From contig NSIL01000005.1 of NCBI GenBank assembly GCA_002737365.1, positions 118,399 to 182,398 of the forward strand: a stretch of DNA of 64,000 nt, given 5' to 3'. How positions within the stretch are numbered: the stretch's first letter is position 1; each line of letters begins with the position of its first letter. Positions 1-64,000 of the stretch are shown here, in pieces. This stretch comes from Acidobacterium sp. (GTDB lineage Bacteria > Acidobacteriota > Vicinamibacteria > Vicinamibacterales > UBA2999). The translations under genes and the position numbers were made by a program. A model generated the notes under the pieces. The model searched no databases. It was not told the DNA's origin and saw nothing but the letters and a program-made list of their open reading frames with translations.

Positions 1-678
1 CGCTACAGCCCGCGGCCGGCGCGGTGGAAGACGGTCCGCAAGTTCTATTACGAGGGTAGCTACGACTACTTCGAGGATCGCCGCGGCCGGCCCGAGTCGC
101 GTGAGGCCACGGCCGCCTACCGCATGGAGTTGTCGGACGGCGACCAGTGGGCTACCGAGTACTCGGGCGCGTACGAGCATCTCGAGGCGCCCTTCCAGGT
201 CACACCGGGGGTCATCGTGCCGGCCGGCGAATACAACTTCCAGCAGGCGAAGCTGCTCTACACGAGTTCGCCGCAACGACGGGTGTCAGGCACGCTGACG
301 CTGAACTACGGTGGCTTCTATGGCGGCACACTGAAGGAACTGACCTGGCGAGGCCGCCTCGAGTTTGGTCCGCGCTTCTACGCCGAGCCCACGGTGTCGC
401 TCAACCTGTTCAAGACACCGTACGGCGACGGCGACGCCAACATCATCAGCTCGCGTCTCACCTATACGCTGACGCCGCGGATGTTCGCGTCAGCGCTGGT
501 GCAGTACCAGTCGGCCAGTAACGCCGTCACTACCAACGCGAGGTTTCGATGGGAATACCTACCGGGCAGCGAACTGTTCGTCGTCTACAGCGACGGCAGA
601 ACCACCACCGGCCCCGGTTTCCCAGAGTTGGACAACCGGAGCCTGGTGGTCAAAGTAACGAAGCTGTTTCGGTTTTAG
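1..678 (+). CDS. DUF5916-type outer-membrane protein, C-terminal part (5' truncated by window)
   Basis: The frame is open from base 1, so only the last 225 residues are present. They form alternating aromatic/polar strands typical of an outer-membrane barrel and end in LFRF, a C-terminal phenylalanine as in many barrel proteins. The ending (LDNRSLVVKVTKLFRF) and the YEGSYDYFED segment resemble the C-terminal barrel of DUF5916 proteins, which carry an N-terminal CBM9-like domain that would lie outside the window. Function is unknown; surface carbohydrate or peptide handling is only a guess. It converges on pruA with 6 bases between stops. An internal ATG at 124 is not the start because coding character continues upstream of it. 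Confidence 0.7.
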   Translation, partial: RYSPRPARWKTVRKFYYEGSYDYFEDRRGRPESREATAAYRMELSDGDQWATEYSGAYEHLEAPFQVTPGVIVPAGEYNFQQAKLLYTSSPQRRVSGTLTLNYGGFYGGTLKELTWRGRLEFGPRFYAEPTVSLNLFKTPYGDGDANIISSRLTYTLTPRMFASALVQYQSASNAVTTNARFRWEYLPGSELFVVYSDGRTTTGPGFPELDNRSLVVKVTKLFRF

Positions 679-684
679 GACGCC

Positions 685-2319
685 TTACTCTTCCTGCATG
701 AACGGATACTTGTAGTCCGTCGTCGGCGCGAACGTTTCCTTGATGGTCCGCATGCTCACCCAGCGGGCCAGGTTCATCTTCGAACCGGCCTTGTCGTTGG
801 TACCCGACGCGCGTGCGCCACCGAACGGCTGCTGGCCCACCACGGCGCCGGTCGGCTTGTCGTTGATGTAGAAGTTGCCGGCCGCGTTCCTGAGCGCCGA
901 CGAAGCTTCGATCACGGCGGCGCGATCGTACGCGAACACCGCACCGGTCAACGCGTAGGGCGAGGTGCGATCGACAATCTGCAGCATCTCGCTCCACTTC
1001 GCATCGTCGTAGACATAAACCGACAGCACGGGCCCGAAGATCTCCTCGCACAACAGGCGGTAAGACGGGTCAGCCGATTCGACCAGCGTCGGCTCGATGA
1101 AGTAGCCTTCGTCGCCCTTGCAGCCGCCGCCCTGGATCACCGTGGCGTTCTTCTTCGCATCATCGATGTAGCCGCTGATCTTGGTGAAGGATTTCTGGTC
1201 GATGACCGCGCCCATGAAGTTACGGAAGTCCCGGACATCGCCCATCTTGATGTCCTTCATCATCGCCACCATGCGATCGCGGATGTCGTTCCAGCGGGAC
1301 TTGGGCACATACATCCGGCTGGCAGCCGAGCACTTCTGGCCCTGGTACTCGAACGCGCCACGCACGGCGGCGACGGCGACTTCCTGTGGATCGGCCGACG
1401 GGTGCACAACGATGAAGTCCTTGCCACCGGTTTCGCCGACCAGGCGAGGATAGCCACGATACTTACCGAGGTTCTGGCCGACCCGCTGCCACATGCCGTT
1501 GAACACGGCGGTGCTGCCGGTGAAGTGAATACCTGCCAGGTCAGGGTGATCGAGCAGCACCTCGGAGATCTCGACCGGGTTACCCGGCACGAAGTTGATC
1601 ACGCCCGGCGGCAGGCCCGCCGCCTCGAGCAACTTCATCACGTAGTACGCGCTCAGCATGGCAGTACCCGCTGGCTTCCACACGACGGTGTTGCCCATCA
1701 GCGCCGGAGCACCCGCGAGGTTGCCACCAATGGCGGTGAAGTTAAACGGCGAAATGGCGTAGACGAAGCCTTCAAGCGGCCGGTACTCCATCTGGTTCCA
1801 GACCGCGTGAGTGCTGTCGGGCTGTTCCGCGATCAGCTCCTGGGCGAACGCGACGTTGAAGCGCCAGAAGTCGACCAACTCCGAAGCGGCGTCGATCTCC
1901 GCCTGGTAGGCGGTCTTCGACTGGCCCAGCATGGTGGCGGCGACAATCGTCGAGCGCCAGGTAGTGGTCAACAGTTCGGCCGCGCGCAGAAACACGGCGG
2001 CGCGGTCTTCGAACGACCAGCCTGACCATTCCTTGCGCGCCGCCATCGCGGCAGCCACCGCCTGGCGGACCTGGTCGGGGGTCGCCTGGTGGAACTGAGC
2101 TAGCACGTGGCCGTGCTGGTGGGGCATGACGGCCGGCGCGGTGGCGGTGTTGCGAATCTCCTTGCCACCGATCACGATCGGAATATCGACCGTTTCGCCG
2201 GCCATCGTGGCCAGGCGGGCCTTGAGCTCGGCGCGGGCCGGTGTGCCGGGCGCATAGCTCAGGTTCGGGTCGTTCTCGGGGCGGGGAACTCGACGGCGGC
2301 CGGTGATGGCGTCAGACAT
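685..2319 (-). CDS. pruA: L-glutamate gamma-semialdehyde dehydrogenase (1-pyrroline-5-carboxylate dehydrogenase)
   Basis: A 544-residue aldehyde dehydrogenase. It oxidises glutamate semialdehyde to glutamate with NAD+, the second step of proline catabolism. The catalytic cysteine is in QGQKCSAASR (Cys330) and the general-base glutamate in GETGGKD (Glu296); the GSTAVF segment and the EEIFGPVLSVYVYDD segment are standard for the family. Length and the N-terminal extension (RPENDPNLSYAPGTPAR) fit the stand-alone P5CDH type (about 540 residues) rather than bifunctional PutA. No proline dehydrogenase is next to it, so the first step must be encoded elsewhere. It appears monocistronic. Confidence 0.92.
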   Translation of the reverse strand: MSDAITGRRRVPRPENDPNLSYAPGTPARAELKARLATMAGETVDIPIVIGGKEIRNTATAPAVMPHQHGHVLAQFHQATPDQVRQAVAAAMAARKEWSGWSFEDRAAVFLRAAELLTTTWRSTIVAATMLGQSKTAYQAEIDAASELVDFWRFNVAFAQELIAEQPDSTHAVWNQMEYRPLEGFVYAISPFNFTAIGGNLAGAPALMGNTVVWKPAGTAMLSAYYVMKLLEAAGLPPGVINFVPGNPVEISEVLLDHPDLAGIHFTGSTAVFNGMWQRVGQNLGKYRGYPRLVGETGGKDFIVVHPSADPQEVAVAAVRGAFEYQGQKCSAASRMYVPKSRWNDIRDRMVAMMKDIKMGDVRDFRNFMGAVIDQKSFTKISGYIDDAKKNATVIQGGGCKGDEGYFIEPTLVESADPSYRLLCEEIFGPVLSVYVYDDAKWSEMLQIVDRTSPYALTGAVFAYDRAAVIEASSALRNAAGNFYINDKPTGAVVGQQPFGGARASGTNDKAGSKMNLARWVSMRTIKETFAPTTDYKYPFMQEE

Positions 2320-2329
2320 GTGCGCGCTT

Positions 2330-2613
2330 CCTTTGGAATGGGGCGAAGCCCTATTCTATCGAAGGGCGTTACACCCTGCCGTGGAAGTTCGGCTGGATCC
2401 GCGCGACGAGCGCATGGCCGAGTTCGACGCCGGCCTCGCTATCCGTGCGGGCTCGATGACTTGTGGGGTGAGCGCGTGGCCGTCGATGACGGGTCCATTA
2501 ACCACCTATTGCTCGCCGCCCTGCCAGAGGCGCGACGGCCCACGCTGCAGGTGGCCGCGCACAAGGTGAATGTCATCTTCGAGCCGTTCACGCTGACAAT
2601 TCCACTCGCTTGA
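2330..2613 (+). pseudogene. possible decayed coding remnant in the pruA-MATE gap
   Basis: The 360-base gap between two minus-strand genes holds no intact gene. On the plus strand two frames look protein-like in succession: an early one reading FYRRALHPAVEVRLDPRDER, and from about 2480 a second frame reading GERVAVDDGSINHLLLAALP and ending IFEPFTLTIPLA at 2613. This could be a frameshifted remnant of a small gene, but I recognise no family and high-GC noise can give the same look. Confidence 0.2.
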
Positions 2614-2679
2614 GAATTCACAGGTTCCTTTTGAACTCCTAAGCTCCTGATCTCCTGTTAATGGGCGACGACGTCGCGC

Positions 2680-4080
2680 CTAGTGCGCGACGACGATGTG
2701 TCGCCACTTGCCCTGGCGGAAGCGCATCACCGTCAGCACGCAGCGGGCGAAGTGGCCGAGCACAATGGCGAGCCAGATGTCGCTGGCGACGAGCGGGCGG
2801 GTCGCCTGGATGATGGTGCACATCCCGATCGGCACGGCCACCTGCGACGCCAGGGTGATGAAGAGCGGGCTGCGGGTGTCGCCGGTCCCCTGCAGGCCGC
2901 CGGTGTAGGTCAACGCCAGCGTGATGAAGAAGCCTGACACGGCGAGGTACTGCAGCAGTTGCTGACCGAGCATCGCGACCGCCGGTTCGGTGGCGCCGAA
3001 GGCGCCGAGCAGCGTTTGCGGAATCGTGACGAACAGCAGGCCGACGAATGCCGCCACGCCCAGGCCGATGCGAGAGGCGGCGTGGACCCCCCGCATGGCG
3101 CGCTCGGGATGGCCGGCACCCAGGTTCTGTCCGGCGATGGTGGCGGCCGCGCCCATGAGACCGACCGAGGTCCAGGTAATCATCGAAAATAGTTCCGTGT
3201 AGCCAATGGTGAAGGCCGCCTGCGCGGCCGCGCTCTGCGGCAGCGAGCCGATGTAGCGCAGCATCAGGACGCCGGCCACGTTCATCGCGATCCCCTGGAC
3301 CCCGGTTGGCAGTCCGAAGCGGAACAGCGCGCGAATAATCGTCCAGTCGGGGCGCCAATCCATCTCGCTCGAGACCTTGAATACCAGCCGGCCCTTGAAC
3401 AACTGGTACAGCGCATACGCGCTCACGGAGCTCGAGGCGATGGCGGTGCCGAGCGCTGAGCCCGCCGTGCCCAGTGCCGGGATCGGCCCCAAGCCGGGAA
3501 TGAAGATCAGGTTGAGGATGACGTTCAGGATCGTCATGGTCACGCCGAGACGCAGCGGCGTGCGCGTGTCGCCGGCGGCGCGCAGCGCCGAGGTCAGCAT
3601 GAAGAACGACAACATGCCGAAGCTGAGCGCGAAGTTGATGCGCAGGAACGGCAACGCCAGCGCCTTGACCTCGCCCGAGGCATTGACCATCTCGAGCAGG
3701 TAGGGCGACAGGACATACCCGACTGGCCCCATGACCGCGTACATCGCGATGGCGGTCAGCAGCGCCTGTTGCACCGTCTTGTTCACCTTCTCGACGTCGC
3801 CGGCGCCAACGAAGCGGGCGACCAGCACAGCCTGGCCGGTGAACAGCGAGGCGATGAAGACAATGACGACGAGGAAGATTTGCCAGCTGACGCCGATAGC
3901 GGCGTTGCCCGTGTAGCCGATCAGGTGACCGACCAGAATGTGATCGACCACGCCCTGGAGGCCGGCGATCACGTTCTGAAGCATGGTGGGCCACGCCAGC
4001 TTCCAAACGGCGGGACCAATGGGGCCTTCGACGAGCGACCGATCGAACGGCGACTTCTTCTTCAGGGACGGGTCCGACAA
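2680..4080 (-). CDS. MATE family efflux transporter
   Basis: A 466-residue, strongly hydrophobic protein with about twelve transmembrane segments and the two-fold repeat of multidrug and toxic compound extrusion carriers. The first half opens GPAVWKLAWPTMLQNVIAGLQ and contains VARFVGAGD; the second repeat contains the matching TIAGQNLGAGHPERA segment. Family members export cationic drugs or metabolites using Na+ or H+ gradients across the inner membrane; the substrate cannot be told from sequence. It lies 18 bases downstream of parE on the same strand and is probably the last gene of a NYN-parE-MATE transcript. Confidence 0.88.
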   Translation of the reverse strand: MSDPSLKKKSPFDRSLVEGPIGPAVWKLAWPTMLQNVIAGLQGVVDHILVGHLIGYTGNAAIGVSWQIFLVVIVFIASLFTGQAVLVARFVGAGDVEKVNKTVQQALLTAIAMYAVMGPVGYVLSPYLLEMVNASGEVKALALPFLRINFALSFGMLSFFMLTSALRAAGDTRTPLRLGVTMTILNVILNLIFIPGLGPIPALGTAGSALGTAIASSSVSAYALYQLFKGRLVFKVSSEMDWRPDWTIIRALFRFGLPTGVQGIAMNVAGVLMLRYIGSLPQSAAAQAAFTIGYTELFSMITWTSVGLMGAAATIAGQNLGAGHPERAMRGVHAASRIGLGVAAFVGLLFVTIPQTLLGAFGATEPAVAMLGQQLLQYLAVSGFFITLALTYTGGLQGTGDTRSPLFITLASQVAVPIGMCTIIQATRPLVASDIWLAIVLGHFARCVLTVMRFRQGKWRHIVVAH

Positions 4081-4098
4081 ACGACCTGAATTCTACCT

Positions 4099-6003
4099 TT
4101 AAACGTCGAGCTCAACGGCGTCTTCGGCCCGGTCCATGATGAAGCGGAAGCGCGCCGAGGCGTCCTTGCCCATCAGTTCGTTGATCACGCGATCGGTCAT
4201 CAGCTGATCGGCAACTTCCACCTTCAACAACCGCCGCGTGCGGGGGTTGAGCGTAGTCTCCCACAGCACCTTGGGCATCATCTCGCCCAGGCCCTTGAAG
4301 CGGGTGATCTCGGGATTGGCGCGGCCGGTTTTGGTCTTCAGGATCTGCGCCTTCTGCAGCTCGTCGAGCGCCCAGAATGTCTCCTTGCCGACGTCGATGC
4401 GGTAGAGCGGCGGTTGCGCCAGGTAGACACGACCGGCCGCCATCAATTGCGGCAGGTGACGGAAGATAAACGTCAGCAGCAGCGTCGCGATGTGATGGCC
4501 GTCAGAGTCGGCGTCGGCGAGGATGATCACCTTGCCGTACCGCATGCGATTAAGGTCGAAGTTCTTGCCGACCCCGCAGCCGAGCGCCGTGACCAGATCG
4601 GCCAGCTCCTTGTTCTCGAGCACCTTGGCGGTTGACACCCCTTCGGTGTTCAGCACCTTGCCGCGCAGTGGCAGAATGGCCTGGCGCGCGCGATCGCGGC
4701 CCTGCTTCGCCGACCCACCTGCCGAGTCACCTTCGACCACAAACAACTCGCTGGTCATCGAGCCGGGATTGGTGCAGTCGGCCAGCTTGCCCGGCAGGTT
4801 GACGCGTCCTGCGGTCGGACCCTTGCGCACCACTTCCGAGGCCGCGGCCCGGCTGGCCTCGCGGGCCCGCGCCGACAGGATGATGCGCGCGACAATCGCT
4901 TCGGCGATCGACTGGTTGTTGTTCAACCAGTGTTCGAGGCCCGGCCGCACCAGCCCGTCAACAGCCGACATCACTTCTGGATTGTTCAGGCGATCCTTGG
5001 TCTGCCCCTGGAACTGCGGTTCCTGGATGAAGACGGACAGGATGCCGGTGAGACCTTCGCGGATGTCTTCAGCGCTGAGCGTCACGCCCTTCGGCGACAG
5101 GTTGTGGGTCTCGATGTAGTTGCGGACCGCCTTGCCGAGCCCGGCGCGGAAGCCGTTCTCGTGCGTCCCGCCCGAGGCGGTGGGAATGCCGTTGACGTAG
5201 CTGCGAAGACTCTCGTCGGTGGCCTCGGTCCACTGCAGCACCAGCTCGAGCTTGGTGCTGCCGTCTTTCTCGAGCGTGAATGGCGCTTCGTGCACCGGCT
5301 TCGCGTTGCGCTCGGCGACGATCTTCTTCAGGTAATCGACCAGCCCTTCTTCGTGCTGAAAGACTTCCTTCTGCCCGCTGGTCTCGTCTTCGAAAGCGAC
5401 TTTCACGCCGCGGTGCAGGTAGCTGGCCACTTCGAGGCGCTCACGAATCAGCGACGCTTCGAACTCGACCTTCGGAAAAATCTGCGGGTCGGGCCTGAAG
5501 AACACCGTCGTGCCGGTGCCGCGCGCCGGACCCACTTTCTTCAGGCTGCCTTGCGGCTTGCCCTGCTTGAAGGTCATCTCGTACTGGTGACCATCGCGCC
5601 GGACGGTCGCCACCAGCTCACGCGACAACGCGTTCACCACGCTGGCACCCACGCCGTGGAGACCGCCGGCGGTCTTGTAGTTGCCGGCTTCGAACTTGCC
5701 GCCCGCGTGGAGCACCGTGAAGATCACTTCCAGCGCACTTTTCTTCGTCTTGGGATGCGCATCGACCGGAATGCCGCGGCCATCGTCTTCGACCGTGATC
5801 GACGAGCCGTCCTGGTGCAGCGTGACGCGGATGTTCGCGGCGTGGCCATTCATGGCCTCGTCGATCGAATTGTCGAGCGTCTCCCAGACCAGGTGATGCA
5901 GGCCCGTGCTGCCGACGCCGCCGATGTACATGCCGGGGCGCTTACGAACCGGCTCGAGCCCCTCGAGAACGGTGATGTCCTTGGCGGTGTAGGAAGTAGA
6001 CAC
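4099..6003 (-). CDS. parE: DNA topoisomerase IV subunit B (type IIA topoisomerase ATPase subunit)
   Basis: A 634-residue GyrB/ParE protein. The GHKL ATPase domain contains DNSIDEA (about residue 46) and GRGIPVD; the TOPRIM domain contains [15 protein letters not shown] (about residue 420) and the metal-binding DADSDG (about 497); the GLGEMMP motif is near the C-terminus. Length of about 630 and lack of the long GyrB insertion favour ParE over GyrB. The partner subunit is encoded 13 kb away at 18966-21383. The start is GTG at 6003, and its G is also the last base of the upstream stop TAG, so translation is likely coupled to the NYN gene. Confidence 0.9.
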
Positions 6004-7490
6004 TAGCCTTTCTTCTTGCGCGGGGCCGGCTTCTTCTTGTCGGCCTTGACCGCAGGTGCGGCGGTCTTCTTGGCGCGCGCGGTCTTCCTGGCCTTCGACG
6101 CCGGTTTCGGGGCCGCCTCGACGTTGCCATCCACCTCAAGCGGTGACGCCACCGGCTCGGCAATGGCGGGCGGCAATGGCTCGACCAGCATCGACGGTTC
6201 GAGTTCGTCAACCGGCGACTGGGTGTTGTTCACGACGAGGCCCCAGCCGTGCGGCACCGTGGCGCGCGCGGTCGCGCCGTTGGCGAACACGCGCAAGCCA
6301 CCCTGGCGATCGCGCTCCAGACGGAGGATGCCGTCCTTCTGGCACGCGCGCATCAGGTCGGCGATCGAGCCGTAGCGGCGCTCGTCGAAGTCGGGCTGGG
6401 CCGCTTTGAGAAACTGCTTGAACTGGCGCGGATACATCGGCCAGCGTGGCGGCGTCGCCGCTTCGGCCAGCAGGCGCCGCACCAGGGCCACGCCATCACC
6501 GAGTGAGGCGGGTTCGGTCGGGGCGGGACGCGTTTCCTGCTCCTCGTCGAGCTCGGCGGCGCCGGAACCCGAGTTGGACTGTTCCAGCAGTTCGCGCGCG
6601 GCGCGACGGCCGGCTTCACGCGACGCCGAGATCGCGTCGCTCGATGCATCGGGCACGAGCGTCGGCGTTGGCGGCGGGAGCGCTGCCGGTTCGGCCGCGT
6701 CAGTGTGGCCATCGTTCAACTCAACCAGGGTGCTGCGGCCCTGGTGCTTCAGCGTGACGATGCCCTGTTGCGCCAGCTTGTCGGCAAAGTCGCGAAAGCT
6801 GCCGACGCCGTAGTCGCGTTCCGAAAACGACGAGTCGAGCTGCAACAGCGTGCTCTTCAGCAAGCCGAGCTGCGGCGAGACCTCGCGGTCGGCCAACACC
6901 TTCAGCGCGCGCTTCACGAGCGCGACGGACTGTTCGATCGGCTGCGTGCCGCTGCTGTGGCCCTGGGGGCGCGGCCGATCGCTGCTGCCCCGCTCGGGGC
7001 GCGGCTGGCTCGGACGGCGATCCGGCACGACGTTCTCGTAGGCGATGAACTCGGTGCAGTTCTTCTGCATCACCTGGCTGGTGAAGGCACGGCCGCCGAC
7101 CACAAACACCTTGCGGTCGTACTGCTTGAGCTTTTCCACCAGCGTGATGAAGTCGCTGTCGCCGCCGACGATGACGAAGGCGTTGATGTGGGAGTGGGTG
7201 AACGCCATCTCGAGCGCGTCGAGAGCGAGGTTGATGTCGGCACCGTTCTTGTCGCCGCCGGGCGTCGGCACCCGCTGCACGAGGCGAACCGCGTGTTGCG
7301 CCATGGCGCGACCGTAGTCGCCGGATCGCTTCCAGTCGCCGTACGCGACCTTGGTGATGATTTCACCGCGTTCCTTGATGGCTTCGAGCACGGCGCCGAT
7401 ATCGAACGGCAGGCCGAGGGTCGTCTTCACGCCGATTTCGACGTTGTCGAAGTCGATGAAAACGGCAATCTTCAGTCTTTGATCTGACAT
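6003..7490 (-). CDS. NYN-domain (LabA/DUF88-like) protein with two OST-HTH/LOTUS domains
   Basis: A 495-residue protein. Residues 1-150 are a NYN/PIN-fold domain with the expected acidic residues: FIDFDN (Asp13, Asp15), [14 protein letters not shown] and GGDSDFITL. This fold is known in metal-dependent RNases such as MARF1 and LabA-like proteins. Two helix-turn-helix segments of OST-HTH/LOTUS type follow, near residues 189-255 and 330-400; such domains bind RNA, including G-rich RNA. The last 30 residues are Lys/Ala-rich and probably bind nucleic acid. A role as an RNA-binding ribonuclease is inferred. It is first in a unit with parE, overlapping it by one base. Confidence 0.8.
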
Positions 7491-7525
7491 GTACTTTCGT
7501 TACTTTCGAGTTAGAGAAATCCTGG

Positions 7526-7579
7526 GGCGTGGCGGCTTGGGGCGTGGCCAAGAGTGGCTGAGTTGCAAGCCACCAAGTC
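7526..7579. repeat. heptamer repeats upstream of the NYN gene
   Basis: GGCGTGG at 7526-7532, one extra base, then GGCTTGG (7534-7540) and GGCGTGG (7541-7547), followed by inverted-orientation units GCAAGCC (7565-7571) and CCAAGTC (7573-7579). This is the same heptamer family as at 8293-8341 and 46886-46913, here degenerate. It sits in the divergent gap between the NYN gene and the TPR gene; I see no other clear element in this gap. Confidence 0.55.
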
Positions 7580-7669
7580 TGCATGCCTCCGAGGGGTCAC
7601 CGGGAGGTGTTGCCATAGAGTATACCTGCCGGCATGACGGTTGCAGTATCAAAAGGCTGGAGTATCCAA

Positions 7670-8293
7670 ATGACAGCAATGTGCACACGAAACAGGTCGC
7701 TTTTCGCCGTCCTCACGGCCCTGGCCGCGTGGATTCTTCCCGGCTTGGGCGTAAATGTGTCCGCGGCGGAGCAGAAACCGGAAGTCCAACGCCTGTTCCA
7801 GTCGGGTGATTACGAGCAGGTCGTGGCGGCATCGCGCGAGGGCGATCCCGCCTCGACCTACCTGGCGGCGCAAGCCCTGCTCAAACTCAACCGGATGGAC
7901 GAGGTAGCGGCAGAGTTCGCGCGACTGAAGGGGAACGGTCCGGCCTGGAGTCTCGTCGGCGAATCGGGCGAGGCGCTCGCCGCCAACGACGCCGGGCGCG
8001 CGACCGAATTGGCGCGCAAGGCCACCGCGGCCGACGGCAACAATCCGTCTGCGTTCTACCAGCTTGGCCTGGCCACGAGCAAAGGCAGCGACTGGGGCGG
8101 CGCGACCGCAGCCTTCAACCAGGCCCTCGCGCTGAAGCCTGACCTCGCCTACGCGCACTACTACGCGGCGCTCGCCGCGCAGCGGCAGCGCCAGTTGCCC
8201 AAGGCCGGCGAACACTTCGAAGCCTTCCTGCGCCTGGCCCCAGAGGCGCCCGAGCGCCAGGCGGTGCAGGCGATCATGCGTAGCCTCAAATAG
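7670..8293 (+). CDS. exported tetratricopeptide-repeat protein
   Basis: A 207-residue protein starting at ATG 7670, which has GGAG seven bases upstream; an ATG at 7634 in frame would add 12 residues in front of the signal peptide. An N-terminal signal sequence (RSLFAVLTALAAWILPGLG, then SAA-EQ as a likely cleavage site) suggests export. The mature part is alpha-helical with TPR pairs, clearest in the last third (PSAFYQLGLATSKGSDWGGA and AYAHYYAALAAQRQ). TPR proteins scaffold protein complexes. It converges on the TamB-TamA fusion and shares a terminator hairpin with it, so a link to envelope assembly is possible but only positional. Confidence 0.75.
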   Translation: MTAMCTRNRSLFAVLTALAAWILPGLGVNVSAAEQKPEVQRLFQSGDYEQVVAASREGDPASTYLAAQALLKLNRMDEVAAEFARLKGNGPAWSLVGESGEALAANDAGRATELARKATAADGNNPSAFYQLGLATSKGSDWGGATAAFNQALALKPDLAYAHYYAALAAQRQRQLPKAGEHFEAFLRLAPEAPERQAVQAIMRSLK

Positions 8294-8343
8294 GCTTGGG
8301 GCTTGGGACTTGGGACTTGATCAAGCCTCAAGCCCCAAGCCTA
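8291..8343. terminator. stop-to-stop inverted heptamer array, bidirectional terminator-like hairpin
   Basis: Arms 8291-8305 and 8329-8343 are perfectly complementary over 15 bp and include both stop codons of the convergent genes. The whole block is built of 7-base units: four direct (GGCTTGG, GGCTTGG, GACTTGG, GACTTGA at 8293-8320) and three inverse (TCAAGCC, TCAAGCC, CCAAGCC at 8321-8341). Position between two convergent genes suggests a bidirectional terminator; there is no T-run. Confidence 0.7.
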
Positions 8344-11300
8344 AAAGATCTGTCCAATCCCGAAGTACCAACGGCCGTCACGCAGGCTGCTGGCGTCGCG
8401 GGTGGTAGCGCTCGGGACGGCCGAAGCGGGAATGCCGAAGTCCACGCGCAGCGTGCCGACGGGCGTGGCGAACCGCAGGCCCGCGCCGTAGCCGACCTTG
8501 ACGTCTTTCCAATTGAACGATTCGTTGAGACCGAGGATGTTGCCGGCGTCGATGAAACTCACCCCGTTCACCCAGCGGTAGATCGGAAAGCGCACTTCCT
8601 GGTTCAGCACCAACAGCGCCTCGCCGCCGAGCGGCAAGCCCTCGACATCGCGCGGCCCCAGGCTGTCTTCACGATAGCCGCGCACGGTCGTGGCGCCACC
8701 GGCCTGGAAGCGGCCATCCAGAAACAGCGGGTCGGGTCCGAACTTCTTGCCCCACTGCGCGCGAGATGCCAAGACGACGCGCCCCAGCGGCACGAACGCG
8801 TACTGCTGCAAGAGCAGCTTGCGATTACGCACGTCAGAGCCCAACCATGACGCCGCGTGATCGATCGACGCGGACGAGAATGTGCCCTTGACCGTCGACA
8901 GCGGATCGTTGCGGCGGTCCCACAGCGCCGCGGTGCTCAGCGTCGCCAGGTTGCTGACAAAGTCGAGCGGCAATGGATCGTAGCCGGGCGCTGGGTCGAA
9001 GGTCCGCGACCGCTCGAAGCGATAGCCATAGACAATCTGCACCCCGCGAGCGCGCCATCGTTGGTCGGCGCTGAAGCCCTGCACGTCGTTGATCGCCAAC
9101 ACCTCCTGCCCGGCATCGTCGCGAAACAAGTCGCGCGAGTAGAACCCGTAGATGCTTGAGCGCGCCCGCCAGCCGAACAGCCGTGAAGTCGCCAGCAACA
9201 CCGTCGCGTCCTGGCGATCGAACTGATACATGCCGAAGGCACTGAAGGTGAGCGCACGCCCAAACAGATTGGGGTTCTTGAGCTCAGCCACCACGCCGGC
9301 ATTCTGCGTGCTCGTGAACTCATCGAGTTCGAGCTGGCGGTCGCCTGCCAGTTGCAAGCCGTAGCGAAACGCCCAGGGCGGGAACTCCTGCACCGCCACG
9401 CGCGCCTTCACCGGCTGCACGCCGTCGACGACCTCGGCTACCGGCACCGGCTGGATGTCGACCAGGCGAAACACGTTGGTGTCGTAGAGCCGTTTGCGCG
9501 CAAGGGCCCACTCGTCGAGGTTCACCGGCGTGCCCAGCTCGAAACGCAGCGCACCGGTCAACACCGAGTTGCGCGTCCGCTCGAGGCCCGTAACCTCGAC
9601 GTCCTGCAGCACCTGCCGGGCCCCTTCGGAAATCGCGAAGGTGAGATGGACGGTGTCGTCCGCAGCCACCTCTGACAGCACTTCGACGTCAGCGGCGTTG
9701 TAGCCGTCGCGACGGTACTGCTGCTCCACCCGAGTCCGCGCCCGATCGACGTTGTCAGCCACGTACGGCGCAGGCGACGGCAGCGCGGCGACGTTCTGGA
9801 TCAACGCCTGGCGGCTCTCAGGCACGCCCGCGAACGTGACGGCGGTGACCTGCGCTCGCGGGCCCTCGACAATGGTGATCGGCAAGACGCCGACGTCACC
9901 CTCGATGGTCAACGGCCCGCCGGTCACCACGGCCTTGAGGTAACCCGCTTCGTTGTAGGCCGTGACCAGGGCGCGCTCCGCGGCAGTGCGGTCGAGCCAG
10001 GCGTCCACGGCCAGACCCTGCGCGGTGACCTCTGCCAGCAGCGCGCTACCGGCCAACGCCTGGTTGCCGGTGATGCGAATCTCGCGGCCGCTGACCGGCA
10101 CACCTGAAGTGACGTCGATCCGCAATTTTTTGGTGCCTTCAACGGTGCGGTCGACCGTGCCGACGACCACGCTCCCCAGCTCGTTGGTCGAGACCAGGTA
10201 GAGCCGCACCCGGTGGGTCAAATCGTCGATCAGGAACTGGTCGAACACGTTGCGGTGCCACGCCTCTTCGAGTTCGGCTGTCAGGCTGGCCGGCAAGGTG
10301 ATGCCGGCGACGTCGAGCACGGTGCGGGGGCCGCGATCCACCGTGTACTCGAGTGTCACGGTGCCGTCGGGCAACTCGACCCGGCGGGTCCTGGCCCGCG
10401 CCTGAAAATATCCCTGAGCCTTGAAACGATCGCGCACCCGGTCCACATCGCGCTGCAACACCAGGAAGTCAAAGTTGTCGCCGGGATCGAGCTTGAGTTG
10501 GCCGCGGACTTCCTGCTCGATGGCGGGTTCAACGCCGGCGAACGTGATCGCCGAGACTCTCGGTTTGACCCGCAGTTCGGCGGGCAACTTGCTGACGCCG
10601 CCGCCAAAAGTCACCTGGTGCCGAATGCCGATGCTGACGGTGTCGTCGTCGCGCGACACCGCCCGCACTTCGATGACCGGCGTCAGGAAGTAGCTGATGA
10701 TGAAGGTGGTGTTGCCGCTCTCGCGCAGGTTCTGCGAGATCGTGAATTCGACCTGGCGGCTCAGGCGTTTCGACAGCGTGAGGCGGGTGGTCGGGTCGCT
10801 GCCGTTGCTGCCAATCGCCGAGGGGTCGTCGCGAAAGTCGGGATCCGCGAAGTCACCGCGCTCAACGCGGAACGAATCCAGGCCAATCGCGCGGCCGGTC
10901 ACGCCGAGCAAGTCGGCCGACAGCAGCGTCAGCGCGGTATTGCCGTTGGCCTCACCTACCAGTTCAGACGCCAACTCTTCCGGCGTCTTCGAACCGTCGT
11001 CCGAGGTCAGGTCGATGGTGGGCCGCTCGAGCGTGCCTGACAGCGTCATGATCGCGTTGCCGCGGCTGCCGCTGAGCGGTGCATCGGCGACGATGTTGAA
11101 CTCGGGGCTGATGCGGCGGAGATCGGTGAACGAGATGTCGCCGCGGGTGATCCGGAAGGTGCGGCCGGCCAGGAACATCTCGCCACCTTCGCGCAGCGTG
11201 ATGCGTCCGTCCATGCCCGGCGCGGCAGCGGTGCCGGTCAGGCGGACGTTGGCTCCCGCAGCGAGGCGGCCGTAATTGTTGTCCACGGTCACGTCGTCGC

Positions 11301-14300
11301 TCGTGGTCACGGCGAGGTTCAAGCGGATGCGCTCGAGGTAGGGCCGTTGCTGGGTCGGCGACACCGGCAGGGTGGCGCGCCGGGCCAGCGACGCGATCGT
11401 GATGGTCTCCGTGTAGGAGCTCTGCACCACGCGAATATCGCCGGTCACGGTCGGGCCCTTCGGGTCGGGCCGGAAGGTGACCAGCGCATCGAGTTCACTG
11501 CGCAGGCCGTCGATCAACTCGATCGCGACGCCTTGTGCCTGGATGTTGACCGTGCCTTCAATGGCATCGACCCCGGCGACCTGCAACGAGCCGTCGAGGG
11601 CGAGCGTGCCGCCATTGGCCAGCCCGCGGATGCCGTCGAGTACTACGCGCTGGCCGTCGAGCACGATCGGGCCATTCAAGTCCGACAGCACCAACCGCGG
11701 TTCCGCGACCGCGATCTCCGCGTCCTTCAGCATGATCTCGCCGTCGAACAACGGGCGCGACACGGTGCCGGTGATCAGAGTGTTGAGGTTGGCGCCGCCG
11801 TCGAAGGCGAGCGTAGTGGTGAACGCCGACAGCACGCGCAGGTCGATCAGGCCCTGCACCGACAGGTCGAGCGGCGGGTCCTCCTGCGCAAAGCCGATCG
11901 AGCCGCCAATCACCAGCGGGTGGTGGGCCACCAACCACGAGATCTCGGCGACCGCTAATGAGCCGCGCGCAAACTCAACCTGCGACGGCCGCTGCTGTTC
12001 AACGGGGATGCCCGAGAACGTAAACTCCGCCGCATCGACGGTCAACTCGCCGGTGATTGCCGCCAGTTCGAGGACTGGCACCTGGGCGCGGGCGGTCGCG
12101 GCAAAGCGGCCCACCACCCCCCCGCTGGCGACATCGCCGGACAGGCGCGAAACGGTCAGCGACTCGCCTTGCAAGACGCCATCCACGTGCAGGTTCGTGA
12201 CCGCCTGTGGTCCGCCGCCCCAGTTGAACGTGCCGGCCTTGAGCGACAGCGTGGCGAGCGTCCCGGTACGGGTGCCGTTTGAGCGGAGGCCCACCGACAG
12301 CGCGCCGGTGCCATCGATCGTCACCGGCACGCCAAGCGCGCGGCCCAGGCGCAGGGCATCCCGGAAGTCGCCGGCGTAATGCCCCTGGAACACGCCATCG
12401 AGTCGCGGGTTCCATTCACCCGATGCCGTCAGGCGTCCAGAGCCGATGCGGAGGTTCAGGTCTGTCAGCGTCACTTCGTCCCCGCGCAACGCGAGGTGGG
12501 CCGGCGCATGCAAGGTGACCGGCACGCCGCCAATGCCGGCATCGAGTTCGGTGAGATTGACGATGGCGACGCGGTCGCGCGTGTCGGCGAGCCGGCCCGA
12601 GGCGGTGATGGTGCCGTTGGCAAATCCCCGGATCTCGGCTTCAACCGCGTCGATCAATGGTGACAGCCGCGCCAGCTCAAGCCGATCAAGCACCGCGGTC
12701 GCCCGGTAGTCGTACGGCGATGCCGTGGCGACGTCGGCGTTGACCAGCGCGCCGATCGAGGGCAACCGCGCGACCACGCGTGCCTGGTCGCCCATCAACT
12801 CCGCCGTCAGTTCGCCTGAGCCGATCAGCGTCCCGGCTTCACCGCCGCTCAGCGCAAAGTCCACGCGCGCGTGGCCGCGTGGTTGCGCCGTGGTGCCCGC
12901 GCCCTCGAACTGCATCGAGAACAAGGCCTGCGTGTCGTTCGGGGCGAGCACGGTGCCCTGCCACGACAGCCGATCACCTTTCAGGCTGGCGGTGTAGGCG
13001 CCGGTCTCCCAAGCGTAGCGAACCCGGCCATCGAGAAACCCGGGGCCCTGGTGCAACTCGAGCGACGTGACATCAATGGCGTTGGCGGTCACCATGGCCT
13101 TGGCGTTGGCGCGGTCGAGCGACTGCCCTGCCCACGTCAGCGCCGAACCGGTGATGGTGGTGTCGAGCGTGTAGACATCGAACGTACCGCCGACCGTGGC
13201 GGCGACCTGCAGCGGGCCGATGACACGCCACGCCTCGGGCATGTCACTTTGCAGTTCCTCGGCGTGCGGCGCCTCAACGGTGAAGTGGCCGGTCCATTTC
13301 TCAGCCGTGAGGTCGGCCACGGCCTCGCCCTTCATCGTCGCGGTCCCGCGATGCACGGCGAGGTCGGTGATGTCGGCGCGGCGGGTGTCGGCAACGACGT
13401 GGGCCGAGGCGCGCACGCGGCCGAGCAGCGGCACATCCACCGCATCGCCGGAGACGCGCGTGTCCACTTGCGGAAACTGGTAGGAACCCGCCAGGGTCAT
13501 CGGCAAGTCGAGGGCGCCGTGAACCTCGGCGGCGATCTCAGGCACGGGAAAGCCAAGCAACGCCAGGCCGCGCGAGGCCTCGGCGACATCGCTCACGCGC
13601 GCCCGCGCCGGCCCGGTCATCGTCGACAGGAGCGCCGAGTCGTGGTTGATACGGCCCGACAGGCGGCCGGCGAACGTAAACGCGGGAAAGCGATGGCCGT
13701 GATCGAACTGGTAGTGGTCGCCGACGACCGTTGCCCGCACGGCGCCGGTCATCGGCACGTGCCTCGGCGTGGTGCGACCCGTCGAGCGGTTGGTGATCAC
13801 GTAACGCCGCGGCTCGCTGAACTCGAACGTGCCGCTGCCGTCGAAGCCGGCGGCAATCGCCTGCGGGCTGACGTTCATCATGTCGAGCGCGGTCTGCGCG
13901 TCGAGCGCCTGCCATGACGCCGCGGCTGTGCTGAGCGACGAGTTGCCCCACGGCACATTGACGTCGGCGCGGATCTCGCCGCCCGATCGCGGCGTGATGA
14001 GCAACTGCGTGCCGGAGAACGACTCGAATGTCGCGAGCACCGGACCAGCCAGCGTGAGGTCACGCTCGCGGCCAACGGCCAGCGTGCGGCTGGTCGCCTG
14101 AAGCGCGGTCACGAAGTTGCTCCCGGGCCCCTTGATTGTGCCGTCGATGGCGACCACGCCGCTCACCGGCACGGGAGGAGGAGGCACCCACCTCGTGGCG
14201 TGCGCGAGGTCGACCGTGCCTTTGAGTGCGAGCTCCAGGTTCGGCGAATCGAGCACGCGATGAATCTGTCCGGTCAGGACCACGTTCAGTTCCGACGACA

Positions 14301-14964
14301 TCAGGCGCGCCTCGGCGAGCGTCACGTCGGAACCGTCGAACGTCATCACGGTCTCGAACGGCGCGATCGTCATGGTGCGCTCGCGCAGGCGGACGGCGAG
14401 CGGGCCGCGGACCGCAAAGGCACCTTGTGCGCCGAGCGCGGAATCGACGAGCGCCGACTCGATCCGCGGAATGGTGACGCCCCAGTCACGCGCCGCATCA
14501 ACGTACTGCAGGTCGAGTCCGCGTAGGGTGAGGCTGCGGATGTCGAGACGCCGAGGCGTGAGCGACGTCGGCTGCGACGATCCCGACGGCAGGTTCACCA
14601 CGCCGTTCGCGTCGCGATGGATGTCCACCACGCCGCCTTCAATCGCGAGGTGATCGATGGCGAAAGGGCCGCGCAGCGCCATCCATGGCAGCTGGACGTC
14701 GAGACGGCTGGCGACCAGGAACGGCCGGTCGTCGTGCCCCTTGGCCGCGAGCCGGACGTCGGTGAGGGTGATGCGGCGGGTGAACGCGTTGTAGCCGAGA
14801 TCGGTCGCGCGGAGTGTCAGGTCAAAGCGGGTCACAAAATCGGTCGCCCACGCCAGTGCCCGGTGGCGCGCCCACGGCGTGTGGATCAGCACCAGGGCCA
14901 CCAATGCGGTGCCGGCAGCCACCGCTGCCGGAAGAACCACCACTCGCCGCACCCAAACCCTCAC
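8341..14964 (-). CDS. TamB-TamA fusion: AsmA/TamB-like translocation protein fused to POTRA domains and Omp85 barrel
   Basis: A single uninterrupted 2207-residue frame. One N-terminal transmembrane anchor (about residues 5-28) is followed by about 1100 residues of repetitive beta-rich AsmA/TamB-like sequence. A TamB C-terminal (DUF490) domain spans about 1135-1455, ending in FIISYFLTPVIEVRAVSRDD. Several POTRA-like units follow at about 1465-1860 (for example VSAITFAGVEPAIEQEV, VTAVTFAGVP, QDVEVTGLERTRNSVL). An Omp85 surface-antigen barrel covers about 1865-2207, with VRGYREDSLGPRD near 2095 as the conserved (V/I)RGY motif. In Enterobacteria TamA and TamB are separate: TamA is the outer-membrane barrel and TamB spans the periplasm from the inner membrane, its C-terminus contacting TamA POTRA. 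The fusion order matches that contact. Likely role: envelope assembly or lipid transport between membranes. Confidence 0.88.
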   Translation of the reverse strand: MRVWVRRVVVLPAAVAAGTALVALVLIHTPWARHRALAWATDFVTRFDLTLRATDLGYNAFTRRITLTDVRLAAKGHDDRPFLVASRLDVQLPWMALRGPFAIDHLAIEGGVVDIHRDANGVVNLPSGSSQPTSLTPRRLDIRSLTLRGLDLQYVDAARDWGVTIPRIESALVDSALGAQGAFAVRGPLAVRLRERTMTIAPFETVMTFDGSDVTLAEARLMSSELNVVLTGQIHRVLDSPNLELALKGTVDLAHATRWVPPPPVPVSGVVAIDGTIKGPGSNFVTALQATSRTLAVGRERDLTLAGPVLATFESFSGTQLLITPRSGGEIRADVNVPWGNSSLSTAAASWQALDAQTALDMMNVSPQAIAAGFDGSGTFEFSEPRRYVITNRSTGRTTPRHVPMTGAVRATVVGDHYQFDHGHRFPAFTFAGRLSGRINHDSALLSTMTGPARARVSDVAEASRGLALLGFPVPEIAAEVHGALDLPMTLAGSYQFPQVDTRVSGDAVDVPLLGRVRASAHVVADTRRADITDLAVHRGTATMKGEAVADLTAEKWTGHFTVEAPHAEELQSDMPEAWRVIGPLQVAATVGGTFDVYTLDTTITGSALTWAGQSLDRANAKAMVTANAIDVTSLELHQGPGFLDGRVRYAWETGAYTASLKGDRLSWQGTVLAPNDTQALFSMQFEGAGTTAQPRGHARVDFALSGGEAGTLIGSGELTAELMGDQARVVARLPSIGALVNADVATASPYDYRATAVLDRLELARLSPLIDAVEAEIRGFANGTITASGRLADTRDRVAIVNLTELDAGIGGVPVTLHAPAHLALRGDEVTLTDLNLRIGSGRLTASGEWNPRLDGVFQGHYAGDFRDALRLGRALGVPVTIDGTGALSVGLRSNGTRTGTLATLSLKAGTFNWGGGPQAVTNLHVDGVLQGESLTVSRLSGDVASGGVVGRFAATARAQVPVLELAAITGELTVDAAEFTFSGIPVEQQRPSQVEFARGSLAVAEISWLVAHHPLVIGGSIGFAQEDPPLDLSVQGLIDLRVLSAFTTTLAFDGGANLNTLITGTVSRPLFDGEIMLKDAEIAVAEPRLVLSDLNGPIVLDGQRVVLDGIRGLANGGTLALDGSLQVAGVDAIEGTVNIQAQGVAIELIDGLRSELDALVTFRPDPKGPTVTGDIRVVQSSYTETITIASLARRATLPVSPTQQRPYLERIRLNLAVTTSDDVTVDNNYGRLAAGANVRLTGTAAAPGMDGRITLREGGEMFLAGRTFRITRGDISFTDLRRISPEFNIVADAPLSGSRGNAIMTLSGTLERPTIDLTSDDGSKTPEELASELVGEANGNTALTLLSADLLGVTGRAIGLDSFRVERGDFADPDFRDDPSAIGSNGSDPTTRLTLSKRLSRQVEFTISQNLRESGNTTFIISYFLTPVIEVRAVSRDDDTVSIGIRHQVTFGGGVSKLPAELRVKPRVSAITFAGVEPAIEQEVRGQLKLDPGDNFDFLVLQRDVDRVRDRFKAQGYFQARARTRRVELPDGTVTLEYTVDRGPRTVLDVAGITLPASLTAELEEAWHRNVFDQFLIDDLTHRVRLYLVSTNELGSVVVGTVDRTVEGTKKLRIDVTSGVPVSGREIRITGNQALAGSALLAEVTAQGLAVDAWLDRTAAERALVTAYNEAGYLKAVVTGGPLTIEGDVGVLPITIVEGPRAQVTAVTFAGVPESRQALIQNVAALPSPAPYVADNVDRARTRVEQQYRRDGYNAADVEVLSEVAADDTVHLTFAISEGARQVLQDVEVTGLERTRNSVLTGALRFELGTPVNLDEWALARKRLYDTNVFRLVDIQPVPVAEVVDGVQPVKARVAVQEFPPWAFRYGLQLAGDRQLELDEFTSTQNAGVVAELKNPNLFGRALTFSAFGMYQFDRQDATVLLATSRLFGWRARSSIYGFYSRDLFRDDAGQEVLAINDVQGFSADQRWRARGVQIVYGYRFERSRTFDPAPGYDPLPLDFVSNLATLSTAALWDRRNDPLSTVKGTFSSASIDHAASWLGSDVRNRKLLLQQYAFVPLGRVVLASRAQWGKKFGPDPLFLDGRFQAGGATTVRGYREDSLGPRDVEGLPLGGEALLVLNQEVRFPIYRWVNGVSFIDAGNILGLNESFNWKDVKVGYGAGLRFATPVGTLRVDFGIPASAVPSATTRDASSLRDGRWYFGIGQIF

Positions 14965-15020
14965 CGTATCGATTCTAGTCCTGCATGTGGGATACCATTC
15001 AGGCTGTGGAGGATCAGTTT

Positions 15021-15566
15021 ATGCGTATGAAGTCATGGCTCACGGTCGGCCTCGGTGCCGCCCTGAGCCTGGTGACCAGCGCGGCGGCAGCCCAGACACC
15101 AGCGGAACTGAAGGTTGGTGACATGGCCCCGGCGTTCTCGGCGCCCGGTTCGGATGGTAAGACTCACACGCTTGCCGAGTCGAAAGGCAAGCAAGCGGTA
15201 GTGCTGGCGTGGTTTCCGAAGGCCTTTACCGGTGGTTGAACGGCCGAATGCAAGTCGCTCCGTGAGAGCGGCGGTCTGATTCGGGAATACAACGTCGCGT
15301 ACTACATGATCAGCACGGACCCGATCGAGGTCAATACGAAGTTCGCCAAGGAGCACGAAGCCGATTTCCCAATCCTGAGCGACGTCGCCAAAGAGATCGG
15401 CACTAAGTACGGCGTTCTCGGCATGACCGGCATGGCGAAGCGCTGGACGTTCTACATCGATCCGGACGGCAAGATTCTCCACATCGATACCGGGGTCAAG
15501 CCCGCTTCGTCCGGGGCCGACATGGTGGCCAGGTTGGCCGAGCTGAAGATCGCGAAGCGCAAGTAG
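15021..15566 (+). CDS. periplasmic peroxiredoxin (AhpC/TSA, BCP/PrxQ type) with in-frame TGA, probable selenoprotein
   Basis: ATG at 15021 has GGAGG eight bases upstream. A signal peptide (WLTVGLGAALSLVTSAAAA) precedes a thioredoxin-fold peroxiredoxin of 181 residues when TGA at 15237-15239 is read through as residue 73. Both sides of the TGA belong to one family in the same frame: WFPKAFTGG before it, TAECKSLRESGG after it, and then the FPILSD and WTFYIDPDGKILHID motifs. The TGA sits exactly where BCP/PrxQ enzymes have the peroxidatic cysteine (pattern G-C-T-x-x-C); Cys77 is the likely resolving residue. A SECIS-like hairpin follows (see 15254-15272). The reaction would be thiol-dependent peroxide reduction in the periplasm. 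The alternative is a point mutation or sequencing error of a Cys codon. No selA, selB or tRNA-Sec is in the window. Confidence 0.8.
15254..15272 (+). promoter_or_regulatory. candidate bacterial SECIS hairpin downstream of the in-frame TGA
   Basis: Stem 15254-15260 pairs with 15266-15272 (seven pairs, one of them G-T), with a five-base loop CGTGA at 15261-15265. The loop begins 22 bases after the TGA and has a G at its second position followed by T. As I recall it, the bacterial SECIS consensus asks for an apical loop some 16-37 bases after UGA with a G among its first two bases; this hairpin fits. Confidence 0.6.
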
Positions 15567-15571
15567 AATCA

Positions 15572-15607
15572 CCGACCTGGCCCGCCTACGCGGCGCGGCC
15601 AGGTCGG
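15572..15607. terminator. terminator-like hairpin after the peroxiredoxin gene
   Basis: An 11-bp perfect inverted repeat (15572-15582 with 15597-15607) starts five bases after the stop codon; the spacer can itself pair. There is no T-run, so termination strength is uncertain. The rest of the 200-base gap to the next gene shows no clear element apart from a GAGGA ribosome-binding site at 15762-15766. Confidence 0.6.
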
Positions 15608-15774
15608 CATACCCTCCTGCTGTCACGGCACGGCACGATCGTCCCCCGGTTGCCTGTCTCCAAATGTCTTGACAGTAGCGCCAGACCCCCGTATCCTCCG
15701 CCGCTGATGCTCGGCATCAATTTTCTATATCAGGTGATTCTGGAGCTGTTTCTATTGGATTGAGGAGACGAACC

Positions 15775-18654
15775 ATGCGTCGAGTCACATTATGCGCGGC
15801 CATTGTTTGCGCGGCGGTGTTGATGACTTCCCGGGAGGCCAGTGCGCAGGCCTCGATCACCGGCGCGGTGAGAGACGGCTCTGGCGCCGTCTTGCCCGGC
15901 GTCAGCGTTGAAGCCTCCAGCCCCGCGCTGATCGAGAAGACCCGCACGGTGGTCACCGACGCCGCCGGGCAATACCGCATCGTCGACCTGCGGCCGGGCA
16001 CCTACGCGGTGGCGTTCACGCTGCCCGGGTTCAAGACCGTGCGGCGGGCCAACGTCGTGCTCGAAGGCGCCTTCGCGGCCCAGATCAACGCGGCGCTCGA
16101 AGTCGGGGCGATTGAAGAGACCGTTACGGTCACGGGCGCTACGCCGACGGTGGACGTGACCAACAACACGACGCAGTTCGTGGTCAACCGGGACATTCTC
16201 GATTCGATTCCCACTCCCATGCGCAACACGCCGGCCCGCGCGCTGCTGCTGCCGGGCACGACGGTGACCCCGTTCGTCCTTGGCCAATACAGCATGAGCG
16301 TGCACGGCTCGAACACCGCCGACATGGTGATCGCCATCGACGGCCTGCGCGTTAATAACCTGTGCGGCAGCGGCCAGTACAGCGGGTTCTACATGAACGA
16401 CGCGAGCGTGGAAGAAGTAACGTTTACAACCGGCGCCGAGTCGGCGGAAATGCAGAACGGCGGCTTGCGCATAAACAGCACTCCGAAGGATGGCGGCAAT
16501 CGATTCTCAGGCACGTTCTTCGCCTACGGCATGAACGGCGGGCTGCAGGCTGACAATCGCTCCGACGTGGTGAAGGCCGCTGGTGTGCCACAGCCGAGCA
16601 TTGCCTACACCTACCAGATCAACCCGTCGTTCGGCGGCCCGATCAAGCGCGACAAGCTGTGGTTCTACTTCACCTATAAATACGAGGACAACAAGACCTA
16701 CGTCGCCAGCTCCGCCTTCGCCGACGGCAGCAAGGCTTATCGGCAGGCCATGGGTAATTACAGTGCAGTGACGAGATTGACGTGGCAGGCATCCCAGAAA
16801 GACAAGGTGCGCTTCTATCTCGACCGCCAGTACAACGGCGAGTTCTACAACGGCTTCAACACCTTGCCGACCACCTCACCCGAAGCCTCGACCGATGCGT
16901 TCGGCTTGGGCTGGGTGCCGCAGCTCAAGTGGACGCAGACCACCAGCAGCAAGCTGTTGCTCGAGGCCGGCATCTCCTACTACACCCAAGATTACGAACA
17001 GAATTGTACCGACAGTGTGCAGCCTCGCGACTTGCCCCGCCTGGAACAAACCACCGGCCGGCTGACCGTGGCCTGCGGCAACACCATTCCGCCGTACACC
17101 AGCTTTACCAAGAGCTACAGTTCGGCGGCCTCGGCCAGCTACATCACCGGCTCGCACGCCATCAAGACCGGCGTCACCATGAGCTGGGGCACCAACTCGC
17201 GGACGTTCTCGTCGAACGGCCAGATCAACACGCTGGTGTTCAACAACGGCCTCTTCGGCGCTCCCGCCAGCGCCACCAACCCCGTGCCGTGCGTCGCCTT
17301 ACCCTGCCCGATTGCTGTCGCCGTGACCAACGGCGCCGTCACGGCTCAGCAGAAGGTCAAGAGCGACCTGGGCTTCTTCGTGCAGGACACCTGGACGATG
17401 AACCAGCTCACCCTCAACATCGGTGGCCGCTACGACCACTTCAATGCGATGGTCCCGGCCCAGTCGGCGGCGGCCAGCACCTGGATCCAGGCGCGCAGTT
17501 TCGCCGAGATTAAGGACGTCCCCAACTGGAACGACTGGTCGGTGCGCGCCGCAGCGGCGTACGACCTGTTCGGCAACGGCAAGACCGCGATCAAGGTGAA
17601 TGCCAGCAAGTACATCGCGTCAGCCGCGGCCGGTTACGCTGCCATCTTCAACGGCATGACCTTCTCGACCCAGACCCGCGCTTGGTTCGACCTCGACAGC
17701 AACAAGTCGCTCTTCGACTCAGCCGGCAACATCCAGTTCGGCGAGGTGTTCGGCGGCACCTCGAACTTTGGCGGCATCACCAGCCGGCCGGATCCGGAGC
17801 TGCTGCGGGGCCACAACTGGGAATACAACGCCTCGGTGCAGCACCAGTTGATGGATCGGGTGTCGATGACGGCCGGCATCTACCGGCGCCAGTTCTACAA
17901 CCTGGATGTCACCGACAACACCAACCTGGCGGTCAGCGACTGGTCGCCGTTCTCGATTACCACCCCGACCGACCCCAGGCTGCCGGCCTCCGGCGCGGCG
18001 ATCACCATGCACACGCTCAACCCGGCCAAGCTCGGCGTCCCCACCGACAACCTCAGAACGTTCTCGGACATCAACACCTCCGTCTACAACGGGTTCGAGG
18101 TGAGCGCCAACGCGCGGTTCACCAAGCTGTTGCTGTTCGGCGGCATCACCGCCGATCGTCGGGCCACGACGACCTGCGACGAGCGCGACAATCCGAACTC
18201 GGCGCGCTTTTGCGACGCCACGCCGCCCTTCCGCACCACGTTCAAAATGTCGGCGGCCTATCAACTGCCGTATGAATTCCAGTTGAGCGGCTCATTCCTG
18301 GCCCAGCCGGGGCCAAGCGTTGCCGCCAACTACACGGTGACCGCGCCCCTCGCCGGCCGGCCCATCATCGGTTCAACCGCCGGTGGCACCACGATCGGCG
18401 TGAACCTGATCCAACCAAACACCGTGTTCCTCGACACCAGGCAGGTGCTCGACCTCCGCCTCGGCCGGACCTTCCGCTTCGGCAGCCGCACCCGGGTCCA
18501 GGGCTTCGCCGATTTTTTCAACATCCTGAATGCGGGCAGCGTGACTAGGATCAATGAAACGTATGGCGCTAACCCGGCGACCAATGCGTGGATGATGCCC
18601 ACTGCGATCATGGACGCGCGCTACGTCCGCTTCGGCATGCAGATGTCGTTCTAA
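15775..18654 (+). CDS. TonB-dependent receptor with N-terminal carboxypeptidase-regulatory-like domain
   Basis: A 959-residue outer-membrane protein. ATG 15775 is preceded by GAGGA; a TTG five codons earlier is less likely. The signal peptide ends near SREASAQ. Residues of about 25-105 form a regulatory-like beta-sandwich (GAVRDGSGAVLPGVSVEA, DAAGQYRIVDLRPGTYAV). A plug domain follows, with VTVTGATPTVDVTNN and AIDGLRVNN, and then a 22-strand-type barrel ending MSF. This architecture is abundant in Acidobacteriota and, by analogy with SusC-like receptors, imports oligomers or chelates using TonB energy; the ligand is unknown. No SusD-like or TonB gene is adjacent. An unusual cysteine pair stretch (NCTDSVQPRD and LTVACGN) may form an external disulphide loop. 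Confidence 0.88.
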   Translation: MRRVTLCAAIVCAAVLMTSREASAQASITGAVRDGSGAVLPGVSVEASSPALIEKTRTVVTDAAGQYRIVDLRPGTYAVAFTLPGFKTVRRANVVLEGAFAAQINAALEVGAIEETVTVTGATPTVDVTNNTTQFVVNRDILDSIPTPMRNTPARALLLPGTTVTPFVLGQYSMSVHGSNTADMVIAIDGLRVNNLCGSGQYSGFYMNDASVEEVTFTTGAESAEMQNGGLRINSTPKDGGNRFSGTFFAYGMNGGLQADNRSDVVKAAGVPQPSIAYTYQINPSFGGPIKRDKLWFYFTYKYEDNKTYVASSAFADGSKAYRQAMGNYSAVTRLTWQASQKDKVRFYLDRQYNGEFYNGFNTLPTTSPEASTDAFGLGWVPQLKWTQTTSSKLLLEAGISYYTQDYEQNCTDSVQPRDLPRLEQTTGRLTVACGNTIPPYTSFTKSYSSAASASYITGSHAIKTGVTMSWGTNSRTFSSNGQINTLVFNNGLFGAPASATNPVPCVALPCPIAVAVTNGAVTAQQKVKSDLGFFVQDTWTMNQLTLNIGGRYDHFNAMVPAQSAAASTWIQARSFAEIKDVPNWNDWSVRAAAAYDLFGNGKTAIKVNASKYIASAAAGYAAIFNGMTFSTQTRAWFDLDSNKSLFDSAGNIQFGEVFGGTSNFGGITSRPDPELLRGHNWEYNASVQHQLMDRVSMTAGIYRRQFYNLDVTDNTNLAVSDWSPFSITTPTDPRLPASGAAITMHTLNPAKLGVPTDNLRTFSDINTSVYNGFEVSANARFTKLLLFGGITADRRATTTCDERDNPNSARFCDATPPFRTTFKMSAAYQLPYEFQLSGSFLAQPGPSVAANYTVTAPLAGRPIIGSTAGGTTIGVNLIQPNTVFLDTRQVLDLRLGRTFRFGSRTRVQGFADFFNILNAGSVTRINETYGANPATNAWMMPTAIMDARYVRFGMQMSF

Positions 18655-18661
18655 GACGTTG

Positions 18662-18708
18662 GCCACCGAGGACGCAGAGGACATAGAGTCCTCTGTGTTC
18701 TCGGTGGC
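18662..18708. terminator. bidirectional terminator-like hairpin
   Basis: Left arm 18662-18682 and right arm 18688-18708 pair as two blocks of 9 bp and 8 bp separated by a 4-base internal loop, with a five-base apical loop. It lies just after the TonB receptor stop and ends at the stop of the decayed DUF1697 gene on the other strand. Confidence 0.65.
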
Positions 18709-18959
18709 TAGTTCTTGGCCGCGGGCGCAGCGAGCTTGATTACGGTGTTCCAGTTGCGGGCAGTACCCGTCGTGCCGAGCTTCTTCTCGAGCGGCGCAGT
18801 TGCGCGAGCGGGGCTTGCGAAGACCAGGTTGCCGCTCTGCAGCAGGCTCTGCGGATTTTTCATGCCGAGACCTGCCAGTAGCGCCTTCAGATCGGCCATC
18901 GACACCTTGTTGTGAGAGCCCAGGGTGATGGCAGGTAGCAGTGCGCTGTAAGTCGCTAT
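18708..18959 (-). pseudogene. DUF1697 family gene, internally deleted remnant
   Basis: Directly after the parC stop the frame reads ATYSALLPAITLGSHNKVSM, then ADLKALLAGLG and LLQSGNLVF, which match the N-terminus of DUF1697 proteins (family pattern TYxALLRGINVGGxNKVxM). It then jumps to EKKLGTTGTARNWNTVIKLA, which matches the family's C-terminal end. About 80 central residues are missing relative to a typical 175-180-residue member. The codon where the start ATG would be expected is ATA. The function of DUF1697 is unknown. Confidence 0.6.
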
Positions 18960-18965
18960 CGCGCG

Positions 18966-21383
<2,418 letters not shown>

Positions 21384-21386
21384 GTC

Positions 21387-21414
21387 AGGGATCGGGGATC
21401 AGGGTTCGGGGATT
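21387..21414. repeat. heptamer array at the glcD-like stop / parC start
   Basis: Four consecutive 7-base units on the plus strand: AGGGATC, GGGGATC, AGGGTTC, GGGGATT. The array contains the stop codon and last codons (IPEP) of the flavoprotein gene and fills the space in front of the parC start. Confidence 0.7.
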
Positions 21415-22760
21415 AGTTTACCCGGGTTCATCAGGTTATCCGGGTCGAGGGCGCGCTTGATCGACCGCATCACGTCGAGCGAGGCGCCGTGCTCCTTCGC
21501 CGAGTACTTCAGCTTGCCGATGCCGACGCCGTGTTCGCCGCTGCAGGTGCCGCCAAACTTGAGCGCGCGCTCGACCAGCCGCTCGTTCAGCCGAGAGATC
21601 TGCTCGAACTCTTTCGGGTCGTTGGCGTCGAGCATGAAAATCAAGTGGAAGTTGCCGTCGCCGGCGTGACCGACCAACGGCGCCACCACACCCGCGGCCT
21701 TCAGGTCGGCCTGGGTCTGGAGGATGCACTCAGCCAGGTGCGAAATGGGCACGCAGATATCCGTGGTCCACGCCCGGGCGCCCGGCCTCGACGCCACCGT
21801 CGCGTAATAGGCGTTGTGCCGGGCCGTCCACAGGGTGTTGCGATCTTCGAGGGTTGACGCCCACTGAAACCCCGTGGCGCCCTGCTCGCGGGCAATCTCT
21901 TCAACCGCCTTGATCTGCTCGTCCACCATCACGTCACTGATGCCATGGAACTCGAAGAACAGCGTCGGCGCGATCGGATAGTTCGTCTTGGAATAGGCGT
22001 TGACGACGCGAAGTTGGGCTTCGTCGACGATCTCGATGCGCGCGACCGGAATGCCGAGCTGGATGGTCTGGATGACGGTGGCCGCCGCACCCGCCATCGA
22101 CTCGAACGGGCAAACCGCGGCACGAACAGCTTCGGGCCGTCCGTAAAGGCGCAGCGTCAAGTCGGTGATCACCCCCAGTGTGCCCTCGGAGCCGACGAAC
22201 AGGCGCGTCAGGTCGTAGCCAGACGATGATTTTCGTGCCCGGCCACCAGTCGTGATGACCTGGCCATCGGCGAGCACCACCGTCATCCCCAGCACGTTGT
22301 CGCGCATGGTGCCGTAGCGAACCGCCGTGGTCCCCGATGCCCGGGTGGCGGCCATGCCACCGATGGTGGCATCGGCGCCCGGGTCGATGGGAAACATCAA
22401 TCCGGTGTTCTTCAGGTGCGCATCAAGCCTCAGCCGCGTGAGTCCGGCCTCGACGGTGATGTCGAGGTCCTCTGGACTGATCCGCAGCACGCGCGTCATC
22501 CGCGTCAGGTCGATTGATACCCCGCCGTGGATCGCGTTGACGTGGCCTTCGAGCGAACTGCCCATGCCGAACGGCACAATCGGCTTGCCGTGCCGGGCGC
22601 AGATCTTGACGATGGCGCTCACCTCGTCGGTGGACGTCGGAAACACCACCGCCTCGGGCAACCCGGGCGCGTGCCACGATTCGCCGTGGCTGTGGTGTTC
22701 GCGGACAGCGTCCGACACCGACACGCGGTCGCCCAGCAACGTCCTCAGTTCATCGAACAC
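21399..22760 (-). CDS. FAD-linked D-2-hydroxyacid oxidase (GlcD / cytochrome-type D-lactate dehydrogenase family)
   Basis: A 453-residue protein. A PCMH-type FAD-binding domain (about residues 35-215) has PIVPFGMGSSLEGH, ADATIGGMAATRASGTTAVR and GSEGTLGVITDLTL. The FAD-oxidase C-terminal domain carries GHAGDGNFH and SGEHGVGIGK, the flavin- and metal-binding histidines of the family. Such enzymes oxidise D-lactate, glycolate or D-2-hydroxyglutarate, passing electrons to quinone or cytochrome. No GlcE/GlcF subunit is nearby, so a stand-alone D-lactate dehydrogenase is more likely than glycolate oxidase. It is upstream of and probably cotranscribed with parC, an odd metabolic-topological pairing. 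Confidence 0.85.
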   Translation of the reverse strand: MFDELRTLLGDRVSVSDAVREHHSHGESWHAPGLPEAVVFPTSTDEVSAIVKICARHGKPIVPFGMGSSLEGHVNAIHGGVSIDLTRMTRVLRISPEDLDITVEAGLTRLRLDAHLKNTGLMFPIDPGADATIGGMAATRASGTTAVRYGTMRDNVLGMTVVLADGQVITTGGRARKSSSGYDLTRLFVGSEGTLGVITDLTLRLYGRPEAVRAAVCPFESMAGAAATVIQTIQLGIPVARIEIVDEAQLRVVNAYSKTNYPIAPTLFFEFHGISDVMVDEQIKAVEEIAREQGATGFQWASTLEDRNTLWTARHNAYYATVASRPGARAWTTDICVPISHLAECILQTQADLKAAGVVAPLVGHAGDGNFHLIFMLDANDPKEFEQISRLNERLVERALKFGGTCSGEHGVGIGKLKYSAKEHGASLDVMRSIKRALDPDNLMNPGKLIPEP

Positions 22761-22780
22761 GTCGCCATTATATGGGCCAG

Positions 22781-22816
22781 TTGTAATTGTGGCTACATGT
22801 GTCTACAATCACACTA
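22781..22816 (+). promoter_or_regulatory. sigma70-type promoter and tandem-decamer operator of the Phd/PIN module
   Basis: TTGTAA at 22781-22786 and TACAAT at 22804-22809 are spaced 17 bases. Predicted initiation falls on or next to the A of the ATG at 22816, so the transcript would be leaderless. Two imperfect 10-base direct repeats (GTGGCTACAT 22789-22798, GTGTCTACAA 22799-22808) fill the spacer and the -10; they are good operator candidates for autoregulation by the Phd-type antitoxin. Confidence 0.65.
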
Positions 22817-23124
22817 TGGAGCCGATTGGCATTCGTGAGCTGAAGAACAACCTCAGCCACTACGTCCGCCAGGTCGAGGGCGGCAAGCGCATCTCGGTGA
22901 CTGCGCATGGACGTGTGGTCGCCGAGCTGGTGCCGCCGGGGACGGGCGCGACGGTTGGCCGGGGGAAGAAGAAGCTGAGTCGATACGAGCAGCTCGTCGC
23001 CGACGGGCTGATTCGACCTGCCCTCGAAGAGGGAGACCCGTTGCCAGATGATGGTCTGCAAATCAAGCTGAGTTCGGGCACGGTTCAAGAACTGATTGAC
23101 TGGACCCGCGAGGATAAGTTCTGA
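22816..23124 (+). CDS. type II antitoxin, Phd/YefM family
   Basis: 102 residues. The N-terminal Phd/YefM DNA-binding fold is clear: IGIRELKNNLSHYVRQVEGG followed by ISVTAHGRVVAELVP. The C-terminal half (from about residue 55) is variable, as expected of the toxin-binding segment. It would neutralise the PIN-domain RNase encoded next to it and repress its own promoter, whose operator-like decamer repeats overlap the -10 box. The start at 22816 is the only ATG in the right place and has no Shine-Dalgarno, in line with a leaderless message. Confidence 0.85.
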   Translation: MEPIGIRELKNNLSHYVRQVEGGKRISVTAHGRVVAELVPPGTGATVGRGKKKLSRYEQLVADGLIRPALEEGDPLPDDGLQIKLSSGTVQELIDWTREDKF

Positions 23125-23594
23125 CACGTCGTCCACGCGGCGGGGATGGTGCGGAACCTGTCTCGTTTGCCGGCGGCGCAATCCTTCGCTACATCGAAAG
23201 CAGTGCCCTCGTCTCGGCGCTGCTGGACGAAGATGAGAGCGTCAGGCTAGCCGTCAGGGGGGACGGACAACGCTTCGCGTCGGCGCTAACTTTGTGCGAA
23301 GCCTCAAGGGCGATTCTGCGGGCCCGCATTGAAGGAAGGCTCAGCGCCGAATACGAGCGAGCCGCACTGCGCCGGCTTCGGCAGTTCGAGCGGCGGTGCG
23401 AAGTAGTCGCCATTTCGGTCCCGGTGTTGGTCCGCGCAGCACGGCCCTTTCCGGTCGAACCTATCCGAACACTCGACGCCATTCACCTGGCGACGGTCGA
23501 GGAGTCTGGCGAGACGCCTCAGTTGGTAACGATCGTGACCAGGGACCGGCGCATACGGGAGAACGCCATCGCGATGGGTTACACGGTGGAGTAG
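23121..23594 (+). CDS. type II toxin, PIN-domain ribonuclease (VapC-like)
   Basis: The PIN fold is recognisable from RYIESSALVSALL, through ALTLCEASRAIL and RTLDAIHLAT, to IVTRDRRIRENA. These carry the four acidic positions, but the first is Glu (YIESSAL) where Asp is usual. Family members are Mg2+-dependent endoribonucleases. The frame is open upstream of that motif with no ATG, GTG or TTG; the best candidate start is CTG at 23121, whose TG overlaps the antitoxin stop (CTGA), giving 157 residues. An internal ATG or GTG start further in would remove the first catalytic residue. The 4-base overlap suggests translational coupling. Confidence 0.75.
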   Translation: MTRRPRGGDGAEPVSFAGGAILRYIESSALVSALLDEDESVRLAVRGDGQRFASALTLCEASRAILRARIEGRLSAEYERAALRRLRQFERRCEVVAISVPVLVRAARPFPVEPIRTLDAIHLATVEESGETPQLVTIVTRDRRIRENAIAMGYTVE

Positions 23595-23597
23595 CAC

Positions 23598-24935
23598 CTA
23601 CATCTTCAAGCGCGTCGCGATCAAGAACAGCACGGCGCCGGCGGCGAGGGCGGCGGCGCCCGCGGTCAACTGCGCCTGGTTGGCGCCGGCGAGAATGCCG
23701 AGTGACACGATCGCGGCGACCACCGGGATGACGGGCCCCAGGGGCACGGTGAACCTGGCCGGTGCGACCGCCCCATCGAGGTCACTGAAGTGTGCGCCTG
23801 CTTGCGCGGCGATCTCGCGGTCATGCTGTCGCAACACCAGCGTTGATGCGCAGACGGCGAGATACATCACCAACCGGGCGATGGCGCTCACCGCGGCCAG
23901 TGCCACAAACGATCCAGTCAGCGCCAGCATCACGGCGATCACTGCCGTGAACAGGATGGCGTTGGACGGCGTCTGGTAGGTGGGATGCACTTTCGCAAAC
24001 CACTTCGGCAGGTCGCCGTTCTCGGCCAGCGCGAAAATGGTGCGCGACCCGTTCAGGATCTGGCCCATGTTGTTGCCGGTCATTGAGAGCGCCGATCCGA
24101 CCGCGACCATCAGCGCACCGGACGCGCCCAGGAAGATTGCCGCGCTGTCGGCCAGCGGCGTACGGCTCGCCGCCAGTTCCGGCAAGACACCCGTGACCAC
24201 CAACGACGTCAGCGACACCACGATCGAGACGGTGATCAGCGTGGCGACAAACGCGAACGGCACGTCGCGCCGTGGGTTCGCCGCTTCTCCTGCCAACACT
24301 CCCGTCACCTCGTAGCCACCGTAGGCGAAGATCAACAGGATCAGCGCGCTCGACAGTTGCTGCTGGGTGACCGACGGCATGGCCGCGAACCGGACCGGGT
24401 CCACGAACCACACTCCGACGATGATGACGATGACCAGGGGCGCGAGCTTGCTGATGGTGAGCGCGTTGACGACCCACGACGACTGCTTGATGCCACGCAC
24501 GTTGATCCATGTCAGCGCGAGTGTCAGCGCCGCGATCAGCGACATCCGCGGTACGCCCATGGCCAGCGCCGGCCAGTAGAACGCCAGCGCCAGGGACAGA
24601 CCGTTGGCGACCGAGGCCTGGCTGGTGACGCGCGTGAACCACATCATCCAGCCCACTTCAAACCCGATGAACCGGCCGAACGCCGCGCGGGCCGGCAGGT
24701 ACGGGCCACCGGTCTTCTCGAACCGGCTGCCGACCTCGGCGAAGCACAGGGCGATCGACAGCGACAGCAAGCCCACGCCCATGAACGCGAGCGGTCCCCA
24801 CGGTCCGACCAGGCGCGCCACGTCCGCCGGCAACAGAAAGATGGCGCCACCGATCACCTGGTTCACGCCAATCGCGGTCAGGTCCCACCGCCCCAAAGTG
24901 CGTCGCAGCGTCGGCGACTCAGGTCGGTTAGCCAT
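23598..24935 (-). CDS. APC-superfamily amino acid/polyamine permease
   Basis: A 445-residue integral inner-membrane protein with about twelve transmembrane helices. The substrate-binding helix-1 motif of APC transporters is present as GVNQVIGGAIFLLPADVA, and LCFAEVGSRFEKTGGPYLPA is the typical loop/TM2 consensus. Members take up amino acids or amines by symport or exchange; the substrate is unknown. It lies downstream of a small gene (8-base overlap) and a nitrilase-family enzyme on the same strand, so import of an amide- or amine-containing compound is a reasonable guess. Confidence 0.85.
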   Translation of the reverse strand: MANRPESPTLRRTLGRWDLTAIGVNQVIGGAIFLLPADVARLVGPWGPLAFMGVGLLSLSIALCFAEVGSRFEKTGGPYLPARAAFGRFIGFEVGWMMWFTRVTSQASVANGLSLALAFYWPALAMGVPRMSLIAALTLALTWINVRGIKQSSWVVNALTISKLAPLVIVIIVGVWFVDPVRFAAMPSVTQQQLSSALILLIFAYGGYEVTGVLAGEAANPRRDVPFAFVATLITVSIVVSLTSLVVTGVLPELAASRTPLADSAAIFLGASGALMVAVGSALSMTGNNMGQILNGSRTIFALAENGDLPKWFAKVHPTYQTPSNAILFTAVIAVMLALTGSFVALAAVSAIARLVMYLAVCASTLVLRQHDREIAAQAGAHFSDLDGAVAPARFTVPLGPVIPVVAAIVSLGILAGANQAQLTAGAAALAAGAVLFLIATRLKM

Positions 24936-25188
24936 CAGCCTCCGGTGTGCCGGTGATTCTTTCCTTGATCCGAGCCGCGCGCGTGTCGGCTCTTCCGACG
25001 ACCTCGACCATCTGTCCCACGTCGAGACTGGTGCCCGGCATCGCCGGGATCACAACTATTCCACCGGTGGCGTCCTGCACGACCACCAGCGCCGCGATCA
25101 CGCTCCGCGTCAGCGAGCGCCGGCGAATGTCGTCAGCGTTGATGATTGGCACCGGCAAGCCTGAAGGACCGAACGCCGGTTGTATCAT
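24928..25188 (-). CDS. small protein of unknown function
   Basis: 86 residues from ATG 25188 (MIQPAFGPSGLPVP); the frame extends further upstream but with poorer composition. It overlaps the permease start by 8 bases. The middle reads SVIAALVVVQDATGGIVVIP followed by DVGQMVEVVGRAD, a beta-rich pattern that could be an OB-like or small barrel fold. I recognise no family. The opposite strand is also open here for 92 codons, but its composition is less protein-like. Confidence 0.45.
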   Translation of the reverse strand: MIQPAFGPSGLPVPIINADDIRRRSLTRSVIAALVVVQDATGGIVVIPAMPGTSLDVGQMVEVVGRADTRAARIKERITGTPEADG

Positions 25189-25275
25189 GATTCCCGACGC
25201 CCCGTCTGCAATTGTCGGAGTTTGACCAGTTCGGGTTGCAGCAGGCCACCGGAGCCTCATCTCCTTGCCTGCTGT

Positions 25276-26094
25276 CTACTCGATCCAGCCGGCGTAGAGT
25301 TCGGGCCGCCGGTGCTTCAGGAACAGGCGGCGGGCATTCGAGCTGGCCGTCGTCGCAAGGTCGACCTCGGCATAGACGATCTCGTCGGCGCTCTTCGCGC
25401 CGCGCGCGAGCACCTCACCGTTCGGTCCGCACACGAACGATTCGCCGGCAAAATCCAAACAGTCTTCTTTTCCCACCCGATTGCAGAGCGCCGTGAAGTA
25501 GCCGTTGTGGAACGCGCTGATGCGCATCTCGGCTTCGTACAGTCCCTCGGGCCACTCATCGACCGCGCCGGCCTGCGGCACGATGACGAGGTCCGCGCCG
25601 TTCACCGCCAGCGCGCGCATGTATTCGGGAAAGTGACGGTCGTAGCAAATCGCCACGCCAAGGTTGCCGACCCTGGTCTTGAACACCGGCGCGCCCTTGT
25701 CGCCGGGGGTGTAGTAGCCCTGCTCGTGGAAGCACGGGTACTCGGTGATGTGGACCATGCGGGTCACGCCGAGCAGCGTGCCGTCAGCGTCGATGACCGG
25801 AGAGCTGTCGTAGGTATTGTGGCCGTCGCGTTCGTAGAGGTTGATCACCACGACCATGCCGAGCTCGCGGGCCTTTTGTTGAAAGGTCTTCACGGTCGGA
25901 CCATCAAGCGGCTCGGCCAACTCGCGGAACCCCAGCTCGGCCGGGCGCTGCGGATAGAACCACTCAAAGGCCAGCTCGGCAAAGCACGCCAACTGGGCAC
26001 CGTGGCGGGCCGCGGTCTCGAGCGCGGCGAGGCCGCGGGCGACGTTGGCGGTCTTGTTCCTGGTGGCGTGCTGCTGGATCAGCGCAATCTTCAT
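25276..26094 (-). CDS. carbon-nitrogen hydrolase (nitrilase superfamily) lacking the usual catalytic lysine
   Basis: 272 residues with the alpha-beta-beta-alpha nitrilase fold. The catalytic Glu is in CFAELAF (Glu40) and the nucleophile in AICYDRHFPE (Cys150). The third triad residue, normally Lys in a R-K-x-H motif, is replaced: the segment reads TRMVHI with Met113 at that position. The flanking FHEQGYYTPGD is otherwise typical of the N-carbamoylputrescine amidase/beta-ureidopropionase branch. Either a specialised subfamily uses another residue or activity is altered. It probably hydrolyses a C-N bond of an amide or carbamoyl compound in the cytoplasm. It is first in a possible unit with a small protein and an APC permease. 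Confidence 0.82.
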   Translation of the reverse strand: MKIALIQQHATRNKTANVARGLAALETAARHGAQLACFAELAFEWFYPQRPAELGFRELAEPLDGPTVKTFQQKARELGMVVVINLYERDGHNTYDSSPVIDADGTLLGVTRMVHITEYPCFHEQGYYTPGDKGAPVFKTRVGNLGVAICYDRHFPEYMRALAVNGADLVIVPQAGAVDEWPEGLYEAEMRISAFHNGYFTALCNRVGKEDCLDFAGESFVCGPNGEVLARGAKSADEIVYAEVDLATTASSNARRLFLKHRRPELYAGWIE

Positions 26095-26139
26095 CGCTGC
26101 AGCTTATCAGCCTGGGTCGGCGGGGTATCATGACCCCGC

Positions 26140-26839
26140 ATGGAGAACTCGATGAAGACAGTGCACGCTGGTGTGATCGCCCTCGGGCTGGCCGTGGCCA
26201 TCGGTCTGGCCGGGGCGAACGCGCAGGGTCCGACGCCCTACAAGCTGGGCATGTTCCAGCAAGGGACCCGGTCGTTCGTGGGCATGGTCATCCACAACGA
26301 TACGGTCGTGGTTGACCTGTCACGCGCCAGTGTTGGCGTCCCCGCGACGCTGAAGCAGCTCATTGCCGGCTGGGACGCCGGTACCGGCACACGACTGGCC
26401 GCGCTGGCCGCTGCATCCACGGCCAAGGCGCCGGAGTTTTCAATGAAGGTGTCAGCAGTCAAGACGCTGCCGCCGATTCCGGATCCCTCGGTGTTGCTCA
26501 ATGCCGCGGTGAATTACAGCGAACACGGCATCGAGATGACCGGCGTCGCGACCACCGCGGCCAGCGCCGACAAGCCAGAAGCTCGCGATCAAGTTCTCGC
26601 TGAGCGGCAAGGTGATGCAGGACTCGAACACCGATCGCATGACGCATAACGTGTACGAACTGGTCGAATACGCATCGCACCTGTTCACGCTGCGGCCGGG
26701 CGACATGATCTCGTCGGGTAGCCCGGCCGGTGTCGGTACGGCGCGCGGCACACCGATCTACTTCAAGGACGGCGACACGTCCACGTGCACGATCGAAAGC
26801 ATCGGCACACTCGAAAACCCTGTCAAGGCGGAGAAGTAA
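26140..26839 (+). pseudogene. fumarylacetoacetate hydrolase family gene with internal deletion and frameshift
   Basis: The first part (from 26140, with an export signal ending GLAGANAQG) reads as the N-terminus of a secreted FAH-family protein up to about 26575 (LNAAVNYSEHGIEM). At about 26576 the family's C-terminal part begins in another frame (QKLAIKFSLSGKVMQDSN, then LRPGDMISSGSPAGVGTA) and runs to TAA at 26839. Roughly 150 central residues, including the metal-binding glutamates and aspartate of the FAH active site, are missing. It is therefore inactive unless the gap is an assembly error. FAH enzymes cleave or decarboxylate beta-keto acids. Confidence 0.75.
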
Positions 26840-27201
26840 TGCCCTCAACTACCCGGCTCTTTGGACTGATTTTGATCGTGCTGGGCATTGCCAGCTATGT
26901 GATGACCGCACGCTCCAGCCTGACCGCGCTCATTCCGGCGATCTTCGGCGCGATCTTTGTCATTTGCGCGCTGGTGGCCAGGAGCGAAGCCATGCGCAAG
27001 CACGCGATGCATGCGGCGGTGGCAGTCGGCTTGATCGGCGCGCTGGCGTCGCTGGTCCGCGCCATTCCGGCCGTGATCGACGGCAACGCCACGCGGCCGG
27101 CCGTGATGTCGCAACTGGTCATGGCCGCCCTGCTGCTCGTCTATGTCTACCTGGGCGTGCAGTCGTTCATCGCCGCCCGCAAAGCCAGGCTGGGTCGATA
27201 A
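26839..27201 (+). CDS. small four-helix membrane protein, unknown function
   Basis: 120 residues beginning at an ATG that overlaps the stop of the decayed FAH gene (TAATG). Four hydrophobic segments are visible: LFGLILIVLGIASYVM, LIPAIFGAIFVICALV, AVAVGLIGALASLVRAIP and LVMAALLLVYVYLGVQSF. No family is recognised. The overlap implies it was once translationally coupled to the FAH protein; with that gene broken, its expression may now depend on the remnant frame ending at the same stop. Confidence 0.65.
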   Translation: MPSTTRLFGLILIVLGIASYVMTARSSLTALIPAIFGAIFVICALVARSEAMRKHAMHAAVAVGLIGALASLVRAIPAVIDGNATRPAVMSQLVMAALLLVYVYLGVQSFIAARKARLGR

Positions 27202-27203
27202 AG

Positions 27204-27250
27204 TCAACCTGCTTCACTTTCATGTATATCGTAAAACTCAAGCAGGTTGA
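27204..27250. terminator. bidirectional terminator hairpin
   Basis: An 11-bp perfect inverted repeat, 27204-27214 with 27240-27250, loop of 25 bases, followed by GTTTT on the plus strand. It lies between two convergent genes and overlaps the stop codon of the GcvT-like gene. Confidence 0.7.
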
Positions 27251-28458
27251 GTTTTCCGAGGCGGGTTGAAAAACGGCATCGGGACGACGGTGGCGCGGGC
27301 GCGATGGCGAACGGCGTCCACCGTAATCTCCATTTCGAGACGGGTACCCTGGGTGAAATGGGGCGCCTCAATCGTCGCCAGGGCGATCAGCTTCTTCATC
27401 ACCGGCGACCACGTCGTTGACGTGGCTCGACCAACCTGCGCGCGGCCCTTGTAGACGGGCACGGCCACGCGCGAGGTGCCCGCCGGCGCGGTTGGCGGCA
27501 GGCCCACCGCTTCGTACAGCTTCTCCACTTCGGTCCACTCGATCTCAAGTCCGACAATCTGACGGGGATGTCCACGCAGCACCTCGCTCGCGAGAGCCTT
27601 GCGGCCGATGAATGGGCCCTTCTTCAAGTCCACCAGCCGCGCCATGCCAAGCTCGAACGGGGTGTACTTCTGCGACTCGATCAGCGCCTTGCGGCTGCCG
27701 TTGAAGTCCACGTCGATCAGCAACAGCCCAGCCTCTATGCGCGCGATGTCCAGTGCCTGCATGCCGACGGGATGCAAATCGAACGCGGGACCGGCGGAGA
27801 CGATGGCGTCCCAAACCTGCAGGGACGCGTCCCACGGCATCCAGATCTCGTAGCCGAGATCGCCGGTGTAGCCGGTGCGCGAGATGTCAACCGGCACGCC
27901 GCCAATGGTCCCTGTGGTCGCTCTGAAATAGCGGAGCGAGTCAAGGTTGGCGGTCGTCACTTGTCGCAGCAGCGCGGCCGAGGTCGGTCCCTGCAGCGCC
28001 AGCGCCGCGACGTGTTCCGAGACATCGGCCACTTGCACGTCGAGGCCCGAGGCGTTTTGCGTGAGCCATCGCAGGCTGGGGTCGGCGGCGGTCCAGCGGT
28101 ATGACTGGTCCGCGACCCGCGTCACCGTCCCGTCATCAATCACCTTGCCTTCGTCATCGCACCACGGCGTGTAGAAGACCTGGCCGACAGCCATCTTGGT
28201 TGCATCGCGGGTGATGATGCGATTCACCAGCCGCGTCGCGTCACGACCCGAGACCTGGTACTTGAAGAGCGGCGAGATGTCGATCAACCCGCAGGCGTTA
28301 CGCAGCGCGTTGTACTCGTGCTCGTAGTGCGTCTCGTAGGCGCTGACCGCATAGTACCCCGCCCAGTCGCGATAGTTGAGGCTTTCGCACAGTTCGCGGG
28401 TACGGGCGTGGAAGGCGGAACCAACGGGCACGGGAGGAGTATAAGACGCCGGGTTCAT
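27238..28458 (-). CDS. GcvT-like aminomethyltransferase family protein
   Basis: A 406-residue folate-binding aminomethyltransferase-fold protein. Family signatures include GLIDISPLFKYQVSGRDATR near the N-terminus, SRTGYTGDLGYEIW in the centre and a C-terminal beta-barrel domain (IVGLEIEW, GRATSTTWSP). GcvT transfers the aminomethyl carbon of glycine to tetrahydrofolate; relatives demethylate dimethylglycine, sarcosine or DMSP. There is no gcvH or gcvP nearby, so a demethylase-type role on another methylated substrate is as likely as glycine cleavage. It is divergent from two flavoprotein genes across a short inverted repeat that contains its own start codon. Confidence 0.82.
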   Translation of the reverse strand: MNPASYTPPVPVGSAFHARTRELCESLNYRDWAGYYAVSAYETHYEHEYNALRNACGLIDISPLFKYQVSGRDATRLVNRIITRDATKMAVGQVFYTPWCDDEGKVIDDGTVTRVADQSYRWTAADPSLRWLTQNASGLDVQVADVSEHVAALALQGPTSAALLRQVTTANLDSLRYFRATTGTIGGVPVDISRTGYTGDLGYEIWMPWDASLQVWDAIVSAGPAFDLHPVGMQALDIARIEAGLLLIDVDFNGSRKALIESQKYTPFELGMARLVDLKKGPFIGRKALASEVLRGHPRQIVGLEIEWTEVEKLYEAVGLPPTAPAGTSRVAVPVYKGRAQVGRATSTTWSPVMKKLIALATIEAPHFTQGTRLEMEITVDAVRHRARATVVPMPFFNPPRKTQPA

Positions 28459-28502
28459 TTTGTGTGCGGCTCCGGCGTTGATTCGGAGAAAATGAACCCG
28501 GC
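28448..28502. repeat. 14-bp perfect inverted repeat between divergent genes, with a leader mini-ORF
   Basis: The sequence AAAATGAACCCGGC on the minus strand at 28461-28448 is the start of the GcvT-like gene (Met-Asn-Pro). It is repeated exactly on the plus strand at 28489-28502. The plus copy opens a six-codon frame (MNPAAS) whose TGA overlaps the ATG of the next gene at 28509. A CGGAGA Shine-Dalgarno-like stretch precedes that mini-ORF. Confidence 0.6.
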
Positions 28503-28508
28503 GGCTTC

Positions 28509-30089
28509 ATGAAATACGATGCGATCGTGATCGGCGGCGGACACAACGGCCTGACCTGTGCCGCCTACCTCGCGCGAGCTGGCCGCAAGGTCTTGGTGCT
28601 GGAGCGGCGGCATGTCGTTGGCGGCGCCGCGGTCACCGAAGAGGTGTTTCCGGGCTTCCAGTTCTCGGTCTGCTCGTACGTGGTCTCGCTGTTACGGCCA
28701 GAAATCATCCGCGAGCTCGATCTCCCCCGCCATGGCATGGAGCTGTTGCCACTCGACGGCACCATGACGCCGATGCCGAACGGCGATTACCTGTGGCGGG
28801 TGAACGACCACGACCAAACTCGTCGCGACATTGCCCGGCACTCGCGCCTTGATGCCGAGGCCTACGACGAGTACGGCAAGGCCATGGTCGAAATGGGCCG
28901 GTTCGCCAAGCCGATCATGGGCATGTTGCCGCCCGACCCCACCTCCCTCGACCCGCGTGGCCTGCTCGAGCTGCTCGGCATGGGCAAGCGCTTCCGCGAC
29001 ATGCGGTTCCACGACAAGGTGAACCAGGTGCAGTTGTTGACCATGAGCGCGGTCGACTTCCTGGATCAGTGGTTCGAGACCGATGTGCTGAAGGCGACGA
29101 TGTCGGCGTCAGGGATCATCGGGACATTCCTGGGCGTGCGATCGCCCGGCACGGCTTATGTGCTGTTGCATCACTACATGGGAGAAATCGATGGCGCTTT
29201 CCGCTCGTGGGGCCTGTCGCGCGGTGGCACGGGCGCGGTGTCGAACGCCATTGCCGCGGCGGCCGTCGAGTTCGGCGCCGAGATCCGCACCAATGCGCCG
29301 GTCGCGCAGATTCTCAGCAAGAACGGCCGCGCCACTGGTGTGGCGTTGGCCAACGGCGATGAGATTCACGCGAGTGTGGTGGTCTCGAGCGTCGACCCCA
29401 ACCTGACGTTCCTGAAGTTCATGAACGAGCGCGACTTGCCGTCGGATTTCGTTGACGCCGTCAAGCGCTACAAGTACCGCGGTTCGTCAGGCAAGGTGAA
29501 CTTGGCTCTCGACGCGCTGCCGAATTTCACCTGCCTGCCCGGCGCAGGTCCGCACCTGCGTGGCGCCATCTCGATTTCTCCCAGCATCGACTACATGGAG
29601 CGGGCCTATGACGATGCGAAGTACGGGAAGTTTTCGAGCCGGCCGTACATGGACATGGTGATTCCGTCGTTGACCGATCCGTCGGTGGCGCCGGCCGGCA
29701 AGCACGTGATGTCGTGCTTCGTGCAGTACGCACCGTATCACCTGAAAGACGGCGTCTGGGACGACGCCCGTCGCGAGGCGTTTGGCGATGCGGTGATCGA
29801 CACCATCGCGGAGTATGCCCCGAACATCAAGGACATCATCCTGCATCGCCAGGTCCTGACGCCGCTCGACATCGAGCGCGAGTTCGGCCTGACCGAAGGC
29901 AACATCTTCCAGGGCGAGCTGACACTCGAGCAGCTGTTCTTCTTGAGGCCGGTGCCCGGCTACGCGCAGTACGCGACGCCGGTCGAGCGCCTCTACATGT
30001 GCGGGTCGGCGACCCATCCGGGCGGCGGCATCATGGGTGCGCCGGGCAGAAATGCGGCGACGCGCATCCTGAAAGACGGCCGCAGATGA
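28509..30089 (+). CDS. FAD-dependent oxidoreductase, PYROXD2/phytoene-desaturase-like
   Basis: 526 residues. The N-terminal Rossmann FAD-binding motif GGGHNGLTCAAYLARAG is followed by GGAAVTEEVFPGF; the C-terminal flavin-binding element is MCGSATHPGGGIMGAPG. This is the CrtI/PYROXD2 branch of flavin amine oxidases, usually annotated 'NAD(P)/FAD-dependent oxidoreductase'. Carotenoid desaturation is possible in principle, but no phytoene synthase is nearby and the substrate is unknown. ATG 28509 overlaps a tiny upstream frame (ATGA). The next gene is a paralogue with a 4-base overlap, so the two products may act together. Confidence 0.82.
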   Translation: MKYDAIVIGGGHNGLTCAAYLARAGRKVLVLERRHVVGGAAVTEEVFPGFQFSVCSYVVSLLRPEIIRELDLPRHGMELLPLDGTMTPMPNGDYLWRVNDHDQTRRDIARHSRLDAEAYDEYGKAMVEMGRFAKPIMGMLPPDPTSLDPRGLLELLGMGKRFRDMRFHDKVNQVQLLTMSAVDFLDQWFETDVLKATMSASGIIGTFLGVRSPGTAYVLLHHYMGEIDGAFRSWGLSRGGTGAVSNAIAAAAVEFGAEIRTNAPVAQILSKNGRATGVALANGDEIHASVVVSSVDPNLTFLKFMNERDLPSDFVDAVKRYKYRGSSGKVNLALDALPNFTCLPGAGPHLRGAISISPSIDYMERAYDDAKYGKFSSRPYMDMVIPSLTDPSVAPAGKHVMSCFVQYAPYHLKDGVWDDARREAFGDAVIDTIAEYAPNIKDIILHRQVLTPLDIEREFGLTEGNIFQGELTLEQLFFLRPVPGYAQYATPVERLYMCGSATHPGGGIMGAPGRNAATRILKDGRR

Positions 30090-31678
30090 CGCCGACTTTA
30101 TCGGGGCAGTCGCGCTACGACGCGATCGTCATCGGCGGCGGCGTGAACGGGCTCACATGCGCGGCCCTGCTCGGTAAGGCCGGCATTCGCACGCTGCTGG
30201 TCGAGCAGCGAGACGAGGTGGGTGGCTGCGCGGCCGAAAGCGAGATTGCCCCGGGCTTCCGCGCGCCAACGCTGGCCCACGCCACCGGCCCAGTACGCCG
30301 TGATGTCGTCGAACACCTGCAGCTCTATCTCCACGGCCTGACGTTTCTCGACACGGCGATCGAGGTCAGCAGTCTGTCGCCAGACGGACGCGCGCTGACC
30401 CTGTGGAACGATCCGCGCAAGACGGCCGAAGGCCTCGCGGCGTGGTCCACCAAGGACGCGCAAGCGTGGCCGGCGTTCCATCAGTCGCTCGGCCGACTCG
30501 GCGGATTGATCGGTTTCCTGTTTCAATCCGCGCCGCCATCGATCGACACCCCACACGCGCGCGACCTGTTCTCGTTGATGCACACGCTGTCGGCTTTCCG
30601 CGGGCTGCCGAAGGCCGACCAGTGGCGCCTGCTGCGCTGGGGACCGATGGCCGTCGCGGATCTTGTGAGCGAATCGGTCGAGACCGAGCTGCTACGCGCG
30701 ACCCTGGCAGCCGATGGAATATTCGGCGCGATGCTGGGTCCCTGGTCAGCCGGCAGCGGACTGCAGATGTTGCTCGCGGCCGCCAATCGCTCGCTCGCCT
30801 GGCCTGGCGGGCAGGTGGTGGCCGGCGGGCCGGTGGCCTTTGCCCGCGCGCTGCGGGGCGCCGCCGAACGGCATGGTGTCGAGATCAGAACTGGGTCTGC
30901 TGTCGCTCGCATTGACGTCACGGACGACTGCGCTTGCGGCGTCACGTTGGCCAGCGGCGAGCAGATCGCCGCACGGGCCGTCGTGTCAGGCGTCGATCCG
31001 AAGCGAACATTTCTCACGCTCTGCGAAGCCGATCACCTGCCGCCCGAGTTCTCGTGGCGGATCTCGCACTACCGGTCGCGCGGCACACTCGCCAAGGTCA
31101 ATTTCGCGCTCTCGGCGTTGCCGTCATTTACCGGCGCGACGCGCGAGATGCTGGCTGGGCGTATCCGTCTGGCGCCGGACCTGGATTACCTCGAGCGCGC
31201 GTTCGACCACGCGAAGTACGGCCGCTACTCGTCACACCCGTGGATCGAGTTCACTATTCCGTCGCTCGACAACCCGTCGCTTGCATCCGACGGCGCGCAC
31301 GTGCTGTCGGCGTACGCGCAGTTTGCTCCGTATCAGCTCAGAGACACGTCCTGGGATGCCGAACGCGAACCCCTCGGCGACATCGTCACTGCCACCCTTG
31401 ACCAGTACTCGCCTGGCTTCTCGTCGTCGGTCGTAGGGCGGCAGGTGCTCACGCCACTCGACCTGGAGCGCGGGTGGGGACTGACTGGCGGGCAGATTTT
31501 CCACGGCGAGTTGTCGCTGGACCAGTTCTTCACCATGCGTCCGCTGCTGGGATTTGGCGACCATCGCACGCCGATCCGAGGCCTGTTTCTGTGTAGTTCG
31601 GGCGCGCATCCGGGCACGGGCCTTACGGGAGGATCGGGGGCCAACGCCGCAGCGGTGGTGGCGCGCGAGTTGGCGTGA
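30086..31678 (+). CDS. second FAD-dependent oxidoreductase, PYROXD2/CrtI-like paralogue
   Basis: 530 residues starting at ATG 30086, overlapping the preceding stop (ATGA). The FAD motif is GGGVNGLTCAALLGKAG; the C-terminal motif LCSSGAHPGTGLTGGSGANA matches its upstream paralogue. The two share layout throughout, including FDHAKYGRYSSHPW here against YDDAKYGKFSSRPY upstream. They look like an old tandem duplication and could form a heterodimer. Substrate is unknown; both are encoded opposite a GcvT-like protein, so oxidation of a methylated or hydrophobic amine-like substrate is a possibility only. Confidence 0.82.
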   Translation: MTPTLSGQSRYDAIVIGGGVNGLTCAALLGKAGIRTLLVEQRDEVGGCAAESEIAPGFRAPTLAHATGPVRRDVVEHLQLYLHGLTFLDTAIEVSSLSPDGRALTLWNDPRKTAEGLAAWSTKDAQAWPAFHQSLGRLGGLIGFLFQSAPPSIDTPHARDLFSLMHTLSAFRGLPKADQWRLLRWGPMAVADLVSESVETELLRATLAADGIFGAMLGPWSAGSGLQMLLAAANRSLAWPGGQVVAGGPVAFARALRGAAERHGVEIRTGSAVARIDVTDDCACGVTLASGEQIAARAVVSGVDPKRTFLTLCEADHLPPEFSWRISHYRSRGTLAKVNFALSALPSFTGATREMLAGRIRLAPDLDYLERAFDHAKYGRYSSHPWIEFTIPSLDNPSLASDGAHVLSAYAQFAPYQLRDTSWDAEREPLGDIVTATLDQYSPGFSSSVVGRQVLTPLDLERGWGLTGGQIFHGELSLDQFFTMRPLLGFGDHRTPIRGLFLCSSGAHPGTGLTGGSGANAAAVVARELA

Positions 31679-31734
31679 GGCCCGAGCGAGTCTTCTGGCC
31701 CAGGGTGGTGCGGGCGGACAGTTTCTAGACGCGG

Positions 31735-32677
31735 GCTACGCCGTCCCGAGTCGATGCACCACGTGGCACCGCCGTCATCCGCGGGCAGATCATGTCGGCT
31801 GACACCGGCGCGCCGATTCGCCGCGCGCAGGTATGCATTGCCTCTCCTGATGCCCGAGAGAGCCGCGTGGCGGCGACCGACGCGCAGGGCGGCTTCGAGA
31901 TCAAGGAACTGCCCGCCGGTCGCTACACCGTGACCGCCAGCAAGGGCGGGTTCGTCTCGCTGCAATACGGCCAGCGCCGTCCCTCCGAGTCGGGAACGCC
32001 GATCGAGCTGGGCGGCGGGTGGCCGCCGCCTCACCGCGGCACTCGGCTCCAACTCGCGCGACACCACTGACGACCAGGGCCACTATCGCCTGTTCGGATT
32101 ACCGCCCGGGCACGTCGAACATCACGGAAGCGGCGCGCGTCACGCTCGCGGTGTCGCAAGATAACACCACGGTCTCGTTCGGCCTGATCGCCACCAAGCT
32201 GGTTCGGCTCACCGGACAGGTGCTGACCTCGGCTGGGGCAGCGGCGGGCGCGGTGGTGACGGGCACGGTGATCACCGACACCGGCGAGCCGTTTGATTTC
32301 CTTGCGCAGCAATTGCAGGTCGCGGCCCGCGCGGTGAACATTGACATCCCGGGTGCCGGTGGCGGGAACAGCCGTGTCGGCACCGATTGGACGTTCGAGT
32401 TGCGCGGCCTGACCGACGCGCGACTGTTCCGCGTCGGCGCGCCCCAGGGGATGCGCGCGGCAAGCCGCTGCTCGACGCCACGGTGGTGGTCTTCCCCGCC
32501 AACGACAAGCTGTGGACCTTCCAGTCGCGGTTCATCAAGGCGGCGCGGCCCGACCACGCCGGCGATCCCAAGTTCCTCGCGACCGTTAAGGACGCCGCCG
32601 CCAAACTCACGCTGGCCGACGGCGAAACCAAGGCGGGTGATCGCTCTGGGGACTTCGACCTCGGCGGCCGCAAGTAG
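31735..32677 (+). pseudogene. decayed carboxypeptidase-regulatory-like domain protein
   Basis: Three successive frames each match parts of the same Acidobacteriota-type secreted protein. The first has TAVIRGQIMSADTGAPIRRAQV and AGGFEI-like sequence ending LPAGRYTVTASKGGF. After a frame change near 32030 comes LTGQVLTSAGAAAGAVVTGTV with RVGTDWTFELRGLTDARLF. After another near 32460 comes DATVVVFPANDKLWTFQSRF with FLATVKDAAAKLTLADGE at the end. At least two frameshifts and one or more deletions are needed, so no full-length product can be made. The 1 kb between the flavoprotein and the GNAT gene holds nothing else I can see. Confidence 0.7.
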
Positions 32678-32678
32678 G

Positions 32679-33650
32679 TCAGAAGTAGTCGCTGTGCCAG
32701 TACACGACTTCGGCCGCCGTGAGCGGCGGGAGTGGCAACAGGCGATCGCGCAGCGGGCGGATCATCAGCACTTCCTGCGTCGGCGTGGCCGCCGCGACCG
32801 TGAGCTGCGGCGGCACCAGCGACTGCGGCCACCAGCAGCGGATCTCCGGCAATTTCTCGCTGGGGTGCCGCGCCAGCATGGCCTGCAGAATGGCACCGAG
32901 ACGCGCGCCGGCCGGATCGCGATCGCCGGCCTCTTCGATCATCCACCGCCCGTCCTGTTCGGTCGCCACGAGGTAGGCCACCGCTTGGTACCCCTCCTCC
33001 GCCACCAGGAACTCCGTCGTCCTGGCGCCTGACGGCAACAGGCCCGACAGCAAGCGCTTGCGGGTGATGTTGAAGCGCACGAAGTCTTCGCTGCGGTCGA
33101 GCGCGAGCCGGGCGCCGGTGGCACGCAGCGCCGACATCTCGATGATGCTGGGCAGGTCCCGCTCATCGCCGGCGCGCACGAGCATGCCCGGCGCACCGCC
33201 GCGCTTCTGGTCCACTTCGATCACCCATTCGGTCAGCGGCACGGGCACGAACTCCAGCCGCTCGTAGAAGGCCGGCGGGATTTCCGAAAAGAGCATCGCG
33301 AACTCCTGCCCCTCGGTGACCGCGGTCTCGAGCAGTCGCGCGAGCAGTTCGCGGGCAGCGCCCCGGCCGCGATAGGCCTCGGCGGTGAAGACCGCCCCAA
33401 TCCCCAGCACGCGACGAATGCGGCCGTCGAGGCGAAGCGAGAGGTCGTAGCGCTTCGCGCTCGACACGATGTGTGGACCATCAACGAGTGCGACCCGGTC
33501 GAGATGGGCAGCGCCCCACGGTGTCTTGAGCTGGGCGCGCCACGAGGTGCCGTAGTTTTCGCGCGACAGGCCGTCGCTCCAAAGAGAGCAGGTGTCGTCG
33601 AGCACGCGCTCGAGGACCTCACCAACAGCAGGGACGACATGAAATGGCAT
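32679..33650 (-). CDS. GNAT family N-acetyltransferase
   Basis: 323 residues. The N-terminal GNAT domain has the acetyl-CoA-binding segment AEAYRGRGAARELLARLLE (about residues 90-108), preceded by the VLGIGAVFT strand. The C-terminal half is a second, less typical domain that may be a degenerate GNAT repeat or sterol-carrier-like fold, as in Eis-type enzymes. The acceptor substrate is not predictable. It appears monocistronic, divergent from the DUF1800 gene. Confidence 0.75.
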   Translation of the reverse strand: MPFHVVPAVGEVLERVLDDTCSLWSDGLSRENYGTSWRAQLKTPWGAAHLDRVALVDGPHIVSSAKRYDLSLRLDGRIRRVLGIGAVFTAEAYRGRGAARELLARLLETAVTEGQEFAMLFSEIPPAFYERLEFVPVPLTEWVIEVDQKRGGAPGMLVRAGDERDLPSIIEMSALRATGARLALDRSEDFVRFNITRKRLLSGLLPSGARTTEFLVAEEGYQAVAYLVATEQDGRWMIEEAGDRDPAGARLGAILQAMLARHPSEKLPEIRCWWPQSLVPPQLTVAAATPTQEVLMIRPLRDRLLPLPPLTAAEVVYWHSDYF

Positions 33651-33705
33651 GGATTAAACGATTGCCCGACGGGGCAGGTCGAATCAGTCAGTAAGAGGTT
33701 AACTC

Positions 33706-35172
33706 ATGTGGACCCGCTCACTTGCCGCGTTGTCGTTGGTCGCCATCGTAGCCATTCACCCGCTGGCGGGCGCGCCGGCGGCTGTTCCTTCGACAGACGA
33801 GGCCATCACGCACGCGCTGAACCGGCTGACCTTTGGTCCGCGGGCCGGCGAGGTGGCGCGGGTGAAGGCCATGGGCCTGCAGAACTGGATCGACCAGCAG
33901 CTCAACCCATCGCGGATCGATGATGCGGCCCTCACCGCGAGGCTGGCGCGGCTGGAGACGCTGACGCTTGATTCGCAGACCATCCAGCGCGAGTACTCCG
34001 GCCCGGCGATGGTGGCGCGGCGCGAGCGCCAACGAACCAATCCAGACAGCGAGCCCATGGATCAGGACATGCGCCCGCCTTCGCAGCCGGAGGCCGCTAC
34101 GGCGAGGTCTGGCCGTCGCTCGCTCGAACCCAGGCGATCGGAGGCGGAAAAGGATCGGCAGGTGATCGCCGACATCGAGGAGGCCAAGCTGCTGCGCGCC
34201 CTCTACAGCGAACGGCAACTGCAGGAAGTGCTGGTTGATTTCTGGTTCAACCACTTCAACGTCTTCGCCGGCAAGGGCGCGACGCGCAACTACCTGACCG
34301 AGTACGAGCGCGAAGCCATCCGGCCGTATGTGTTGGGCAATTTCCGCGACATGCTCGAGGCCACCGCGAAGAGCCCGGCGATGCTTTTCTATCTGGACAA
34401 TTGGCAAAACGTCAGCGCGGAAGGCACCAGGACACAACGAGGGATCAACGAGAACTACGCACGAGAGTTGATGGAACTGCACACGCTGGGCGTTGACGGT
34501 GGCTATACCCAAACCGACATCGTGAACGTCGCGCGAGCGCTGACCGGTTGGACCATCCGGCCGCGCGAAGGGTCGGGCACCCAGTACGTGAAACGCCTCC
34601 ACGACGACAAGGAGAAGACGGTGCTCGGCCAGACGCTCAAGGCCGGTGGTGGCGAAAACGACATCGAGCGGGTGCTCGACATCCTGGCTGCGCAGCCAGC
34701 GACGGCACGGCACATCGCAACCAAGCTGGTGACGCGATTCGTCAGCGACACCCCGCCCCCGTCGCTGGTGGACCGCGCCGCGGCGCGCTTCACGGCCACC
34801 AAGGGCGATCTCCGCGAAGTGGTACGGACCATCGTCACGTCACCGGAGTTCTTTGCCGCCGATGCGTATCGCGTCAAGGTGAAGACGCCGCTGGATTTCG
34901 TGGCCAGCGCGCTGCGCTCGACCGGCGCCGAGATCCGCTCGGCGCTGCCGCTGGCGCGCCAGCTGCGCGACATGGGCATGCCACTCTATTTCTGCCAGCC
35001 GCCCACGGGTTACGACGACACCGCGGCCACCTGGGTTTCGGCGGGCGCGCTGGTCAGCCGCATGAACTTCGCCGTCGCGCTCAGCAAGAACGAGATCCGC
35101 GGCGTGCGCATTGCCAATCCCCCAGCCGATCTCGACAAAGAGATCGGGTCACCCGCGTTTCAGAGACAGTGA
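33706..35172 (+). CDS. DUF1800 domain-containing exported protein
   Basis: 488 residues. A Sec signal peptide (WTRSLAALSLVAIVAIHPLAGA) is followed by the DUF1800 opening HALNRLTFGPRAGEVARVKAMG. Further family marks are VDFWFNHFNVFAGKG, NYARELMELHTLGVDGGYTQ, and VARALTGWTI. The function of DUF1800 is not established; it is regularly encoded just upstream of a DUF1501 protein, as here (7 bases to the next start). An insertion rich in Arg/Pro/Ser lies at about residues 105-145. Confidence 0.85.
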   Translation: MWTRSLAALSLVAIVAIHPLAGAPAAVPSTDEAITHALNRLTFGPRAGEVARVKAMGLQNWIDQQLNPSRIDDAALTARLARLETLTLDSQTIQREYSGPAMVARRERQRTNPDSEPMDQDMRPPSQPEAATARSGRRSLEPRRSEAEKDRQVIADIEEAKLLRALYSERQLQEVLVDFWFNHFNVFAGKGATRNYLTEYEREAIRPYVLGNFRDMLEATAKSPAMLFYLDNWQNVSAEGTRTQRGINENYARELMELHTLGVDGGYTQTDIVNVARALTGWTIRPREGSGTQYVKRLHDDKEKTVLGQTLKAGGGENDIERVLDILAAQPATARHIATKLVTRFVSDTPPPSLVDRAAARFTATKGDLREVVRTIVTSPEFFAADAYRVKVKTPLDFVASALRSTGAEIRSALPLARQLRDMGMPLYFCQPPTGYDDTAATWVSAGALVSRMNFAVALSKNEIRGVRIANPPADLDKEIGSPAFQRQ

Positions 35173-35179
35173 GGCAGCC

Positions 35180-36460
35180 ATGACGTCGAGACGAGTCTTC
35201 CTCAAGAGCGGCGCCATGGCGATGATCACCATGGGGTTCGCGCCGTCGTTCTTGGCGCGCACGGCCTTGGCGGCCAGCTCTCGCAGGAAGCTGCTGATCA
35301 CCGTGTTCCAGCGCGGCGCCGTAGACGGTCTGAACATGGTCGTGCCGTACGGCGAAGCCGACTACTACCGGTCACGACCCTCGATTGCCATCGCGAAGCC
35401 GGGCACCGCCGACGGCGCGATCGATCTCGACGGTTTCTTCGGATTACATCCGCGGATGTCGTCGTTCAAACCACTGTGGGATCGTGGCGAGCTGGCCATC
35501 GTTCAGGCGTCGGGATCGCATGACACCACGCGGTCGCACTTCGACGCCCAGGACTACATGGAGTCAGCGACGCCAGGAGTCAAGAGCACGAAGGACGGAT
35601 GGCTCAACCGCTACCTGGCCGCCTCCGCGGAGGCTCTGGCGGACAGGTCCGCGGCCGCGCACGATGCCACGGTCGCCGCAGGACGCAATCCCCTGCGGGC
35701 GGTCGCCCTCACCTCGCAGATGCCGCGGACGCTGCAAGGCGCCGCGCCGGCACTGGCCATGGGCAAGGCCGCCGACTTCGCGGTGGCTGACATGGGCGCG
35801 CGGGCCTCGTTCGAAGAGATCTACCAGGCCACCCAGGATAAGTCGCTGAACGGCACTGGCGGCGAGGCCTTCGACGCCATGCGCACGCTCGCGAAGAAGA
35901 CGTCGGGGCCTTACCGGCCGGCCAACGGCGCGGCCTATCCACGCTCGCCGTTCGGGCAGGCGCTGCAGGAGATCGCGCGGCTCGCCAAGTCGGACGTCGG
36001 CCTTGAGATTGCGTTTGCCGAGAGCACGCAGTGGGACCACCACGTCAACCAGGGCGCGGCGACCGGGCAGATGGCTAATCGGCTGGACGACTTCTCCCGC
36101 GGCATCGCCGCGCTCGCGCAGGACCTGGGCGAACGGATGGCCGACACCGTGATCCTGACCATGTCTGAGTTCGGCCGCGCGGTGGCCGAGAACGGCAGCC
36201 GCGGTACTGACCACGGCCACGGCAACGCGATGCTCGTAATCGGCGGCAGCGTCAAGGGCCGCGAGGTCTACGGCCAGTGGCCCGGGCTGAGACCCGACCA
36301 ACGATTCGAGGGGCGCGATCTGGCCGTGACGACCGACTTCCGCGATGTCTTCAGTGAGGTCGTGGTGAAGCACCTCGGCGCCACTACCGCCACCGCCGCG
36401 CAGGTGTTCCCTGGCTACGGCATCAAGGCCGCGGCGTTCCGCGGGATTCTGAGAGCCTGA
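35180..36460 (+). CDS. DUF1501 domain-containing protein, Tat-exported
   Basis: 426 residues from ATG 35180, with GAGG six bases upstream. The N-terminus SRRVFLKSGAMAMITMGF is a twin-arginine signal. The body has the sulfatase-like/alkaline-phosphatase-like fold described for DUF1501: QRGAVDGLNMVVPYGE, SHDTTRSHFDAQDYM, WDHHVNQG, MSEFGRAVAENGSRGTDHGHG. The conserved His/Asp residues in these motifs suggest metal binding. It is probably co-transcribed with the DUF1800 gene; the pair is known to co-occur but the shared role is unknown. Confidence 0.85.
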   Translation: MTSRRVFLKSGAMAMITMGFAPSFLARTALAASSRRKLLITVFQRGAVDGLNMVVPYGEADYYRSRPSIAIAKPGTADGAIDLDGFFGLHPRMSSFKPLWDRGELAIVQASGSHDTTRSHFDAQDYMESATPGVKSTKDGWLNRYLAASAEALADRSAAAHDATVAAGRNPLRAVALTSQMPRTLQGAAPALAMGKAADFAVADMGARASFEEIYQATQDKSLNGTGGEAFDAMRTLAKKTSGPYRPANGAAYPRSPFGQALQEIARLAKSDVGLEIAFAESTQWDHHVNQGAATGQMANRLDDFSRGIAALAQDLGERMADTVILTMSEFGRAVAENGSRGTDHGHGNAMLVIGGSVKGREVYGQWPGLRPDQRFEGRDLAVTTDFRDVFSEVVVKHLGATTATAAQVFPGYGIKAAAFRGILRA

Positions 36461-36527
36461 AGATTGCCCGGCAACGGCACACAATCCGCTCGTCAGGGGG
36501 CGAGGGCCATCAGTCAGGCTAATAGAG

Positions 36528-36549
36528 CATATAATACGATGACAATATG
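36528..36549 (+). promoter_or_regulatory. promoter of the RHH/MazF module
   Basis: A perfect TATAAT at 36530-36535 lies 11 bases before the ATG at 36547, so the transcript would have a leader of only about five bases and no Shine-Dalgarno. The -35 is weak. CATAT (36528-36532) and ATATG (36545-36549) form an inverted repeat around the start, a possible operator for the ribbon-helix-helix antitoxin. Confidence 0.55.
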
Positions 36550-36786
36550 AAAACTATTGCTATCACTATCGATGACGAAACGCTCGATCGAATCGCGCGG
36601 ATCAGCGGTCGAGGCACCGAGAAGGCCAGGAACCGATCGCAGTTGATCCGGGACGCCGTCAAGGACTATGTGTCGCGCCTCGAGCGGGCCGACGACGACC
36701 ATCGGGAAGCAGTCGTGGTTCGACGTCATCGCGCGCAACTGGCCCGGCAGGCAACCGCGGCGGTCAGGGCGCAGGCCAAGCCATGA
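36547..36786 (+). CDS. ribbon-helix-helix (CopG/MazE-like) antitoxin
   Basis: 79 residues. The N-terminal ribbon TIAITIDDETLDRIARI and the helix RSQLIRDAVKDYV form an RHH DNA-binding fold. The C-terminal part is charged and helical (HREAVVVRRHRAQLARQ), fitting a toxin-binding tail. Its stop overlaps the start of the MazF-like toxin by four bases (ATGA). Together with the toxin it should bind the AT-rich palindrome over the promoter and repress transcription. Confidence 0.83.
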   Translation: MKTIAITIDDETLDRIARISGRGTEKARNRSQLIRDAVKDYVSRLERADDDHREAVVVRRHRAQLARQATAAVRAQAKP

Positions 36787-37115
36787 AGTGGGGCGAGATT
36801 TATCGAACCCGCGAGAAGGTGTCCGAGCGCGGTCACAAGCCGGGCTTCTACGTCGTCGTCTCGCGCGACTTTATCGCCGGCAACGACGATGTCGCGACAG
36901 TCGTGTGCGCGCCGGTCTACAGCGAAATCCTGGGCCTTCGGACCGAGGTGGCGGTCGGTCCCGAAGAAGGACTGCCGAGGCAGAGCGCCGTGAGATGTGA
37001 TTTTCTCATGCTGATGTTCAAGAGCAAATTGACCGGGTTTGTGGCCTCACTGCCAGGTGGGAAGCAGCGCGAACTCCAGCGGGCGCTCATGAACGCCCTG
37101 CAGCTTGAGTCCTGA
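36783..37115 (+). CDS. MazF/PemK family endoribonuclease toxin
   Basis: 110 residues with the MazF/PemK fold: WGEIYRTR at the N-terminus (where family members have the WGEI/RGDV strand), FYVVVSRDFI, VATVVCAPVYSE (the T-V-x-x-A-P-V strand), and AVRCDFLMLMFKSKL (the usual SxxxCDxl element with the catalytic-side residues). Family members cleave mRNA at short sequence motifs. The 4-base overlap with the upstream antitoxin and their shared promoter make this a complete type II module. Confidence 0.83.
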   Translation: MKWGEIYRTREKVSERGHKPGFYVVVSRDFIAGNDDVATVVCAPVYSEILGLRTEVAVGPEEGLPRQSAVRCDFLMLMFKSKLTGFVASLPGGKQRELQRALMNALQLES

Positions 37116-37188
37116 TCGCCCGCAAGGAAGATCAGCTGTTGAATTTTCGGGGCATACTCTTAGCGAAGTCGGCCACTGCCGGCACAGA

Positions 37189-37194
37189 TATAAT
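37189..37194 (+). promoter_or_regulatory. -10 element upstream of the secreted-protein pair
   Basis: A perfect TATAAT lies 24 bases before the ATG at 37218, with AGGGGG as ribosome-binding site at 37204-37209. No good -35 is seen at 16-18 bases upstream. Confidence 0.4.
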
Positions 37195-37217
37195 CCGCCC
37201 TTCAGGGGGTAGCAGAT

Positions 37218-38081
37218 ATGCGTTGGGTATCGGTCTTCAAAATGGCGGTGATCGCCGGGGTCGTGGCAGCAGCGGTCACGATCGCCTCGAATCCTTCGGT
37301 GACCGGCCAAGCCCGTACGCCTGGCATTCCCCGGCTGAACGGCAAGCCGGACATGAACGGCCTGTGGCAAACCATCAACACCGCCAACTGGGACATCCAG
37401 GCCCACAGCGCCAAGCCCGCCCTGGCGATGCGGCCGGGCCCGGTCGTGCCGGTGCCGGCCAGGGAAGTGGTGGCCTTTGGCGCGGTGGGCTCCATTCCGA
37501 GCGGCCTAGGTGTTGTGGACGGCAACAACCTGCCGTACTTGCCAGAGGCGCTGAAAAAGAAGGAAGAGAACCAGGCTAACTGGCTATCGCGCGATCCCGA
37601 GATCAAGTGCTATCTCCCCGGCGTGCCGCGCGCGACCTACATGCCGTTTCCGTTCCAGATCTTCCAGGGCGACGGCACGTTCTTCATCTCGTATGAATAC
37701 GCCGGCGCGGTGCGCAATGTCTACCTGAAGGATCCGGGCCCGGCCGCCATCGACAGTTGGATGGGCCAGTCGTACGGCAAGTGGGAAGGTGACACGTTCG
37801 TGGTGGAAGTGACCGGCTTCAACGATCAGTCGTGGTTCGATCGCTCCGGCAACCACCACACCGAGCAGCTGAAGGTCACCGAGCGCTACACCATGACCGA
37901 CGCCGATCACATCAACTATCAGGCCACCATCACGGACCCGGGGACGTTCTCGAAGCCCTGGACGATGAGCATGCCGTTGTACCGGCGGGTGGAACGGGGC
38001 GCGCGGCTTGGGCAGTTCAAGTGCATCGAGTTCGTGACCGAGTTGATGTACGGGCATCTGCGGAAGGAGCCCATCAAATGA
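37218..38081 (+). CDS. secreted protein of unknown function (first of a related pair)
   Basis: 287 residues. A signal sequence (MAVIAGVVAAAVTIASN) precedes RLNGKPDMNGLWQTINTANW. The C-terminal half has YGKWEGDTFVVEVTGFNDQSW and EQLKVTERYTMTDADHINYQ, which match GRWDGDTLVIETTNFHPN and ENLKVTERITRKDAGTLSY in the next gene, so the two are paralogues. This family is common in Acidobacteriota and Proteobacteria, but I know no function. A lipocalin-like beta-rich fold is suggested by the alternating pattern. It overlaps the next gene by 4 bases. Confidence 0.75.
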   Translation: MRWVSVFKMAVIAGVVAAAVTIASNPSVTGQARTPGIPRLNGKPDMNGLWQTINTANWDIQAHSAKPALAMRPGPVVPVPAREVVAFGAVGSIPSGLGVVDGNNLPYLPEALKKKEENQANWLSRDPEIKCYLPGVPRATYMPFPFQIFQGDGTFFISYEYAGAVRNVYLKDPGPAAIDSWMGQSYGKWEGDTFVVEVTGFNDQSWFDRSGNHHTEQLKVTERYTMTDADHINYQATITDPGTFSKPWTMSMPLYRRVERGARLGQFKCIEFVTELMYGHLRKEPIK

Positions 38082-39163
38082 GAATCGTCGGCCTCACGTT
38101 GACCGCCGCGCTGCTCGGGTTCGTGGCCGCAGGGGCGCAGGCACCCGCGGCCAAGCCGGCCACCATGCTGCGCACGAGCGATGGCCGGCTCAGCCTGCAG
38201 GGGAACTGGACCAACGCCACCATCACGCCATTCGAGCGGCAGGGCACCAACCGGCCCCTGGTGCTGTCGGAAGCACAGGCGCTGGACGAGGAGACCAAGA
38301 CGCAGGACGCGCTTGACGCCCGCGAGGCGCCGACCAGTGCCGATCGCGGGGCGCCGCCCGTCGGTGGCGAACCGCGTCCGATCCCCCCTGACCAACTCCC
38401 CTACCTTGAGCGGCTGTGGCAGGGTGGGGGGGGCCTGGTCGGCGGCTACAACACGTTCTGGGTCGATCCCGGCGATCGCGTGCTGCGGGTCGACGGCCAG
38501 CCGCGCAGTTCGATCGTGATCGACCCGCCCAATGGGCTCCTGCCTAGTTACACCAAAGCCGCGCAAGACCGTTTTGCGGCGGCAGCGGCGATCCGCAGCC
38601 TACAGGGCGGCGAGTACGACCATCCCGAGCTGCGACCGCGGGCCGAGCGCTGCGTTACCTCGTTCGGCAACAACCTCGGGCCGCCAATGCTGCCCAACTA
38701 TTTCTACAACAACAACTACACCATCGTGCAGACCAAGGACAACGTGATGATCCTCACCGAGATGGTGCACGACGCGCGCGTGGTCCGCATGGGCGGCACG
38801 CATCCGCCTGCGAGCTTCCGCCAGTGGTTCGGCGACTCGATCGGCCGCTGGGACGGCGACACGCTGGTGATCGAGACCACCAACTTCCACCCCAATCACG
38901 GCTTCCGTGGCTCGTGGGAGAACCTGAAGGTTACCGAACGCATCACCCGCAAAGACGCCGGCACCTTGTCGTACCGGTTCATCGTCGAGGACTCGACGAC
39001 CTTCACGGGGCCGTTCAGTGGCGCGCTCGAGTTCCGGGCGATGGCGCCGGACGAGCAGGTTTACGAGTACGCGTGCCACGAAGCCAACTACGGTCTCGAG
39101 GGCGTGCTGAGCGGCGCCCGCGCGCAGGAGCGCGAGGCCGCCATGAAGAAATCGAAGCAGTAA
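38078..39163 (+). CDS. secreted protein of unknown function (second of a related pair)
   Basis: 361 residues from ATG 38078, overlapping the previous stop (ATGA). The signal peptide is RIVGLTLTAALLGFVAAGAQ. It shares the repeated family core with its upstream partner (see that entry), preceded by a longer N-terminal part containing SLQGNWTNATITPFERQ. NNNYTIVQTKDNVMILTEM lies before the core and may be part of the same beta-sandwich. Tight coupling suggests the two proteins act together outside the cytoplasmic membrane. Function unknown. Confidence 0.75.
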   Translation: MRIVGLTLTAALLGFVAAGAQAPAAKPATMLRTSDGRLSLQGNWTNATITPFERQGTNRPLVLSEAQALDEETKTQDALDAREAPTSADRGAPPVGGEPRPIPPDQLPYLERLWQGGGGLVGGYNTFWVDPGDRVLRVDGQPRSSIVIDPPNGLLPSYTKAAQDRFAAAAAIRSLQGGEYDHPELRPRAERCVTSFGNNLGPPMLPNYFYNNNYTIVQTKDNVMILTEMVHDARVVRMGGTHPPASFRQWFGDSIGRWDGDTLVIETTNFHPNHGFRGSWENLKVTERITRKDAGTLSYRFIVEDSTTFTGPFSGALEFRAMAPDEQVYEYACHEANYGLEGVLSGARAQEREAAMKKSKQ

Positions 39164-39191
39164 TGGCACGACCGGGTCGGGCCCGCCGGCC

Positions 39192-40304
39192 GTGAACGTC
39201 TACGGGCTCGCGACTCCAGCCGTTCTGATCGATCGCCCTCGCGCGCTGCGCAACATCGACCGCATGCAAGCGGCGGCCGATGCCCGCGGCGTGCGGCTGC
39301 GGCCGCATACCAAGACGCACAAGAGTCCGATGGTGGCGCGCTGGCAGATCGAGCGTGGCGCGATCGGCATTTGCTGCGCCAAGCTCGGTGAGGCCGAGGT
39401 GTTCGCCGCCTCTGGCTTCGACGACATCCGCCTGCCGTACCCGATCAATCCCGCCAACGCTGATCGCGTGATCGCCCTGCTCGATCGCACGCGGCTGTCG
39501 TTCAGTATCGATCACCCGGTGGTGGCGAAACAGTGGTCAGACGTGATGGTGCGCGCCGGGAAGCGCGTCGAGCTCCTGGTCAAGATCGACGTCGGGTTCC
39601 ATCGTTGTGGCCTCGACCCGGATGCCCGCGACACGGTCGCGACCATCCGCGAGATCGCGGGGCTGCCGGGGCTTGATTTTCGCGGCCTGCTGTCACACGC
39701 CGGACAGACCTACCACGCGCATTCGGAGGACGAGCTGCGGCTGATGGCGGAGGCGGAAGTTCGCACGATGAGCGATCTCGCCGCCTGGTGCCGGGCGAAG
39801 GGCCTCGCCGTTGACGAGATCAGCCTGGGGGCGACGCCGCCGGCCCGGTTCTCGCTGCACCACGAGGGCTTCACCGAGTATCGCCCCGGCAACTACGCCT
39901 ACTTCGATCGCACGCAAGTGGCACTCGGCGCTGCGACACTGGACGACTGCGCCCTCACGGTGCTGGCGAGGGTCGTCAGCAAGCCGGCCGCCAACCGCAT
40001 CATCCTCGACTCGGGCAGCAAGACGCTGACCAACGACGGCGCCCGCGGCTTCACGCCGGCACCGGGTTACGGCATCATCCTGCGCGACGGCCATCCCGAC
40101 CAGACGCTGCTGATCGAGCGTCTGTCGGAGGAGCACGCCACGGTCACTGCCACGACCGGCACGACGCCCCTCGAGCCCGGCGATTGTGTGCGCATCATCC
40201 CCAACCACTCGTGCGTCGTATCGAACCTGGTCGACCAGGCCTGGCTGGTGGATGGCGACTCGGTTGAACCCCTCCCCATCGCCGCCCGCGGACGAATCAC
40301 GTAG
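39192..40304 (+). CDS. D-threonine aldolase / D-serine dehydratase-like PLP enzyme (DSD1 family)
   Basis: 370 residues from GTG 39192. The alanine-racemase-like TIM barrel has the PLP lysine in RPHTKTHKSP (Lys41) and the KIDVGFHRCGL and LSHAGQTYH segments. The C-terminal domain ends with IIPNHSCVVSN, whose His and Cys bind the divalent metal or zinc in this family. The reaction would be cleavage of D-threonine or other D-3-hydroxy amino acids to glycine plus aldehyde, or D-serine deamination; sequence alone does not separate them. It is 28 bases downstream of the secreted pair. Confidence 0.85.
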   Translation: MNVYGLATPAVLIDRPRALRNIDRMQAAADARGVRLRPHTKTHKSPMVARWQIERGAIGICCAKLGEAEVFAASGFDDIRLPYPINPANADRVIALLDRTRLSFSIDHPVVAKQWSDVMVRAGKRVELLVKIDVGFHRCGLDPDARDTVATIREIAGLPGLDFRGLLSHAGQTYHAHSEDELRLMAEAEVRTMSDLAAWCRAKGLAVDEISLGATPPARFSLHHEGFTEYRPGNYAYFDRTQVALGAATLDDCALTVLARVVSKPAANRIILDSGSKTLTNDGARGFTPAPGYGIILRDGHPDQTLLIERLSEEHATVTATTGTTPLEPGDCVRIIPNHSCVVSNLVDQAWLVDGDSVEPLPIAARGRIT

Positions 40305-40363
40305 CCGCCCGTTCATGAAATGCCTCCCAACCGTCTCGCTAGATCGGCCATAGTTGCGTCGAC

Positions 40364-41962
40364 ATGGTGAACACAATGATGAAGAAACTGACGCCGTTAG
40401 TCTTCGTTTGCCTGGTGATTTCCGCCGGCCTGGTGCTCGACGCCAGACAGGGCGGCCTGGTCGCCGCGCCGAACCGCCGGCCAACGGAAGGACGCGGGCC
40501 GTTTCCGACGCTGACGATCCGCAACGTGATGGTCATCGACGGCACAGGCGCGCCACCTTTCGGGCCCATGAACGTCGTCGTGGAGAACAACCGCATCGCG
40601 CGAATCACGAGCGCCGGCACGCCAGGCGTGCCGGCGCCGGCCGGCCCGCCGCCTGCTGGCGAGGTGCTCGAGGCCGCCGGCATGTACCTGATGCCGGGCT
40701 TCATCAACCTGCACATGCACCTGGGCGACGCGAACAACGCGCCCGAAGCGGAGTACACCTACAAACTGTGGATGGCGCATGGCATCACGGCCGGCCGCGG
40801 TGTGGAACTGGCGCCGCAGCCGTTCGCCCTGCGCGAGAAAGAGCGCAGCGCGGCCAACGCGATCGTCGCGCCCCGGCTCTTCAACTACCAACGACCCGGC
40901 GCCGGCTGGACCGAGGGCCTGGTCGACACGCCCGAGAAGGCGCGCGCCTGGGTTCGCTGGTGCGCCGCTAACGGCGTCGACGGCATGAAGCTGGTGGCGC
41001 ATCCGCCCGAGATCATGGCGGCGCTGCTTGACGAAGCGAAGAAGCATGGCCTGGGATCCACGGCGCACCTCGAGCAGCGCGGCGTCGCGCAGATGAACGC
41101 GCTCACCGCCGCCCGGCTCGGCCTCGGCACGGTCACCCACTTCTACGGCCACTTCGAGCCGCTGCTGCGCGACCACGAGATTCAGCCCTGGCCCGCCCAG
41201 ATGAACTACAACGACGAGCAGTTCCGCTTCGGCCAGGTGGCGCGCCTCTGGGACCAGATCCACCCGCCCGGCAGCCCCGAGTGGACGGCGTACCTGCAGG
41301 AACACCTGAAGCTCGGCACCATCTTCGACCCGACGCTGACGGCCTATGCCGCCACCCGCGACGTGATGCGGATGCGAAACGCCGACTGGCACGCGAAGTA
41401 CACGCTCCCGTCGCTGATGGAGTTCTATGCTCCGAGCCGGGTGAACCACGGCGCGTACTACTACGACTGGACACTGACGGACGAAATTGCGTGGCGCAAT
41501 TTCTATCAGGTGTGGTTCCGGCTCATGAACGACTACAAGAAGATGGGCGGCCGGGTCACCGCGAGCGACGACGCGGCGTACACCTACAACACCTGGGGCT
41601 TCGGCTACATCCACGAGCTGGAGTTGCTGCAGGAGGCGGGGTTCAATCCGCTCGAAGTCATCCGCGCCGCGACGATGCACGCCGCGGAGGCGCTGCATGA
41701 GCCGAAGGGGCAGCCGCTGCAGTTCGGGATCGTCCGCGCCGGCCTGCTGGCCGACATGGTGATCGTTGACCAGAACCCGCTGCAGAACCTGAAGGTGCTC
41801 TACGGCACCGGGGCGGTGCGATTGAACGACCAGACGGGCCGTGCCGAGCGCGTCGGCGGCGTGAAATACACCATCAAGGACGGCATCATCTACGATGCGA
41901 AGCGTCTGCTCGCCGACGTGGCGGCGATGGTGGAGAAGCAGAAAGCGGCGCCGGCGCGCTAG
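40364..41962 (+). CDS. secreted amidohydrolase family protein
   Basis: 532 residues. A signal peptide (KLTPLVFVCLVISAGLVLDA) precedes an amidohydrolase fold: TLTIRNVMVIDGTGAPPFG, then MPGFINLHMHLGD with the metal-binding His117-x-His119, and the end GIVRAGLLADMVIVDQNPL. SDDAAYTYN carries the late-strand aspartate. Relatives are imidazolonepropionase-like or Xaa-Pro/organophosphate-type hydrolases. Substrate is unknown. The start may be ATG 40364 or 40376/40379. A Gly/Pro/Ala-rich loop at about residues 86-102 is unusual. Confidence 0.8.
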   Translation: MVNTMMKKLTPLVFVCLVISAGLVLDARQGGLVAAPNRRPTEGRGPFPTLTIRNVMVIDGTGAPPFGPMNVVVENNRIARITSAGTPGVPAPAGPPPAGEVLEAAGMYLMPGFINLHMHLGDANNAPEAEYTYKLWMAHGITAGRGVELAPQPFALREKERSAANAIVAPRLFNYQRPGAGWTEGLVDTPEKARAWVRWCAANGVDGMKLVAHPPEIMAALLDEAKKHGLGSTAHLEQRGVAQMNALTAARLGLGTVTHFYGHFEPLLRDHEIQPWPAQMNYNDEQFRFGQVARLWDQIHPPGSPEWTAYLQEHLKLGTIFDPTLTAYAATRDVMRMRNADWHAKYTLPSLMEFYAPSRVNHGAYYYDWTLTDEIAWRNFYQVWFRLMNDYKKMGGRVTASDDAAYTYNTWGFGYIHELELLQEAGFNPLEVIRAATMHAAEALHEPKGQPLQFGIVRAGLLADMVIVDQNPLQNLKVLYGTGAVRLNDQTGRAERVGGVKYTIKDGIIYDAKRLLADVAAMVEKQKAAPAR

Positions 41963-42001
41963 GGTGAATCGACCCGGGTGTCCCGGCGGCATCAGGTCTG
42001 A

Positions 42002-42928
42002 ATGGCTGCTTCAACGTTGCGCGTGATCGACGGCGGGGTCGCCACCGAGTTGACACGCCAGGGACTGGACCTCGGCGATGGACTCTGGTCGGCGCGCGTG
42101 CTGCTCGAGGCGCCCGATGCCATCGAGCGAGTTCACACGGAGTACTTCCTGGCGGGGGCCGACATTGCCATTACGGCGAGCTATCAGGCCAGCTACGAAG
42201 GCTTCGCCAAACGCGGCCTGAGCGCCCAGTCGACGAATGCCCTTCTGCAGCGCTCTGTGGAAATCGCCCAATCGGCCAGGAGCCGCGTGCTGCGCGACCA
42301 GCCGGGTACAACGCGGGAGCTCCTCGTCGCCGCGTCGGTCGGACCCTATGGCGCCATGCTCCATGACGGCTCCGAGTATTGCGGCGACTACGGGCTCGAT
42401 GAGGATGCGCTGGTCGACTTTCACCGCGAACGCTTCACCGTACTCGCCGACGCCGGTGCCGATCTCCTGGCGTGCGAGACGATCCCGTCGCGCATTGAAG
42501 CGGCGGCGCTCGTCCGACTGCTCGGCGAGCGCCCTGACGCCAGGGCGTGGGTCACCTTCTCCTGCCGCGACGGACGCCACACCTCGGCCGGCGACTCGAT
42601 TGCTGCATGCGCCCGCTGGCTGGACAAGGTGCCGCAGGTCGTGGCGATCGGCGTCAACTGCGTCGCGCCCGGGTTGGTCGAGTCGCTCATTCACGAACTC
42701 GGAACCGGCACCACCAAGCCGATCGTGGTCTACCCGAATTCCGGCGAAACCTGGGACGCCGTCGCCCAGTGCTGGGTCGGCACGGCCGATCACTTCACCG
42801 GCTATGTCCCGCGCTGGCTGGAGGCGGGCGCGAGATGGATCGGCGGCTGTTGCCGCACCACCCCCGACGACATCCGGAGCGTGCGGGCGGACGTCGACGC
42901 CTACGAAGCGCGACTGAACGACAGCTGA
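42002..42928 (+). CDS. homocysteine S-methyltransferase family protein
   Basis: 308 residues of the methionine-synthase homocysteine-binding TIM barrel. The three zinc-binding cysteines are present: Cys220 in GVNC and Cys283-Cys284 in GGCCRT. IDGGVATELTRQG at the N-terminus is typical of the MmuM type, which uses S-methylmethionine or S-adenosylmethionine as methyl donor to make methionine. It has no cobalamin domain. It is upstream of the SoxC-like gene, 143 bases away, with nothing recognised in the gap except the SoxC ribosome-binding site. Confidence 0.85.
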   Translation: MAASTLRVIDGGVATELTRQGLDLGDGLWSARVLLEAPDAIERVHTEYFLAGADIAITASYQASYEGFAKRGLSAQSTNALLQRSVEIAQSARSRVLRDQPGTTRELLVAASVGPYGAMLHDGSEYCGDYGLDEDALVDFHRERFTVLADAGADLLACETIPSRIEAAALVRLLGERPDARAWVTFSCRDGRHTSAGDSIAACARWLDKVPQVVAIGVNCVAPGLVESLIHELGTGTTKPIVVYPNSGETWDAVAQCWVGTADHFTGYVPRWLEAGARWIGGCCRTTPDDIRSVRADVDAYEARLNDS

Positions 42929-43071
42929 TAGCTTGTTCCACCGCGGTAACTGCTCGGTTGGAAACCCCGAGACGGGCGTATACTCCCGACCGCAGGGAAG
43001 CGCTTCTCCCTGCTTGCCTCACCCAAGCCTTGGCGAAGGTGGGCCGGTTCAATTGCGTGAAGGAGGGACCC

Positions 43072-44334
43072 ATGAGTTCGAAACGACCTGCTCGGAGAGA
43101 ATTCCTCAAAAGCGGCGCCGCGCTGGCTGGTGGTTTCACCTTGGGAGGAGCCGCGTCGTTGAGCGGTCAGACACCCGCGAGCGACCAGGCACACCACTCG
43201 CCGCCCATGATCAAGGAAGGCAAGGATCAGATCGCCTACGGTGAGCGATCGTCTCACGTCACCTCGGTGCGCATCGCTCACGGCGGCCGGCCATCGCCTG
43301 ACAACTGGGGGCTGACGTTTCACGTGGCGGCCCCGCTTCAGGACTCGGTCGGGGTGATCACGCCGTCCTCGCTCCACTACATGGGAACGACTCGTGGCTC
43401 GTTCCTCCCGGACGTCGATCCGCGTGAGCACCGTCTCATGATTCACGGCCTGGTCGACCGTCCGCTGACGTTGACCATGGAGGACTTGAAGCGGCTGCCG
43501 TCGGTGACGCGCCTGCATTTCATCGAGTGCGCCGGCAACCGATCGTCGCGCCGGGCAAAAAACGTGCAAGAGACGCACGGCATGACCAGTTGCGCCGAAT
43601 GGACCGGGGTGCTGCTGTCGACGCTGCTCAAGGAGTGCGGCCTGAAAGGCACGGCCAGCTGGTTCGTCGCCGAAGGCTCGGAGGAAGTGAAGGGCGCGTC
43701 GAGCATGCCGATTGCCAAGGCCATGGAAGACTGCTTTGTGGCCTACGGCATGAACGGCGAAGCCGTGCGGCCGCAGAACGGGTTTCCGCTCCGGCTGATG
43801 GTCCCCGGCTTCGAAGGCATTTTTCACACCAAGTGGCTGCGGCGCATCAAGGTGGTGGACCGCTACTACATGAACTACAACGACTTCGGTCATCTCGATC
43901 AGGATGCGAAGGTGGCGGCGTTGGACTACCAGATCGGGCCCAAGTCGGTCATCACCTTCCCGTCCGCCGGACAGCAGCTGCCCGGCCGCGGCTCCTACGA
44001 GATCAGCGGCCTCGCCTGGTCGGGCGGTGGCGCCATCAAGCTGGTGGAAGTGTCCACCGACGGTGGCAAACGCTGGAACAAAGCCGAGTTCAAGGGGACG
44101 CCCCAGCGCATGGCCCATGCCCGTTTCGGTTACCAGTGGAATTGGGACGGACAAGAAGGCGAGCTCCAGTCACGGTGCACGGACGAACTGGGTCAGGTGC
44201 AACCGTCACGAGCACAGATTGCCAAGTATTGGAACAAGCCCTACGATCAGACCTTCAGCGTGCCTGGCCTCGACAACAGCATTCAGCCGTGGAAGATCGC
44301 CGGCGATGGCAGTGTCACCAATGGCTTCGCTTAA
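43072..44334 (+). CDS. SoxC/SorA-like molybdenum-cofactor sulfite dehydrogenase subunit
   Basis: 420 residues from ATG 43072 with a strong AAGGAGG five bases upstream. The N-terminus RPARREFLKSGAALAGGF is a twin-arginine signal for export of the folded cofactor protein. The oxidoreductase molybdopterin domain has HFIECAGNRSS, with Cys153 the likely Mo ligand, and PQNGFPLRLMVPGFEG. A Mo-co dimerisation domain follows (SYEISGLAWSGGGAIKLVEVSTDGG). It oxidises sulfite, or sulfane sulfur in the Sox system. The adjacent one-heme cytochrome is the expected electron acceptor. No soxYZ, A, B or X genes are near, so a stand-alone sulfite dehydrogenase is favoured. Confidence 0.87.
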   Translation: MSSKRPARREFLKSGAALAGGFTLGGAASLSGQTPASDQAHHSPPMIKEGKDQIAYGERSSHVTSVRIAHGGRPSPDNWGLTFHVAAPLQDSVGVITPSSLHYMGTTRGSFLPDVDPREHRLMIHGLVDRPLTLTMEDLKRLPSVTRLHFIECAGNRSSRRAKNVQETHGMTSCAEWTGVLLSTLLKECGLKGTASWFVAEGSEEVKGASSMPIAKAMEDCFVAYGMNGEAVRPQNGFPLRLMVPGFEGIFHTKWLRRIKVVDRYYMNYNDFGHLDQDAKVAALDYQIGPKSVITFPSAGQQLPGRGSYEISGLAWSGGGAIKLVEVSTDGGKRWNKAEFKGTPQRMAHARFGYQWNWDGQEGELQSRCTDELGQVQPSRAQIAKYWNKPYDQTFSVPGLDNSIQPWKIAGDGSVTNGFA

Positions 44335-44875
44335 GGTTCTCGCGTTGGCGTTGCTGATGGGCGCCCCGCTGCTGGCGCAGAGCTACGGCGTGGGACGCAC
44401 GCCGACCGCGGAGGAAATCCGCGCCTGGGATATCTCGATCGGTCCCACCGGAGAGGAACTCCCGCCCGGGCGCGGCACCGTCAGGGAGGGCGCGCAGCTC
44501 TATCGCACGAAAGGCTGTGCGTCGTGCCACGGGGCGACGGGCCTCGACGGCAAGGCGCCGCTGTTGAAGAGCAGGAATGGCGCCAATCCTGACGTCTGGG
44601 CACGGGGACGGATCCTGCCGGTTCGCGCGCCGTTCGCGACCACGGTCTGGGACTACATCAATCGCGCCATGCCCCTCAATCGCGAGGGCACACTCACCGC
44701 TGATGAGGTCTACTCGCTGACGGCGTATCTGCTGTTCATCAACGATGTCATCGCGGAGGACCTGGTCCTCGACCCCCAGAGTCTGCCGAAGGTGGCGATG
44801 CCGATCGGTGACAAGTACGCCGCCTTGCCTGACTGGAAGCCCAGGACGCCACGGCTGAAGGGATATCCGCACTAG
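44321..44875 (+). CDS. periplasmic mono-heme cytochrome c, partner of the SoxC-like enzyme
   Basis: 184 residues from ATG 44321, overlapping the SoxC-like gene by 14 bases. The signal peptide is MASLKVLALALLMGAPLLAQ. One heme c attachment site is present, CASCH (Cys66, Cys69, His70), with MPLNREGTLTADEVYSLTAY supplying the distal methionine region. The pattern matches the cytochrome of SorAB/SoxCD-type sulfite dehydrogenases; it has one heme where SoxD has two. It would pass electrons from sulfite oxidation to the respiratory chain. Confidence 0.83.
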   Translation: MASLKVLALALLMGAPLLAQSYGVGRTPTAEEIRAWDISIGPTGEELPPGRGTVREGAQLYRTKGCASCHGATGLDGKAPLLKSRNGANPDVWARGRILPVRAPFATTVWDYINRAMPLNREGTLTADEVYSLTAYLLFINDVIAEDLVLDPQSLPKVAMPIGDKYAALPDWKPRTPRLKGYPH

Positions 44876-44900
44876 CTTTACCGTGCCTGATGCGACACGT

Positions 44901-46451
44901 TCACTGCCGCGACTGAGGACTGGTGCTCTTGCTGTGGGCGTTGAAGAACTCGACCATCGCCGCGAGATTGGGCGCCACGACGCCCCCGTGGCTACCGCCC
45001 GGTACCTCGGTGTACTGGTGCGCGACGCCGAGAGCCTTGAGCTGCGCCACCATCGCACGCGATCCGGCCACCGACACGGAGGCGTCCGCATCGCCGTGAA
45101 CGACGAACTGTGGAATGTGTTTCACCTTGTCGAGCGTCGCGGGTACGCCGGTGCCGGCGAACAGTCCCAGCGCGGCCCAGATCTCCGGGAACTTCGGCGC
45201 GATCTTCCAGGTCCCGATCGCCCCCATTGAGTGGCCCATCAGGTAGATCCTTCGGTCGTCGACTTTATATTGCTGCCGGACGCGCTGCAGCACCTGCATG
45301 ACGTCCTGTTCACTGAAGTCCTGGGTGCGCCGCACGTTTGGATCCGCCGGCGGCGGGCCCAGTCCCCAGCCGTACGACCCATCCACGCGATAGCCAAGTG
45401 CGGTGGCCAGGATGTAGCCGTGCCGTTCAGCGAGCGCGGGCAAGGTCTGGTTGTAGTTGTCGAAGAACCCATCCTCGGTGCCGCCCAGCCCATGCAGGGC
45501 GACGATCAGCGGCAACGCCTTCGCCTCGGTGTAGGTACTCGGTATGTAGGTCCGGTACGGCATGATCTCCTTCGCTGCCTCCAGCAAGTAGTGACGCTTG
45601 ATGTCGCCGGTGCGTCCGGCAAACGGGTCCTTGCCGGCCTTCACGCTCGCAGCCACGACTTCGGCCGCGGCGAGGTCCTTGTCGGGATCAAAGGTGCGCA
45701 GCTCCAGTCTGCCGCGATTCACGTTCTTCATGCGATCGAGCGGGAAGAGAATCTCTGCTCGCAGCGCATCCGGCGCGGCCTTCGCGGCGGTCTCGAGTCG
45801 TACCGTGAGATCGTCGAGCCCCTTGCGCAACGAGACCGCCAATGAAGCGCCGCCGATCCGTTCGTTCTGGTTCGACACATCCACCGTCAGCTGGTACGGT
45901 CCGTCGGCGACGTCCTGCAGGTCGAGATCGAAGAAATACGGCGACTCCCGCAGGTCTCGCGCGACGTCGTCGAAGGTTCCGAGATCCTTGACGACTGGCG
46001 GCTCCACGGGCGGCTGCCCTGGCGTCGGCGGCGCAGGCCGCTTCCGAAGTGTCATGTGCGCGGTCACCGCATTGGGCAACGACAGCGACGGCGCATGAAT
46101 CTGTTCAAGCCGGACGGTGTGCGGTTTCGACGAGTCGATCACCACCCGCGTGGTTCGCAGGACGAGCGAACTCGAGTAGTCGGCGGCGTCGGTCCAGGGT
46201 CGGCCGGCGAGCAGCGCGATGCCCTTTGCGTAGAGACGACGGAGGTCGCCGGTGCGGCCGAACCGGGCGGCCTCGGCAATCTGCGCCTCGAGCGCGTCGA
46301 TTTGAGCCTTGAGCTCTCCCTGCGGTTTGACGGTGTTCTTGCGCGTGGTGTAGCCGACACGCACCGACGCCAGGCTGGTCAGCGCCTGCGACAGCGCGGC
46401 GGACGGCACCAAGGCGCATAACGAGACGATGGCGAGGATGCGAATCTTCAT
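44901..46451 (-). CDS. secreted alpha/beta hydrolase (PHB-depolymerase/esterase-like)
   Basis: 516 residues when started at ATG 46451, which opens a signal peptide (MKIRILAIVSLCALVPSAALSQ); the frame stays open further upstream but without signal character. The N-terminal 230 residues are a helical and beta accessory region of unknown role. The C-terminal hydrolase has PLIVALHGLGGTEDGF, the nucleophile in GHSMGAIGTW (Ser408), the acid in VVHGDADASV and the histidine in GGSHGG. The oxyanion-hole HGLGG and the size suggest an esterase or depolymerase acting on extracellular polymers. Confidence 0.8.
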   Translation of the reverse strand: MKIRILAIVSLCALVPSAALSQALTSLASVRVGYTTRKNTVKPQGELKAQIDALEAQIAEAARFGRTGDLRRLYAKGIALLAGRPWTDAADYSSSLVLRTTRVVIDSSKPHTVRLEQIHAPSLSLPNAVTAHMTLRKRPAPPTPGQPPVEPPVVKDLGTFDDVARDLRESPYFFDLDLQDVADGPYQLTVDVSNQNERIGGASLAVSLRKGLDDLTVRLETAAKAAPDALRAEILFPLDRMKNVNRGRLELRTFDPDKDLAAAEVVAASVKAGKDPFAGRTGDIKRHYLLEAAKEIMPYRTYIPSTYTEAKALPLIVALHGLGGTEDGFFDNYNQTLPALAERHGYILATALGYRVDGSYGWGLGPPPADPNVRRTQDFSEQDVMQVLQRVRQQYKVDDRRIYLMGHSMGAIGTWKIAPKFPEIWAALGLFAGTGVPATLDKVKHIPQFVVHGDADASVSVAGSRAMVAQLKALGVAHQYTEVPGGSHGGVVAPNLAAMVEFFNAHSKSTSPQSRQ

Positions 46452-46573
46452 GTTTTCAGGCCCTGGCCGAGAGACACGACGGTCTCCCTTGCTGCGGTGA
46501 AGCCGGGACTCTACTGTAGTGCGACGGCGAGGACAACTATACGCACCTTCGGCACGTTCCGTTAGCGTGTAGA

Positions 46574-46885
46574 ATGCTGGCTGTGGCGAGCAAACCAGAC
46601 GGCAGCGAATCAATCGGCATGGTGGAGACCCGCGGGCTGGTGGGGATGATCGAGGCGGCCGACGCCATGGTCAAGACCGCCAATGTCGTGTTCGTCGGCT
46701 GGCAGAAGGTCGACGCCGGCCTCGTGACCGCCATCGTCCGGGGCGACGTCGGCTCCGTGAAGGCCGCGACCGATGCCGGGGCCGCAGCCGCGCGGCGAGT
46801 CGGTGAGCTCGTCGGCGTACACGTAATTCCGCGTCCGGCCGGAGACCTGGAGAAGGTCTTCCCGATGCTGCGGCAGAAGATTTAG
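46574..46885 (+). CDS. bacterial microcompartment shell protein, BMC-H type (orphan)
   Basis: 103 residues containing one complete BMC domain: [20 protein letters not shown] at the start, [20 protein letters not shown] in the middle and [15 protein letters not shown] at the end. Proteins of this family (PduA, EutM, CcmK) form hexamers that tile the shell of enzyme-filled compartments. The single-domain length fits BMC-H. There is no BMC-P or BMC-T shell gene and no encapsulated-enzyme gene in the window. A TAGAAT box at 46570-46575 overlaps the ATG; if it is a -10, the real start may be GTG 46583, giving a leaderless message. Confidence 0.88.
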
Positions 46886-46913
46886 CCAAGCCCCAAGCCC
46901 CAAGTCCCAAGCC
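46886..46913. repeat. heptamer array directly after the shell-protein stop
   Basis: Four tandem 7-base units, CCAAGCC, CCAAGCC, CCAAGTC, CCAAGCC, begin at the base following the TAG stop. They are the complement of the GRCTTGG units at 8293-8320. Confidence 0.75.
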
Positions 46914-46939
46914 AGGGCCGGGTTTGTTACTCTCTGCGT

Positions 46940-48856
46940 ATGAAGCGCGCCGCGCCGTCAGCCCTCTTCCTCGTCGTTAGCCTCCTCGTTATCTCGACGT
47001 CGCCCGCCCGGCTGCAGCAGCAGCCGGCGACGCCGGCAGACCGCTTCGAGGTCAGCGACGTGATGATCCCGGCGCGCGACGGCAAGCGCCTTCATACGAA
47101 GATCTTCACACCGCGAGATCAGGCGGGCCTCCTGCCCATCATCTTCAAGCGCACGCCGTACGGCATCGAGGGATCGGACGGTAACTTCAACGCGTACTAC
47201 AAGGCGCTGGCAGATGAGGGCTACATCTTCGTGTTCCAGGACATCCGCGGGAAGTTCGGATCTGAAGGCGACTTCGTGATGCAGCGCCCGGCCCGGCCGC
47301 CTTCGCCCAAGGGCTTCGGCGGGCTAGGCTCCGACGATCCGAACAAAGCTATCGACGAGGGCACCGATACCTACGACAGCATCGAGTGGCTGATCAAAAA
47401 CGTGCGCAGCAACAACGGCCGCGTCGGCATGCTGGGCGTGTCATACGACGGCTGGACCACCATCATGGCCGCGATCGAGCCGCATCCCGCGCTCAAGGCT
47501 ATCTCTCCCCAGGCGTCGCCGGCTGACATGTGGATGGGCGACGACTTCCACCACAACGGCGCGTTCCGCCTAAGCTACGGCTTCGAATACGCGACGATGA
47601 TGGAGAGCGGAAAGGACGTGCAGGACTTCAAGTTCGATCGCTACGACACTTTCGATTGGTACCTCAGCCTCGGCCCGCTGGCCAACGTCAACGCCAAGTA
47701 CCTGCACGGCAAGATCCCGACGTGGAACGACTACGTCGCGCATCCGGATTACGACGAGTTCTGGAAGCGCCAGACGATGATCCCGCACTTGAACAGCGTC
47801 AAGGTGCCGACGCTGAACGTCGCGGGCTGGTGGGACCAGGAAGATTTCTACGGGCCGATCCGCATCTACGACGCCCTGGAGCGCTTCGACACGCAAGGCA
47901 TCAACTACCTCGTGGTCGGCCCGTGGCGCCACGGCGGCTGGTCGGGCGGCACCGGCGATTCACTGGGCGCCATCCCCTTTGGCGGTAACACCGCCGAGTA
48001 CTTCCGCGACCAGGTGCAGGCCCCGTTCTTCGCGTACTTCCTGAAGGACAAGGGCGCGAGAGACTTCCCGCAGGCGCTGACCTTCGAGTCGGGCGCCAAC
48101 GAGTGGCGGCGCTGGGATCAGTGGCCGCCGACTGCTCGCGCCGAGGTCCGCTCGCTGATTTTCGGGGCCAACGAGACGCTGACACTCGGCCCGCCTGAGG
48201 CCGGCCCCGAGCCCCGACCCCCGATCCCTGATCCCCGATTCGACGAGTTTGTCTCAGACCCGGCGCACCCGGTGCCGTACCGTCAGCGCCCGATTCAACC
48301 CACCTATTTTCCCGGCGGCTCGAGGTGGTCCACGTGGCTCGTCGAGGATCAGCGCTTCGTGGACGATCGCGCCGACGTGCTCAGTTGGGAGACCAGCGTG
48401 CTTAATCAGGATGTGACGATCGCCGGCGAGGTGAAGGCGCACATCTTTGCCTCGACCACCGGCAGCGATGCCGACTGGATTGTGAAACTCATCGACGTCT
48501 ATCCGGAAGACCACCCGACGAACTGGAACCTGGCCGGATTCCAGTTAATGGTCTCGAACGAAGTGTTCCGCGGCCGCTATCGCACCAGCTTCGAGAAGCC
48601 GGCGCCCATCACACCCAACGCCGTGCTCGAATACACTTGGAGCCTGCACACGCAGAACTACACGTTCAAGAAGGGGCATCGCATCATGGTGCAGGTGCAG
48701 AGCACGTGGTTCCCAATCATCGACCGGAACCCTCAAACGTTCGTGTCGAATATCTTCGAAGCGAAGGACAGCGACTTCAAGGCTGCGACGCACCGCGTTT
48801 ATCGGACACCGCAGTACCCTTCGCGCGTCGACGTGCCGGTCGTTCTCGGGCGATGA
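46940..48856 (+). CDS. secreted CocE/NonD-family hydrolase (alpha-amino acid ester hydrolase-like)
   Basis: 638 residues. A signal peptide (SALFLVVSLLVISTS) precedes the X-Pro dipeptidyl-peptidase-type alpha/beta hydrolase domain: nucleophile in LGVSYDGW (Ser168), acid in GWWDQEDFYG (Asp299), histidine in WRHGGWSG (His331). The C-terminal jelly-roll domain begins near residue 445. These enzymes hydrolyse esters or amides, such as cocaine, beta-lactam side chains or amino acid esters. Residues 422-433 (GPEPRPPIPDPR) in the linker between domains are encoded exactly by a heptamer array. The 3' end overlaps a convergent regulator gene by 80 bases. Confidence 0.85.
   Translation: MKRAAPSALFLVVSLLVISTSPARLQQQPATPADRFEVSDVMIPARDGKRLHTKIFTPRDQAGLLPIIFKRTPYGIEGSDGNFNAYYKALADEGYIFVFQDIRGKFGSEGDFVMQRPARPPSPKGFGGLGSDDPNKAIDEGTDTYDSIEWLIKNVRSNNGRVGMLGVSYDGWTTIMAAIEPHPALKAISPQASPADMWMGDDFHHNGAFRLSYGFEYATMMESGKDVQDFKFDRYDTFDWYLSLGPLANVNAKYLHGKIPTWNDYVAHPDYDEFWKRQTMIPHLNSVKVPTLNVAGWWDQEDFYGPIRIYDALERFDTQGINYLVVGPWRHGGWSGGTGDSLGAIPFGGNTAEYFRDQVQAPFFAYFLKDKGARDFPQALTFESGANEWRRWDQWPPTARAEVRSLIFGANETLTLGPPEAGPEPRPPIPDPRFDEFVSDPAHPVPYRQRPIQPTYFPGGSRWSTWLVEDQRFVDDRADVLSWETSVLNQDVTIAGEVKAHIFASTTGSDADWIVKLIDVYPEDHPTNWNLAGFQLMVSNEVFRGRYRTSFEKPAPITPNAVLEYTWSLHTQNYTFKKGHRIMVQVQSTWFPIIDRNPQTFVSNIFEAKDSDFKAATHRVYRTPQYPSRVDVPVVLGR
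48203..48237. repeat. heptamer array inside the CocE-like gene
   Basis: Five tandem units GGCCCCG, AGCCCCG, ACCCCCG, ATCCCTG, ATCCCCG. Read on the other strand they are the same G-rich family as at 21387-21414, with 22 of 23 bases nearly shared. They encode a Pro-rich linker. Confidence 0.7.
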
Positions 48857-49277
48857 GCTGGCGCAGCTTGATGTCCTCGCCGAGCATCAGCAGCGGCTGC
48901 GCCGCGTCATCCAGCAGATTGAACAGGTCGCCGGCGTCGTTGCGGGCATAGATGTTCTCGCCATCGATGAACAAGGTGACCGGCCCGCCGCCTTCGATAG
49001 CATCGTAGAGACGGGTCTTGAAGCGTGATTTCAAGACCTGCAGCAGCTTGCGGATCCTCTGGACGGTGAAGCCCTTGCGCCGCAGGTCGGCCAGCACCAT
49101 CAGCTCGAGCAGTTCGATCGGCGTGTAGCGCCGTTCGGTATGGCCGCCCGCGTCGGTCTTGTGCGACGGCACCGTCGCGATGAACAGCTTGCGCTGTTCC
49201 CACCACTGAAGCTGCCGGGCGGTGAGCCCTGTGAGCTGGGCCACCTCGCGCGATGAATACAGCTTCTTGAGCTTCAT
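48777..49277 (-). CDS. MerR-like transcriptional regulator
   Basis: 166 residues. The N-terminal winged helix is of MerR type: YSSREVAQLTGLTARQLQWW, then RRYTPIELLELMVLADLRRKG. The C-terminal half (GPVTLFIDGENIYARNDAGD) is not a known metal- or drug-binding domain. Members bind a palindrome between spaced promoter elements. Its last 27 codons overlap the convergent CocE-like gene; the basic tail encoded there (RERPARRRAKG) may not be essential. The target is unknown. Confidence 0.75.
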   Translation of the reverse strand: MKLKKLYSSREVAQLTGLTARQLQWWEQRKLFIATVPSHKTDAGGHTERRYTPIELLELMVLADLRRKGFTVQRIRKLLQVLKSRFKTRLYDAIEGGGPVTLFIDGENIYARNDAGDLFNLLDDAAQPLLMLGEDIKLRQLIARERPARRRAKGTAVSDKRGASQP

Positions 49278-49323
49278 CGTTGTTTGAGCGAAATCTAATC
49301 TGCGGCTGTTCTAGTCGGTGGCC

Positions 49324-49638
49324 CTAGCCGTCGCCGAACTCTTCGAGATGGGGCAAGGTGGCCGCGACCGCATCGGCCATCGCGGCGCCGTCAATGTCTT
49401 TCTCGGTCACGCCGCCTTCGGAGTGAGTCGAGTACGACAAGACAACTTTCTTGTAGTGAATCTCGATATCGGGATGGTGGTCCGAGTCTTCGGCGCCGGG
49501 CACCAGCGCGCTCACGAACAGCACGGCTTCCGGAAAATCCTGGAACACGAACTCCTTGCGGATCGCGGTGCCGGCAACGGTCCAGGCCTCGAGGCCCTTC
49601 AACTTCTCGGTCAGGTCGGCGGGTGTCAAGACGGCCAT
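49324..49638 (-). CDS. pterin-4a-carbinolamine dehydratase
   Basis: 104 residues from ATG 49638. The family signature is complete: EDSDHHPDIEIHYKKVVLSY followed by STHSEGGVTEKD, with the two catalytic-site histidines (HHPD) and the third in STHSEGG. The enzyme dehydrates 4a-hydroxytetrahydrobiopterin after aromatic amino acid hydroxylation; in bacteria some members act in molybdopterin or folate-related roles. It lies 17 bases downstream of thiO on the same strand, so they are likely cotranscribed. No phenylalanine hydroxylase gene is in the window. Confidence 0.88.
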   Translation of the reverse strand: MAVLTPADLTEKLKGLEAWTVAGTAIRKEFVFQDFPEAVLFVSALVPGAEDSDHHPDIEIHYKKVVLSYSTHSEGGVTEKDIDGAAMADAVAATLPHLEEFGDG

Positions 49639-49655
49639 GTTGCCACGATGATAGT

Positions 49656-50774
49656 TCAGAGTCGGCCGTGGCGAGCGGGGTCCAGGTCGCGAAGCGCCGG
49701 GTCGCTGCCCTTGTCGAAGACCAGGTCGTCGACGAGCCGCACAGTCAGGGGCGTCAGCAGCACGCCGTTTCGATAGTGAGCCGTCGCATAGATCAGGCCG
49801 GGCACGACGGCCGAGCGGCCCAGGATCGGCAGGTCGTCCGGTCCGCGCGGACGAAGGCCGGTCCGGACGCTGGTCACGGCCGCGTTGGCCAGACTCGGCA
49901 CCAACGCCACCGCGGCGGCCTGCAGGCCGCGAACGGCTTCTTCGGTGTGGCTCTCGTCGAAGCCGACATCTTCGACGGTCGATCCCACCAGCACGGCGCC
50001 ATCGGGCCACGGCACGAGATATCCCGCCGGCCCCCAGATCACCCGCTGCACGGCGCCCGGCTCGGCCTGGAGCTGGACCAGTTGTCCGCGGATTGGCTTC
50101 ACCGGCACGACGTCGGCGCCCTCGACGCGGATCTGCGACGACCAACTGCCGGCCGCGAGCACCACGTGATCAGCCTGCCACGAGGTACCGCCCGCCTCCA
50201 CGCCGACCCGACCCATCGGCGAGGCGAAGACGCGAATGGCACCGAGCTCGGTCCTGAAGTGCGCGCCGCACTTCTGGGCCGCGGCCGCCGCCGCCAGCGT
50301 GACCGCCATCACGCCGACGAAGCCGTGCGTGGGAATCAACAGCGCACCGAGCGCGGCCGGCGACGCCAGCGGTTCGTACTTCGCGAAGTCTGCCGGTGGC
50401 ACCCAGCGTGACTCGACGCCGCTCGCCGACAACGCGGACGACAACCGCCGCAGGCGATCGACATCTGTCTCTTCGAGCGCCAGCTCGAAGGTGCCGGTGC
50501 GGCGATAGATCAGGTCGTGGCCGCTGTCGGCGCGCAGTTGGGAGATGAAGGGGTCGAAAAGGTCGAGGCTGCGGCGACCGAGACTACGCAGTGCCCCCAA
50601 CTCGTGGCCCTCAATGTAGGGCGCGAGAATACCGGCCGAGGCGCGGGTCGCGCCCTGGCCGGGCTGCCGCGTCTCGAGTACCTGGACCTTGGCGCCAGAA
50701 CGGGCCAGTTGATGGGCGACCGTACAGCCGACCACGCCGGCGCCAATGACGATGACGGCGGGACTCACTTGCAC
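49656..50774 (-). CDS. thiO: FAD-dependent glycine oxidase
   Basis: 372 residues of the D-amino-acid-oxidase (DAO) family. The FAD motif is VIVIGAGVVGCTVAHQLARSG with TRASAGILAPYIEGHE; the C-terminal RTGLRPRGPDDLPILGRS and YATAHYRNGVLLTPLT match ThiO. Glycine oxidase makes the imine glyoxylate used for the thiazole ring of thiamine. No other thi genes are in the window, so a general amino acid oxidase remains possible. An inverted heptamer array lies just in front of the start. Confidence 0.82.
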   Translation of the reverse strand: MQVSPAVIVIGAGVVGCTVAHQLARSGAKVQVLETRQPGQGATRASAGILAPYIEGHELGALRSLGRRSLDLFDPFISQLRADSGHDLIYRRTGTFELALEETDVDRLRRLSSALSASGVESRWVPPADFAKYEPLASPAALGALLIPTHGFVGVMAVTLAAAAAAQKCGAHFRTELGAIRVFASPMGRVGVEAGGTSWQADHVVLAAGSWSSQIRVEGADVVPVKPIRGQLVQLQAEPGAVQRVIWGPAGYLVPWPDGAVLVGSTVEDVGFDESHTEEAVRGLQAAAVALVPSLANAAVTSVRTGLRPRGPDDLPILGRSAVVPGLIYATAHYRNGVLLTPLTVRLVDDLVFDKGSDPALRDLDPARHGRL

Positions 50775-50781
50775 AGGATAT

Positions 50782-50842
50782 CGGGATCCGGGGTCCGGAA
50801 ATCCAGGACTTGCGGATCCCGAATCCCGGACCCCGGATCCCG
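50782..50842. terminator. inverted heptamer array forming a 17-bp hairpin after the TonB-receptor gene
   Basis: Arms 50782-50798 and 50826-50842 are perfectly complementary. The right part is four 7-base units (GGATCCC, GAATCCC, GGACCCC, GGATCCC at 50814-50841), the left part the inverse units CGGGATC and CGGGGTC plus degenerate ones. It abuts the stop codon of the minus-strand receptor gene and precedes thiO. The 14-mer GGATCCGGGGTCCG here recurs exactly at 58559 and 58573. Confidence 0.7.
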
Positions 50843-53497
50843 TTAGAAGCCGAAGGACGCGCCGAGTTCGATGCGCCGCGCCGGGCCCGCCGAGGTGGCG
50901 GTGCCGAAGAACGACGACTGCTGGTTGCCGATGAAGGCGTTGTCGTTCACATGGTTGAACGCGTTCTGGATGTTCATGTAGAAGTCGAGGCGATACTTCT
51001 GGTTGCCGCCTTCCATCACCATGAGCTGGGGGCCATCACCACCACCGCCGCCGGGGCCGCGCGGCGCGGCGACACCGCCGGCCGGGGGCGGCATCGGCAT
51101 ACCGCCGGGACCACCAGGGAAGCCCGGGCCGCCGGCGCGCGCGCCGCCCAGGCCGATCGACTTGTTGAGCCGCACATTCGCGGTCCACTGCGACGCGCCG
51201 CGGGCGCTGTTGCGCTCGACGTCAGTCGGACGGTCGTTGAACACCGTGTCGCCGTTGGTGTCGAAGCCGCTCGTGATGTTGTAGGGCAAGGCCGACGAGC
51301 CCTGCATGCCCAGGCTCAGCCGGACTCCGCGACCGACCGGCGAGTTGAAGTTGAAGAAGATGCGGTGGCGCACGTCCTGCGCCGAGGGACCCCAGTCGAG
51401 ACTCGGGTTGAGGCTGTCGGACGGCAGCGCGGTCGCGCCATCGGCGTAGTTTCGCGAGCTGCCCAACTGATACTGCATCATGCCGAAGATGCGGCGCGGG
51501 GCATAGCGCATGTTCAGCGCGACGGTGGCGCGATCCGATGCGCGCTTACCGCTCGACTGAATTTCGCTGATGTTGCCCACGGTCGGATCGGGCCGCACGC
51601 CGGCCACGGGCGCGTTGACGTTGATGGACCGCAGCGTGTCGTGACCGCGCGTGAACATGTAGTCAGCGCGTAGCTCGGCCCACGACGTAAGTGGGCGCTC
51701 GAGCCCGACCGACGCCTGGTGAATGACCGGCTGGCCGAGCGAGGCCGAGCGAATCACGCTGGCCGACAACCGGGTGCCGCCGCCGTCAGTGACCGGGAAC
51801 CCGGGGTTCTGGACGATCACATCAACCTGGTGTTTGCCATCGACGCGGATGGTCTGCTCGTAGAGGTTCGATTCGTACCAGTCGTAGAAGATGCCGTAGC
51901 CGCCACGCACCGTGGTCTTCTTGCTGGCGTTCCAGGTGAACGCCGCGCGCGGCGCCAGGTGGAAGCGCGACGCCACCTGGGTCTGGATTTCCTGGCGCAC
52001 CCCGAGGCTGATCTGCAGCGTGCGCGAGGGCCGGAAGTCGTCTTGCAGGAACCAGCCGGCCTTGACCTGCGAGTAGTCAACCAGCGGATCACCGGTGCGA
52101 ATCACGTAGTTGGTCGGGCGGCCGTCGTTGAAGGCGTCGGTGCTGGTGAACGTGTAGGTGCCGTTGCCGTTGGTGCGCTGCGTGCTGTTCCACCAGCCGG
52201 CCTCGAGCAGCACGCCGGCGCGCATGGAGTGTTTGCGACCGATCGTGAAGTCGAAGTTCTGCGCCAGCTCGAACTCCTGCGCGTTGCGGACGCCGGACTG
52301 ACCGGCGCCACCGGCGGTGAACGCATCGTTGACGCGGATGGTCGGCAGCAGCGAACCCGGCAGCGTGGCGTTGGTCGAGTTGTTGAACTCGAACTTGAAC
52401 TCGCTGAACACCTTCTTGCCAATCACGTTGGTCGTGCGCAGGCGAAAGGTATCGGTGTTCATGTCGGTGGCATAGGCGCGCTCCGGCAGATCAAAGTCGC
52501 CGACCCCGAGGTTGCTGCGCTCGTTTTGCCGGCGCGTGTACTCGGCGCGGACCTGCGCGGTCGGGCTCAGCAGGTGCTCCACCCGCGCGGTAAAGTTCAT
52601 GGCCTCGGTCGGCGACACCGCCAGCCCGTTAACCGTGCCGCTGTTGGGCGACTGCGCGACGATGGTGCGCGAGTCGTAGGCGCTGTTGCCGTCGAACGAC
52701 AGCGACAAGCCAGTCTTGCCTTTGGCGAGCGGACCCGAGAAGTTCACCATGTAGCGCCGCATTTGCTCCAGGCCCTTCTCATTGGCAAACGCGTTGGTGG
52801 CGTTCAGCGACTCGTCACGAAAGCCGACGTTCGAGCCGCCGCGCCAGCCGCTCATGCCCGGCTTGGTGATCACCTCCACGCGGATCATGCCGGCCTCGTG
52901 ATACTCGGCCGAGAACGAATTAGTGTGGAAGCGAATCTGCTGAATCTGGTCTTTCGGCGGCAAGCGGCCGCCGCGGAAGCCATCGACAAAGATCTGCGCG
53001 CCAGGGCCGGCCATGCGGGCCAGCTCGTCGGCCATCTCGTCTGGATCGTCGGGCAGCGAGTCAATCTGATCCTGCGTCAGTGTTTGCGTGAAACCGTTGT
53101 CGCGGCGATCGGCTGCGCTGACGTCTTGCACCACCACGGTCTGCTCGATCGTCGCCACCGCCAGCCGCAACGTGGTGCGGTTGTCGCCGCGACGCACAGT
53201 GATCGGCGTGGCGATGGGCCGGAAGCTCTCGGCGGTCGCCTTCACCTGATAGGTACCGGGGTTCAGGTTCTCGAACACCGCCAGGCCGCGGCTGTCCACG
53301 GCCGACACGTGCTCGACGCCATTCGCATCGACGACCGTGACCTGCGCGATGACGAGCGCCGCCTCGGTCTGGTCGAGCACGGTGATACGTAACGTGCCCC
53401 CGACCCCCGTGCCTTGCACCACCTGCGCTGCCGCCATTGAAGTACTGGCGAACATCAACGAGGCAACAACCAACAAACGTCCGGCGATTTGTTCCAT
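50843..53497 (-). CDS. TonB-dependent receptor with regulatory-like N-terminal domain and Gly/Pro-rich loop
   Basis: 884 residues from ATG 53497, where a signal peptide begins (GRLLVVASLMFASTSMAAAQ); the frame is open further upstream but non-coding in character. A carboxypeptidase-regulatory-like domain (TLRITVLDQTEAALVIAQV, NPGTYQVKATAESF) is followed by a plug and barrel ending LGASFGF. Near the C-terminus a Gly/Pro-rich stretch (GGPGFPGGPGGMPMPPP and RGPGGGGGDG) sits in what should be an extracellular loop. The gene upstream, 10 bases away, encodes a periplasmic protein with similar Gly/Pro tracts, so the pair may form a functional unit. Ligand unknown. Confidence 0.83.
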   Translation of the reverse strand: MEQIAGRLLVVASLMFASTSMAAAQVVQGTGVGGTLRITVLDQTEAALVIAQVTVVDANGVEHVSAVDSRGLAVFENLNPGTYQVKATAESFRPIATPITVRRGDNRTTLRLAVATIEQTVVVQDVSAADRRDNGFTQTLTQDQIDSLPDDPDEMADELARMAGPGAQIFVDGFRGGRLPPKDQIQQIRFHTNSFSAEYHEAGMIRVEVITKPGMSGWRGGSNVGFRDESLNATNAFANEKGLEQMRRYMVNFSGPLAKGKTGLSLSFDGNSAYDSRTIVAQSPNSGTVNGLAVSPTEAMNFTARVEHLLSPTAQVRAEYTRRQNERSNLGVGDFDLPERAYATDMNTDTFRLRTTNVIGKKVFSEFKFEFNNSTNATLPGSLLPTIRVNDAFTAGGAGQSGVRNAQEFELAQNFDFTIGRKHSMRAGVLLEAGWWNSTQRTNGNGTYTFTSTDAFNDGRPTNYVIRTGDPLVDYSQVKAGWFLQDDFRPSRTLQISLGVRQEIQTQVASRFHLAPRAAFTWNASKKTTVRGGYGIFYDWYESNLYEQTIRVDGKHQVDVIVQNPGFPVTDGGGTRLSASVIRSASLGQPVIHQASVGLERPLTSWAELRADYMFTRGHDTLRSINVNAPVAGVRPDPTVGNISEIQSSGKRASDRATVALNMRYAPRRIFGMMQYQLGSSRNYADGATALPSDSLNPSLDWGPSAQDVRHRIFFNFNSPVGRGVRLSLGMQGSSALPYNITSGFDTNGDTVFNDRPTDVERNSARGASQWTANVRLNKSIGLGGARAGGPGFPGGPGGMPMPPPAGGVAAPRGPGGGGGDGPQLMVMEGGNQKYRLDFYMNIQNAFNHVNDNAFIGNQQSSFFGTATSAGPARRIELGASFGF

Positions 53498-53507
53498 AAC
53501 GGTCTCG

Positions 53508-54518
53508 CTACTTCTTTTTTTCCCAGGTGTCGGCTTTGATCGTCGGGTTGACCTTGTACTTCTCGACGGTCCACTCTTCGTTGGGCTGGCCGTCGAGCGA
53601 GATGTCGATCTTGTGCGGCAGCATGACGCCGTCAACTTTCTTGTAGTCGCCGAGGTGCATGGCATAGGTGCCAAGCGGCGGCGGGTTCTTGCGCATCTCG
53701 TCGGCGCGCTTCTGCATTTCTTCGGGCGTCATCTGCGGACGACCACCGCCCGCACCCCCGCCACCGCCAGCGCCGGGCGGCGGGCCACCGGGTCCACCAG
53801 GTCCACGACCGGGGCCGCCAGGACCGCCGTTGATCATCACCATCGGCCTGGGATCCTGGTACTGCACCATCAGCGGGAGATGCGTGGCCTGATCAATGAA
53901 GAGCCGCAGCACGCGGCCGGTCTCTTCCTTGGTTTCGAGAATGTCGGCCTTGCCATCGGGCGATTCGGCAATGCCGGCATCGGTCCACGGCGCCGGGCCG
54001 GCCGTGACGAGGGCCGCCATCCAGCGGTGCAACTGCACCCGTGCGCGACGCACGCGGGCTTCGTTTAACTGCTCTTCGGTCAGCGGCGCGGCGCCACCGG
54101 GACCACCGGGGCCGCCAGGGCCACGCATGACGATCTGCATCCCGCCGCCCATGCCGCCACGGTTGGCCATGTCATCCCACGCAAGGTTGCCCGCGAGCAC
54201 CGAGGTGCGCTCGATCATCGGGCCGCCCACCATGCCACCCATGGAGATCTCTTCAACGCGACGCATCTTGTCGGGACGCGCAATGGTCAGCGTCATCACG
54301 CCTTCCATGTCGCGACCGCCCATCGAGCGGCGGAACGGCCCCTCGGCGGTCAGCCCCTTCAGCGCGGCCACCTTGTCTTCGCCGCCGAGCGCCTTCTTCG
54401 CCTCGGCCAGCACACCGGCCACGCGGTCTTGTGCCGCCAGTGGAAGGATGGAGACGCCGTCGATGTGAACGAATGTCGCGGCCATCATCAAGGCCGCGGT
54501 TGAAATCAATCTGCGCAT
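53508..54518 (-). CDS. exported Gly/Pro-rich protein of unknown function, partner of the TonB receptor
   Basis: 336 residues from ATG 54518, preceded by GGAG. A signal sequence (ISTAALMMAATFVHIDGVS) leads into LAEAKKALGGEDKVAALKGL, an opening shared with outer-membrane lipoprotein-carrier-like (LolA/LppX-fold) proteins. Two low-complexity tracts (MRGPGGPGGPGG at about residue 130; GGPGGPGRGPGGPGGPPP with poly-Gly at about 230-260) interrupt the beta-rich body. The end reads YKKVDGVMLPHKIDISLDG. It may carry a lipid or a hydrophobic ligand in the periplasm. Cotranscription with the receptor is likely. Confidence 0.7.
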   Translation of the reverse strand: MRRLISTAALMMAATFVHIDGVSILPLAAQDRVAGVLAEAKKALGGEDKVAALKGLTAEGPFRRSMGGRDMEGVMTLTIARPDKMRRVEEISMGGMVGGPMIERTSVLAGNLAWDDMANRGGMGGGMQIVMRGPGGPGGPGGAAPLTEEQLNEARVRRARVQLHRWMAALVTAGPAPWTDAGIAESPDGKADILETKEETGRVLRLFIDQATHLPLMVQYQDPRPMVMINGGPGGPGRGPGGPGGPPPGAGGGGGAGGGRPQMTPEEMQKRADEMRKNPPPLGTYAMHLGDYKKVDGVMLPHKIDISLDGQPNEEWTVEKYKVNPTIKADTWEKKK

Positions 54519-54677
54519 GTTGGCTCCTCTCATCAGTCCCACCGTGGAACGCCTTCCGATTGATATTACGGTGGCGCCCGGTAATCAGACGTTAAGGCTG
54601 GGCAAAGGGATTGTTAAGGATGTTAAATGCTTGAGGTGGCAGGATTTATCGCTTTTTCTGCATGCTAGACTTCGCCC

Positions 54678-56750
54678 ATGGTGTTCGGAAACGGCAACTC
54701 TAGGGGCCTGTCGTTCCAGCGGCGACGGGTCTCGGCGGTGACGGTGCTCGTGGGGCTCGTCATGCTGCTGGTGCCGGCCCTCGCCTACATGCAATACCAG
54801 TGGCTTGGCCAATTGAGCACGGCCGAGCGCGAGCGCATGCAGCGCACGTTGCGAACTGCGGCCGCGCAGTTTGCGACGGAGTTCGACACCGAGCTGTCGC
54901 GCGCGCTGGTCAGCCTGCAGGTCGATGGCGCAACGATCCGCGAAGGGAACTGGACCAGCTACGCGCAGCGCTACTCGGCCTGGACCACCAACGCCACTGA
55001 ACCTCGCCTGGTGCGCGACGTGTTGCTGGTTGATACCTTGCCGGGCACCGAACTGCCGGCCATCGGCTCGTCCGACCCAGTGCCGGTGCAACAGCTTCGG
55101 CTGCGTCGCTGGAACGCGCAGGCGTTGACCTTTGAGCCCGCGGACTGGACCGCCGACCTCACCACCATTCGCGCGTCGCTCGCCACGCACTTCATTGGCT
55201 TCCAGATCGAGCGACCGCGCGCCGGCGGTAACGGTGGCTCATCCAACGAGCGGGTGCGCCGCGAAGGCACCATTTCGCTCTCGCTCGGTGACGACAACAC
55301 GCTTGTCTCGCCGGTCAGTCTCTTCGAGTTGCCCGATGGCCGTCGCGGTCCGCCGAAGATCACCATTCTCGGCTTCACTATCGTCCGCCTCGATCCCGCC
55401 GTCGTCCGCGACACACTGCTCGCATCGCTTGCGGCCCGCCACTTCCATGGCGATGACGAGGAGGTGGACTACCGCGTGGCCGTGGTCCAACGGGACGATG
55501 TGACGAACGTGGTGTGGGAGTCGGAGGCCGGTGTAGCGAGACTGATTGCCGGATCGCCTGACGTGTCGCAGAACTTCATGGCGCCGCGACCGGACCAGAT
55601 GCTCGTCTTCGCGCGTGGCGGGTCGGGATCGGTTCCCCCTCCGCCGCCGCCGGTGCAGGTGCAGGTTGGAACCCCTGGTTCGGGAGCGGCGGCGAGCGAC
55701 AGGTCGCGCACCGGGAATTACGTGGTGTCGATGGTCGAACGCGAAACCCGCGGCGATCGGGGCAACCGTGTCAGCACCCGCTCGGGATTCGGCCCATTCG
55801 ATGGCCGGTGGGTGCTGATGGCCAAGCACCGCGCCGGCTCGCTTGAAGCCGCGGTGGCCGCCGTTCGCCAGCGCAACCTGCTGGTCTGCTCCAGCGTGTT
55901 GTTGCTGCTGACCATGGCCATCGGGTTGATCGTGGTGTCGGCCCGGCGGGCGCTGGAATTGGCGCGCCAGCAAATGGAGTTTGTGGCCGCGGTGTCGCAT
56001 GAACTGCGGACGCCGGTGTCGGTCATTGGCGCCGCCGCCGGCAACCTCGCCGACGGCGTCGTCGGCGACCCGGCGCGGGTGCGAAAGTACGGCGAGACCA
56101 TTCAGGATGAGGCTCGCCGGCTGGCTGAGACGGTTGAGCGCGTGTTGCAGTTGGCCGGCATAGCCGCCGGCCGTGCCGCCGCCGCCCAGGTCGCGGTGCA
56201 GCCGTCCGATCTGGTGCACGACTCCGTGGGCGCGTGCCGGACCGAGATTGAACGCGCGGCCGTGCAGGTCGAGATCGACATCGCGCTAGACTTGCCACCG
56301 GTCCTCGGTGATGTGACGGCGCTGCGGTCCGCATTACAGAACCTGATCAGCAATGCCGTTAAGTACGGCGGCGAGGCGCGATGGTTGCGCGTGAGCGCCA
56401 AGCCGGCATCCGGGGCCCGGGGTTCGGGATCCGGGATCAAGAACGTGATCTTCACCGTCGAAGACCATGGCCTTGGCATCGACGCCGACGACCGCAAGCA
56501 CATCTTTGAGCCGTTCTATCGTGGCCGCACTGCGGTGTCGGAGCAGATCCAAGGCAGCGGCCTTGGCTTGAACCTGGTGGCGCGAATCGCCGAAGCCCAT
56601 GGCGGCCGCGTCACGGTGACGAGCGAGCCCGGCAAGGGCAGCGTGTTCACCATCTCGCTGCCGGCGGTGACCGATCGCGGTGCCGCTGCATCCGTTGCGG
56701 CGTTTGTCGACGTCGGGGCGAGTCAGACCCGCCCGGCCATCCGGTCCTGA
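54678..56750 (+). CDS. sensor histidine kinase
   Basis: 690 residues. TM1 (about 19-38) and TM2 (about 402-422) flank a large 360-residue periplasmic sensor region with a Pro-rich stretch (GSVPPPPPPVQVQ). The HisKA domain has AVSHELRTPVSV with the phospho-acceptor His441; the HATPase domain has NLISNAVKYGG (N box), VEDHGLGID (G1) and GSGLGLNLVARI (G2). In the N-to-G1 loop, residues 578-587 (within ASGARGSGSGIKN) are encoded by a heptamer array. It overlaps nothing but is 3 bases from the response regulator, forming a two-component pair. The signal is unknown. Confidence 0.88.
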   Translation: MVFGNGNSRGLSFQRRRVSAVTVLVGLVMLLVPALAYMQYQWLGQLSTAERERMQRTLRTAAAQFATEFDTELSRALVSLQVDGATIREGNWTSYAQRYSAWTTNATEPRLVRDVLLVDTLPGTELPAIGSSDPVPVQQLRLRRWNAQALTFEPADWTADLTTIRASLATHFIGFQIERPRAGGNGGSSNERVRREGTISLSLGDDNTLVSPVSLFELPDGRRGPPKITILGFTIVRLDPAVVRDTLLASLAARHFHGDDEEVDYRVAVVQRDDVTNVVWESEAGVARLIAGSPDVSQNFMAPRPDQMLVFARGGSGSVPPPPPPVQVQVGTPGSGAAASDRSRTGNYVVSMVERETRGDRGNRVSTRSGFGPFDGRWVLMAKHRAGSLEAAVAAVRQRNLLVCSSVLLLLTMAIGLIVVSARRALELARQQMEFVAAVSHELRTPVSVIGAAAGNLADGVVGDPARVRKYGETIQDEARRLAETVERVLQLAGIAAGRAAAAQVAVQPSDLVHDSVGACRTEIERAAVQVEIDIALDLPPVLGDVTALRSALQNLISNAVKYGGEARWLRVSAKPASGARGSGSGIKNVIFTVEDHGLGIDADDRKHIFEPFYRGRTAVSEQIQGSGLGLNLVARIAEAHGGRVTVTSEPGKGSVFTISLPAVTDRGAAASVAAFVDVGASQTRPAIRS
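56410..56437. repeat. heptamer array inside the histidine-kinase gene
   Basis: Four tandem units CCGGGGC, CCGGGGT, TCGGGAT, CCGGGAT, encoding a Gly/Ser-rich insertion in the loop between the N box and the G1 box of the ATPase domain. Confidence 0.65.
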
Positions 56751-56753
56751 GCC

Positions 56754-57446
56754 TTGTCAGAAAAACGTCTCCTCCTGGTTGAAGACGAGCCCGGGCTGCA
56801 GCTCGCGCTGAGCGATCGGCTGTCCGCCGAAGGCTACACGGTGGCAACCGCGGGTGACGGCAATGTTGCGGTCACGCGGGCCACCGGCGAACCGTGGGAC
56901 ATCATCATTCTCGACGTGATGCTGCCGGGCCGCGACGGCTTCGACGTGGCCAAGACTATTCGGCAACAGGGTATTCAAACGCCCATCCTGATGCTGACCG
57001 CGCGCACCCAGGTGGTTGACCGCGTGGTGGGTCTCAAGCTGGGTGCCGACGATTACCTGACCAAGCCATTCGAGACCATCGAACTGCTGGCGCGGCTCGA
57101 GGCACTGTTGCGCCGAGCCCCAAGCGGCTCACCCGGGCTCGCGCTCGAGCGCTACAGCTTTGGCGACATCACAGTCGATGTCCGCAAAGCAGAGGTCATG
57201 AGCAAGGGACAATCGCTGGATCTGTCGGCGAAGGAATTCCAGTTGCTCAAGTACTTCATCGAGCACCGCGGCGCGACGATTTCCAGGGACGAGCTGCTGC
57301 AGGAAGTGTGGGGCTATAGCGCCATGCCGTCGACGCGCACTGTGGATGTGCATGTGGCGTGGCTGCGACAGAAGCTTGAGACCAATCCGCGCGTGCCCCA
57401 GGTCATCCTCACCGTGCACGGGCTAGGTTACAAGTTCGCCGGTTAG
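56754..57446 (+). CDS. OmpR-family response regulator
   Basis: 230 residues from TTG 56754, three bases after the kinase stop. The receiver domain has LLVEDEPG, the phospho-acceptor Asp54 in [16 protein letters not shown] and the lysine in DYLTKPFE. The C-terminal winged helix has [19 protein letters not shown] and [17 protein letters not shown]. It should be phosphorylated by the adjacent kinase and act as a transcription factor. Its stop overlaps the convergent LOG gene by 4 bases. Confidence 0.9.
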
Positions 57447-58024
57447 GTCTCGCGGCGATTGCTCCACTTCGGCGCGTCTGGGAGATCGATTGTCGTCAGC
57501 GTATCGAGCAACCGTTCCGGGTTGTCATCCACCACGATGGCGGCCCGGTGAACGGGCTTGATGAAGCCATCCGACACGGCCTGATCGATAAACACTGCCA
57601 GCGGGGTGTAGAAGCCGGCCACGTTCAGCAGGCCGCACGCCTTGCGATGCAGGCCCAGTTGCGTCCAGGTGATGGCCTCGAAGAATTCTTCAAACGTGCC
57701 AACGCCACCTGGCATGGCGATGAACGCATCGGACAGGTCGGCCATCATCGCCTTGCGCGTGTGCATGGAGTCAACCACCCGCAGCTCGGTCACGCCGTGA
57801 TGCGCCACTTCGCGGTCGGCCAGCGCCTTGGGAATCACGCCGATCACTTCCCCGCCGGCGGCGAGCGCCGCGTCGGCGATCACGCCCATCAGCCCGACGT
57901 TGCCGCCGCCGTAGACGAGACCGATGCCGCGCCTGGCCAATAAGGTGCCGAGGGTCACGGCCGCTTCGGCATAGGCCGGGTTGCTACCGACGCTCGAACC
58001 ACAGAACACGCACAGTCTTTTCAT
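57443..58024 (-). CDS. LOG-family cytokinin riboside 5'-monophosphate phosphoribohydrolase (TIGR00730)
   Basis: 193 residues with the Rossmann-like lysine decarboxylase-type fold. Signatures are [31 protein letters not shown] and the catalytic [16 protein letters not shown] (PGGxGTxxE). Enzymes of the family release the base from nucleoside monophosphates, commonly AMP or cytokinin ribotides; 'lysine decarboxylase' is an old misannotation. It may be cotranscribed with the upstream helicase operon, though a hairpin lies between them. Confidence 0.87.
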
Positions 58025-58032
58025 ATCCCTCC

Positions 58033-58054
58033 AGGCGGGTCTAAAGACCCGCCT
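58033..58054. terminator. hairpin between the AddA-like and LOG genes
   Basis: A 10-bp perfect inverted repeat, 58033-58042 with 58045-58054 (two-base spacer, effectively a tight loop), just after the helicase stop on the minus strand. There is no T-run. Confidence 0.55.
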
Positions 58055-58062
58055 CTACGTTG

Positions 58063-61000
58063 TTAGATCTTCAGTATCAGGCCGCGAGCCGGTTGGCCGG
58101 TGGCGCGAGTCACTGCGTCCAGATAGATCGACACCTGCCGCACGTACGCATCTTGCACGGTGGCGATCTCAATGTCAGTCTTGAAGTCGATCACCATCCA
58201 GCCAGCGTCGGTCTCGTAGGCCAGGTCGATCTGGCCGTCGACCATCTCCGGCGTTCCGCTCCCATCGTCGAGGCGCAACGACACGGGCGCCTCACGCCAG
58301 ACCCGGCGGCCGGCGGCCTGGGCGGCGCGAGCCTCCTCCATTCGCGGATGCCTGAGCACCGCCACGGCAATCACCCGCGCGGCGGTCTGCTCTTCGTCGG
58401 TGGCACCAAGCAACTTGGCGTGCAGCGCCGACAGTTCGGCCACCTCGCTTGCGGTGGCACTGAGCGGAACCGACGCCAGCAGCGCATGTACCAGCGTGCC
58501 GAAACGCTTGCCTGAAGGACGCTCTGATTTCACGGCTGCGTCCTCGACGATCACGGCCGGATCCGGGGTCCGGGATCCGGGGTCCGGCTGATTTTTCATT
58601 TGCGTCGGCGTGGTGACGATCATGGACGGCGCCGATCCTTGCGCCTGCACGGCAGCTCGATGCTCTTTCCATTCGTCGTAGCGGGCACGATCAGCAGCCA
58701 CGTCGAGGGGGTTCGCGTCCTTCGAGATGAGATCGTTGCGACGCAGGCCGCGGCCCTCATCGCTCGACGCGGCCAGCAGCAACGGATCCCACCAGACGAC
58801 GGAATACGCCTGGCCGGCGGCTTCGTCACCGAACTGATACCTGCCCGGGCGGACGGTGTCGTCAACGGGCTGTCCGTCGGCACGCGCATCAGCGAGGATC
58901 GTTTGCTTGCCCCTGAACAACGGCACGCCACGGGCTGGCTGTGGCGACTGCCATTGGTCTTTCGACGGATAGAGTGCGCGATTCAGTGGCCGAATCCAGC
59001 CCTTGTCGTACGGCCCATCGCCGACGGCGGGCAACACCAGGATATCCCGCGCCCGGGTCGCCGCGACATACGCGAGCCGCACACCCTCCGCCTCGTCACG
59101 CTTCGCCTCCTGGTCGTTGTGCTCCTGCAGTTCGAGCGGTGACCAGCCCCCGATCCGCATGGCACACAGGTTCTTCTCCGGATCCAGGTAGCGCGAGGCC
59201 TCGGCCAGGCTCAGCTTGCAGGCGATGTCGGCGAGCACGACGACGGGGAACTCGAGGCCCTTGGCTTTATGAACGGTCATCAGGCGCACACCGTCGCTGC
59301 CTTCTTCGAGAATCGGCGCCTCCGGTGAATCGGCGCGGCCAGAGGCGTCGTGCAGGGTGTCGACAAAACCGCGAAACGACAGCCCGCCCTCCAGTTCATA
59401 GCGGCGGGCCAGATCCGAAATGTGCATCACGTTGGCGAGCACCTGCTCGCCGCCGCGCCACAGGATGAAGCCCGCATGCGCACGCGTGATCGCAATCAGC
59501 CGGCCGATGGTGTCGGCGACCGGGCGGTGGTTGCGGGCGGCATGCAACTGGCGGAGGGTCGTCAGCGCCTGAACGATGGGCTGCAGTCGGTCGGGCAGCT
59601 CGGCCGGCACGCGGTACGGGTGAAAGGCCCGCGCGAGCGAGTGATACTCCAGCAGTTCTTCCTCGCCAATGGCGAACAACGGTCCGTGCAGCGCAGCGTA
59701 GACCGACAACTCGTCTTCAGGCCACTCGATGGCCGTGAGCGCCGTGCGAATCGCATCGACTTCCTCACGCTCGTGGAATGTCTTGCCGCCGACCAACAGG
59801 TGCGCAATGCCGCGCGCTTCGAACGCCTCGACGTACTCGCGCGTGATGTCCTGGCCAAAATGCAGGAATCGCCGGAACAGCAGACACACATCGCTGGCGA
59901 CGATGCGTCGGCGGTGCTCCGACAAACCTAAAGGTGTGTCGCCGCGTTCGGGCGTGTCACCACGTTCGCCGACGGTCCAGGTGCAGTCGGGCGACAACAG
60001 CCAGCCGACGAAGGCCGCCACCGCCGGCGGTTGCTCCTGGTTGAGGGCCGTTTGCGTCACCTGCGGCGGGCCGTACAGTTGCCGGCCGTACGGGCGCGGC
60101 ACCGGCAGCGCCACAATGGCCGGCTGTTCGGGCGTGTCGTCTCGGTGTTTCAGCAGCGGCACGTAGTCGGCCTGCAGCGACGCCTCGTCGCCGTCCATCT
60201 CGACGTCGAACGCGGCGTTCACGAAGTGCTGGATCGCCGGGACACTTCGGAACGACGTTTGCAACGTCACCGCCGTCGCGCCGCTGCGCATCAGGCTGTC
60301 GGCGATGCGACGATAGGCGCCGACGTCGGCCCGCCGAAAGCGGTAGATCGACTGCTTGGGATCGCCGACGATGAACAGGGCGCCGGGCCGCAGGGCGCCG
60401 TGGTCGTCGCTGGCGAGGCGGAGCAACAATTCCGCCTGCAGTGAATCGGTGTCCTGGAATTCATCCACCAGGATCACGCGGAAGCGCTCGCGGAACTCGC
60501 GGCACACTTCGGGGTTGTCGCACACGAGGTCACGCGCCTTGATCAACAGATCGAGAAAGTCGAGCGCGCCGGTTTCCTGCTTGCGCGCCTCGTAGCGGCG
60601 CAGGCAGTCCGCCATTTCGTCATGGAGCAGGGCCGCGAGGTCGGCGTCGGCGACATCGCGAAACCGGCGCAAATCCAGCAGCAGCTCCGCATGCATGGCC
60701 AACGCCTGTTCACGAGTGACGCCAATGGCAAACGCGGCGCCGGTGCCTTTCTTCGGCTGCGAGAAGTCGCGGTGGTCGGCGAGAGCCACCAGGGCGGCCT
60801 CCCATCCATCCCAGATTCCCTCAGGCACCATGTCACCGACTCGACGCTTCTGGCGTTCAATCTCCTGGCTGGTGGTCCCGGCCGCGGCCAACGAGGTTGC
60901 GAAGCGATCGTCGCGCTTGATCGGCCTCGCGATCAGATCAGCGAACCCCTTCACCTTCGCGGTGAGCCTCCTGATCTCCATCTGACGATCGTACGAGGGG

Positions 61001-61647
61001 CGTCGCCACGGCGCCGCGTAGTCGCGCCACTCGCGCAGGGAGCGGGCCGCCACCCGCAACCGCTCAATCGGGCCATCGTCGGTCTCGTCATCAAACCGAA
61101 ACTTGACGGGCCGCCGCAGCGAACGTCGCACGCCTTCCTGTGCGTTCCCCAACTGCTCGTGCAACCAACTGGAGAACGCCTCTTCGAAGAGGCGTTCAGA
61201 CTGCGAGTCCGCCAGCACCATGAAGGCGGGATCGACGCGCGCTTCCACCGGCCGCTCGCGCAGGAGCTCCGCGCAGAAGCCGTGGATGGTCGTGACGTGC
61301 GCCTCTTCGAAGTCATGCACGGCGGCGGCCAGTCGCTGCCCGGCTTCGGACGCCGGCGCCGTCCTCGTCCGGGCACGCTCCAGCTCTTCGCGCAGCCGCA
61401 ACTTGAGTTCGCCGGCCGCCTTCTCGCTGAACGTGACGGCGACGATCTGGCCGATAGTGGCCCGCTGGTGCTCGATCAGCGCGACGATGCGGCCGACCAG
61501 CTCGGTGGTTTTGCCGGTACCTGCGGCGGCCTCGACGATCAGGGTTTGATCGAGCTCGCTGGAGATCGCCTGACGGTTCTCACCCCGCGACTTCGATCGG
61601 GGCAGGCGGTTCGCGCGCTTGTCCTTGCCGGGGTGATCGCGCGTCAT
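58063..61647 (-). CDS. AddA/RecB-like ATP-dependent helicase-nuclease
   Basis: 1194 residues of UvrD/Rep superfamily 1. The Walker A motif VEAAAGTGKTTELV is at about residues 37-50; VDEFQDTDSLQAELLL (motif II) and VGDPKQSIYRFRRADV (motif III) follow, and VMTVHKAKGLEFPVVVLAD-like sequence is present as LMTVHKAKGLEFPVV. The C-terminal PD-(D/E)XK nuclease domain has KRFGTLVHALLAS and IDLAYETDAGWMVIDFKTD near residue 1156. It should unwind and trim DNA ends for recombinational repair with the AddB-like partner. Just before the nuclease domain, residues of about 1021-1031 (PDPGSRTPDPA) are encoded by a heptamer array. It overlaps the upstream addB-like gene by 4 bases. Confidence 0.87.
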   Translation of the reverse strand: MTRDHPGKDKRANRLPRSKSRGENRQAISSELDQTLIVEAAAGTGKTTELVGRIVALIEHQRATIGQIVAVTFSEKAAGELKLRLREELERARTRTAPASEAGQRLAAAVHDFEEAHVTTIHGFCAELLRERPVEARVDPAFMVLADSQSERLFEEAFSSWLHEQLGNAQEGVRRSLRRPVKFRFDDETDDGPIERLRVAARSLREWRDYAAPWRRPSYDRQMEIRRLTAKVKGFADLIARPIKRDDRFATSLAAAGTTSQEIERQKRRVGDMVPEGIWDGWEAALVALADHRDFSQPKKGTGAAFAIGVTREQALAMHAELLLDLRRFRDVADADLAALLHDEMADCLRRYEARKQETGALDFLDLLIKARDLVCDNPEVCREFRERFRVILVDEFQDTDSLQAELLLRLASDDHGALRPGALFIVGDPKQSIYRFRRADVGAYRRIADSLMRSGATAVTLQTSFRSVPAIQHFVNAAFDVEMDGDEASLQADYVPLLKHRDDTPEQPAIVALPVPRPYGRQLYGPPQVTQTALNQEQPPAVAAFVGWLLSPDCTWTVGERGDTPERGDTPLGLSEHRRRIVASDVCLLFRRFLHFGQDITREYVEAFEARGIAHLLVGGKTFHEREEVDAIRTALTAIEWPEDELSVYAALHGPLFAIGEEELLEYHSLARAFHPYRVPAELPDRLQPIVQALTTLRQLHAARNHRPVADTIGRLIAITRAHAGFILWRGGEQVLANVMHISDLARRYELEGGLSFRGFVDTLHDASGRADSPEAPILEEGSDGVRLMTVHKAKGLEFPVVVLADIACKLSLAEASRYLDPEKNLCAMRIGGWSPLELQEHNDQEAKRDEAEGVRLAYVAATRARDILVLPAVGDGPYDKGWIRPLNRALYPSKDQWQSPQPARGVPLFRGKQTILADARADGQPVDDTVRPGRYQFGDEAAGQAYSVVWWDPLLLAASSDEGRGLRRNDLISKDANPLDVAADRARYDEWKEHRAAVQAQGSAPSMIVTTPTQMKNQPDPGSRTPDPAVIVEDAAVKSERPSGKRFGTLVHALLASVPLSATASEVAELSALHAKLLGATDEEQTAARVIAVAVLRHPRMEEARAAQAAGRRVWREAPVSLRLDDGSGTPEMVDGQIDLAYETDAGWMVIDFKTDIEIATVQDAYVRQVSIYLDAVTRATGQPARGLILKI
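58559..58586. repeat. heptamer array inside the AddA-like gene
   Basis: Four tandem units GGATCCG, GGGTCCG, GGATCCG, GGGTCCG: an exact tandem duplication of a 14-mer, and the same 14-mer as in the hairpin at 50784-50797. It encodes a Pro/Asp linker between helicase and nuclease domains. Confidence 0.75.
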
Positions 61648-64000
61648 GGCAGCTTCCTGAGAGCGTCGAGATCGCTGAACAATTTGGCGTCCTTGCGGCG
61701 CGTGCGTTGCTCTTCACCGCGACCACACACCGCCCGGTAGTCGCACCGCTTGCAAGCCTCGTGAGCGGGGCGCGCGGCCAGCAGGCCAGTCTCGATCGCG
61801 CGGTCGACGATCTCGAGCACCTCGATGCCCCTGCCGGGCGCATCACCGATCAAGGGGATTTCATACGGCTGGAAGCCGCCGGGGGTGGTGCAGTAGAACA
61901 ACCGGCCCGAATAGACGGTTTCTTCTGGGAACAGCGCCTTCAGCGCCAGCCCATAGATCACGGGCTGCAGCACGCGGCCGCCATCGACGACGGTCTGGCC
62001 CGAGCGGGTGCGGTTCTTGCCGGTCTTGTGATCGGTCACGCGCAGGAAGCCGGTCTTGCGATGCCGCTCGATCATGTCGATGGAGCCGCGTAACTGAAAT
62101 CGTCCGTCGATCGTGGCCGGGGTGGCGATGCTGTGATCGTCGCGGCCGGCCATGTCGGGCAGACCGAAGCTGAACTCAAACCGCTCCGGCGTCCATTCGG
62201 CGCCCTCCTCAGCGAGCTTCTCGAGCCAGGTCTGCAGGTCCTGGGTCATCACTGCCATTTCGTCCCGCCACACCCGATCGATGGCCGGATGCAGGCGGTC
62301 GTACTCGCGGTCCTGCACGTCACGAATCGCTGTCGTCAGGCGCTGTTGTGCGGCCGGGAGGTCGTCAGCCGAAAGCGGCAACAGGCCGTCGGCTTGCAGT
62401 CGCCGGAGGGCGGCCGCCTGCATCTGGTGGAACAGATCGCCGCGCGTCAGCGGATCCATCTTCTGCAGCGGAGCGGGGGCATCAAGCGGGGCTAGCCGAT
62501 AGACCGCGGCCAGCAGGAACTGATACGGGCACGCGGAGTACCGCTGCAAGGCGGTCAACGAGTAGGGCCGCGCGCCCAGCCGTTGCGACGCGAGGGCCGC
62601 GCGCGTGTGTTCGGCCGAGCGAATAATGCCGTCGGCCGGCTCCCATTGCTTGCGGTGGTGCCGCAGCCATCGTGACGTCAGCGATCGCTGCAGCTCGGGG
62701 CTCAGCTCATAAAGATAGCGGGCGCGGCCTTTCGCGCGGTCCGACCGATCCGCCAGCAACGCCGCCAGCGTCGACAGGTCGTGCTCGAAGTCGTCGATGG
62801 CGGTGGCCGGGTCCTGAGGCGCGGGGCGTGCCAGCGCGGACCCGCCGGCCTTCAACGCGCGCTCGGCGATGATTTGCGCCGGAGGGATGTGCCCTTCAAT
62901 GGCGCGCGCGATATCGAGGACGTAGAACGACGGCACCCGCGGACGGGATTCGTTCAACTCGATCCGTGGGAACGACACGTACAGCCGTTCGGCCGCGGCA
63001 CCGACCGCAAGGGTCAACTGCAATCGCTCGTCGGCGGCCCGGCGCGACTGGGTGGCAAGGGCCGGATCCGTGGCCTCGCGACGGCGATCGGGCAGCAGTG
63101 AGTCTTCGCGAATGCGTTGTGGAAACATCCGCTCCGCAAGGCCGGGCACGAACACGACCTTGAACGAACGGCCGCGGGCTGCGCTCGGCGTCCCTACAAA
63201 GACGCGACCGTGACGACGACGCGGCGGCTCGTGGGTGAGCGTGGAAAGCCGCGGCGTCAGCACGTCGCGGACTTCGCGCAGGCTGACCGGGCCGATCGCC
63301 GAGAGCGGCGCCAGCTCGCGCAGCATGCGGACCACGCGCGCGGGTGTGGCGATGACGCGCGGGGTCAGCCGCTCGAGGGCAACCAGCCATTCGCCCCACG
63401 ACTGCGATGGCGGCCACTCGGCCATCTCGGCCAGGATGGGTTCCGCAAATGCCCTGAGTGCGCGCAGTTGTTCGCGATCGCGGATCAGACCGCGGACACG
63501 CGAGGCTTCGGGGTCTTCAGAACTGGCTTCGCGGACCCGTCGATCGTACTCGTGCTGAAGCCCCATCAGCCGGCGCTGCCAGCGCTCGAGTTTGCCGATG
63601 ACCGCGGCTTCGACGATCAGGTCCTCCCACCGCCATGGCGCGCGCAGGGTGCCGGCCAGGTCGTTGGCCGATTCACCACGCAGTACCTGCGCTTGCGCTT
63701 CGTCTTCGGGCTGGGTGTCCTCGGCGCGGTCCGCTGGCGACAGCAAGGCCTCGACGAGCTCGTCCGCGGGCGGCGACCACTGGTCGGCGTTGCCGGTTGC
63801 GGTGAGCGGCACCTGGCCGATCGACACGTACTCAGCAAAGCGTCGCGCCGACAAGCCTTCGTCGGCGCAGGCCAGCAGCGCCAGCAGCGCGCGGCCCGCC
63901 GGATCCGGACGCCGGGTACCGCGGTGAAACCAGGCCGGAATACCGGCGCGATCGAGCGCGTGTTCGAGCACGCTCAGGTAGATATGCGGTGCTCGCAGCA
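61644..64000 (-). CDS. AddB-like PD-(D/E)XK nuclease/helicase subunit (5' end beyond the window)
   Basis: At least 785 residues; the frame is open to base 64000, so the N-terminal helicase-like part is missing. VFVGTPSAARGRSFKVVFVP is typical of the AddB/RexB second domain. The C-terminal nuclease has RVTDHKTGKNRTRSG (the D-x-K element). Four cysteines, one in SACPYQFLL and three in ACKRCDYRAVCG, match the iron-sulfur staple of AddB nucleases. With the overlapping AddA-like gene it forms a two-nuclease AddAB-type complex for double-strand-break processing. Confidence 0.83.
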   Translation of the reverse strand, partial: LRAPHIYLSVLEHALDRAGIPAWFHRGTRRPDPAGRALLALLACADEGLSARRFAEYVSIGQVPLTATGNADQWSPPADELVEALLSPADRAEDTQPEDEAQAQVLRGESANDLAGTLRAPWRWEDLIVEAAVIGKLERWQRRLMGLQHEYDRRVREASSEDPEASRVRGLIRDREQLRALRAFAEPILAEMAEWPPSQSWGEWLVALERLTPRVIATPARVVRMLRELAPLSAIGPVSLREVRDVLTPRLSTLTHEPPRRRHGRVFVGTPSAARGRSFKVVFVPGLAERMFPQRIREDSLLPDRRREATDPALATQSRRAADERLQLTLAVGAAAERLYVSFPRIELNESRPRVPSFYVLDIARAIEGHIPPAQIIAERALKAGGSALARPAPQDPATAIDDFEHDLSTLAALLADRSDRAKGRARYLYELSPELQRSLTSRWLRHHRKQWEPADGIIRSAEHTRAALASQRLGARPYSLTALQRYSACPYQFLLAAVYRLAPLDAPAPLQKMDPLTRGDLFHQMQAAALRRLQADGLLPLSADDLPAAQQRLTTAIRDVQDREYDRLHPAIDRVWRDEMAVMTQDLQTWLEKLAEEGAEWTPERFEFSFGLPDMAGRDDHSIATPATIDGRFQLRGSIDMIERHRKTGFLRVTDHKTGKNRTRSGQTVVDGGRVLQPVIYGLALKALFPEETVYSGRLFYCTTPGGFQPYEIPLIGDAPGRGIEVLEIVDRAIETGLLAARPAHEACKRCDYRAVCGRGEEQRTRRKDAKLFSDLDALRKLP

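Follow-up and report, generated by a model that had tools for sequence, protein, structure and literature searches.

The window, the whole 64,000-nucleotide stretch of DNA analysed here, carries on its minus strand a single open frame (8341-14964) that starts with GTG and encodes 2,207 amino acids. The chain runs from an inner-membrane anchor through a TamB body, a TamB C-terminal domain and a short linker to POTRA domains and an Omp85 barrel. The features of the locus are as follows.

8341..14964, minus strand: fused tamB-omp85 gene, 2207 aa (open reading frame, Pfam, equivalent frame in relatives)
14884..14955, minus strand: predicted N-terminal inner-membrane anchor helix, residues 4-27 (AlphaFold2 helix and hydrophobic maximum)
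11626..14829, minus strand: TamB/AsmA-like beta-strand body, residues 46-1113 (AlphaFold2 model of 1-1190, mean pLDDT 86.8)
10645..11625, minus strand: TamB domain PF04357 (DUF490), residues 1114-1440 (E 1.4e-28)
10606..10797, minus strand: TamB C-terminal barrel-like strands (pseudo-substrate), residues 1390-1453, ending RH...FG (five model strands)
10561..10605, minus strand: short hydrophilic linker, residues 1454-1468 (14-28 aa in 59 fused rows; low conservation)
9385..10560, minus strand: five POTRA domains, residues 1469-1860 (four Pfam stretches, model strands and helices, alignment to BamA 9mge)
8344..9384, minus strand: Omp85 16-strand barrel, residues 1861-2207 (PF01103, E 1.2e-34; 16 model strands; TamA 8us1)
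8674..8685, minus strand: VRGY motif of the Omp85 barrel, residues 2094-2097 (sequence)
7634..8293, plus strand: TPR protein gene with a signal-peptide-like start, judged by eye (convergent with the fused gene; in 14/20 loci)

Pfam searches placed the TamB domain at residues 1114-1440 (100.7 bits against a cut-off of 22.4), POTRA domains in four stretches (E 1.6e-24, the best spanning 1468-1545) and Omp85 at 1899-2207, all above cut-off within the 2,207-residue frame; no MCE family was found at E values up to 1. The N-terminus holds the only strongly hydrophobic segment (maximum at residue 9, mean 2.57), and a hydrophobicity scan found no 19-residue window above 1.6 starting past residue 120. 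VRGY, which we take to be the known Omp85 barrel motif, lies at residues 2094-2097, and its arginine (R2095) is invariant across 58 aligned fused rows. The protein thus combines the PF01103 barrel, POTRA domains and VRGY of the Omp85 superfamily with the PF04357 domain and N-terminal signal anchor of the TamB family, the latter pair seen in the sequence and the predicted helix. One TamB-family trait is missing: DUF490 is not at the extreme C-terminus, as the linker, POTRAs and barrel, together about 750 residues, come after it. The original prediction had read an anchor, a TamB/AsmA beta-rich part, DUF490, POTRAs and an Omp85 barrel with VRGY in one frame, and the open reading frame, Pfam matches and AlphaFold2 models bear it out. 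The adjacent TPR-repeat gene lies tail to tail with the fused gene, a pairing kept in 14 of 20 loci, among which identity of the TPR protein falls to around 36%.

We modelled the protein with AlphaFold2 as two separate halves. The N-terminal half (residues 1-1190; mean pLDDT 86.8, pTM 0.55) was built from a 52-row alignment of fused proteins that left out L100, L070, L105, L106, L092 and L084 by script and L102 by hand, and the C-terminal half (residues 1041-2207; mean pLDDT 81.1, pTM 0.60) from a 58-row alignment that left out only L100. The N-terminal model shows a helix at residues 4-27, a second helix and then near-continuous beta strands up to the TamB C-terminal part. It matched an N-terminal fragment of Vps13 (Z 8.2), LPD-3 (Z 8.6) and TamB 9xdd (Z 7.3). 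Vps13 and LPD-3 are lipid-bridge proteins; because outer-membrane porins and receptors match the model equally well (Z up to 9.4), these predicted similarities are at most compatible with a lipid groove. The C-terminal model contains five barrel-like strands (approximately 1394-1453), the linker, five POTRAs, as counted from the strands and helices of the model, and 16 barrel strands. Its barrel and last three POTRAs (model residues 584-1166) align with TamA 8us1 (Z 23.1, 517 residues, rmsd 5.3), and its barrel and all five POTRAs (model residues 428-1167) with BamA 9mge (Z 22.0, 685 residues, rmsd 14.2). BamA chains were the best Foldseek matches of this half; TamB chains were absent from the 50 structure matches listed, which does not count against them. 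Three of these 50 rows start within the TamB strands (model residue 365-366) and match the first barrel strand of BamA, which hints weakly that a TamB strand may lie near the barrel gate in the model.

Conservation and spread of the join

We assembled 59 fused frames, comprising the window protein and 58 others. Twenty of the others align with it over their full length, and a profile check of the remaining 38 recovered the TamB domain, POTRAs and barrel, in that order and in a single frame, in 37. In the exception, L100 (G252:C205), the barrel sits in a neighbouring frame, reflecting a frameshift that is either genuine or an assembly fault. An antisense frame, L048_1885, was excluded from all fused sets. 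L070 (G056:C28, 1378-10266) is a fused frame of 2,962 aa with about 850 residues ahead of its TamB N-terminal match, a stretch that may come from a start called too early or from a further joined part; L167 (G212:C51, 2204-7771), fused and 1,855 aa long, has a single short POTRA-profile stretch ahead of its barrel.

Across the 59 rows, 14-28 residues (median 17) separate the last TamB strand from POTRA1. That strand carries the pattern R-H-x-x-x-F-G (R in 48/59, H in 43/59, F in 42/59 and G in 48/59), and conservation of the TamB C-terminal helix and strands (1341-1455) is close to that of the barrel (0.428 versus 0.439). The linker itself (1456-1468) had the lowest conservation of the segments measured, at 0.25. 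Preceded by a well-kept Phe-Gly-Gly, it often contains Pro, Ala and Arg, and its body had no common motif beyond Gly residues in the fused rows. Eight of the nine split TamB proteins that we looked at end in Phe; because they do so and the fused strand ends in R-H-x-x-x-F-G, a short linker seems to have been added after the former TamB C-terminus, with loss of the signal-peptide-like start of the split Omp85. No hydrophobic segment was found at the junction in the 59 rows (best 19-residue mean 1.07). An anchor-like hydrophobic segment lies within the first 138 residues in 51 of the 59, at a mark of 1.6; among the eight rows below the mark, several have overlong or cut starts, two fall just under it, and L049, L070 and L106 have an anchor-like segment further inside.

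Within the family of the source genome, at least 28 of 43 genomes carry Omp85 in a frame of 2,201-2,452 aa, as judged with an Omp85 query. A 21-row junction profile gave best matches of E 4.5e-70 or better in 38 of the 43, some of them cut by contig ends, and no strong match in the other five (G014, G028, G030, G032 and G041). A broader profile of 461 positions, built from 51 of the 59 rows after eight near-copies were left out, matched stop-free over nearly its whole length in 83 of 396 phylum genomes. Six further genomes gave partial matches, five of which start within 14 bases of a contig end, and five more were accepted from other hits and inspection of the DNA (one, G413, is cut by its contig). 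Compiled by hand from matches down to E 2.4e-58, the fusion is present in at least 94 of the 396 sampled phylum genomes, from 37 families, counting G252 despite the neighbouring-frame barrel of L100. One of these, G247, is a one-contig genome of 6.0 Mb with no TamB match other than the fused protein. Many next-ranked matches of the broader profile are unfused TamB proteins that end near profile position 250-267, often with an internal stop codon. Among the matches listed, the fusion was not found in 302 of the 396 phylum genomes, nor in five of the 43 family genomes, so some lineages do without it. A scan of a genome collection with one short pattern yielded 30 loci. Of these, 26 lie in records titled Acidobacteria/Acidobacteriota, Candidatus Sulfopaludibacter or Candidatus Aminicenantes, and for the other four (L114, L115, L119 and L125, from three bins) the record titles read Acidimicrobiia or Cyanobacteria, which looks wrong.

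That an assembly or sequencing error joined two genes has a negligible chance of being right: the named relatives found are metagenome bins, but the fusion recurs in at least 94 of 396 genomes, a one-contig genome included, with conserved residues on either side of the junction, and the survey of relatives refutes an artefact for the family as a whole. The original prediction had singled out close relatives with two genes and a stop at this point as one finding that would undo it; the relatives examined keep an unbroken frame, except L100, and the survey of Acidobacteriota that it called for turned up split pairs as well as fusions. A fusion unique to the source genome is likewise rejected by the same-frame relatives. 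Because the identical join occurs in many distant relatives, the fusion is, on this sequence comparison, real and old.

Split relatives and identity of the barrel half

Two TamB matches and four Omp85 matches, the fused gene included, were found in the source genome (3.05 Mb, 97% complete). The separate bamA that the original prediction had asked about is present on contig C1, where a canonical BamA scores 462.3 bits with TIGR03303 (cut-off 297.15). Contig C34 holds an unfused TamB/Omp85 pair, in which TamB ends at L007:7889, its stop and the Omp85 ATG overlap in TGATG, and the Omp85 has a signal-peptide-like start, judged by eye. A short Omp85 of 419 aa on contig C45 (L009, 4902-6161) has a BamA-like N-terminal stretch (29-106) and a barrel part at its end.

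In 21 of the 25 split loci read, Omp85 comes directly after TamB, and this order of most loci is the one able to give the fusion by loss of a stop. The other four, all of family f26, had no TamB upstream of Omp85 in the stretch examined; in one of them, G260, a TamB match lies on the same strand as the Omp85 match, downstream of it. Heinz et al. 2015 (PMC4494059) report an operon with the order BamA-TamB and a second BamA in Acidobacteria, whereas the order here is TamB-Omp85 and theirs is hinted at only in f26. Some family genomes have a further Omp85 in a frame of approximately 620-720 aa (L010, L012, L013, L014 and L032, and G017 at C12:78596-83929, minus strand); in G017 it precedes another TamB, as tamA precedes tamB in E. 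coli. In 40 fused genomes picked by hand, leaning to genomes with few matches, the fused protein is the only TamB match in 17, which is not to be read as a rate, and at least one further Omp85 match is present in all 40. In those 17 genomes the two-protein TAM seems, from these matches, to have been replaced, with another Omp85 remaining.

Quick trees were used to compare the fused and split proteins. The nearest relatives of both fused halves, among those tested, are unfused TamB and Omp85 pairs of the phylum. In a first TamB-domain tree (78 phylum rows, without E. coli), the fused and split states need one change. A second tree with later loci added (74 rows, excluding E. coli TamB, L100 and L173 and thinned of near-copies) still separates most fused and split proteins and needs three changes, of which well-supported branches force at least two. 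The fused L163 (2,275 aa) groups with the split L161 and L176 (support 99), and the fused L162 (G448:C29, 1151-8353; 2,400 aa) falls among split TamB rows (support 86). L162 also has additional POTRA-profile matches ahead of the usual stretch. A single origin of all fusions was dropped once the added loci gave three changes with at least two forced. Because a fused protein, L163, sits inside a split group, the joining probably happened at least twice, and a split ancestor with two or more fusions appears to fit L163 best.

The original prediction had named the two halves TamB and TamA. Covalent joining of TamB to an Omp85 stands, and 'TamA' proved too narrow by POTRA number, profile scores and tree position. 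TamA has three POTRAs (PMC4104836; PMC4525385), and the predicted model and BamA alignment give five. Against NCBIfam models, the barrel half scores higher as BamA (TIGR03303, 195 bits, cut-off 297.15) than as TamA (NF047950, 71.2 bits, cut-off 625), with both scores below cut-off. We built an Omp85 tree from 96 of 112 rows, leaving out eight fused and six BamA-size near-copies, a cut fused copy (L020) and a fragment (L023); L100 lay outside the 112-row set. Its labels BAM and X640 were assigned by row length rather than by a family test, except for the source genome's BamA, and its label SPL also takes in four loci without a visible upstream TamB. Fused and split barrels together form one clade (support 99), separate from the BamA clade (support 100), so the barrel half does not group with the canonical BamA of its own genome. 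The fused rows lie on one side of a branch with a support of only 58, and E. coli TamA has a long branch and an unsure placement. A plain TamA label is rejected on the five POTRAs, the scores and the place with TamB-linked Omp85 proteins; the barrel half is not strictly TamA and belongs to the phylum's TamB-linked Omp85 clade.

A putative one-chain TAM

We consider it reasonably likely that the fused protein is a one-chain TAM derived from joined tamB and omp85 genes. It would span the periplasm as a bridge that already contains its own barrel and would carry lipids, outer-membrane proteins or both. As modelled, the N-terminal helix would hold the protein in the inner membrane, the TamB part would cross the periplasm as a long beta groove, and the Omp85 part would be fixed in the outer membrane. 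The gene would have arisen from adjacent tamB and omp85 of a C34-like operon, with loss of the Omp85 signal peptide, a direction that we infer. A transport function is suggested by analogy with E. coli TamB, in whose groove lipid-like density was described that its authors consider likely to be amphipol (PMC12800296). The chain would stay unprocessed, and its conserved TamB end strand, by the same analogy, would still pair with an Omp85 gate; the kept R-H-x-x-x-F-G suggests that this pairing may still be used.

One of two states described for E. coli TamAB has the final strand of TamB paired with strand 1 of the barrel, and POTRAs 1-3 contact upstream parts of TamB (PMC12800296); deletion of TamA POTRA1 abolishes TamB binding (PMC4525385). 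The original prediction saw in the fusion a covalent version of the known junction, in the matching order. The TamB C-terminus and the POTRAs are indeed joined in that order, but the known contact is not simply copied, because the E. coli strand meets the barrel and here POTRA1 follows within 14-28 residues. Because the linker is short, the end strand would reach its own gate only with the POTRA arm folded back toward the membrane, and would otherwise pair with a neighbour or stay near POTRA1; both contacts in one chain would thus need a bent-back arm or a partner molecule. In Borrelia a TamB-BamA pair was modelled as in E. coli, with POTRA1 near POTRA5 (PMC13382580). The accompanying claim that the fusion rules out free exchange of the barrel partner is too strong, as one molecule could contact another and three further Omp85 matches occur in the genome.

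A somewhat unlikely alternative is that the protein acts mainly to insert outer-membrane proteins, as a second BamA whose substrates are guided by the attached TamB, rather than as a lipid bridge. Five POTRAs and the better score to BamA than to TamA fit such a role, as do the Borrelia models in which TamB completes the BamA barrel (PMC13382580) and the second BamA in an operon with TamB described for Acidobacteria (PMC4494059). The housekeeping insertase nevertheless looks separate, given the canonical BamA of the source genome and the further Omp85 match in every hand-picked fused genome, and the insertase and lipid-bridge roles are not mutually exclusive.

We judge it improbable that cleavage in the linker follows export and yields ordinary separate TamB and Omp85 in equal amounts. 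The poor conservation, length and frequent Pro, Ala and Arg of the linker would suit cleavage, and the Phe-Gly-Gly ahead of it could be a cut site, or equally a hinge. Two points speak against cutting, neither of them decisive: the linker body shares only Gly residues, and separate genes already give a tightly linked pair, leaving little to gain, yet the fusion probably arose at least twice. It is also doubtful that the working unit is a ring or pair of fused molecules, each pairing its end strand with the barrel of the next. Such swapping would reconcile a linker of at most 28 residues in all 59 rows with a strand that in E. coli contacts the barrel. The closed POTRA ring predicted for Borrelia BamA would, however, let the strand reach its own gate, and the three structure-match rows that run from the TamB strands to the first BamA barrel strand point, weakly, the same way.

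A stronger form of the one-chain TAM has slightly less than an even chance of being right. It holds that the uncut chain is integral to both membranes, with a continuous lipid groove and an end strand that completes or gates its own barrel. The protein would then be a self-contained lipid bridge fixed through the cell wall, which would have evolved at least twice in the phylum and replaced the two-protein TAM in several lineages.

Comparison with known systems

Like the TamA-TamB of Proteobacteria (E. coli, PDB 9xdc/9xdd), the fused protein has a TamB anchor, a beta groove, C-terminal barrel-like strands and an Omp85 with POTRAs. The E. coli TAM differs in consisting of two proteins, encoded tamA then tamB, with three POTRAs, whereas the fused protein is one chain with TamB first and five POTRAs. 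The unfused pair of the phylum, as on C34, likewise differs in having two genes and an Omp85 with its own signal-peptide-like start. In the hybrid BAM-TAM of Borrelia burgdorferi (PMC13382580), TamB also works with a five-POTRA Omp85; there, unlike in the fused chain, the proteins are separate and the partner is BamA itself, with no TamA. The long MlaD of Veillonella parvula (PMC10665443) has been proposed to lie as one polypeptide in both membranes and to form a lipid bridge with an outer-membrane barrel, as envisaged here, but it is an MCE-domain system and the fused protein has no MCE match. No description of a TamB-Omp85 fusion was found in open-licence PubMed Central among the papers listed, as judged from titles and abstract openings. 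The words 'fusion' and 'fused' are absent from the available text of Heinz et al. 2015 (PMC4494059), whose operon corresponds to the split state. The fused protein can be described as a covalent TAM, with the long MlaD of Veillonella as the closest idea.

Studies of how TamB docks to the outer membrane, with its end strand in an Omp85 gate or on the POTRAs, usually rely on complexes of two proteins. In the fused protein TamB and Omp85 would have a set 1:1 stoichiometry as long as the chain is not cut, and any docking model must keep within the reach of the leash of 14-28 residues to POTRA1 that all 59 fused rows share. Lineages with no TamB match besides the fused protein (17 of the 40 hand-picked genomes) suggest that a partner-switching TamB is not needed there. 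The fused protein would be a second candidate, besides the long MlaD, for a single chain anchored in both membranes.
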